NCBI GenBank assembly: GCA_013152375.1
Contig: JAADGM010000072.1
Coordinates: 1-34,599, forward strand
Length of the DNA: 34,599 bases
Origin: FCB group bacterium
GTDB taxonomy: Bacteria; Fidelibacterota; Marinisomatia; SCGC-AAA003-L08; JACNLC01
Reading direction: 5' to 3'
Positions 1 through 34,599 of this stretch are shown here, one piece after another. A program made the position numbers and the translations under genes. The first letter of the stretch is position 1. Each line of letters starts with the position of its first letter. Below the pieces are notes generated by a model. That model was not told the origin of the DNA, made no database searches, and saw nothing but the letters and a program-made list of their open reading frames with translations.

Positions 1-80
1 ACCGTTGGCATCAATATTCTGCTGATGTAAGAGATAATCCGCAATGAGTCTTCATTAAGAAATCGCTTTTTGACTTTCAT
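1..80 (-). CDS. 5' end of an unidentified gene, cut by window edge
   Basis: An ATG at 80 on the minus strand opens a frame that stays open to the window edge (26 codons, starting MKVKKRFLNEDSLRIISYIS). It begins 7 nt after the TGA of the methyltransferase gene upstream, the spacing expected inside an operon. The visible residues are basic and then hydrophobic, which could be a cytoplasmic tail followed by a membrane segment, but the piece is too short to assign a family. No strong Shine-Dalgarno is visible, so the call rests on position and the open frame. Confidence 0.45.
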   Translation of the reverse strand, partial: MKVKKRFLNEDSLRIISYISRILMPT

Positions 81-87
81 TGTGAGA

Positions 88-813
88 TCATTTAGCTGCC
101 GTCACCATGATGGAGGTCGCTAAAAACGGTATGGAGGTTGTATCATTTTTAAACAGTGTCTTTCTAAAGAATCTCTGCAGCGGCGCCCATTTTATAACAT
201 CCATAGGCGCTGTGATGTAGTGCAGTTCAATATTTGAGAATCCTGCAGAGATCAGGATCTTCAGGATATCTTTTTTCCGGTAAATTCTGGCCTTGGCATA
301 CTTATCGTGCAGCTTTTTCGGCAGCCAGGAAAAGAAGGGCACGCGATTCCATGGGAGGACGGGCAGATAGGCTCCGTGTGTTTCGAAAATCCACCACCGG
401 TTAGGCACAGAGATAGCCACTCGTCCCGAAGGCTTTAGTTTGTGATAGATATTACGAGCCGCCTGATAGTCATCTTTGACATGTTCCAGAACTTCAAAGG
501 AGATGATCCTGTCAAATTCCCGGTCAGGACAAAATTCACCGGTTGCATCCTCCTGCGAATAACTCACGTTGGAAAGCTTCAGGCTCTCTATTTTCTTTTT
601 CAGCTGATCGAGATTCCGTGCATCCACATCAATACCATGACAGATACCAAAATGGCCGGATAACTTGATGAGGCTCCCGCCATTCCCACAACCCACATCC
701 AGTAAGGAGTATGCTTCCCCCGTAAATCCTTCGACCGCTTTTAAAATATTGATCCGTCTTGTGACGATGAAGTCATCATAATCGGCTGTTTTTCCTCTGG
801 CAATCGTTTTCAT
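88..813 (-). CDS. Class I SAM-dependent methyltransferase
   Basis: A 241-residue cytoplasmic protein with the Rossmann-type methyltransferase fold. Motif I (LLDVGCGNGG, about residues 37-46) binds S-adenosylmethionine. An acidic residue follows strand 2 (GIDVD, 60-64), and the motif FEVLEHV (106-112) is typical of the UbiE/Methyltransf_11 and _25 groups. The C-terminal half (PNRWWIFETHGAYLPVLPW) resembles lipid- or glycan-associated methyltransferases, but the substrate cannot be told from sequence. It starts 15 nt after the beta-helix gene stop and is followed within 7 nt by another frame, so it is probably co-transcribed. The family is sure and the substrate unknown. Confidence 0.85.
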   Translation of the reverse strand: MKTIARGKTADYDDFIVTRRINILKAVEGFTGEAYSLLDVGCGNGGSLIKLSGHFGICHGIDVDARNLDQLKKKIESLKLSNVSYSQEDATGEFCPDREFDRIISFEVLEHVKDDYQAARNIYHKLKPSGRVAISVPNRWWIFETHGAYLPVLPWNRVPFFSWLPKKLHDKYAKARIYRKKDILKILISAGFSNIELHYITAPMDVIKWAPLQRFFRKTLFKNDTTSIPFLATSIMVTAAK

Positions 814-828
814 GCAGGATCTGTCATT

Positions 829-3489
829 CTATTTTAACAAAATAAGTTTCCGGGTTTCAACCGTCGGGCCAAGTCTGATCCTGGCCCAATAGATGCCGCT
901 GGCATAATTGACGGCGTTCCAGCTCACGGAATAGTGATTGCCCGGCTGCGTATTCCTGACCAATGTTTCAACCTCTTTACCCTGTAAATTGAAGATGGCG
1001 ATCTCAACGTCCGTTTCATCAGGGATTGTATATTCGATGGTCGTAACGGGATTAAAGGGATTTGGGTAAGCCGCACTGATGGTGGTCCCGGTTGGAATGT
1101 CCTGTATTTCTCCTTCAATACGCCGGCCGGTCCAGTCGCTGATGAGCATGTCCGACACTTGCATATCTCCCTCGTACATCAGAATGGAATCGTTCTGCAG
1201 CGACGCACCTGACGGGCTGAAAAACAGGATAATTCCGCTCTCGCAGTAGAATTCCCAACTCTCCGGAAGCAACACTTCCCTGATTTGAAAATTCCCGCTT
1301 ACCCGGAGTTGTCCTCCGGCTATCGGCCCGTCGGTTTGTAACCGCATCAAATTATCATTTAGACTTAACCTGGCGAATGCAGGTTGAACAGTCGGTATTA
1401 GCCGATCCTGTAAAATCAGATTAATCAGGAGGATAATATCTAAAATATTGATAACTCCATCCTGGTTGAGGTCTGCCAGCACAAACTCACCCCCCGGCAG
1501 GCCACCGTAAATGATATAATTAACCAAAATGATGATATCGAAAATGTTGAGGGTGGCATCATGGTTCAAATCACCGATGAGTCCCGGGACTATGCTTTCA
1601 ACCGCACCCATATCAGGTGCATTCCCGCTATATTCATCCGCCGATAAATCGACGATAACGGTCCCATCAACTTGATAATAATCGGTGCCTGCGTCGATAC
1701 AGGGGGAACCCGTCTGGAGTGAAAAATCACCGTTGTCCGGGTCCATAAACAAGGGGACTGAATTCAGGTTGCCCTCTCCCCAGTTAACATCTCCTGCCCA
1801 ATGGTTGAATCCGGCTTCACCACCCATGACATCAGAATAAGCCATTTCGAGCGCCGCGTAACTGGCAAGATGGATTTGTTCCGGAGTATTATCCCAAATG
1901 ATAGAGTTAACACTCACCACCGGGTCGCTGTTCAAGAGGAATAGCCCTCCTCCTGCACCCCCAGCCGAATTATTAACAACTGTCGTATTTATCAAAATCG
2001 GCCCCGATCCATCGTAAATATATATGCCGCCGCCATCCGTAAGGGTCGTATTGTCTGCAATAATTGAATTTCTGAAAATTGGATCACAGTGATTATCCAG
2101 ATGTACTCCCCCGGCATGAGTCATGGTCGTATTCCCCATAATTATTACGCTGTCCAGTACCGGATTTGAGTGATTCCAGCAGAAGATCCCACCTCCGCGG
2201 GAATAAGCCCAGTTGTTGAGTATCCTGACATTTTGCAAAATAGGACTTGAATAAGCATTCATGACGATACCGCCTCCATCCTCCTGGACAGAGGTATTAT
2301 TGGCCACCACGGTGTTGCTGATGGAAGGGCTTGAATGCACAAGAAAAATACCGGCGCCTTCGGCGCTGCCTCCTCCGTCGGCTGTATTACCGTTAATGTT
2401 CAGGGCCGTCATTAAAGGATTGGAATAACGACAGTATATTCCGCCGCCGAAAAAACCGATATTATCGGTAATGATGAGGTTCTTTAAGGTTGGGTCGGCA
2501 TTATCGCAGAAGATGCCGCCGCCTCTGCCGACGTTCAAATTTCCACCGATATTTCCACTGCCATGCGTGATGGTAAAGCCGCTTAATATTGCTGTGTTGT
2601 TTTCGTCATTCTCAAAAGTTACTACACTGGCCATTTGACCGCCGTCAAGAATGGTCTGATAGATATAATTCGTATCCCCTGTAAAAGTGAACATCGATGT
2701 CAGGAGCAGGTTTTCGCCGTTGAAATTAATATTTTCATAATAAACTCCCGAGTGAACCAGAATGGTGTCGAGTTCCTGTGACACGCCGATGGTATGCTGA
2801 ATGGTCTCGAATGGATTCTCCACCGTTCCCGTTCCGGATTCATCCGAGCCGGTGTTGGCTACATGCCAGATATGGTCACTGGCATAAATGCAACTTCCGT
2901 CATCAATGATATTTTCAGGTTCGTAATTGAGGGCGGTCTGATCCGTGCAGCCCGTGCAGGTTGAACCATCTCCTTCACAGACTCCGCAAATATCAAAGAC
3001 GTTGATCTGACAGTATAAGCTGTCATTTTTATCTAGATAATTGTTCACCCAGCCGCTATATAAATGACAGGCTTCGATTGAGACCGAAGCGTTCCCCCAA
3101 CTATCACCGTCCAGATCCTGCCAAATTGTTTGTGTTTCTTCACAACATTCACCGAGTTCGTCCAATACCCAGGTTCCATCACAGGTGCCGTTACAATCTA
3201 TGATATTTGAAAAACATCCGTCATCCGGGTCATCATCATTTATAACCCAATTTTCATAATCCAGACAGGCAACGGCGGAACTGTCCGGATTCCCAAGGCC
3301 GTCTCCGTCGTTGTCATACCAAACGGTGAAGGGTTCGTCACAACAATCGCCAAAATCGTCTTCAATGCAGGTGATTATTATTTCTTCCGGGGTGTACGGA
3401 AGCCGTTGAATTAAATCATTTGCAGTAATAAAAACTAAACCTGGAAGGCCAGATAGGGTGACTATGATAATTTTTTTATATGTATTCAT
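829..3489 (-). CDS. Secreted parallel beta-helix protein with dockerin and YPNPFNP sorting domain
   Basis: An 886-residue exported surface protein. After a hydrophobic N terminus comes a Cys- and Asp-rich stretch (about 40-200) with calcium-loop-like pieces (DNDGDGLGN, DLDGDSWGN) and a CTDxxALNYxP...DDGSC motif seen in FCB surface proteins. Residues about 205-600 begin with a DUF1565-like lead-in (HVANTGSDESGTGTVENPF) and contain many GGGI(Y/F)C / NNT turns of a right-handed parallel beta-helix (pectate-lyase/PbH1 type). A two-part dockerin-like repeat lies at about 637-693 (GDLNHDATLNIFDI, ADLNQDGVINILDI). The last ~80 residues are a C-terminal sorting domain (AAYPNPFNPVTTIEY ... ASGIYWARI ... 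LLK). No catalytic residues are recognised, so it may be an adhesin or a polysaccharide lyase. The ATG at 3489 has a GCGGGG element a few bases upstream. Confidence 0.85.
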   Translation of the reverse strand: MNTYKKIIIVTLSGLPGLVFITANDLIQRLPYTPEEIIITCIEDDFGDCCDEPFTVWYDNDGDGLGNPDSSAVACLDYENWVINDDDPDDGCFSNIIDCNGTCDGTWVLDELGECCEETQTIWQDLDGDSWGNASVSIEACHLYSGWVNNYLDKNDSLYCQINVFDICGVCEGDGSTCTGCTDQTALNYEPENIIDDGSCIYASDHIWHVANTGSDESGTGTVENPFETIQHTIGVSQELDTILVHSGVYYENINFNGENLLLTSMFTFTGDTNYIYQTILDGGQMASVVTFENDENNTAILSGFTITHGSGNIGGNLNVGRGGGIFCDNADPTLKNLIITDNIGFFGGGIYCRYSNPLMTALNINGNTADGGGSAEGAGIFLVHSSPSISNTVVANNTSVQEDGGGIVMNAYSSPILQNVRILNNWAYSRGGGIFCWNHSNPVLDSVIIMGNTTMTHAGGVHLDNHCDPIFRNSIIADNTTLTDGGGIYIYDGSGPILINTTVVNNSAGGAGGGLFLLNSDPVVSVNSIIWDNTPEQIHLASYAALEMAYSDVMGGEAGFNHWAGDVNWGEGNLNSVPLFMDPDNGDFSLQTGSPCIDAGTDYYQVDGTVIVDLSADEYSGNAPDMGAVESIVPGLIGDLNHDATLNIFDIIILVNYIIYGGLPGGEFVLADLNQDGVINILDIILLINLILQDRLIPTVQPAFARLSLNDNLMRLQTDGPIAGGQLRVSGNFQIREVLLPESWEFYCESGIILFFSPSGASLQNDSILMYEGDMQVSDMLISDWTGRRIEGEIQDIPTGTTISAAYPNPFNPVTTIEYTIPDETDVEIAIFNLQGKEVETLVRNTQPGNHYSVSWNAVNYASGIYWARIRLGPTVETRKLILLK

Positions 3490-3692
3490 GTAAACCCCGC
3501 AATTGACTTAATCAGGGTGGTTAATTTTGAAAACCGGAAGTGATTTCCAACCGGCAGTGTTTTCCGGCAACAAAGTTACCCGACCGGGCCATTTCGATTC
3601 AATCCATTTATCGGAATAAGGGGAAGTCATGCAGTCCGTCCGGTTTTTACTGAACCGTACAATCTGAGGCGATACATTCATCAATGAAATAA

Positions 3693-3732
3693 AAAATCCC
3701 CCGCCTGAAACAATGTTCACGAAGGGGATTTT
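3693..3732 (-). terminator. Rho-independent terminator after the tRNA locus
   Basis: A perfect 9-bp inverted repeat (AAAATCCCC / GGGGATTTT) with a 22-nt loop. It lies just downstream of tRNA-Arg in the minus direction and is followed by a T-rich run on that strand. It fits as the end of the tRNA transcript. Confidence 0.7.
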
Positions 3733-3737
3733 CTCGG

Positions 3738-3811
3738 TACGCCCATAGGGACTCGAACCCCAAACCTCCTGGTCCGTAGCCAGACGCTCTATCCAATTGA
3801 GCTATGGGCGC
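3738..3811 (-). tRNA. tRNA-Arg (anticodon ACG)
   Basis: The full cloverleaf can be drawn: acceptor GCGCCCA/TGGGCGT, D-arm GCTC...GAGC, anticodon stem TCTGG/CCAGG around loop CTACGGA (anticodon ACG), and T-arm TGGGG-TTCGAGT-CCCTA. The 3' CCA is not encoded (ACCG follows), so it must be added by the CCA transferase. It is the last tRNA of the minus-strand locus, followed by a terminator. Confidence 0.95.
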
Positions 3812-3833
3812 TCCAGGCATTTACCATTTTTTG

Positions 3834-3905
3834 TAGCGCATAGGGGAATCGAACCCCTGTTACCGGCGTGAGAGGCCGACGTCCTAACCCCTAGACGAAT
3901 GCGCC
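3834..3905 (-). tRNA. tRNA-Glu (anticodon CTC)
   Basis: An intact cloverleaf: acceptor GGCGCAT/ATGCGCT, D-arm GTCTAGGGGTTAGGAC, anticodon stem TCGGC/GCCGG with loop CTCTCAC (anticodon CTC), and T-arm AGGGG-TTCGATT-CCCCT. CCA is not encoded. It lies 22 nt upstream of tRNA-Arg on the same strand. It is the apparent parent of the degenerate tRNA-like copies in the repeat array immediately upstream. Confidence 0.95.
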
Positions 3906-3976
3906 AATTCTGGTGTCTCACTCAATACAGTTAATCATTAACTGCATGTAAATCCGTTTTCACTTCAAAAAGCATT

Positions 3977-4036
3977 GGCGAACCCCTGTTATCCCGTCCG
4001 CAGGACGGGACGTCCTAACCCCTAGACGAATGCGCC
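3977..4036 (-). pseudogene. tRNA-Glu-like remnant, copy 1
   Basis: On the minus strand the first ~26 nt match tRNA-Glu exactly (GGCGCATTCG...GGAC). The anticodon arm is replaced by CCCGTCCTGCGGACGGG and the 3' acceptor strand is lost. A short TGGCG/CGCCA stem can still close the structure. It cannot decode glutamate because there is no anticodon loop. Confidence 0.8.
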
Positions 4037-4106
4037 AATTCTGGTGTCTCACTCGATACAGTTAATCATTAGCTGCACGTAATCCGTTTTCAAATCAAAA
4101 AGCACT

Positions 4107-4166
4107 GGCGAACCCCTGTTATCCCGTCCGCAGGACGGGACGTCCTAACCCCTGGACGAATGCGCC
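4107..4166 (-). pseudogene. tRNA-Glu-like remnant, copy 2
   Basis: Same organisation as copy 1, with one change in the D-arm (CTAGG to CCAGG on the minus strand). The GC palindrome is intact, and the closing TGGCG/CGCCA stem is kept, with GTGCTTTTTG following it. Confidence 0.8.
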
Positions 4167-4236
4167 AATTCTGGTGTCTCACTCGATACAGTAATCATTA
4201 ACTGCACGTAAATCCGTTTTCACTTCAAAAAGCACT

Positions 4237-4283
4237 GGCGAACCCCTGTTATCCCGTCCGCAGGACGGGACGTCCTAACACCT
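4237..4283 (-). pseudogene. tRNA-Glu-like remnant, copy 3 (truncated)
   Basis: The GC palindrome and truncated T-arm are as in the other copies. About 13 nt of the acceptor 5' strand and D-arm are deleted, so this unit is only 117 bp long. It also carries a C to A change (plus strand) after cgtcctaa, shared with copy 4. Confidence 0.8.
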
Positions 4284-4356
4284 AATTCTGGTGTCTCACT
4301 CGATACAGTTGTCATCAACTGCAGATAATAATCTGATAATCACTTCAAAAAGCACT

Positions 4357-4416
4357 GGCGAACCCCTGTTATCCCGTGCGCAGGACGGGACGTCCTAACA
4401 CCTGGACGAATGCGCC
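4357..4416 (-). pseudogene. tRNA-Glu-like remnant, copy 4
   Basis: Full-length remnant closest to tRNA-Gln. One base of the palindrome is changed (plus strand CCCGTGC instead of CCCGTCC), giving one mismatch in the stem. It shares the cgtcctaaca variant with copy 3. Confidence 0.8.
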
Positions 4417-4474
4417 AATTCTGGTGTCTTATTGAATAAACGACCCGGTTGATACAGCCTTTGGCTGTTTTCTG

Positions 4475-4545
4475 CTGGAGGACTAGGATTCGAACCTAGA
4501 TTGACGGAGTCAGAGTCCGCAGTCCTGCCATTGAACGATCCTCCA
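4475..4545 (-). tRNA. tRNA-Gln (anticodon CTG)
   Basis: Cloverleaf: acceptor TGGAGGA/TCCTCCA, D-arm GTTC...GGAC, anticodon stem GCGGA/TCCGT with loop CTCTGAC (anticodon CTG), and T-arm CTAGG-TTCGAAT-CCTAG. CCA is not encoded. It is the first gene of the minus-strand tRNA locus, just upstream of the repeat array. Confidence 0.95.
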
Positions 4546-4570
4546 AGAATAAGCTGTTAAAAAGCTGGCA

Positions 4571-4599
4571 AATTTAAAAGTATTCGCCGCCATCAGCAA
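4571..4599 (-). promoter_or_regulatory. Candidate promoter of the tRNA locus
   Basis: On the minus strand a TTGCTG (-35-like, 4599-4594) and a TAAATT (-10-like, 4576-4571) are separated by exactly 17 nt. They end 25 nt before the tRNA-Gln 5' end, a normal leader length. The match is by eye only. Confidence 0.35.
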
Positions 4600-4602
4600 A
4601 AT

Positions 4603-4630
4603 AAAAAGCCCGACAGCTGCCGGGCTTTTT
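4603..4630 (-). terminator. Rho-independent terminator after the Cys thioredoxin-fold gene
   Basis: A perfect 10-bp stem AAAAAGCCCG/CGGGCTTTTT with an 8-nt loop, 17 bp downstream of the stop of the secreted thioredoxin-fold gene on the minus strand. The A/T runs on both sides make it potentially bidirectional. It separates that gene from the tRNA locus. Confidence 0.85.
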
Positions 4631-4647
4631 ATTTATGGAATTTCAAT

Positions 4648-6159
4648 TTATTTCATTAGTACAACGCGGGAAGTCTGTGTCATGGTCCCGCTGGTAAGCT
4701 GAATGAAGTAAATGCCTGAAGGAAAATTACCCGCATCCCAGCGGTATGTGTGAGTCCCCACGGACTCAAACCCATCATGGATGACGTCCACGACCTGTCC
4801 CTGCAGGTTCACCGCTGTCATTTTTACATTGCCATCCACAGGAACTGAAAATGTAATCCCGGTTGTGGGATTGAAGGGATTTGGAAAGACACTATCCAGT
4901 GAAAATCCATAGAGGCCGGTCTGGATAATATTATCGGATAAGGATTTGGTTAAGCTCAACTCAGACCCGTCTGCCCCTGCGACGATAATATTCACATCGG
5001 CAGGTGTCAGTCCGGCTCCGCCTTTAATAACAAATTCTGCCTGATTCTGATTAAAAGGTGTATTCAGCATGGAGAAAGCAATCATACGATTGATGCCATT
5101 CTGAAACCTTTGATTCACCGTAATATGGAAATTATCGTTCAGTTCGAAAGGCATTTCATCACCGGAAAAGCCCATTTCAACGCCGCTGAATTCCACATCT
5201 GCCCTGATTGTGACCAGCAGATCGGAACCTTGGGGTGTGAAGTTAACAAAGGCTGTGCCCGACAGGTCATCTGTGGCTCTGGCGAAGTTATTGACAATAA
5301 GATTTATCATCTGGATAACATCCAACACGTTGATCACACCGTCTCCGCTGTAATCGGCATCACCGATGGTGCAGCTGTCAAAATCAGGTGAATTAATACC
5401 GCCACTGAGAATGATATTAACGGTAGTCACGATATCAAGAATATCGATGACCATGTCATCATTGATGTCACCTGCCATGTTGTTGCAGTCGTCACACACA
5501 TCTCCGAGGCCGTCTCCGTCAATATCTTCCTGACCGGGATTATAGTCATTGGGGCAATTGTCATCCTCATTCAGGATGGAATCGTCGTCCATATCAGGAT
5601 TATTTTGCGGACAATCGTCCAGCATCTGCTGGATTTTTTGGTTGGCCACATAAAAATTAGTCTGATTGGCTTTGTAATAAACCTGCATTTCATGTGTCAG
5701 GAAAACGGTACTCGGGATTGCGTTGCCGGTGTTAAACCAGTTGAACATGTGGTCACCGTAGCCATTTCCGTCATTTGTTATCAGGGGATAGCCGGGAGTT
5801 CCCATATCACCCCACTGTTCACAGGTATAAGGTTGGTTCATATCCATGAGTGCTGTCATGATCATCACCTGATCATTATCTTCCCATTCCTGGGCAATAC
5901 TATCGAATTCAGGAATAAACGCAACACAGGGTCCGCACCATGTGGCTGACATATCGATCATGGTAACATACCAGTTTCCGCCGTTTGTTGCTCCATTGAG
6001 ATCGGCAAGACTCAGCATTCCGTCCGGCCAATCGCCATAGCAGACATTAAATTCAACCTGCTGATCGTCCGCCGCAACATAATCATTCAGATTATACACG
6101 GAGGAAAAGGCAAAAGTACAGAACATAAGAAGGAGTATCATTAGGGAGTATTTTTTCAT
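4648..6159 (-). CDS. Secreted thioredoxin-fold protein (Cys form) with dockerin and sorting domain
   Basis: A 503-residue exported protein. It has a signal peptide (1-~20) and a thioredoxin-like domain with the redox site WCGPC (C75, C78). Conserved CYGDWP (40-45) and YTCEQWGD cysteine motifs follow. A TSP3-like calcium repeat (DxDDDSILNEDDNCPND..., about 187-225), a dockerin-like pair (about 228-290) and a C-terminal sorting domain from VFPNPFNPTTG (about 424) to VVLMK complete it. It probably acts as a surface- or periplasm-exposed thiol-disulfide protein. It is the Cys homologue of the two TGA-containing genes just upstream (36-bp gap) and serves as the internal reference for their alignment. 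SD GAGGAACTT precedes the ATG, and a terminator follows. Confidence 0.85.
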   Translation of the reverse strand: MKKYSLMILLLMFCTFAFSSVYNLNDYVAADDQQVEFNVCYGDWPDGMLSLADLNGATNGGNWYVTMIDMSATWCGPCVAFIPEFDSIAQEWEDNDQVMIMTALMDMNQPYTCEQWGDMGTPGYPLITNDGNGYGDHMFNWFNTGNAIPSTVFLTHEMQVYYKANQTNFYVANQKIQQMLDDCPQNNPDMDDDSILNEDDNCPNDYNPGQEDIDGDGLGDVCDDCNNMAGDINDDMVIDILDIVTTVNIILSGGINSPDFDSCTIGDADYSGDGVINVLDVIQMINLIVNNFARATDDLSGTAFVNFTPQGSDLLVTIRADVEFSGVEMGFSGDEMPFELNDNFHITVNQRFQNGINRMIAFSMLNTPFNQNQAEFVIKGGAGLTPADVNIIVAGADGSELSLTKSLSDNIIQTGLYGFSLDSVFPNPFNPTTGITFSVPVDGNVKMTAVNLQGQVVDVIHDGFESVGTHTYRWDAGNFPSGIYFIQLTSGTMTQTSRVVLMK

Positions 6160-6195
6160 AAGTTCCTCAAGTTAGTTGGTTGTTGGGTTTTCGGG

Positions 6196-7749
6196 TTATT
6201 TCATTAATATTGTTTTGACAGTTTTCACCTGATTTCCGGCGATGAGTTTTATGTAATATACTCCGGATGGCAGTGCGGCTGCATTCCAGGTGTAGGCATG
6301 ACTCCCCACCGATTGAAAGCCTTCAAAAACAGTAGCGACCTGTTGTCCCATTACATTGTAGGCGATGAGGCTCACCAGGCCGTCTGTGGCGACTGTAAAA
6401 GAGATTTCGGTCGCAGGATTGAACGGGTTTGGATAGACGCTGTTAATTTCGAATGAATAGGGACCATTTTGTACGGCGTAATCGTCGTAAGTACGCGTCA
6501 GCTCCATAGCATCCCCTGAAGAACTGCCAACCACGATATAGATGTTATCGGGGTTCAGCCGGCCTGAACTATCTAAAGTGAGTTCTACCAGGTGGCTGTC
6601 AAAAGGGTTATTCAGCATTGAATATCCCACCAGTCGGAAAACTCCATCGGTAGTAGCTGACATCAGCTGTATGTGGCTGTTGTCTTTCAACTCGACCCCT
6701 GAAATTTCAGAATTGACTGCGGCAAGTTCAATGCCGCTGATATCCACATCCGAGTGAATGGTGATGTGCATCTGCTCATCCCGGGTGTAGAAATTGACCG
6801 TGGCTTTCCCCTGGTCAAAAAGCTCGACAGCGCGCTCAGATCCGTTAACAATGACATTGATAATCTGTATCACATCGAGGATGTTAATGATCCCGTCCGA
6901 GTTGAAATCAGCGTCCGATTTGGCACAATCCGTATAATCCGGTGAGCCTATACCACCTGCCAGAATCATGTTCACGACCGTAACGATATCCAAAATATCA
7001 ATGGCCATATCGTCATTCACATCGCCGGCAAAATTGCTGCAGTCATCACAGGCGTCTCCCAGACCGTCTCCGTCCGAATCCATCTGATCCGGGTTATAGT
7101 CGTTGGGACAGTTATCATTTACGTTTTCAATCCCGTCTCCATCCATATCAACATTACTGCAGGGTTCACATTCATCCAGTAATTGCTGAATAAAATCATC
7201 CGAATTGCCGCCGACACAACCGTCGATGTTATAGCATTCCGATTCCCAGTTGCTGTTGTTGGTGTAAGTCCAGGTTTTGGCCCTGACCCGCATCTCATGA
7301 TCAATGATAACATAGGATGGCCAGGCATTGTAGTGGTCGTGAAACCAGTTAAAAAAAGTATGGTCCGGATCGTCAATGATAACCGGAATACCGGGTTCCC
7401 AGAAATCACCCCATTGTTCACATGTATAGGGCTGCCCGATATCTGAAAGTGTATTTAAGAATTTTACGTGAGGATTATCTTCCCAACTCATCGCATGATT
7501 GTCCATCGGCCCGATGTCACTAAAACAGGTGCTTCACCAACTGGCTGCCATATCGATAAATAAAATATAATAATCACCGCCATTAACGGCACCATTGAAA
7601 TCGGCTAAGGTCAATTGGCCGCCGGGATAATCTCCATAGCAGGTATCAAAGACCTGATTTTGATGATTGTCACTGATAATATCTCCGGCATTGTAGGTTT
7701 GAGAAAGTGCAAAAAACAGGAACGGGATCAAAAGTAGTGTTTTTTTCAT
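6196..7749 (-). CDS. Putative selenoprotein: secreted thioredoxin-fold/dockerin protein, in-frame TGA at residue 72
   Basis: Read through the TGA at 7536-7534, the gene encodes 517 residues: signal peptide (MKKTLLLIPFLFFALSQ), thioredoxin-like domain, TSP3-like repeat (about 200-238), dockerin pair (about 242-301) and YPNPFNP sorting domain (about 437-517). The TGA replaces the first active-site cysteine: AASW-TGA-STC, against SATWCGPC in the neighbouring paralogue, with the resolving Cys at 75. The frame is open on both sides and homology continues without shift or gap (IGPMDNHA..., YTCEQWGD, DHEMRV). The ATG at 7749 is chosen because AAGGAGAACACA precedes it; a longer open frame to 7818 lacks this. 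The likely product has a U-x-x-C redox site. A gene caller would split it into two. The alternative is a pseudogene with one nonsense change. Confidence 0.72.
7504..7516 (-). promoter_or_regulatory. Candidate bacterial SECIS hairpin (second TGA gene)
   Basis: Starting 18 nt after the TGA at 7534, the minus strand reads CATCG-GGC-CGATG, a 5-bp stem with a 3-nt loop beginning with G. The loop G is about 22 nt past the TGA. This fits published bacterial SECIS rules (short upper stem, small loop with G in its first two positions, 16-37 nt from the UGA). Confidence 0.5.
7534..7536 (-). other. In-frame TGA, candidate selenocysteine codon
   Basis: This TGA is flanked by TGG (Trp) and AGC-ACC-TGT (Ser-Thr-Cys) and aligns with the first Cys codon of the WCGPC site in the paralogue at 4648-6159. 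Confidence 0.7.
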
Positions 7750-7857
7750 TGTGTTCTCCTTGTTAAGGATTGTGAATCCGTTGACAAAGTAATTTAATGC
7801 CCTATCGGCACACGCCAATTTACACCGTTACAATGATTTTCTCAAACCCCGATTCCT

Positions 7858-8709
7858 TTACCCTGTGATATTGCCAATGAGAACAATGATGTCGAGAACA
7901 GTGATGGCTCCGTCCAGATTGACGTCAGCATCCGATAATGCACAGGCGCTGTAGCCGGGTGCATTATTGCCTCCGGTCATGATCATGGCAATGATCGTAA
8001 CAATATCCAGGATATCGACCGCCTGATCATCATTGACATCCCCCGGGAGGGTGTCACAATCATCACAGGCATCTCCGAAACCATCCCCATCCGAGTCAAT
8101 CTGTTCAGGATTATAAGTACCGGGACAGTTATCTGCCAGATCATTCAAACCGTCTCCGTCAAAATCAGTTTCGCCGCAAGGACCACAGGCATCGAGTAAC
8201 TGCTGAATGGTCTCGTCCGTATCTCCGTAGGGTCTGGGTTTCGCAGCCACCCGCATTTCGTGATCGAGCACTGCATGATAGGGATAGGCAATACCGTCAT
8301 TCAGCCAGTCCCGTACAGTCCCCGGGTCTTCGAAAATAACGGGAATCCCCGGAATTCCGAAATTACCCCACTGTTCGCACGAATAGGGAAAATTCAGATC
8401 TGCAAGTGCAACAATGAAGACAACATTGGGATTATCTGACCAAAATTGCGCATGTTCATCCATCGGACCGATGTTATTGAAACAGACGCTTCACCAGGTT
8501 GCCGAAAGATCCACAACGGTGATATAATAATGACCGCCGTTCAGTGCCCCGTTAAAGTCTGCCAGTCTGATCTGATCGGATGGATAATCACCGTAGCAGA
8601 CATCGAAAACTGTATTTTGATCCTCGAGACTGATAGTATCGCCGATATCATAGGTTTGAGAAAAAGCCACAGCAAATAAGGCTGTGCACAACACAAATTG
8701 TTTTAACAT
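7858..8709 (-). CDS. Putative selenoprotein: secreted thioredoxin-fold/dockerin protein, in-frame TGA at residue 73
   Basis: Read through the TGA at 8493-8491 this is a 283-residue exported protein: signal peptide (MLKQFVLCTALFAVAFSQ), thioredoxin-like domain with LSATW-TGA-SVC (Sec73, Cys76), conserved CYGDYP and YSCEQWG motifs, TSP3-like repeat (about 181-219) and a dockerin pair that forms the very C terminus (about 223-283). Unlike its two paralogues it ends right after the dockerin and has no YPNPFNP sorting domain, so its attachment must differ. The ATG at 8709 is preceded by TGGAGTTCAGGA. It is the first gene of a three-gene tandem family; 108 bp separate it from the next paralogue. 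The alternative reading is a nonsense pseudogene, but the same codon is TGA in both genes. Confidence 0.72.
8461..8473 (-). promoter_or_regulatory. Candidate bacterial SECIS hairpin (first TGA gene)
   Basis: The minus strand reads CATCG-GTC-CGATG from 18 to 30 nt after the TGA at 8491. Position and stem are identical to the hairpin of the other TGA gene, with one base change, in the loop only. The stem codons encode the shared residues I-G-P-M, so amino-acid conservation alone could also explain it. Confidence 0.5.
8491..8493 (-). other. In-frame TGA, candidate selenocysteine codon
   Basis: This TGA is flanked by TGG (Trp) and AGC-GTC-TGT (Ser-Val-Cys) and aligns with the first redox Cys of the Cys paralogue and with the TGA of the neighbouring gene. 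Confidence 0.7.
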
Positions 8710-8996
8710 TCCTGAACTCCATTTCCAAGTTTATCATTGTGGTGGGATAAACAGGTCGGAGTTTAGTTGGACTGTTTAGCTCATCTCAACAGGTATTTAT
8801 TGACATATTGTAACAGCACTGAAACGGTTCAGGCATAGTACCTGTAAAAACCCTGCCAGTCTGTGTTTCTGAATGGTGGATGCTTCGATCGGTTAAATTA
8901 AAATTGTTTTCGAGGGATGTCCCGAACCCAGGATTCAAAAGCGGGTTCAGGAGAATATGACAGGTTCGCTCTTTCGGCTGAAGAAGGTGAAACCGA

Positions 8997-11030
8997 TTAA
9001 AAAATTGCCCTGTAGGTTACTTTCAGACCCTCATCGAAATCAGGCTGGTCCGCACAAATGCCGTTTGCGCAGATTCGGCCTCCCTTCAGCGAACCGTAAA
9101 ACAGCGAGAGTTGGTTCCCCGAGTTGATATCCCAGGAGACTTCATACCCCGTCCAGGTTTTATCTTCCCTGTTGGTCTGATTTCCTCCGACGTACCATTT
9201 CCGCTCTTCCCAGTCTCTTAGGATGCTAAAAGACCAGCTGCTGTGCAAGCGCCAGGTCAGTGCGGTATAGTTGGAGGTGTAACGAATCTCGCCTGAAAAT
9301 GAATCATCTGTTGAATCTGCTGCCGGATAGTAAGTTGCAATGGTGGTTAGATCTTTTCTTTTCTGAAATTCACAGTACAGCGTCAGTGAGTTCCCACCGC
9401 CGAAATTATAGGCAAAATTGGTGGGAATGGTATAGGCTTCCACTCTTTCATAACTATACGTAATTCGGTCAATTGAGCCTCCCATACTGATCTCATCCTG
9501 CGCAGAGGTTACGGAACTTTCCGTGGACTGCTCGATCCGATCATCAACTGACATGCCGTACACAGTATTGAAAATATTATCGGCATAAGTTGAATCAAGT
9601 CCGAATTCAGGAAAGTAATTCTGTGCCCAGATATTCCACCAGTATTCGTTGAAGTGGGCTGAAATGGAGTCCTGCAAAGCGCTTGTATCATAATTATCAA
9701 AACCTGTCGTGTAAAACTGCTGGTGATGATATTTTGTGACATCATTTAATTCATCATAGCCGATGATCCAGTGGATCTTATCGTCCAAAAGGTCACCGAA
9801 AAATTCCACATAGATCTCGCTGAAAGGATAAAAAGCATAATCCTCATCCTTCAGGTTGAAGAGGGCGTTATCTAAAAGTGAAGGTGCTGATAAATTGATA
9901 TGCACAGTTGTGTCCTGTTCCCACGAGAACGCCAGACTATCTCCAAAATCCTCATAATGCAGGGAATATTGATTGTCCAGCGCTACGCCGTGATGCCGCC
10001 GGGCAAAGGACCAATTCCCCATAAAGTTAACGGCATCACTGAAGCTGTGGTTTATCTCAACCTGATGGCCCACTTCATCGTTGTAGTTCATGATGTGGGT
10101 TGTGCGCCCAACCAGGGTGGAAGAGGGTTCACGGAAAACAATGGGGGGATTGGACAGTGAAACCAAATTGTACTCCATGTCATAGTCTTTATAATCCCAG
10201 GTGATGCCCCAGTCAAACAGATTCGCGTAAACAGCCGTGTAGAGTAAAGAACCGTTCACCCGATCACCGAGAATTTTATTATACCGACTCCATAATTTTT
10301 CAACATAAATATCCACCGGGCCGAAGCTCGTTGAGTACATAACCTCATATTTATCAGCTTTAACGGTGTCCGGTAATATTTCGTCAAACGGAATTCGATC
10401 GTTCAAATCCTCTTCGAGAGTGGTCAGGGGGTCGGCGTAAAAAGCCATCAGCAGAGGTTCGTCCAGAAACGATTTATGCTGTGCATACAATACGGTAAAA
10501 TCCCGGTATTCCACTCCTGCAACGCCAAGTTTATTATAGAATTCCCGCAGGAACAATCCCGTCGCTGCATTGATGGCATATTCGTATTTTCCCTGACCTA
10601 AGAGCCCAAAGACCCTGAAGCCTCCGGGAGCCATGTATTCCCAGCTGACCCCTCTGAGCGTGTTGTCATAACCCAGAGCCTGATCCTGGGATAAATTTAC
10701 CGCCAGACCATATCCGTAAAGGACAAAGAGGTCTCCGAGTGTGACATTGAGATCACCATTGTAATATTCAAAATAGAGTTTGTTCAGGGCGTTCTTCGAA
10801 TAGCCGAAAAGGGGCGGGGCGCTGTACTCCAATTGGGAGTAAAAACTGGTGCTGGAATTCAAATTGCCGTTAACGTCCATCAGGTTTTCGAAGAAGGCAT
10901 TTCCATAGTTATCGTTCTTCCCGTTGCCGTATTTTAATTCGTAAGAAAAACTCAGATCAGACTGCGCCAAGGCCCAACCCAGCAGCGCAAATAAAATGAT
11001 AGAACTATTTTTCAAGTGCTTTTTCCTCAC
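8997..11030 (-). CDS. Large exported, probably outer-membrane beta-barrel protein (DUF6029-like)
   Basis: A 677-residue protein with a signal peptide (ILFALLGWALAQ) followed by repeated amphipathic, aromatic-rich strands. The early part (YGYGLAVNLSQDQALGYDNTLRGVSWEY) resembles DUF6029 proteins of the FCB group. The last residues (KVTYRAIF) end in an aromatic Phe, as in outer-membrane barrels. The start is a GTG at 11030 lying inside the 3' end of the TlpA-like gene (26-bp overlap), so the two are translationally coupled. In the FCB group such barrels often sit beside extracytoplasmic thioredoxins, which suggests the partner protein handles its disulfides or works with it. The molecular role is unknown. 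Confidence 0.7.
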   Translation of the reverse strand: MRKKHLKNSSIILFALLGWALAQSDLSFSYELKYGNGKNDNYGNAFFENLMDVNGNLNSSTSFYSQLEYSAPPLFGYSKNALNKLYFEYYNGDLNVTLGDLFVLYGYGLAVNLSQDQALGYDNTLRGVSWEYMAPGGFRVFGLLGQGKYEYAINAATGLFLREFYNKLGVAGVEYRDFTVLYAQHKSFLDEPLLMAFYADPLTTLEEDLNDRIPFDEILPDTVKADKYEVMYSTSFGPVDIYVEKLWSRYNKILGDRVNGSLLYTAVYANLFDWGITWDYKDYDMEYNLVSLSNPPIVFREPSSTLVGRTTHIMNYNDEVGHQVEINHSFSDAVNFMGNWSFARRHHGVALDNQYSLHYEDFGDSLAFSWEQDTTVHINLSAPSLLDNALFNLKDEDYAFYPFSEIYVEFFGDLLDDKIHWIIGYDELNDVTKYHHQQFYTTGFDNYDTSALQDSISAHFNEYWWNIWAQNYFPEFGLDSTYADNIFNTVYGMSVDDRIEQSTESSVTSAQDEISMGGSIDRITYSYERVEAYTIPTNFAYNFGGGNSLTLYCEFQKRKDLTTIATYYPAADSTDDSFSGEIRYTSNYTALTWRLHSSWSFSILRDWEERKWYVGGNQTNREDKTWTGYEVSWDINSGNQLSLFYGSLKGGRICANGICADQPDFDEGLKVTYRAIF

Positions 11031-11532
11031 GCTTTTGATCTGTTGATTTTATTCCCAATAATTCACGAATCTCGGCTTCAAGTTTCTTTTCATCCCCGGG
11101 ATTGTATCCCATGTGGCGGCTTATGATCTCGCCGGATTTGTTAACCAATAAAACGTAGGGCATGACTTTTCCCCCTGTTTTACGGAAAAACTCAGCCCTG
11201 GGGTCCAGAAACACCGGAAAGGAATATTTTTGAGATTTTACGTAGGATTTAACCTTTGAGGCGCTTCGTGGTGAGTCAATATTAATGCTCATGATCCTGA
11301 AACCCGCCTCAGCATATTGCTGGTGAAATTTATCCAGATGTACCATTTCCTTTTTACAGGGTTCACAGGAGAGGGACCAGAAGTTAATGAGGATGGGACC
11401 ATCCTTATAAAGACTCTGGGTTTTGACGACCTTATTTTTCAGGTCCTTAATCTTCGTCTGGGGCAGCTGAGTATCTGCTGCCTGCGAGATTGTAAATGCC
11501 GCCAATAATATCAAAACGAATTTTAGTTTCAT
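11005..11532 (-). CDS. TlpA/ResA-like extracytoplasmic thioredoxin
   Basis: A 175-residue protein: signal peptide (1-~18), then a thioredoxin fold with WSLSCEPC (C56, C59) and the cis-proline motif in GKVMPYVLLVN. TlpA/ResA-type proteins reduce disulfides or haem-binding cysteines on the outer side of the inner membrane. SD AAGGGGAATAAA precedes the ATG. It overlaps the barrel gene by 26 bp and starts 113 bp after the FG-GAP/dockerin gene. It is not close to the three thioredoxin/dockerin paralogues downstream; it is a conventional small family member with both cysteines present. Confidence 0.85.
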   Translation of the reverse strand: MKLKFVLILLAAFTISQAADTQLPQTKIKDLKNKVVKTQSLYKDGPILINFWSLSCEPCKKEMVHLDKFHQQYAEAGFRIMSINIDSPRSASKVKSYVKSQKYSFPVFLDPRAEFFRKTGGKVMPYVLLVNKSGEIISRHMGYNPGDEKKLEAEIRELLGIKSTDQKREEKALEK

Positions 11533-11645
11533 TTTATTCCCCTTAAAAAGTAATTGATAATTTAGGTCATAATTTAGAAAGATGAATTACAGGAATAATC
11601 TTTGATAACTGTATTAAATTGTATCAACCTGCTTCAGCATGTTGG

Positions 11646-13247
11646 TTATTCCTTAAACCTTCGCCTTAAGGAACTTAACAGGTGAAGTGGTCCGGAGGAA
11701 CTTTTTTCACTGAGCAATCGGCCTTCTGTCCCTTTCAAGCTCCTGGTTTCTGTAAAATCCCTTTCAAAACCTACACCGCCGTCGCTGTACACGGCAAGAT
11801 AATAAAGGCCGTTAACAAGATCATAGACATTGATTACGATCTCCGGCTGGGAGTCGGTATCCAAATTACCTGCATACGGCCCCAGCATCGTTCCGGACAG
11901 CGGTTCACTCTGCCAGAGGAGTTCTCCGGTAGCGCCATCGAGGACGAAAAACGTGCAGGAGTCCTGTAAAGCAGCATTTGTATAATTCCGTCCTGCGATA
12001 ATCTCAGTGATTCCGTCTTCATCAATATCGGCGGAATCGATCCACGAGAGCCATCCGCTGAAAGTGGGAGACTCCCATAAAGGCACCTCTGCCCCTGGTG
12101 TGAACAGTTGAATATTGAAAGCGGGAGTTTCTGTGTCTATGCCTGTAATGACTGCCTCAGGGGAGTCATCGTTTTCGATATCAGTCAAATCCTGCAAGAT
12201 TAACCTGTCCCAGTCAGCTTCCCACAAATACCATAACACGGACCAGGCTTGAGAGCCGTCAAAGACTGTAAGTGTATTGCCCCATTCCTTGGTCAGGTCC
12301 GGCGTACTATCCTGATTAATATCAAACAGCAGGTGGCCATATTCCAGGATATCCTGTTCCACTGACCATATTTCCTGAAAGGCAGCATAATGGTCCGGTG
12401 AAGCGGTGAGGATCAAATCCACGAGGTTCACGATGTCAAGCACATCAAGCTGACCGTCAGGATTCAAATCGCTGCAGGGTGTTAACTGCAGCTCACAGCT
12501 GTCTAGAATACAGGATACCATGCCCACGACATCAAGTATATCGGTAGCATCGTCCTCGTTCAGATCACCCTGCTGACAATCCGCACCGCTCTCAGCGAAG
12601 GCGAAGAGTGTATACAGCCCGTTGGTGAGATCATATCGATTGAAAATGAGTTCCATAGCTCCGTCATTATCCATATCACCGGCATATACACCGTACAGGT
12701 AGCCTGAGATCGAATCACTCTCCCATTCCACATTACCCGTCAAGCCGCTTAAAACCACGATCAGACTGGTATAGGTTTCAGCCCCTGTCCTGGTACTGTA
12801 CCCCAGAATGATTTCCTCAATTCCGTCGTTATCCACATCTGATACGGCCAATCCTCCGATATAACCCGGGAACTCAGCTGACTGCCAGAGTGGAACCGTA
12901 CTGCCCACCGGAATTGCCTGCACCGTGAAGGATAAGGTGTCCGTAAGGTTTTCCCCGAGAAACAAACCAACCGTACCGCCGCCAGGGCTCATTTCAAGAA
13001 CCCGATCCAGCGTGAAATACTCGTAACTGCTGTCCGCAGCTGACCAGATCATCGACCAGTTGTCGCCGCCGTCATACAGGGTAACGCTGTTTGGGTATTG
13101 TTTGGTCAATTCGTTAATCCCGTCCCCGTTAGTATCAAAATAAGGATGCCCGTATTCCAGTCCATTTTGATCAATTTGCCATTCCAGCTGGAGTTGGGGG
13201 AACAGGCAGGAGAAAATTAATGAGAGCATAAACCCTGTTTTTTTCAT
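11646..13247 (-). CDS. Secreted FG-GAP/VCBS-like protein, internally duplicated around a dockerin
   Basis: A 533-residue exported protein (signal peptide ending near FPQLQ). Two ~200-residue halves are clearly homologous. The first starts LEWQIDQNGLEYGHPYFD (about 21) and the second IWSVEQDILEYGHLLFD (about 293). Both contain FG-GAP-type calcium loops such as VSDVDNDGIEEIILG and SADIDEDGITEIIAG. Between them, at about 227-281, lies a dockerin-like pair (GDLNEDDATDILDV, SDLNPDGQLDVLDI). There is no YPNPFNP domain; the C-terminal tail is basic (LLSSLRRRFKE). These repeats usually build beta-propellers, so the two halves may together form one propeller interrupted by the dockerin. It lies 16 nt downstream of the urea-transporter/M23 gene. 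The function is probably binding or adhesion. Confidence 0.75.
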   Translation of the reverse strand: MKKTGFMLSLIFSCLFPQLQLEWQIDQNGLEYGHPYFDTNGDGINELTKQYPNSVTLYDGGDNWSMIWSAADSSYEYFTLDRVLEMSPGGGTVGLFLGENLTDTLSFTVQAIPVGSTVPLWQSAEFPGYIGGLAVSDVDNDGIEEIILGYSTRTGAETYTSLIVVLSGLTGNVEWESDSISGYLYGVYAGDMDNDGAMELIFNRYDLTNGLYTLFAFAESGADCQQGDLNEDDATDILDVVGMVSCILDSCELQLTPCSDLNPDGQLDVLDIVNLVDLILTASPDHYAAFQEIWSVEQDILEYGHLLFDINQDSTPDLTKEWGNTLTVFDGSQAWSVLWYLWEADWDRLILQDLTDIENDDSPEAVITGIDTETPAFNIQLFTPGAEVPLWESPTFSGWLSWIDSADIDEDGITEIIAGRNYTNAALQDSCTFFVLDGATGELLWQSEPLSGTMLGPYAGNLDTDSQPEIVINVYDLVNGLYYLAVYSDGGVGFERDFTETRSLKGTEGRLLSEKSSSGPLHLLSSLRRRFKE

Positions 13248-13263
13248 CGTATTCTATGGTTTC

Positions 13264-15306
13264 CTATGTTTTGTGTTGGATTTTGATCAGCGTCATAATT
13301 TTATCGCTGCGGTCAACAAGAGACATTTCACTCAGACGTCCTGACGGGTCGATTACAATTTTGCGGTTCGCCGTGATCACAACCATGCAGCCCGGCATCC
13401 GTTCGGAAGCCCTGACCTCACCGTCTTTCCACTTGAATCCATCCCGGAGTATTTTCGGCAGGATCAGCCGTTCACCGACGATGTCAATCCATAATGACGG
13501 ATTGATCAGCGACGGGTAAGTTTTGAAATCAGGCCGGATTTCGATGAAATGCGGCATATCGATGATGTGCCAAAGCCGGTTATCCTTTCCCAGAATTGCC
13601 GGATTTCCGAATTCATCCGTGGAGAAGGTCAAACTCTCTCTGAATTTTAAAAGCGACTCCCGGACCCGATACACCCAGACATCTGTTTCTTTTCCCAATA
13701 ATGTCCAGAGGGGAAGCGTGTCGGATTCAAGAGGTCCCACGCGTGCGTCGTGTTCAGGGACAAAGTGAACCAGTATCTGACCATTCATGAGGCCTTCGGA
13801 AAAATTGGCAGGGATCGTCACAGAGGATAATCTGCCTTCCTGCTGGAGTTGATAATGGATATGCGGCACCGGAGAGCGGCCCGAATTTCCGCAATACCCG
13901 ATGAGTTCGCCTCGCTGCAGATATTGGCCGGGTTTCACAACCACGCTGCCCTGCTTCAGATGACTCAGCTCACTGTATTCGCCGTTCTGATGATCGATGA
14001 TCACATAATTGCCCCAATTCTGCTCTGTATTGGCGGTCTGGGGAGGGTTGTCATTCACACGGTTTTCAACGGCAAACACCATCCCCGGAGCCGGGGCCAG
14101 TACCGGGAGACCATAGGCGTAATAATCTTCAACACGGTTGCCAAACCCTTTGAGCTGACTGCCGGATTGATCCCGTACTACAAAATCCCAGGCATATCTG
14201 CCCGTCCCCTTATGAGTCCACTCTCCGTCATTGCCCTGAAGCACCGACCACTCCCCAAGAAAAGGCATTGTCAGGAGCGTTTTCTGTCTGGAAGAATAGA
14301 GTACCCAGCGCCGATACCAGCGCAGATTGGATTCCGGGCTCTTGATCAGGTAAAGGGGAATGGGAACAGGCCGTTTGCTGTTTTCGGGCGACAGAATATT
14401 CTTGAGGGGAAATAACAGGAGTATCGCCACGAGATTAAAGGGGAAAATCAATAATGGCAGTCCGCTGGATTGCAGTAATTCTCGTGTCCCGGCTTCCACC
14501 AGACCCACCATCAGAATGGCAGCAGTCATCAATCCCACGGATCTGAAGCTGTGCACTACAAAAAAGCCCCCCATCGCCAAGGCGATAAGTACATAATTAA
14601 GCCCGTCAAAACCGATCAGCGAGCCGTGGATAAAAACATAAACCAGCATGCCCAGAAAACCGCCCCATAGCCCGGCTATAACCGATATTCTGGAATAGAT
14701 GGCTATCGCCGCAAGCACCAATACTCCGGAAAGTAAATTACTCTGGAAGAAAATACTTCCAAACATTTTCAGGTACTCAAACAGCACATACGGCAGTTTG
14801 CTGAAGAGCCACAGATCGATATTCTGCAAACCTGTGAATGAGGTTAAAGCGGTCTCATGGCCTGCGGCGGTCCCGGGCGTCAGCAGCAGCAGCCAGACTA
14901 CAGCCGTGAAAGGAATGCTCAGAATTGGCAGATCATACTTCGCAAAATATCCGGCAAGCGCAGTTGACAGGATTCCGGCCAATCCTGCACCCAGAATGAG
15001 CAAGACCCAGATCTTCATTGAAGGCACGCTGTATTTTGCCAAAGCCAGGCCCACCAGAATTCCGTTCACACCGAAAATTCCGCTTTCCCGAACAGCGCGG
15101 ACGGGGTGCAGCCAACGAGCAGTGAGGCTGGCGATCAGGTTTCCGGTGATGCCCATGAGCCCGGCCAGAGGATAGTAAAAAGTGGCCAGGAGCATAAGTG
15201 TGGCCGGAACAGGATGAGGCGCAAAAGCCACTACCCCGTATGATTTCAGACAGGTTCGCAAGTAGGCCAGGGGTTCAGCTGTCGCTTTGGATGAGGAGTG
15301 TTTCAC
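13264..15306 (-). CDS. Urea transporter fused to M23-type metallopeptidase domain
   Basis: A 680-residue membrane protein. Residues about 20-320 hold some ten hydrophobic segments with urea-transporter (UT, PF03253) features (the early GLMGITGNLIAS and GIFGVNGILVGLALA stretches), a passive urea channel family. Residues about 390-510 are a LytM/M23-like domain: HKGTGRYAWDF, VLAPAPGMVFAV, YSELSHLKQGSVVVKPGQ, and VPHIHYQLQQ, which carries the HxH zinc-ligand motif. A further ~150 residues follow with no recognised fold. UT-M23 fusions are known in some bacteria but not characterised. The start is GTG at 15306, 28 nt after the decarboxylase gene stop, so it belongs to the same gene run. No urease gene is in the window. 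Confidence 0.82.
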   Translation of the reverse strand: MKHSSSKATAEPLAYLRTCLKSYGVVAFAPHPVPATLMLLATFYYPLAGLMGITGNLIASLTARWLHPVRAVRESGIFGVNGILVGLALAKYSVPSMKIWVLLILGAGLAGILSTALAGYFAKYDLPILSIPFTAVVWLLLLTPGTAAGHETALTSFTGLQNIDLWLFSKLPYVLFEYLKMFGSIFFQSNLLSGVLVLAAIAIYSRISVIAGLWGGFLGMLVYVFIHGSLIGFDGLNYVLIALAMGGFFVVHSFRSVGLMTAAILMVGLVEAGTRELLQSSGLPLLIFPFNLVAILLLFPLKNILSPENSKRPVPIPLYLIKSPESNLRWYRRWVLYSSRQKTLLTMPFLGEWSVLQGNDGEWTHKGTGRYAWDFVVRDQSGSQLKGFGNRVEDYYAYGLPVLAPAPGMVFAVENRVNDNPPQTANTEQNWGNYVIIDHQNGEYSELSHLKQGSVVVKPGQYLQRGELIGYCGNSGRSPVPHIHYQLQQEGRLSSVTIPANFSEGLMNGQILVHFVPEHDARVGPLESDTLPLWTLLGKETDVWVYRVRESLLKFRESLTFSTDEFGNPAILGKDNRLWHIIDMPHFIEIRPDFKTYPSLINPSLWIDIVGERLILPKILRDGFKWKDGEVRASERMPGCMVVITANRKIVIDPSGRLSEMSLVDRSDKIMTLIKIQHKT

Positions 15307-15334
15307 CGCCCGGTTGATCTCCCGCTAAAAGCAG

Positions 15335-16699
15335 CTATTTACGGTTTACGGTTCGATAGGTTTGGAATTCATCCGGAACCTGTTCCATTTTCTGGACATA
15401 GTCCCGGGTCTCCCGTGATTTGATCACATGAATTTTTCCGTCATCCACGGCGATTACGGCAGGGCGCAAATAGATGAACTGCCAGCTTTGGCTGATATTG
15501 TACGCACCTACGTGAGGGATGACCAAATGCTCTCCCCGTCTCACCGGTGGTAAGGCCGCACTCTGCCGCAGGACATCAATATTCATACACAGGCCTCCGT
15601 ACAGTATCGTGTCTTCTACGGTGACACCCGAGTCCTGCACCGTCTGGAAATTGTAATTGTACCATTGTACAGATGACAACACATTCATGCCGGCATCAAC
15701 AATGACTCCCCGCTTGCCGCCCGGTAATCGTTTCTGGGCTACTACGGTTGTGATCATTGAGATGGGTTCATCCACCAATGCTCTCCCGGGTTCAATGAAC
15801 AGTTTTGGAACATCACCGGAACCGAAGGGTCCGTTCAGCAGGATTGGACAGATCACCTCGGCGTACTGATCCACTGTCGGACAGGTATATTCGGCAGATT
15901 GCCAGGCCCAGTTCAGGGTGTTATGGGACGCATATCCGCCTCCCATATCCCAATACTTTAATCTTACACCGAGTTGTTCTTTGATATAGGTGTAGAAACT
16001 GACCAGCCCCCGGGCGGCAGCGGCGTAAATATTAACATCATCCACGTAAGTGCCAACGTGTATGTGCAAACCCGTAACATCCAGTTTACCCCCGGTTTGG
16101 ATCCGCTTTACGGCTTCGTAGGCATGACCAGCTTCAATATTGAAACCGAATTTATGCCAGGGCGGATTATTCAGATCCATATTGACCCTTACGCCCACCG
16201 GCAATTTTTTTCCCATCTCATCGGCCAGCCCCTCACAAACCTGAATTTCGTCATAATTATCCAGGTTGACCATGGCGCCTTCGGTGAAAGCCCGGGTCAG
16301 TTCTTCCCGCGTCTTGTAAGGCCCGTTAAAAATGATTTTATCGCCGGGCATGTCGAGATCCCGGGCAATGTCATATTCAAATCCCGAAACGACCTCAGCC
16401 CAGGCACCTTCTGAATGCAGGATTGAGCAGATGGCCTTCAGATAATTGGTTTTGTAGGAATAAGCCACACGGGTACCCGGATAACGGGTACTGAAAGCAC
16501 GGAACAAATTCTGATACTGTTGTCTCAGTTGATTCACCGATAAGACATACAGGGGCGAACCATATTGCGCCACCAGTTCTTTCACATCGAACCCTGCCAG
16601 TCTGCTCATTGGTACGGTTGCTGGCGGGCGTCCGTATTTATTCATCACACCGATACTGTGACGAACAATTGTGGGTTTCACATAGCTTTTCTTTTCCAA
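15335..16699 (-). CDS. PLP-dependent group IV (Orn/DAP/Arg-type) decarboxylase
   Basis: About 454 residues with the alanine-racemase-like barrel plus C-terminal beta domain of LysA/BtrK-type decarboxylases. The PLP lysine is in AYSYKTNYLKAI (K83 from the chosen start). Further family motifs are LHIHVGTYV, the phosphate-binding WDMGGGYAS, IEPGRALV and GGLCMNIDVL. The last departs from the CxSxD pattern of true LysA, so diaminopimelate need not be the substrate. I chose the TTG at 16699 because AAAGGA lies 6 nt before it and it starts 4 nt after the ATP-grasp stop. A longer frame from another TTG at 16753 overlaps ATP-grasp and lacks a ribosome site. Context (PqqD, ATP-grasp) resembles BtrJ/BtrK pairs acting on a carrier-bound amino acid. 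Confidence 0.8.
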   Translation of the reverse strand: MEKKSYVKPTIVRHSIGVMNKYGRPPATVPMSRLAGFDVKELVAQYGSPLYVLSVNQLRQQYQNLFRAFSTRYPGTRVAYSYKTNYLKAICSILHSEGAWAEVVSGFEYDIARDLDMPGDKIIFNGPYKTREELTRAFTEGAMVNLDNYDEIQVCEGLADEMGKKLPVGVRVNMDLNNPPWHKFGFNIEAGHAYEAVKRIQTGGKLDVTGLHIHVGTYVDDVNIYAAAARGLVSFYTYIKEQLGVRLKYWDMGGGYASHNTLNWAWQSAEYTCPTVDQYAEVICPILLNGPFGSGDVPKLFIEPGRALVDEPISMITTVVAQKRLPGGKRGVIVDAGMNVLSSVQWYNYNFQTVQDSGVTVEDTILYGGLCMNIDVLRQSAALPPVRRGEHLVIPHVGAYNISQSWQFIYLRPAVIAVDDGKIHVIKSRETRDYVQKMEQVPDEFQTYRTVNRK

Positions 16700-16703
16700 A
16701 GTT

Positions 16704-17780
16704 CTATCCTTTATCTTGCTGTTCTTCACCTTCAGAGAAATGTAATTCTCCAAGTGTGGTTAAGTTTTCAATGTAGTCCAGAGGGCATACCAGGTCTATG
16801 GCATGCCGGACAAAACAGATCCCGGATTTTGCAGGCTCAAGGGGTACCGGCTTTTCCCCCAGGGCAAGTTCTACGACCAGTCTGGGAAGATTCTGGTCAG
16901 CACCGGTGCACAGGTATATCCAGGCCGGGAATCTCGGATTGATCTCGATCAGATTATAGTCGCCGGTCCTGGTGTTCTTCAAGATCTCTACTTCGCAGGG
17001 GCCCGTCCAACCTATTTGTTTTAGGATCCTGGCAGATAACTCAAGCAGCTGTTTGTTTTTGAGAGTGACCGCTGCCCAGGCTTTACCTTTGTCTGTGAGT
17101 CGTGTTTTCCGAATGGGAACGGCGCCGAGCAGATCACTGTTCTCATCGCAAACACAACAAACATCAAATTCTTCGGACTCAATTTTTTTCTGCAGGATGA
17201 TGGGGAGCCCCCACTTCAGCCTTAGTTTTTCAAAGTATTGCTGAACATCTGAGTGGTTATTGCAGGTGTAGGCCTCATAGTATATGCCCTTGATCATAAG
17301 CGGAAAACCAATTTCTTCCACAGCCTCCGTTACCTCTCCGGGATCTTTGATAACTTTCGTTTCCGGGAACGGGATATTTTCCGCTTCACATAATTCAGCC
17401 AGGTTCGCTTTCGAGATCAGATCGGTGACGGGTTTTGGGGGGATGAAGGTGGCAATGCCGTTGTCTCTTAACACCTGCTCAAGTTTCTGAAAAACTGGCA
17501 GTTCACTGTCAAGGGTTGGGATGATCACATCGATATGCTGCTGTTCATGAATGTACAGTAGGCGGTCAAGCAAAGCCTGACTGCCGCTGTTAGGGTAGGG
17601 GATGAGATAGGCGTGGTCCAGCAAGCCTTCGTCGTAAATCCCGGTATCGAGCGCATCATATGCCAGACCAATGATCCTGCCTTCCCACTTTTCGGGGTGG
17701 TGCAGGCAGCGAATGACCCCGATTCCCGGCGCGGGATTATCAGCGGCGTGCAGCCCGGTAACAGCCACATTAAGCCTCAT
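16704..17780 (-). CDS. ATP-grasp ligase
   Basis: A 358-residue cytoplasmic enzyme of the ATP-grasp (CarB/biotin-carboxylase-like) superfamily. It has an N-terminal pre-ATP-grasp Rossmann part (MRLNVAVTGLHAADNPAPGIGV), the central ATP lid around FPLMIKGIYYEAYTC, and the Mg/ATP motif EVEILKNTRTGDYNLIEINPRFPAW, whose Glu and Asn are the usual metal ligands. Such enzymes make amide or peptide bonds through an acyl phosphate. The gene overlaps the PqqD-like gene by ATGA and is followed 4 nt later by the decarboxylase, so the three are tightly coupled. The likely role is joining an amino acid to a peptide or carrier; the substrate is unknown. Confidence 0.85.
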   Translation of the reverse strand: MRLNVAVTGLHAADNPAPGIGVIRCLHHPEKWEGRIIGLAYDALDTGIYDEGLLDHAYLIPYPNSGSQALLDRLLYIHEQQHIDVIIPTLDSELPVFQKLEQVLRDNGIATFIPPKPVTDLISKANLAELCEAENIPFPETKVIKDPGEVTEAVEEIGFPLMIKGIYYEAYTCNNHSDVQQYFEKLRLKWGLPIILQKKIESEEFDVCCVCDENSDLLGAVPIRKTRLTDKGKAWAAVTLKNKQLLELSARILKQIGWTGPCEVEILKNTRTGDYNLIEINPRFPAWIYLCTGADQNLPRLVVELALGEKPVPLEPAKSGICFVRHAIDLVCPLDYIENLTTLGELHFSEGEEQQDKG

Positions 17781-18025
17781 TGTTCGATCAATCCTAATTC
17801 TTTGAGTTGACGGTAAAAATCATCCAGGTCCTTCCTGGCGGTATCCTCGGTAACATCAAATTCTGTTATTAGTTTTTCCAGGATATGAGTCGATTTTTTG
17901 CCCGATTCCAGCAGGTGAAAAATGAATTGACCCGTCGCATTCAGGGTATAGGTCAAACCCGAGCCGTGGTCAAACAAAAACCCATTTTTACTCATTGTCA
18001 GTTCTGAACTGAATATTTCAGACAT
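17777..18025 (-). CDS. PqqD-like RiPP recognition element protein
   Basis: An 82-residue protein of the PqqD superfamily (winged helix-turn-helix, RRE). Typical family landmarks are a short beta hairpin (NGFLFDHGSGLTYTLNATGQFIFHLLESGKK) followed by three helices (LITEFDVTEDTARKDLDDFYRQLKELGLIEQ). PqqD-type domains bind the leader of a precursor peptide and bring it to modifying enzymes. The ATG at 18025 is chosen because AGGAGC lies 6 nt before it. A longer frame to 18052 overlaps the preceding gene and lacks this. Its stop overlaps the start of the ATP-grasp gene (ATGA), which argues for a stoichiometric partnership. Confidence 0.82.
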   Translation of the reverse strand: MSEIFSSELTMSKNGFLFDHGSGLTYTLNATGQFIFHLLESGKKSTHILEKLITEFDVTEDTARKDLDDFYRQLKELGLIEQ

Positions 18026-18035
18026 GGTTCTGCTC

Positions 18036-18467
18036 CTATTTTGAATAACCATTCAGCCGCGTCAGCAGCCCTGATGAATATGCCAGCATGCCTTCCGAAT
18101 GGCGGCCAAATCGTTTACACCAGTAACAATAATCCAGTGTACAATCTACCTTATCCACCTGTTTTTCCCAGAGTGCAACTTCAAAGCTGCCGTCTAAGAA
18201 TTTTTCTTCAATTGGAATCTCCATCGATATTAGGTGGTCCGTGATCCTGACGGTTCGATGAGTTCCGTCCTCTTCCGGGTCCCTGGTATTGTAAGGATAC
18301 AGAGAGATTCCCAGCCAGACGACAGCCTGGGGAGCATAGCCCGTGACCAACACCTTTACGGGCCAGCCGGTTTTAGCATCCACAACGATAGTCGCTGACA
18401 GCGACGGTTCGTCCTGGGGCAGCAGCAGGTGGAAAAATAACCCAATGATCAGTAAATAAGTTTTCAT
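18036..18467 (-). CDS. Small exported protein of unknown function
   Basis: A 143-residue protein starting at the ATG at 18467, 7 nt after the barrel gene stop. A longer frame to 18515 would add 16 residues and hide the signal peptide. The N terminus (MKTYLLIIGLFFHLLLPQ) is a signal peptide. The body is beta-rich (TIVVDAKTGWPVKVLVTGYAPQAVVWLGISLY). Near the C terminus is a distinctive Cys/aromatic motif CTLDYCYWCKRFGRHSEG, followed by LAYSSGLLTRLNGYSK. I do not recognise the family. It sits between the barrel and PqqD-like genes in one run, so it could be a substrate or accessory factor of that pathway, but its signal peptide makes a cytoplasmic RiPP precursor role uncertain. Confidence 0.6.
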   Translation of the reverse strand: MKTYLLIIGLFFHLLLPQDEPSLSATIVVDAKTGWPVKVLVTGYAPQAVVWLGISLYPYNTRDPEEDGTHRTVRITDHLISMEIPIEEKFLDGSFEVALWEKQVDKVDCTLDYCYWCKRFGRHSEGMLAYSSGLLTRLNGYSK

Positions 18468-18474
18468 ACGATTC

Positions 18475-19485
18475 TCAAAAACGAAATTGCAGGCCCAATG
18501 CCCAGTAATTAACATGATAGGAAACTTCCGTTGTCACCGAATCATAGCCATGGTTTGAAAATACGCCGGTTAAGGTCCAGTGAGGAGTAGCCCGCCAGGC
18601 AGTGCGGAAGCTGACGATGTCTCTAAGGATATCCGGGTTATTATCCAGCAGCAGGATGGCCGGATCAACAGTATAACGGGCCTTTCCCATCTGAAAATAG
18701 AGCGTGGAATACAGAGTCTTTGTCATAGCCCATTCCCAGAGACCGGAGGCTGTATGATAGGTAGTGTGGGAAAAATTCTGTGTCATCCAGCCGCCGCGGA
18801 AAATGTGTTTTCCCAATTGTTTGCTCACGGTCAGTGTTAGCTGGTCAAATGATTCCTCTTGATGGTACGCATAAACAAGGGTCGTGTCTGATATTGTTTC
18901 GTACTGGTATTCATCTTCATAAGCATAAATATCCTGATAGAGCGAGTGGATGAATGAAAGGGAATAGCCCAGTTTGTAAACTTCACCGGTAGCCTGCAAC
19001 CCGGTCACCCAGCCGGAGGGATCCAGACGTACCTGCCGGTGGAGTATGCCGGTATCGGCATAATTGACCGCCAGCGTCGTATCGGTGATCAGTGATCTAT
19101 CCGCCTGAAACCGTCCTATGATCCCACCGATACTCAAACCTGAACTAATGAAAAAATTATCCCTTCCGAAATAATTCATCTGCCGGTAATTCACCGGGCC
19201 ATCGGTTATGGTGATATCCTCGATGCTGATGGTAAAGCGGTCTTTCAGGCGTTTGTCCATGGAATAATAGAACGCCTTGGAGCTGTAACTGCCCCCTGAA
19301 GAATAGTCGCCGGAAGTATAGTAAGTGCCCAGGGTCACATTCCAGGGATATAAATTGGGATACCAACCGGATTGGTTGGCAGCAATGCCGGTACTGAAGA
19401 TCAGGAGTAAAAGGCTGAGTCTGTTAACTTGATAATTCCTTAATTGTGGTGATTTGAATAAATTGTCTTTCTGGACGAGCCGCAT
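18475..19485 (-). CDS. Outer-membrane beta-barrel protein
   Basis: A 336-residue exported protein. A hydrophobic segment (LSLLLLIFSTGIA, about 23-35) serves as signal sequence, followed by alternating amphipathic strands rich in Tyr/Trp/Thr (YYTSGDYSSGGSYSSKAFYYSMDKRL and similar). The last strand (NYWALGLQFRF) ends in Phe, the signature recognised by the BAM complex. It opens the minus-strand gene run that includes the PqqD, ATP-grasp and decarboxylase genes, so it may be the export pore or receptor for that pathway's product. No specific family is recognised. An alternative start further in would also leave the signal segment intact. Confidence 0.68.
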   Translation of the reverse strand: MRLVQKDNLFKSPQLRNYQVNRLSLLLLIFSTGIAANQSGWYPNLYPWNVTLGTYYTSGDYSSGGSYSSKAFYYSMDKRLKDRFTISIEDITITDGPVNYRQMNYFGRDNFFISSGLSIGGIIGRFQADRSLITDTTLAVNYADTGILHRQVRLDPSGWVTGLQATGEVYKLGYSLSFIHSLYQDIYAYEDEYQYETISDTTLVYAYHQEESFDQLTLTVSKQLGKHIFRGGWMTQNFSHTTYHTASGLWEWAMTKTLYSTLYFQMGKARYTVDPAILLLDNNPDILRDIVSFRTAWRATPHWTLTGVFSNHGYDSVTTEVSYHVNYWALGLQFRF

Positions 19486-19701
19486 CCGAAAAGGTTACCC
19501 TGCAAATTGATTTCATTACAGCTGGTCCCATTTGGTAATTTTCAGGGAGTACAATACTACAAAGAGCCGTATGTGCGAGGATATTTGGTATCATTTATTG
19601 AACTGTCGGGATAATTTCATGGCAGAATGAAGGAGCCTCGTCGATATCGCTATCTTGCATAGCAGTATTGTTGTATGATGATATGTTCAGCACGGTAGAA
19701 A

Positions 19702-20850
19702 TCAGATATATAAAATTATGTAAACAAGCCAGGTCACATCCGCTATATTGAGATCGCCGTCGAAATTCAGGTCACCTGCCACGAGTTCATACTCGCTGGG
19801 ACTTTCGTCATCTACGATCAGAAATACCAGCCAGATCACGTCGAGAATATCTACGACAGCATCCTCATTCATATCCCCCATAAGGAGATCATTCCCCAGA
19901 CCTGAAATGATCAGGGGATCTTCGCCGGTCCTGAGTCTAATGAGTGTTCCGTTATCCATCCAGATCCAGTTCATAGCGGAAGCCGGACCTGTTACTGGCG
20001 GCTTGGTCATGACGGCCTGATGACGCTGGACAAGCTCTGAATAGGGTGCTTCCAGCGGATCGGCAGCATCCGAATAATATAGTTTATGCGAATTGTAACT
20101 CTGCGCAGAGCGGTAGGCGTAGAGTGATTCCCCGTCCAGCAGTGTAAAATTTTTCGCCCCTGAAAGATAGCTGCCGGGGTTCAGAGGATCCTCAATGAGG
20201 GTCAGGCCGTTTTCGATTCCGGTCAGTATATCACCGGTGGTTTCGATATTTCGAATAAGCCAAAAGAAATACAACTGAGAATCAATTACGCAATCCCAGC
20301 CGTCAGTCTGCCAGTCCCCGCAGCCGTAAGTATCCGGCGGGTGTGCCACGATCCAGGTTGAATCCGTGCCAAAATCTGTCAATAGTGCCAGCAGTTTTGT
20401 CTTGTCCAGAGAACCGTTGTGAGAAAAAGATAACAGATGATCGTTCCATTGGTACAGGAAGGGATGGGGGTCCGGAATTTCAACAGCTCCCGAAGAGGCC
20501 TGTCGGATATGCCCCTGTGCCATGTGGATCAAATTTTCAGGTGCCGGAAATTCCGATTTTGCCACGTCAAAAAGGGGATCACTCCAGGCCTCATAGGGTG
20601 ATCGCCAGAGTTGCGAGGACGTGTCCGGATTCACCTGATTGAGCTGGTAATACAGCAGTGCCCAGCCGTCCGAATTATTATTGCCGTGAGTTTGGGACTG
20701 CAGAAATTCCAGCTCTTCAGTGATTAGGACAGAGTCCTGAACCAGCGGGAATTCCGGAGATGCGGTTATTACTGCCCATAACTGGCAGGCACTGCTAATC
20801 CCGAACAGCGAACACAGCCCCGCAAGTAGATAAAATCTTTTTACCCTCAT
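19702..20850 (-). CDS. Exported class II glutamine-amidotransferase-like Ntn hydrolase with C-terminal dockerin
   Basis: A 382-residue protein. A signal peptide (MRVKRFYLLAGLCSLFGISSA) ends directly before CQLWAVITASPEF, so cleavage after Ala21 would expose Cys22 as the N-terminal residue, the catalytic position in class II amidotransferases (YafJ/GlxB type). Matching family motifs follow: GHIRQASSGAV (about 113-123), DPHPFLYQW and SFSHNGSL (about 141-148), as in cytoplasmic members' HxRxATxG, NxHPF and FxHNG. A dockerin-like pair forms the C terminus (GDMNEDAVVDILDV, GDLNFDGDLNIADV; about 326-382). Known class II members are cytoplasmic glutaminase/transferase subunits, so an exported, dockerin-bearing version is unusual. 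No partner synthetase is nearby. It is flanked by gaps of 135 and 216 bp and may be a single-gene unit. Confidence 0.72.
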   Translation of the reverse strand: MRVKRFYLLAGLCSLFGISSACQLWAVITASPEFPLVQDSVLITEELEFLQSQTHGNNNSDGWALLYYQLNQVNPDTSSQLWRSPYEAWSDPLFDVAKSEFPAPENLIHMAQGHIRQASSGAVEIPDPHPFLYQWNDHLLSFSHNGSLDKTKLLALLTDFGTDSTWIVAHPPDTYGCGDWQTDGWDCVIDSQLYFFWLIRNIETTGDILTGIENGLTLIEDPLNPGSYLSGAKNFTLLDGESLYAYRSAQSYNSHKLYYSDAADPLEAPYSELVQRHQAVMTKPPVTGPASAMNWIWMDNGTLIRLRTGEDPLIISGLGNDLLMGDMNEDAVVDILDVIWLVFLIVDDESPSEYELVAGDLNFDGDLNIADVTWLVYIILYI

Positions 20851-20985
20851 AGGGTAAATATATCAATAAACGAGGCGAAGTTGTAATTCTTTTCCGGACC
20901 CTGCAAGACAGGATCTTTTTCGACTGTCAATGGTTGTGGGCCCAGCCCATTCCCGTGATTTTTTTCAGAAACTGTTCAGCAGCCC

Positions 20986-21504
20986 TCAAGTGAAAATGAT
21001 GGATGCCCCGGCAGACCTCTCGTAAAATTGCCCGATAGTAAGGACTTCTTCAGTCTGCTCAACGAGGTCCTCTTTTTTTAATTTGAACATATCCATGGCA
21101 AGTTTACAGGCGTAGATGTGGCCGCCGGAGTCTGAGAACATTTCCAAAAATTCACCGATGGGCGGTATATCCAGTTTCTCCATCTCCTGTTTCATCATCC
21201 ACGAAGCAAATTTGGATACGCCGGGAATCGCTCCGAGCAGCGTAGGCATCGGCATGGTAATGGGCATTCCCATCATGGGCATGGCCAGGTTCAGGGCTGC
21301 ATTCCCCACAGTCGCTATTTTTAACTGGTCGTGGGTCTTTTTGATAAGCGCATTCAGGCCGAAAAATGTGAAAAATATACTCGCTTCTATCCCTTCCATG
21401 CGGGCGCCGTTCGCCATGATCAACGAAGGCAGGACCTCATCGAGTCCCCCCTTTGAACAGATGATTGAAACGCGTTTTATGGGTTCAGGTGTCTGGGACG
21501 ACAT
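20986..21504 (-). CDS. DsrE2-like (DsrE/F/H superfamily) sulfur-carrier protein
   Basis: A 172-residue protein of the DsrE/DsrF-like family (DsrE2 subgroup). It has an N-terminal strand with Cys16 (VSIICSKGGLDEVLPSLIMANGA), a central hydrophobic Met/Pro-rich insertion (NLAMPMMGMPITMPMPTLL, about 72-90) typical of DsrE2, and a C-terminal GGHIYACKLAMDMF with Cys133, the likely persulfide-bearing cysteine. Such proteins relay sulfane sulfur between TusA/DsrC-type carriers. It is the last gene of a five-gene minus-strand operon, 27 nt after the DsrC-like gene, with SD AAGGAGAATTAAA. Confidence in the family is high; the donor and acceptor are inferred from context. Confidence 0.85.
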   Translation of the reverse strand: MSSQTPEPIKRVSIICSKGGLDEVLPSLIMANGARMEGIEASIFFTFFGLNALIKKTHDQLKIATVGNAALNLAMPMMGMPITMPMPTLLGAIPGVSKFASWMMKQEMEKLDIPPIGEFLEMFSDSGGHIYACKLAMDMFKLKKEDLVEQTEEVLTIGQFYERSAGASIIFT

Positions 21505-21531
21505 TTTAATTCTCCTTGTAAAATAAAATTC

Positions 21532-21849
21532 TCAAATACAACCTTGTGGTTTGGTGATGCCGGCAATCCGTGCCGCTTTCTTTGCCGGACCCCCCGGGAA
21601 CAGTTGATAAAGTTCCTTGGTGGGCACGCCTGACTGCTTGGTCAGCTTGCGGATGGAAGGTCCTGTCCCGTTGGCTTCAAATTCCTTCCGCATGAAATCG
21701 ATGACGGCAAAATGCCGTTCCGTCAATTCGGATATTCCATCCTCGGCTGCCAGTACGACGGCTACTTCTTTAGTCCATTGCGTGTGATCCGTCATATAAC
21801 CTTCATCATCAAATTCAATCTGCTTGCCTGCAATTTCTCTAGTTGCCAT
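21532..21849 (-). CDS. DsrC/TusE-like sulfur carrier (single-cysteine form)
   Basis: A 105-residue protein with the DsrC/TusE fold signature: FDDEGYMTDHTQWTKEVAVVLA, LTERHFAVIDFMRKEF and a flexible C-terminal arm, LFPGGPAKKAARIAG...KPQGCI. The penultimate Cys104 (CysA) is present. The second cysteine of true DsrC, 11 residues upstream, is Ala93. The DsrC trisulfide intermediate requires both cysteines, so this protein more likely works as a TusE-like persulfide carrier or a regulatory DsrC homologue. It lies 17 nt after the DUF1641 gene, with SD AAAGGATAAAATAAA. Confidence 0.88.
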   Translation of the reverse strand: MATREIAGKQIEFDDEGYMTDHTQWTKEVAVVLAAEDGISELTERHFAVIDFMRKEFEANGTGPSIRKLTKQSGVPTKELYQLFPGGPAKKAARIAGITKPQGCI

Positions 21850-21866
21850 TTTATTTTATCCTTTCT

Positions 21867-22550
21867 TTAAGCTTGGGTTACGTTATTCTGATATCTTGAT
21901 AAATTCTTCAGGAAGGTCATGATAAAGCCGATGCCCTTCTTCATTTCGGGAGTGCGTAACTCCTTGAGTGCTCTCCAAATCGTATAGTCTTCGATTTGCT
22001 GCGTATCCAGGTCTTTATAAATCGAGACGGCATTATTAATGGAATGCAGCATATCAGGTTGAGATAAGTTTTTGACAGTTTCGAGGATAGAGACGATATT
22101 CTCACCCAGGAGTTTAACATCTTCAACGCCGAAATGCGTCACAACGTTATCAGCCACCCTGAACAGTTCTGCGACAAAATCAAAATAGCCCTTTCGATCC
22201 AACTCGTCCAGATTATGCAGCAAATCCTGAAAAAGGTCCTTCCCAATGGGCTTCCCATCTTCAAAGAAATCCAGCACACTTTCAAACTTGTGGATGACTT
22301 CATTGATATTGTGAACATTTCGGATGATCTTTTTAACGAGTTTGAGGAAATCACCGGTCTGCACGAAAGGCGCCACATCCTCCAATTCCACCACCGCCGA
22401 CTGGAAGACATCCTTGGCGATTCCCGTCAGGTCCTCCTTCAATTCTTCCATCTCCCGGCGATGCCGGCGTGCGATAGCCAGTTCTTCCAGGATCAGGGCC
22501 TGCTGGGACTGTATCTGTGCGAGCTGCTGCTGTAAGTCGATTGCTTCCAT
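21867..22550 (-). CDS. DUF1641 protein
   Basis: A 227-residue helical protein. The first ~45 residues are a coiled coil (LQQQLAQIQSQQALILEELAIARRHRREMEELK). The DUF1641 core includes ALKELRTPEMKKGIGFIMTFLKNL near the C terminus. No catalytic residues and no cysteines are seen. DUF1641 proteins are found beside, or fused to, SQR-like flavoproteins and formate dehydrogenases, and may act as scaffold or membrane-association partners. Its ATG overlaps nothing but starts one base after the SQR-like stop (TGATATG), indicating translational coupling and a probable complex. Confidence 0.8.
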   Translation of the reverse strand: MEAIDLQQQLAQIQSQQALILEELAIARRHRREMEELKEDLTGIAKDVFQSAVVELEDVAPFVQTGDFLKLVKKIIRNVHNINEVIHKFESVLDFFEDGKPIGKDLFQDLLHNLDELDRKGYFDFVAELFRVADNVVTHFGVEDVKLLGENIVSILETVKNLSQPDMLHSINNAVSIYKDLDTQQIEDYTIWRALKELRTPEMKKGIGFIMTFLKNLSRYQNNVTQA

Positions 22551-22551
22551 A

Positions 22552-23781
22552 TCAGCGCCTTTTCCCTGCCATGGTCATCTGAGCTTCAATGGGCAGTTCG
22601 GAACCACGGATCAGCAGATTCCAGTACATCCACCGGAACAGCATTTTCCCGTAGTGGTTCATTTTGGTTTCTTCAAGCAGTGAAAAAGGCCCTACTCCGG
22701 GTAGAGGGAATTTCCCGGGCAGAGGTTCGGTGTCGTAATTAAAATCAATGAGAATGCCTTTTCCAAAGCCGGATTCAATATAACAGTTCGCATGCCCGTC
22801 AAATTTGGCCCGTAAAGCGCGACCTTCAATAGCGCACAGGAAATTTTCCAGCAGAATATCCGCCTCAAAATGTGCAACCGAGCCCGCCTTGGAACTGGGC
22901 AGATTGGTGGCATCTCCAATCACAAATATATTGTCATGTCCAATTGCCTGCAGGGTCTCTTTATCGGTGGGTATGAAATTCAATTCGTCACCCAGTCCGG
23001 ATCTGGCAATGGCCTCATCTCCCATATTGGTGGGAATGGTCACCAGCAGGTCGTAATTCACTTCCTTTTCGTCCCAGGAGATAATTTTGTTTGCTTCAGA
23101 ATCCACGCGGGCAATATTGAAATCCGGCACAAGTTGTATGTTTTTCTTATCCAAAAAATCGCCAAACACATTGGAAGCTTTGGGCTTGGTGAAGGCCCCG
23201 GGAAGGGGAGTTACAAACTCGATGTCCACCTTATCCCTGATCCCCTGCTCGGTAAACCACCAGTCCGCCAGAAAGACAAATTCGAGAGGAGCCACTGGAC
23301 ATTTGATGGGCATCTCGACGATGTTCAGCACTAATTTCCCGCCCTCCCAGTATTTCAGGAATTTGGACAGGGCCATGGCACCCTCGATGGTGTAAAAATC
23401 GAAAATATTTTTATGCCATCCGGCCTCTTTCATGCCCTCGGTTTCTTCAGGGTGAATTTTTGAACCCGTGGCGATGATCAGGTAATCATAACTGAGCACC
23501 GTTCCATTTTGCAAAGAGACTTTATTTTCTTTGGGTTCAATCCGGTCAATCGCTGAAAATATAACCTCCGCACTGGTGGGAAAAAAATCACGTTTAGGTT
23601 TTATCACATCCTTTTTATTGTATATTCCGAAAGGGATGAATAGAAATCCGGGCTGATAATAATGGGTCTCAAACTGATCAACAATAGTGATCTGCCATTC
23701 ATCCCTGTCAAGGACCGGTTCCAGTTTATTCAGCATCATCGTTCCGGCTGTCCCGGCACCGAGAATCACTAACTTTTTCAT
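22552..23781 (-). CDS. SQR-like FAD/NAD(P)-dependent oxidoreductase
   Basis: A 409-residue flavoprotein of the sulfide:quinone oxidoreductase/flavocytochrome-c sulfide dehydrogenase family. It shows an N-terminal FAD dinucleotide-binding motif GAGTAG (8-13), a second FAD motif YLIIATGS (100-107), NIFVIGDATNLPSSKAG (284-300), and a C-terminal amphipathic membrane-contact helix region (KMLFRWMYWNLLIRG). Cys161 (PIKCPVAP) matches the central redox Cys and Cys333 (HANCYIES) is near the C-terminal Cys of SQRs. The third cysteine expected after the ATGS motif is absent. It probably oxidises sulfide or a persulfide and reduces quinone, with sulfur passed to the DsrC/DsrE2-like proteins encoded downstream. 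It starts 34 nt after the MerR gene. Confidence 0.85.
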   Translation of the reverse strand: MKKLVILGAGTAGTMMLNKLEPVLDRDEWQITIVDQFETHYYQPGFLFIPFGIYNKKDVIKPKRDFFPTSAEVIFSAIDRIEPKENKVSLQNGTVLSYDYLIIATGSKIHPEETEGMKEAGWHKNIFDFYTIEGAMALSKFLKYWEGGKLVLNIVEMPIKCPVAPLEFVFLADWWFTEQGIRDKVDIEFVTPLPGAFTKPKASNVFGDFLDKKNIQLVPDFNIARVDSEANKIISWDEKEVNYDLLVTIPTNMGDEAIARSGLGDELNFIPTDKETLQAIGHDNIFVIGDATNLPSSKAGSVAHFEADILLENFLCAIEGRALRAKFDGHANCYIESGFGKGILIDFNYDTEPLPGKFPLPGVGPFSLLEETKMNHYGKMLFRWMYWNLLIRGSELPIEAQMTMAGKRR

Positions 23782-23815
23782 TTATTGTACTCCATTTTCA
23801 ATTTTATGTTAAGCA

Positions 23816-24277
23816 TTATTCAAATGTTTTTAAATACGATTTCAAATCACCACACTTTTCAGGCAGTTTGTAAACCGCACAGGTACGGCAATCCACCGTG
23901 CGGCAGGCAGGCCCTTTTACCGAGACTTCCCAACAGGGCTGAGTGACCGAATCATAGGCTTCACAGTTAGAACGGTCTTCTATCGAGCAGGGTTTGATCT
24001 TCCAGCAGGGCACCAGTGCGAACTGGGCTTTAATACCGGCAATGTTCAAACCCATATCGTCCAGATACCGGCGGATACACTTTAATCTTTTCACATCCAC
24101 CTGGGAAAAGAGATGCCGGTTGGTTTTTGTTCTGAAAGGTATGAGTAACCCTTTGTCAATGTACTGACGAATGGAGTAGACCGTTGTCCCTGAGAGCTTT
24201 GCGGTGACGCTCAGGGTATAAACAGGGGCTGTGGTATCAAGATTATCTGTATTCATTTTCCAATTTATTATCTGCAT
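23816..24277 (-). CDS. MerR-family regulator with Cys-rich C-terminal domain
   Basis: A 153-residue transcription factor. The N-terminal winged helix matches MerR (SVTAKLSGTTVYSIRQYIDKGLLIPFRTKTNRHLFSQVDVKRLKCIRRYL; about 23-72). The C-terminal half has nine cysteines counting C67, arranged as two PCW units (C91W, C115W) and CxxxxCxxC (C125, C130, C133) plus C142, in the style of 'two-CW' domains. It probably senses a redox or sulfur species or binds a metal or Fe-S centre. It opens the sulfur operon and faces the pyrimidine cluster across a 500-bp gap with two dyads. The ATG at 24277 is used; Met8 at 24256 is an alternative start. Confidence 0.85.
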   Translation of the reverse strand: MQIINWKMNTDNLDTTAPVYTLSVTAKLSGTTVYSIRQYIDKGLLIPFRTKTNRHLFSQVDVKRLKCIRRYLDDMGLNIAGIKAQFALVPCWKIKPCSIEDRSNCEAYDSVTQPCWEVSVKGPACRTVDCRTCAVYKLPEKCGDLKSYLKTFE

Positions 24278-24283
24278 TCACCG

Positions 24284-24300
24284 GTACAGATTATCTGCAC
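24284..24300. promoter_or_regulatory. Candidate operator dyad upstream of the MerR gene
   Basis: GTACAGATTATCTGCAC is a 17-bp near-perfect palindrome (one mismatch per arm plus the central base), ending 7 bp before the MerR start codon. Its location suits autoregulation by the MerR protein, but no binding consensus is known. Confidence 0.4.
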
Positions 24301-24370
24301 CTCACGGTGCGTAAATTACAAAGACGGATAAATCTATTACAAGATAATTTGATGCTGTCATCCGTATTTT

Positions 24371-24390
24371 ACATATCGTTTATGATATGT
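24371..24390. promoter_or_regulatory. Candidate operator dyad in the divergent region
   Basis: ACATATCGTTTATGATATGT has perfect 7-bp arms (ACATATC/GATATGT) and a 6-bp spacer. Size and symmetry fit a dimeric regulator such as MerR or a Crp/Fnr-type protein. Either operon could be the target. Confidence 0.4.
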
Positions 24391-24700
24391 TATTGAGAGG
24401 AAATAATTTCTCACATAAATTATTTTTCCATATACTCAGCTAAATAATATCTCTGTTTGAAATATATTATTTATTACCGCTATTGGTATCTGGTTATCCA
24501 TCTTCCCGTTTCAATGGTATTTCAGTGTAATGCCGCTGCCAATAAAACCCCAGCCTGGTTCCCGGGGGAATGTCAGCGAGATCGTACTGTGGGAGCCCCG
24601 GTTATGTCTGCATTCAATGTTATGGAAATACAGTAGTTTTATTGGTAAATTACTATATGGACTGTAACTTTGGATTTAAAGATAACTTTTAATCTACACT

Positions 24701-24731
24701 CCGGCAGCTTCATGCTATGACAGCCTGCCGG
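24701..24731 (+). promoter_or_regulatory. 5' leader hairpin ahead of the mmsA-like gene
   Basis: A perfect 7-bp inverted repeat CCGGCAG/CTGCCGG with a 17-nt loop, 46 nt before the ATG at 24778. There is no T-run, so it is not a terminator. It may be an operator or leader structure of the pyrimidine cluster. Confidence 0.35.
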
Positions 24732-24777
24732 AAGGGTCAATAGAATTTATTGAATTAGTTTTCGAACAGGAATAATT

Positions 24778-26232
24778 ATGAAATATCCCGAAATTACAAA
24801 TTTCATCGCCGGAGATGAAAGTTTACCCAAAGGCCGGACTCTGGAAGTCGTCAATCCTTCCACAGGTCAGCTGTTAACCCGTGTTCCCCTTTCAGGTGCA
24901 GAGGAGCTTGAGCGTGCCGTGGCTGCTGCAAAACAGGCTCAACCCGCATGGCAGGCACTCACTCTGAAAGAGCGTGTTCAGGTGTTCTTCCGCTATAAAA
25001 ATCTGCTTGAACAACATCGTGAAGAACTGAGCAAACTGGTAAGTGAGGAAAACGGAAAGACATTTTCAGAGGCCGCCGCTGAAGTTGATAAATCTGCGGA
25101 AGTCACCGAATTTGCCTGCTCACTGCCTCAGTTGATTGCCGGAGAAACTGAAGAGGTAAGCAGGGGTGTTGAATGCTATTCCCAACGGGTACCGGTGGGT
25201 GTTGTCGCCTGCATTACGCCATTCAATTTTCCCAATATGGTTCCCAACTGGACTATTCCCAATGCGCTCGCCCTGGGGAATGCCATGATCCTGAAACCCT
25301 CAGAGCAGACCCCGTTAAGTGCCAACCGCCTGGCACAACTGCTGCAGGAAGCCGGTCTGCCGGATGGGATTTTCAACATCGTTCACGGGGCTCGTGAAAT
25401 TGTCGAGGGCATCTGCGATCATCCGGGCATCGATGCCGTTTCTTTTGTTGGCTCCACTAAAGTCGCGAAAATTGTTTACAGCCGAAGCGCAGCCCGTCAC
25501 AAACGCGTCCTTGCTCTCGGCGGAGCAAAAAACCATTTGATCGTTCTACCCGACGCTCACGTCGATATGACGGCCTCGAATGTGGCTGCTTCTTTTACGG
25601 GCTGTGCGGGGCAGCGCTGTATGGCGGCTTCCGTCATGCTAGCAGTCGGAGATGTTGATGTGATCATCGATCGCCTTTGCGACGAAGCCCGCAAGATCAT
25701 CCCCGGAAAAAATATGGGCTCCATCATTTCCGAACAATCCCGGGACCGGATCATGAACTATATTACCGAGGCCGAAGCACAGGGCGCCAAGATCCTTTTG
25801 GACGGCAGGGGAGCCAAAGTACCCGGCTGCGAGAACGGTTTTTACGTTGGACCTACAATTGTTGACCGGATTTCCCCGGACATGAACATTGCCTGTGAAG
25901 AGGTTTTCGGTCCCGTGCTTTCCATACTCAGGGTTAAAACCGTTGATGAAGCCCTCCGCATCGAAAACGCCTCACCCTACGGCAATGCGGCTGCGGTGTT
26001 TACGCAATCCGGCGGTATGGCAAAATATGTCATCGAACGGGTCAGTGCCGGGATGACCGGAGTGAATATCGGCGTACCGGTTCCCAGAGAGCCCTTTTCT
26101 TTCGGGGGCTGGAATGACTCCCGTTTCGGGGTCGGTGACATTACCGGGAAAAGCTCGCTCGAATTCTGGACGAAACTGAAAAAAACTACCGTTAAATGGA
26201 ATCCCGAAGCCAAAACCAATTGGATGAGCTGA
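24778..26232 (+). CDS. mmsA: (Methyl)malonate-semialdehyde dehydrogenase, CoA-acylating
   Basis: A 484-residue aldehyde dehydrogenase. It carries the MMSDH-type features: ACITPFNFPNMVPNWTIPNAL (144-164), the NAD-site FVGST (223-227) and the catalytic Cys281 in GCAGQRCMAAS. The usual general-base Glu is replaced in LALGGAKNH (246-253), as expected for the CoA-dependent subgroup. C-terminal GVPVPREPFSFGGWNDS is also typical. It converts malonate semialdehyde to acetyl-CoA and CO2, or methylmalonate semialdehyde to propionyl-CoA and CO2, with NADH. It is the first plus-strand gene of the pyrimidine cluster and takes the product of the aminotransferase encoded at 30184. SD AGGAATAATT precedes the ATG. 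Confidence 0.92.
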   Translation: MKYPEITNFIAGDESLPKGRTLEVVNPSTGQLLTRVPLSGAEELERAVAAAKQAQPAWQALTLKERVQVFFRYKNLLEQHREELSKLVSEENGKTFSEAAAEVDKSAEVTEFACSLPQLIAGETEEVSRGVECYSQRVPVGVVACITPFNFPNMVPNWTIPNALALGNAMILKPSEQTPLSANRLAQLLQEAGLPDGIFNIVHGAREIVEGICDHPGIDAVSFVGSTKVAKIVYSRSAARHKRVLALGGAKNHLIVLPDAHVDMTASNVAASFTGCAGQRCMAASVMLAVGDVDVIIDRLCDEARKIIPGKNMGSIISEQSRDRIMNYITEAEAQGAKILLDGRGAKVPGCENGFYVGPTIVDRISPDMNIACEEVFGPVLSILRVKTVDEALRIENASPYGNAAAVFTQSGGMAKYVIERVSAGMTGVNIGVPVPREPFSFGGWNDSRFGVGDITGKSSLEFWTKLKKTTVKWNPEAKTNWMS

Positions 26233-26305
26233 TGCCTGCCCGTATGGCACCTTCTTTTACCGAAAATGATGTATTACTTCCTGATTAACAATTACCGGAG
26301 CTGCC

Positions 26306-27712
26306 ATGACGGCGTCACCTAAAACTCAAAAACTGCTCTACGGAATTGATGAGTCTCCTCCGCTCGTTGAGACAATCGTGCTCGGTTTTCAGCACTATCT
26401 CACCATGTTCGGCTCAACGGTGGCGATTCCCCTCCTCCTCTCACCCGCACTGGGGATCACAGACCCGATTCAGAAAGGCTGGCTCATCGCCACCATGTTT
26501 TTTGTGAGCGGCATCACCACCCTGCTGCAGACCACCTGGGGCAATCGTCTGCCCATCGTGCAGGGGGGAACATTTTCATTTCTGGCACCCACTTTCGCGA
26601 TCTGCGGAATGGCCTCTCTGGCGAATGTGGGCTGGGAGGTCCGGATGCAGCACGTGCAGGGAGCCATCATCGCCGGATCTTTTTTCGAGATCGCCATCGG
26701 CGCCAGCGGACTGGTAGGAAAACTGCGGAAATTTGTAGGTCCCATTACCATTGCCCCGACAATTGCCCTCATTGGGCTTTCCCTCTTTAAATTCGGTGCC
26801 CCTCAGGCCGGTCTGAACTGGCCCATAGGCGGAACCACTATCGTTCTGATCATTCTTTTCAGTCAGTATCTGCCCCGTAAAAGCAGAATCTTCGAGTTAT
26901 ACCCGATTTTACTGGCCATCGTTGCCGCCTGGATAATATCAGCGATTTTATCAGCTGCAGGAGTCTTCGCTCAAGGCCATCCGGCCTACACCAGCCTGGA
27001 AAATGTACGCAGTTCTCCCTGGTTCAGGGTACCGCTGCCCTTCCAATGGGGGCTGCCGAAGTTCGGCCTGGCAGCACTCGTGGGTATGCTGGCGGGTTAC
27101 ATAGCCTCAATGGTTGAGTCCATCGGGGATTACTACGCCTGCGCCAGACTCGCCGGTGCCCCCGTCCCTGATAACCGCGTACTGAATCGGGGTATCACCT
27201 TCGAAGGCCTGGGCTGTCTGATTGCGGGCATATTCGGTACCGGTAACGGGACGACCTCCTACAGCGAAAATATCGGAGCGATCGGTCTGACCCGCGTGGG
27301 TTCCCGCCGGGTCGTTCAGGCCGGAGCGATCATTATGCTGCTGCTGGGGACCATTTCAAAATTCGGAGCCCTGTTTACCACGATCCCTTCTCCGGTAGTG
27401 GGGGGAATGTATTGTGCCATGTTCGGGATGATCACCGCGGTCGGGCTCTCAAATCTTCAATTTGTAGATCTTAATTCCGCGCGGAATCTGTTCATCCTCG
27501 GTTTTTCTTTTTTCATGGGACTTAGTCTGCCGGAATATTTTTCCGCACATCCGCTCGTACTGGGCGCTGAGTTGAAGTGGTTTGCAGACATTGTTAATAC
27601 GCTGGGGAGTACGGGCATGGCAGTGGCTGCCACAATCGCCCTGGTGCTGGACAATACGATCCCCGGCACCGATGATGAACGGGGCCTGACGGCATGGGGA
27701 AATGAGAGTTGA
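26306..27712 (+). CDS. Nucleobase:cation symporter-2 (uracil/xanthine permease family)
   Basis: A 468-residue inner-membrane transporter with about 12-14 hydrophobic segments. NCS2/NAT landmarks include an early QHYLTMFGSTVAIPLLL, ESIGDYYACARLAGAP with the substrate-site Glu, and the NAT signature in SYSENIGAIGLTRVGSRRV (ENIGAIGLTR fits [QEP]NxGxxxxT[RKG]). The NAT family covers uracil, xanthine, uric acid and ascorbate. The position inside a reductive pyrimidine operon argues for uracil/thymine. Start ATG at 26306 is preceded by CCGGAG. It lies 73 bp after the mmsA-like gene. Confidence 0.9.
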   Translation: MTASPKTQKLLYGIDESPPLVETIVLGFQHYLTMFGSTVAIPLLLSPALGITDPIQKGWLIATMFFVSGITTLLQTTWGNRLPIVQGGTFSFLAPTFAICGMASLANVGWEVRMQHVQGAIIAGSFFEIAIGASGLVGKLRKFVGPITIAPTIALIGLSLFKFGAPQAGLNWPIGGTTIVLIILFSQYLPRKSRIFELYPILLAIVAAWIISAILSAAGVFAQGHPAYTSLENVRSSPWFRVPLPFQWGLPKFGLAALVGMLAGYIASMVESIGDYYACARLAGAPVPDNRVLNRGITFEGLGCLIAGIFGTGNGTTSYSENIGAIGLTRVGSRRVVQAGAIIMLLLGTISKFGALFTTIPSPVVGGMYCAMFGMITAVGLSNLQFVDLNSARNLFILGFSFFMGLSLPEYFSAHPLVLGAELKWFADIVNTLGSTGMAVAATIALVLDNTIPGTDDERGLTAWGNES

Positions 27713-27756
27713 GCAATAGAGTCGGCCAATCATACGAAAAAATTTGTATTGGAGTT

Positions 27757-27772
27757 CCAGGGCAGGCCCTGG
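27757..27772 (+). other. Intercistronic hairpin between permease and dihydropyrimidinase genes
   Basis: CCAGGG-CAGG-CCCTGG has a 6-bp perfect stem, followed by TCTTTG. It lies in the 159-bp gap after the permease. The T tract is too poor for a clear terminator, so it may be an RNA-stability or processing element. Confidence 0.3.
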
Positions 27773-27871
27773 TCTTTGTATCCCGGATAGCCCGGTGAAA
27801 TAAACCATATCGTCTGGTCCGGTGTAATCCGGCATCTGCCGGGCACAGACGAAATAAATCAGGAGACAGAC

Positions 27872-29263
27872 ATGTCCATCTTAATTAAAAACGGCAGGAT
27901 TATCACAGCTGTGGATGATTTCACAGCCGATATTTACATCGACGGAGAAAAAATCTCTGCTATCGGCAAGGACCTGGAAATACCGGTTGACAAAGTGATC
28001 GATGCCAGCGGCCGCTATGTCTTTCCCGGCGGCATCGATCCTCACACTCATCTCGATATGCCCTTTGGCGGAACCATGTCGTCAGATGACTTTGAAACCG
28101 GCACACGGGCTGCTGCCCATGGCGGTACTACCACGATCATCGATTTTGCCATCCAATCCATGGGGCATTCGACCCTGGAAGGACTGGATACCTGGCATGC
28201 CAAAGCGGAGGGCAAAGCCTGCATCGATTACGGCTTCCACATGATCGTCACCGATACGGCCGGTGATCGCATTACCGAAATTAACCGTCTCATCCAGGAG
28301 GGAGTTACCTCTTACAAGCTGTTCACAGCTTATCCCGGTGTGCTCTATATGGACGATGCCATGCTCTTTCGAACCATGCAGGAAGTGGGCAGAAAGGGCG
28401 GACTGGTATGCGTTCACGCTGAAAACGGAATCGTTATCGACGAGATCGTTCGCAAAGCCGTAAGCGAGGGTAAGACAGCTCCGAAATGGCATGCTCTCAC
28501 GAGACCCACGAGAATGGAGGCAGAAGCGGTTCATCGAACGGCTTCGATTGCAGATCTGGCCGGGGCTCCCCTGTATATTGTGCATGTTTCATCCTATGAT
28601 GCACTTGAGCAGATCACTCTGGCACGATCCAGCGGCATGACTGTCTTTGGCGAGACCTGTCCACAGTATCTGCATCTCGACCACTCTTATTATGAACAGG
28701 AGGGATTTGAAGGAGCCAAATATGTCATGTCTCCACCACTGCGTGAAAAATGGAACCAGGAAGAACTCTGGGATGGGCTCATCTCCGGTGATCTGCAGGT
28801 GGTTTCCACTGATCACTGTCCTTTCAGGTTCAAAGATCAGAAAATCCTGGGGAAAGAAGTTTTCACTAAAATCCCCAATGGTGCACCGGGCATTGAAAAC
28901 CGCATGAGCCTGATGTTCAACAGTGGTGTCGTTGAAGGAAGGATATCACTGAACCGCTTCGTAGAGATCACTTCCACGGCTGCTGCTAAATTATTCGGCC
29001 TCTTTCCGCGGAAGGGAACCGTCGCCGTGGACAGTGACGCCGACCTGGTGATTTTCGACCCCGAGAGAACAGAAACCATCAGTGTCAACAATCCCTGCAC
29101 GCACAACATGAATGTGGATTATAACGCTTACGAGGGGTTTAAAGTCACCGGTATTGCGGAGACGGTTCTGTCAAGAGGGAAAATTATTGTTGAAAATTGT
29201 AATTTCTGCGGAACCAGGGGCAGCGGGAAGTTTCTGAAACGCAGCCTGTTCACTGAAGCCTAA
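27872..29263 (+). CDS. Dihydropyrimidinase (D-hydantoinase family)
   Basis: A 463-residue cyclic amidohydrolase with all binuclear zinc ligands visible: PHTH (H58, H60), the lysine to be carboxylated in TSYKLFTAYPG (K149), VHAENG (H182), IVHVSS (H238) and STDHCPF (D314). Length and motif order match bacterial dihydropyrimidinases. It opens 5,6-dihydrouracil or dihydrothymine to N-carbamoyl-beta-alanine or N-carbamoyl-beta-aminoisobutyrate in the cytoplasm. SD AGGAGACAGAC precedes the ATG, and the next gene begins 16 nt after the stop. Hydantoinase activity on other rings is possible, but the neighbours point to pyrimidines. Confidence 0.93.
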   Translation: MSILIKNGRIITAVDDFTADIYIDGEKISAIGKDLEIPVDKVIDASGRYVFPGGIDPHTHLDMPFGGTMSSDDFETGTRAAAHGGTTTIIDFAIQSMGHSTLEGLDTWHAKAEGKACIDYGFHMIVTDTAGDRITEINRLIQEGVTSYKLFTAYPGVLYMDDAMLFRTMQEVGRKGGLVCVHAENGIVIDEIVRKAVSEGKTAPKWHALTRPTRMEAEAVHRTASIADLAGAPLYIVHVSSYDALEQITLARSSGMTVFGETCPQYLHLDHSYYEQEGFEGAKYVMSPPLREKWNQEELWDGLISGDLQVVSTDHCPFRFKDQKILGKEVFTKIPNGAPGIENRMSLMFNSGVVEGRISLNRFVEITSTAAAKLFGLFPRKGTVAVDSDADLVIFDPERTETISVNNPCTHNMNVDYNAYEGFKVTGIAETVLSRGKIIVENCNFCGTRGSGKFLKRSLFTEA

Positions 29264-29279
29264 ACTTAAAGGAGAATCT

Positions 29280-30146
29280 ATGCCAAGAAATATTAAATCC
29301 GGGTTGATCCAACTGATCATTCCAAAATCCGAGGGAGACGGCTCAATCCCTGAAATTAAAAAAGCCATCGTTGAAAAACATCTCCCCTTTATCGAAGAAG
29401 CCGGGAAACAGGGTGTCCAGATCCTCTGTCTGCAGGAGGTCTTCAACACACCGTATTTTTGTCCGGGTCAGGATGCAAAGTGGTATGCTTCGGCAGAATC
29501 CGTTCCCGGCCCTACGACTGAAATGATGGCCGAATATGCCCGTAAATACGAAATGGTCATGGTCGTGCCGGTTTATGAGAAAGAACAGGCAGGGCTGCTA
29601 TATAACACGGCAGCCGTCATCGATGCTGACGGAACCTATCTGGGGAAATACCGCAAGACCCACATTCCCCACACCAGCGGATTCTGGGAAAAATTCTTTT
29701 TCCGCCCCGGGAATCTGGGTTACCCCGTCTTTGAAACCCGCTATGCTAAAATCGGCGTTTACATCTGCTACGACCGCCACTTCCCCGAAGGTGCCCGGGC
29801 GCTGGGTCTGAACGGTGCTGAAATTGTATATAATCCTTCAGCTACGGTGGCAGGGCTGTCTCAATATTTATGGAAACTGGAACAACCGGCACATGCCGCC
29901 GCCAACGGCTATTTCATGGGCTGCATCAATCGCGTCGGAACGGAAAAACCCTGGAACCTCGGGCGTTTTTACGGCAGCTCATATTTTGTGGATCCCCGGG
30001 GCAGCATTTTCGCCATTGCCTCCGAGGACAGGGATGAACTGCTGGTGGCGGACTTCGATCTTGATCTCATCGATGAAGTCCGGAGTACCTGGCAGTTTTA
30101 CAGGGACCGCCGGCCGGATGCCTATGGCGACCTTACAGCGCCCTAA
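29280..30146 (+). CDS. Beta-ureidopropionase / N-carbamoyl-beta-amino acid amidohydrolase
   Basis: A 288-residue carbon-nitrogen hydrolase (nitrilase superfamily). The catalytic triad is visible: Glu53 in LCLQEVFNTPYFC, Lys126 in GKYRKTHIPH and Cys163 in YICYDRHFPEGAR. It hydrolyses the carbamoyl product of dihydropyrimidinase to beta-alanine (or beta-aminoisobutyrate), CO2 and ammonia. The sequence is of the prokaryotic N-carbamoylputrescine/ureidopropionase type, so context decides the substrate. SD AAAGGAGAATCT; 16 nt after the dihydropyrimidinase stop and 37 nt before the aminotransferase. Confidence 0.92.
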   Translation: MPRNIKSGLIQLIIPKSEGDGSIPEIKKAIVEKHLPFIEEAGKQGVQILCLQEVFNTPYFCPGQDAKWYASAESVPGPTTEMMAEYARKYEMVMVVPVYEKEQAGLLYNTAAVIDADGTYLGKYRKTHIPHTSGFWEKFFFRPGNLGYPVFETRYAKIGVYICYDRHFPEGARALGLNGAEIVYNPSATVAGLSQYLWKLEQPAHAAANGYFMGCINRVGTEKPWNLGRFYGSSYFVDPRGSIFAIASEDRDELLVADFDLDLIDEVRSTWQFYRDRRPDAYGDLTAP

Positions 30147-30183
30147 GCTTATTAAAACTCAAAACTACAGGTGACATAAACTT

Positions 30184-31479
30184 ATGAACAGCAAAACGGT
30201 AAGAGAAAAACACGCGGCCTATCTGTTTCCGGCCGTTAAAAACTTTTATAGCGAACCACTGGTCGTCTCGCACGGCTCCGGTTTGAATATCACGGATCGT
30301 GACGGTAATACATATCTGGATTTTTTCGGCGGGATCCTTACCGTCTCTCTGGGGCATGCCAATGAAGAAGTCAATCAGGCTATTGGAGACCAGCTCGACA
30401 AGCTTACCCACATTTCAAGCCTGTATCAGGTTGAATCTGTCGTGGCGCTCGCCGAAACACTGGCTGAGATAACACCGGGCAACCTTCAGCAAAGTTTTTT
30501 TACCGCCTCAGGTACCGAAGCGGACGAAACGGCAATGATGATGGCCCAGTTATACACGGGGAATACGGAATTCATCGTTCTGCGGCATTCTTATTCGGGG
30601 CGCTCCCTCCTGGCACAGTCCATGACCGCCCACTCGAATTACCGGGCACTGGCTACCCAGGTGGCGGCTGTGAAACATGCAGTTTCTCCTTATTGCTACC
30701 GCTGCCCCATGAAAGCCACCTACCCCGACTGCGGAATGGCCTGTGCTGAAGATGTGGAAGAGCTCATCCGCACCACTACTACCGGTGAGATCGCCGGAAT
30801 GATGGTGGAGCCCATCCAGGGCGTCGGCGGCTTCATCACTCCGCCGAAAGAATATTTTAAAATTGTAGCAGAGATTGTCAGAAATTACGGCGGCGTGTTC
30901 ATCTCCGACGAGGTGCAAACGGGCTTTGGCCGCACTGGCAGGATGTGGGGCATTGAACAGTTTGATGTGGTGCCGGATATGATGACCATGGCCAAAGGCA
31001 TTGCGAACGGGCTGCCCCTGGGAGTCCTCATCACTACGGCCGAAATCGCCGCAACCCTGGTGAAAGGGAGTATCTCCACCTTCGGGGGCAATCCGGTAAG
31101 CTGCGCCTCCGCAAACAAAACCATCGAGATCATCCGCCGGGAAAACCTCCCCGGAAACTGTTCCGCCATGGGAGAACTGCTGCGAACAGGACTGGAAGCC
31201 CTCAAAGAAAAATATGCGGCGCTGATCGGAGATGTCCGCGGGATGGGACTCATGCAGGCCATGGAATTTGTCGTAGATGAGCAGGGCGGAGACAGGACGC
31301 CCAATCCGGATGCTACCACTGAATTTATGGAAGCGGCCAAAACCCGGGGACTGCTGCTGGGCCGTGGTGGATTGTATGGCAATGTCATCCGCATCTCGCC
31401 ACCCATGACTGTAAATGCGGATCAGATCGGCCGGGCTCTGGAGATCATGGACGCCGCTTTAGAAACCGTTAACACTTAA
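30184..31479 (+). CDS. Class III aminotransferase (AGXT2-like; beta-alanine/beta-aminoisobutyrate transaminase)
   Basis: A 431-residue PLP enzyme of fold type I, subgroup III. It has the cofactor-binding SGTEADETA (109-117), the PLP-ring Asp in FISDEVQTGFGRTG (D242) and the Schiff-base Lys271 in TMAKGIANGLPLG. A cysteine-rich insert CYRCPMKATYPDCGMAC (171-187) is typical of the AGXT2-like branch. It probably transfers the amino group of beta-alanine or beta-aminoisobutyrate to pyruvate or 2-oxoglutarate, giving malonate or methylmalonate semialdehyde for the MmsA-type dehydrogenase. Only 13 bp separate its stop from the next gene. Confidence 0.9.
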   Translation: MNSKTVREKHAAYLFPAVKNFYSEPLVVSHGSGLNITDRDGNTYLDFFGGILTVSLGHANEEVNQAIGDQLDKLTHISSLYQVESVVALAETLAEITPGNLQQSFFTASGTEADETAMMMAQLYTGNTEFIVLRHSYSGRSLLAQSMTAHSNYRALATQVAAVKHAVSPYCYRCPMKATYPDCGMACAEDVEELIRTTTTGEIAGMMVEPIQGVGGFITPPKEYFKIVAEIVRNYGGVFISDEVQTGFGRTGRMWGIEQFDVVPDMMTMAKGIANGLPLGVLITTAEIAATLVKGSISTFGGNPVSCASANKTIEIIRRENLPGNCSAMGELLRTGLEALKEKYAALIGDVRGMGLMQAMEFVVDEQGGDRTPNPDATTEFMEAAKTRGLLLGRGGLYGNVIRISPPMTVNADQIGRALEIMDAALETVNT

Positions 31480-31492
31480 TACCGGATGCCCC

Positions 31493-32806
31493 ATGCGTAA
31501 TCACTTTCCGCTTTCTGAAAAGCGCCTTGAGAATCATTTTACCGATGAAAAACCGTTGTATTCCGATTTGGAAGCCCTGCTTGAAGCAAATCGCTGTCTG
31601 TTCTGCTACGATGCGCCCTGCGTTCAAGCCTGTCCGGCGGATGTGGACGTTCCCGTTTTTATCCAAAAGATCAAATCGGGCAATCTCCGGGGAGCAGCCA
31701 AAACCATCTTCAGCACCAACCTCCTGGGCGTGTCCACTTCCCGGGTCTGTCCTGTGGAGGAATCCTGCGCAGGCGCCTGTGTGCTGAATGAACAGAACGG
31801 CAAACCGGTCAATATCGGCAGGCTTCAGCGGTACGCCACCGAAAAAGGGCTTGCAGAGGCCGGTCGTCAGCGGAGACCCCTGTTCACATCCGGTCCCTCC
31901 CTGAATAAAAAAGTCGCCCTGATCGGGGCCGGGCCGGCATCATTGGCCTGTGCGGGAACCCTGGCCCTGGGAGGCGTGACCCCCGTCATCTTCGAGAAAG
32001 GCCGGCTGCCCGGTGGTCTCAATACAACGGGAATCGCACCGTATAAAATCGACACCGAAAGCGCACTTCTTGAAATTGAATGGCTGCTTGACCTGGGTAT
32101 CGAGCTGAAGACGGGCCGCCATATCGGCGTGGATCTGCCCTTCGCAGGTTTACTGACTGATTTTGAGGCCGTATTTCTGGGTGTGGGTCTGGGCAAAGAT
32201 AAATTCCCGGGCATACCGGGTGAAACGGAAACGGGAGTCTGGGGAGCTACCGACCTCATCCGGAAAATAAAAAATGAGGCGGATTTCACCATCCCTGCTT
32301 CAATGACAAAGGCCCTGGTCGTTGGAGGCGGCAACACCGCCATCGATATCGCACGGGAGCTTGCCATGCTGGGCATGCCTGAAGTTGATATCATTTACCG
32401 TCGAACCGAGGCGGAAATGCCCGGTTATCCTCACGAACTGCGCAAAGCCAAACAGTATGGTGTACGGATGCTGGAAAACCTGGTTACCAGGGAAATCCGG
32501 AAAAGCGATACCGGCAGGCTCGTGCTTGCAGTTGATCACAAACTAAGCGGCGAAAAGACCGACCTGGAGGCCGACTGGATCGTTTTCGCCATCGGTCAGG
32601 CAAGCCATGTTGCAAAGTTGAATCCCCGGCTGAAAACAGACGACCGGGGGCGGGTCAGTGTCAATCCGGAGACAATGGAGACTTCTGTCTCCGGTGTATA
32701 TGCCGGAGGTGACTGCGTAAACGGCGGCAAAGAGGTCGTCAACGCTGTGGCCGACGGTCGTCGGGCAGCGCTGCAGATCCTGAAAAAAATATCATCTGAA
32801 ACCTAA
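31493..32806 (+). CDS. preT: Dihydropyrimidine dehydrogenase, flavin/Fe-S subunit (PreT-like)
   Basis: A 437-residue protein matching the N-terminal part of mammalian dihydropyrimidine dehydrogenase and E. coli PreT. Cysteine sets C35, C38, C43, C47 and C86, C92, C96 bind Fe-S clusters. An FAD Rossmann motif (IGAGPASLACAG, from 144), a NAD(P)-binding motif (VVGGGNTAIDIA) and a final FAD contact (GVYAGGDCVNGGKEVVNAVADGR) follow. It feeds electrons from NAD(P)H to the PreA subunit. It lies 13 bp after the aminotransferase gene and 93 bp before preA. GltD-like proteins share this fold, but the preA neighbour settles the assignment. Confidence 0.92.
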   Translation: MRNHFPLSEKRLENHFTDEKPLYSDLEALLEANRCLFCYDAPCVQACPADVDVPVFIQKIKSGNLRGAAKTIFSTNLLGVSTSRVCPVEESCAGACVLNEQNGKPVNIGRLQRYATEKGLAEAGRQRRPLFTSGPSLNKKVALIGAGPASLACAGTLALGGVTPVIFEKGRLPGGLNTTGIAPYKIDTESALLEIEWLLDLGIELKTGRHIGVDLPFAGLLTDFEAVFLGVGLGKDKFPGIPGETETGVWGATDLIRKIKNEADFTIPASMTKALVVGGGNTAIDIARELAMLGMPEVDIIYRRTEAEMPGYPHELRKAKQYGVRMLENLVTREIRKSDTGRLVLAVDHKLSGEKTDLEADWIVFAIGQASHVAKLNPRLKTDDRGRVSVNPETMETSVSGVYAGGDCVNGGKEVVNAVADGRRAALQILKKISSET

Positions 32807-32899
32807 GTTGCGGCGGGCTGCACAGATTACTTTCGGGCAGTTTGTGCCTGGTCGTAACCGCAACCGGCAGCTTAACGGAAAAATTGAATAAGGAACACC

Positions 32900-34186
32900 A
32901 TGGCAGATTTAAAAACGAATTTTAACGGTATCGAAAGCCCTAATCCCTTCTGGCTGGCCTCGGGACCGCCGACAAACTGCGGCGAACAGATCATGCGGGC
33001 CTTTGATGCCGGCTGGGGCGGCGCGGTCTGGAAAACGCTGGGAGACCCCATCGTCAATGTCTCTTCGCGCCTGGCAGCTATCGATTACGCGGGCAAAAGC
33101 ATGTCAGGGCTCAATAATATTGAACTGATCACCGACCGACCCCTGCTCACTAATTTAAAAGAGATTGCCGCCGTCAAAAAGAAATATCCCAATCACGCCG
33201 TCATCGTTTCTCTAATGGTTGAAAGCCGTGAAGAATGGCAGGAGATCATTCGACGGACTGAAGACACGGGAGCCGACGGTATCGAACTGAATTTCGGCTG
33301 CCCGCATGGCATGTGCGAACGGGGCATGGGCAGTTCCGTGGGGCAGGAACCCAAACTGCTGGAAGAGATCACTGCCTGGACCGCCGAATTTTCCACAATC
33401 CCGCTGCTGGTGAAACTCACCCCCAACATCACCGACATACTGGACCCGGGAGTGGCAGCCGTTAAGGGTGGGGCGCAGGGTCTATCCCTCATCAATACGA
33501 TCAAATCGATCATCGGTGTGGACCTGGACTCTTTCGTGCCCCTGCCATCCGTCCGTGACAAGAGTACCAATGGCGGCTATTGCGGGCCGGCGGTGAAACC
33601 CATCGCCCTGCACATGGTGGCCGCCCTGGCCCGGGATTCCCGGATAACGGTTCCCATTTCCGGAATCGGTGGCATCGAAACCTGGCGGGATGCCGCAGAG
33701 TTCATCGCTCTTGGCGCTGCGTCGGTTCAGGTATGCACCGCAGTGATGCACTACGGTTATCGCATTGTGGAAGACATGATTGACGGCCTTTCAAATTATC
33801 TCGATGAGGCAGGTCTTTCATCCGTATCCGGTCTCATCGGTAAAGCAGTGCCCAATTTCATGGATTGGGGCAGTCTGGACCTGTCCTTTAAGACGGTCTC
33901 TAAAATTGATGCGGACAAATGTATCGGCTGCCAGCTCTGCTATATCGCCTGTCTTGACGGAGCACATCAATGCATCCATACCCACAAGGGCGACTGCCGG
34001 GCTTTTCATGGCAAATCCGATCACGGGGCCGGCGTGCGGGATTGCATTGCCGATCCGGTTCGCCACCCTGAAAAGGATCTCAAACTGCTGCAGGTGCCGT
34101 TTGTTGATGAGGAGGAATGTGTGGGCTGTAATCTCTGTCAGTTGGTCTGCCCGGTGCCGGGCTGTATTGAGATGGTGGAGCGCTGA
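32900..34186 (+). CDS. preA: Dihydropyrimidine dehydrogenase, catalytic subunit (PreA-like)
   Basis: A 428-residue FMN-dependent enzyme. It comprises a dihydroorotate-dehydrogenase-like TIM barrel (about 1-320; NFGCPHGMCERGMG, STNGGYCGPAVKPIALHMV, GIGGIETWRDAAEFI) and a C-terminal domain with two [4Fe-4S] motifs (CIGCQLCYIAC near 341 and CVGCNLCQLVC near 407). It reduces uracil or thymine to the 5,6-dihydro compound using electrons from PreT. SD AAGGAACACC lies directly before the ATG. The 93-bp gap before it is longer than others in the cluster. The gene ends in TGA and the next recognisable sequence is a degenerate dockerin. Confidence 0.94.
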   Translation: MADLKTNFNGIESPNPFWLASGPPTNCGEQIMRAFDAGWGGAVWKTLGDPIVNVSSRLAAIDYAGKSMSGLNNIELITDRPLLTNLKEIAAVKKKYPNHAVIVSLMVESREEWQEIIRRTEDTGADGIELNFGCPHGMCERGMGSSVGQEPKLLEEITAWTAEFSTIPLLVKLTPNITDILDPGVAAVKGGAQGLSLINTIKSIIGVDLDSFVPLPSVRDKSTNGGYCGPAVKPIALHMVAALARDSRITVPISGIGGIETWRDAAEFIALGAASVQVCTAVMHYGYRIVEDMIDGLSNYLDEAGLSSVSGLIGKAVPNFMDWGSLDLSFKTVSKIDADKCIGCQLCYIACLDGAHQCIHTHKGDCRAFHGKSDHGAGVRDCIADPVRHPEKDLKLLQVPFVDEEECVGCNLCQLVCPVPGCIEMVER

Positions 34187-34197
34187 AAATCGTAATT

Positions 34198-34266
34198 CCC
34201 GGTATAAGCAGGCAGATCGACATCATGGATATCGTCATGGTGATTGATGAGATACTTGGATGGTGA
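34198..34266 (+). pseudogene. Remnant of a dockerin repeat
   Basis: Translation of 34213-34263 gives QIDIMDIVMVIDEILG followed by W and a stop, which matches the second half of a dockerin unit (compare INVLDVIQMINLIV in this window). No upstream start, signal peptide or first dockerin half is present, only 26 bp after preA. It appears to be the decayed piece of a surface-protein gene whose sorting domain lies ~180 bp on, in another frame. Confidence 0.55.
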
Positions 34267-34349
34267 TAGCATTAGAAACAGGAAACTAAATTATTGTTAC
34301 AAAATACAATTTGAGAATTCAAACAGGTGTAGTGTAATATTTTACTGAA

Positions 34350-34599
34350 ATGAATATACAACCTGGATCACCAGAGATTGTTGATTATGCCGAATTCATC
34401 AGAAGAGTTGGTGGTTCAGAGGAGCTTGTTGTAATACCGGAACATTTTGCCTTACATCCCGCCTATCCCAATCCTTTCAACCCGGTAACGACAATCCGCT
34501 GCGATCTGCCCAAAGACAGCCATGTGACGCTTACAGTATATGACATCATGGGTCGTGTGATTGAAGGACTGATTGATGATTATTTTAATGCAGGTTATC
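34350..34599 (+). pseudogene. YPNPFNP sorting-domain fragment, cut by window edge
   Basis: An open frame from an ATG at 34350 (preceded in frame by a TAA at 34335) encodes 83 residues to the edge. It includes HPAYPNPFNPVTTIRCDLP and VTLTVYDIMGRVIEGL, the C-terminal sorting domain otherwise found at the end of 500-900-residue secreted proteins. Here it has only ~40 residues before it and no signal peptide, so it is probably the 3' remnant of a broken gene. It could be a tiny intact orphan if the frame ends normally outside the window. Confidence 0.6.

Follow-up and report, generated by a model that had tools for sequence, protein, structure and literature searches.

An in-frame TGA very probably read as selenocysteine in a thioredoxin-like gene with dockerin and type IX secretion domains

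Main finding

In a 34,599-nucleotide stretch of DNA from an FCB group bacterium (the window; contig JAADGM010000072.1), gene A is, with a probability that we put at about 0.96, a selenoprotein gene in which the UGA at codon 72 would be read as selenocysteine (Sec). An earlier note had proposed this reading, and it was borne out by conservation of the TGA among homologues, the presence of Sec machinery in the genome, purifying selection, and covariation of a hairpin in the family; these, like the domain assignments, are read directly from the sequences. Its product would be one of a large family of Sec thioredoxin-like proteins, apparently exported, in a group of uncultured bacteria.

Results

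Three adjacent paralogues

The features of interest lie on the minus strand, in window coordinates.

6196 to 7749, minus strand: gene A, ATG start, TAA stop, 517 residues with the TGA read as Sec
7534 to 7536, minus strand: gene A TGA, codon 72, putative Sec, sole in-frame TGA, context AASW-TGA-STC
7504 to 7516, minus strand: putative bSECIS of gene A, CAUCG-GGC-CGAUG, 5-bp stem, loop 22 nt after the UGA
7858 to 8709, minus strand: gene B, paralogue, putative Sec73-x-x-Cys, 283 residues
8491 to 8493, minus strand: gene B TGA, codon 73, context SATW-TGA-SVC
8461 to 8473, minus strand: putative bSECIS of gene B, CAUCG-GUC-CGAUG, loop 22 nt after the UGA
4648 to 6159, minus strand: gene C, Cys paralogue, SATW-TGC-GPC (WCGPC), 503 residues

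The earlier note had described AASW-TGA-STC followed by a long open frame, a good Shine-Dalgarno sequence at the start, a dockerin and C-terminal tail beyond the TGA, and a TGA at the identical position in the neighboring paralogue. All four descriptions agree with what we found: the frame from 6196 to 7749 has 445 open codons after the TGA, AAGGAG lies immediately 5' of the ATG, Pfam detected Dockerin_1 (1.3e-6) and Por_Secre_tail (5.7e-8) past the TGA, and codon 73 of gene B falls in the same alignment column as the gene A TGA, a column also occupied by the Cys of gene C.

Gene A is made up of a signal-peptide-like start, a thioredoxin-like domain (Sec72-x-x-Cys75), a TSP3-like stretch, a dockerin, and a type IX secretion system (T9SS) tail; gene B has a thioredoxin-like domain with Sec73-x-x-Cys, TSP3, and a dockerin; and gene C has a thioredoxin domain, a dockerin, and a T9SS tail. 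The signal peptides were judged by eye. Pfam placed the dockerin above its cut-off in all three genes, Por_Secre_tail (PF18962) in genes A and C, TSP3 in gene B (below cut-off in gene A, unlisted for gene C), and Thioredoxin (PF00085) only in gene C (2.1e-6, with 0.069 for gene B and none for gene A). No secretion tail was found by Pfam in gene B, which ends with its dockerin. Such domain layouts presumably suit Marinimicrobia-like bacteria.

Elsewhere in the window, positions 829-3489 (minus strand) encode another large dockerin and Por_Secre_tail protein of 886 aa, and a single 680-aa frame at 13264-15306 (minus strand) joins a urea transporter domain to an M23 peptidase domain. Rfam at the gathering threshold gave three tRNAs and nothing else in the window. 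A tandem array at 3878-4429, with 4.3 copies of a 130-base unit, overlaps the tRNA-Glu gene at its end and stops before tRNA-Gln.

Conservation of the TGA

A protein search of 60 genomes, our own included, yielded many homologues that carry one TGA. Among the matches listed, TAA or TAG occurred only where the match covered about 290-310 query residues, and the TAA in the match to window gene B is that gene's own end. We took 100 stretches for comparison, 98 of them from matches of the genome searches. A first count based on open reading frames gave 60 TGA and 14 Cys among 74 domains, and was blind to TAA and TAG because the frames are split at these codons. We therefore rely on a blind search, with a profile in which the catalytic column was masked and every stop was shown as X. 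Its 137 raw domain hits contained 115 TGA codons and no TAA or TAG; with 2 duplicates removed, the catalytic column of 135 distinct domains from 71 genomes held TGA in 109, Cys in 25, and Ser in 1. An in-frame TGA thus aligns with the Cys of homologues, the pattern by which a selenoprotein is recognized.

The other four TGA codons in the 137 hits comprised three at the second position of a UxxU motif and one directly after the first TGA. The UxxU forms, with TGA at both catalytic positions, belong to homologues L073, L125, and L127 of genomes G003, G192, and G193. The tandem TGA TGA (W-U-U-PC) is that of L147 in G128, whose near relative G127 has GGA as the second codon; it reflects either an error or a double Sec.

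The phylum is represented by 245 genomes, of which 126 gave a match at 1e-8. The 71 genomes examined came mostly from the better matches among those listed; in the stretches fetched from them a TGA form was present in 56, Cys forms only in 14, and a Ser form only in 1. The family is patchy, with no match at 1e-8 in a genome of the same family (G002), and several TGA copies per genome occur in some members of one order (five in the fetched stretches of G006).

In the congener G001, TGA recurs at the gene A and the gene B positions alike, and gene A of that genome aligns across all 517 codons with the same TGA as the sole in-frame stop. The argument of the earlier note that two chance nonsense mutations at this site are unlikely is strengthened by these two TGAs and by the 109 of 135 domains that share the column; the additional stops or frameshifts that it had suggested looking for in relatives did not appear, either in gene A of G001 or, as TAA or TAG, among the 137 hits. 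A third thioredoxin-like gene with an in-frame TGA (FAAD-U-QSC) lies elsewhere in our own genome (L175, G000:C121:12500-15800, 428-2614, minus strand); its C-terminus is dockerin-like by eye, and G001 shares its TGA.

Selection on either side of the TGA

Between gene A and its counterpart in G001, dN/dS was 0.010 before the TGA and 0.063 after it (445 codons, bootstrap 0.039-0.088); the corresponding values were 0.093 and 0.042 for gene B, and 0.062 and 0.059 on the two sides of the same position in the Cys gene C, all of them rough because synonymous sites are near saturation (dS from 0.66 to 1.8). Relaxed selection past the TGA, which would have spoken against a selenoprotein, was looked for, and selection on gene A there was instead strongly purifying. 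Third positions differing from G001 numbered 0 in the 13 codons right after the TGA and 156 in the 432 later ones for gene A, 2 of 13 and 80 of 197 for gene B, and 5 of 13 and 180 of 415 after the same site in gene C.

A hairpin downstream of the UGA

As judged from alignment and folding, TGA forms, unlike Cys forms, carry a covarying SECIS-like hairpin downstream. In the class UxxCxxxI[GS], 26 distinct sequences including genes A and B, the predicted hairpin has up to 5 bp and a 3-nt loop starting 22 nt after the UGA. The first loop base is G in 26/26, which is nearly fixed by the choice of class (Gly or Ser there), and pairs (18,28) and (19,27) are partly fixed in the same way. The wobble-wobble pair (20,26) was Watson-Crick in 24/26 against 9.1 expected (p=5e-5), pair (17,29) in 25/25 against 17.9 (p=5e-5), and pair (21,25) in 18/26 against 11.6 (p=0.0014), all by shuffling, which ignores relatedness. 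The outer pair (16,30) gave no signal (Watson-Crick in 13/26), and among the Cys homologues that share this Ile the wobble pair was formed in 4/14 against 3.6 expected. The CQxE class has a 4-bp stem with a GGC or GGT loop 17 nt after the UGA; its pair (13,23) is kept in 24/25, four of them T-A, and its Glu codon is GAG in 24/25 TGA forms and GAA in 8/9 Cys homologues. Because the states of these pairs switch repeatedly on the protein tree (at least 6, 3, and 5 times, unpaired states counted), the covariation is not one inherited change.

Across both classes of catalytic residue, a hairpin of at least 5 bp whose loop begins with two G occurred in 80/104 TGA sequences vs 7/24 Cys sequences. Compared with synonymous recodings, TGA forms folded with a mean z of −1.42 (n=101, p<=0.05 in 33) and Cys forms with a mean z of +0.13 (n=23, p<=0.05 in 1), a difference with a Mann-Whitney p of 8.6e-8. 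The gene A stretch alone was unremarkable (z +0.51): its hairpin stretch gave −4.4 kcal/mol, and the 42-nt stretch prefers another fold (−5.5 kcal/mol, z +0.94). For gene B the values were −8.9 kcal/mol for the 42 nt and −4.2 for the hairpin stretch alone. The gene A stretch has the loop and spacing set out in section 5 of the review that describes the bSECIS model, and falls short of the minimum free energy of −7.5 kcal/mol or lower given in the legend to its Fig 2; the same review states that some genes fail the model (PMC13188914). Because the gene A hairpin is not significant alone, we base the case for a SECIS on the covariation in the family.

A weak hairpin in isolation is also what one might see if the UGA of gene A were a regulated stop, with low, SelB-independent read-through and a short N-terminal piece as the main product, and Sec insertion is commonly inefficient. 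We consider this very unlikely: such a piece would include neither the resolving Cys nor any of the later domains, which are under strong purifying selection, and the hairpin covaries in the family.

Selenocysteine machinery

A selenoprotein presupposes SelA, SelB, SelD, and tRNA-Sec, and our own genome has all four. The tRNA-Sec scored 76.5 bits and was called by ARAGORN as tRNA-SeC with anticodon TCA (UCA); SelA (534.8 bits) directly precedes SelB (384.7 bits) on contig C134; and SelD (374 bits; L088, G000:C72, match 12985-13911) has one TGA of its own at SGSG-U-ACK, which we take to be the known Sec site of this protein. Because SelD itself carries a TGA, it is an independent sign of Sec use in the genome; SelD is listed as a selenoprotein in Table 1 of the review (PMC13188914).

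Among the 60 genomes, SelB was over cut-off in 45 and tRNA-Sec in 45. Of the 31 that bear a TGA form, 30 had SelB or tRNA-Sec and 20 had both; the exception, G039 (58% complete), has a TGA form, yet neither was over cut-off. Neither was over cut-off in five genomes of one family (93-98% complete), and their 10 profile matches had no stop inside and were weak, short, and like general thioredoxins. Machinery was also present in 24 of the 29 genomes from which no TGA form was fetched, and having the machinery is therefore not enough to predict the family.

If UGA had been reassigned throughout the lineage (to Trp, Gly, or Cys everywhere), with no context-dependent Sec, the frame would likewise be open once the TGA was read as a residue. 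However, TGA ends 8 of the 24 window frames taken as likely genes, genes B and C of G001 have TGA where the window genes end in TAA, and TGA occurs in the 137 hits only at the two catalytic positions, save the one beside the first in G128. Given the Sec machinery and the use of TGA as an ordinary stop, we rejected reassignment as extremely improbable. That both TGA genes are pseudogenes or carry sequencing errors, the catalytic codon having been hit twice by a nonsense change, would account for the standard reading frame being cut by the TGA and was also rejected, its probability being close to nil, since the TGA is conserved (in both genes of G001, in 109 of 135 domains, and with no TAA or TAG in 137 raw hits) and the sequence behind it is under purifying selection (dN/dS 0.063 in gene A and 0.042 in gene B).

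The thioredoxin-like family

In the PDB the family profile matched thioredoxins and thiol-disulfide oxidoreductases, 222 sequences in all at E<=0.1, with 4k9z as the best match (1.3e-7); the WCGPC of 4k9z aligns with the Sec motif, and its later Pro aligns with family Pro144, which we assume to be the cis-proline place of TlpA-like proteins. In 32 rows, with Sec written as Cys, Tyr19, Ala69, Trp71, the Sec/Cys position, Cys75, and Trp113 are invariant, and Cys37, Cys110, and Pro144 are among the nearly invariant residues; a disulfide with a structural or relay role may link the first two of these. The gene A domain alone matched no Pfam or NCBIfam family at 0.01; matches to thioredoxin-like profiles were obtained for 10/32 members (PF00085 for gene C, 2.1e-6). 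The family thus combines a thioredoxin-like profile match with a CxxC or UxxC active site. The assignment of a thioredoxin fold draws on these sequence profiles because an AlphaFold2 model with the three window paralogues as input reached a pLDDT of only 36.6. A scan of genome contigs gave one match, restricted to gene A residues 430-517 (the tail region), and a scan of viral contigs gave 22 pattern matches and no relative.

Predicted export, gene order and Sec/Cys exchange

The T9SS component SprA is encoded in the genome (624.8 bits), so that the C-terminal sorting domain of gene A (PF18962, 5.7e-8) has at least this part of a T9SS to go with it; export and a surface redox role for its protein are likely. 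Gene C lies downstream of gene A across a gap of 36 nt. In G000, G001, G003, G004, and G009 a Cys gene directly follows a TGA gene in the same orientation, the two matches being about 20-60 nt apart, and this arrangement suggests a common operon; genes A, B, and C probably belong to the same one. A quick tree of the 135 domains implied at least 10 Sec/Cys changes, 8 of them forced by well-supported branches, a count that comes from one tree with several long branches.

Discussion

From the sequences we infer a course that runs from selenium incorporation to export and surface chemistry. SelA and SelD would make Sec-tRNA(Sec), and SelB would bind the hairpin whose loop starts 22 nt after the UGA and deliver Sec at codon 72; the ribosome would therefore make the 517-residue protein. 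The signal peptide would carry this protein across the inner membrane, and the Por/T9SS tail would target it to the cell surface. In the thioredoxin/TlpA-like domain, the Sec selenolate would be the attacking nucleophile and Cys75 the resolving residue; the reaction, taking place outside the cytoplasm, would be a thiol-disulfide exchange or a reduction of the peroxide type. A further Sec enzyme would come from gene B, and a Cys enzyme from gene C. More tentatively, and with the odds somewhat against it, we suggest that together they form a selenium-dependent redox system outside the cell, with T9SS-exported Sec thioredoxins beside a Cys isoform in one operon and repeated Sec/Cys swaps. In such a system the Sec copies may be the more active version and the Cys copies one that needs no selenium, or the two may act one after the other in a single electron relay at the surface.

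If the family does consist of exported selenoenzymes, selenoproteins extend to T9SS surface cargo, and the question is raised of how a reactive selenol stays reduced once it has left the cell. Neighboring Sec and Cys paralogues, with their repeated exchanges, would lend themselves to the study of what decides between retention and loss of Sec. An exported selenoenzyme family could be missed in this lineage because gene callers that treat UGA as a stop cut the genes or start them late. The terms dockerin, secreted, secretion, sorting domain, T9SS, and Marinimicrobia do not occur in the selenoprotein review (PMC13188914). Among the open-access titles and abstract beginnings listed, none names an exported, dockerin-bearing, or T9SS bacterial selenoprotein, and such a protein may be described elsewhere; one open-access paper contains both 'selenocysteine' and 'type IX secretion', and its title points to no such protein.

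Three known systems come close to gene A. Like the T9SS cargo proteins with a Por_Secre_tail, it has a C-terminal PF18962 tail and SprA in the genome; unlike them, it carries a putative Sec. With TlpA/ResA-like thiol-disulfide oxidoreductases (for example, PDB 4k9z) the family shares its best PDB profile match and the aligned motif and Pro, and it differs in having Sec for Cys, the additional nearly invariant Cys37 and Cys110, and long C-terminal domains. Table 1 of the review, as far as it is available, lists many UxxC thioredoxin-like families, including thioredoxin PF00085, thiol:disulfide interchange, and cd02966 forms (PMC13188914). Our family resembles these UxxC thioredoxin-fold selenoproteins in its thioredoxin-like profile, the presumed Sec in place of the first Cys of CxxC, the existence of Cys homologues, and a bSECIS-like hairpin downstream, and departs from the forms listed there in being joined to a dockerin and T9SS tail and in having, in some members of one order, multiple TGA copies per genome. 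We regard it as a form of this known kind that is apparently exported and has multiplied within an order.
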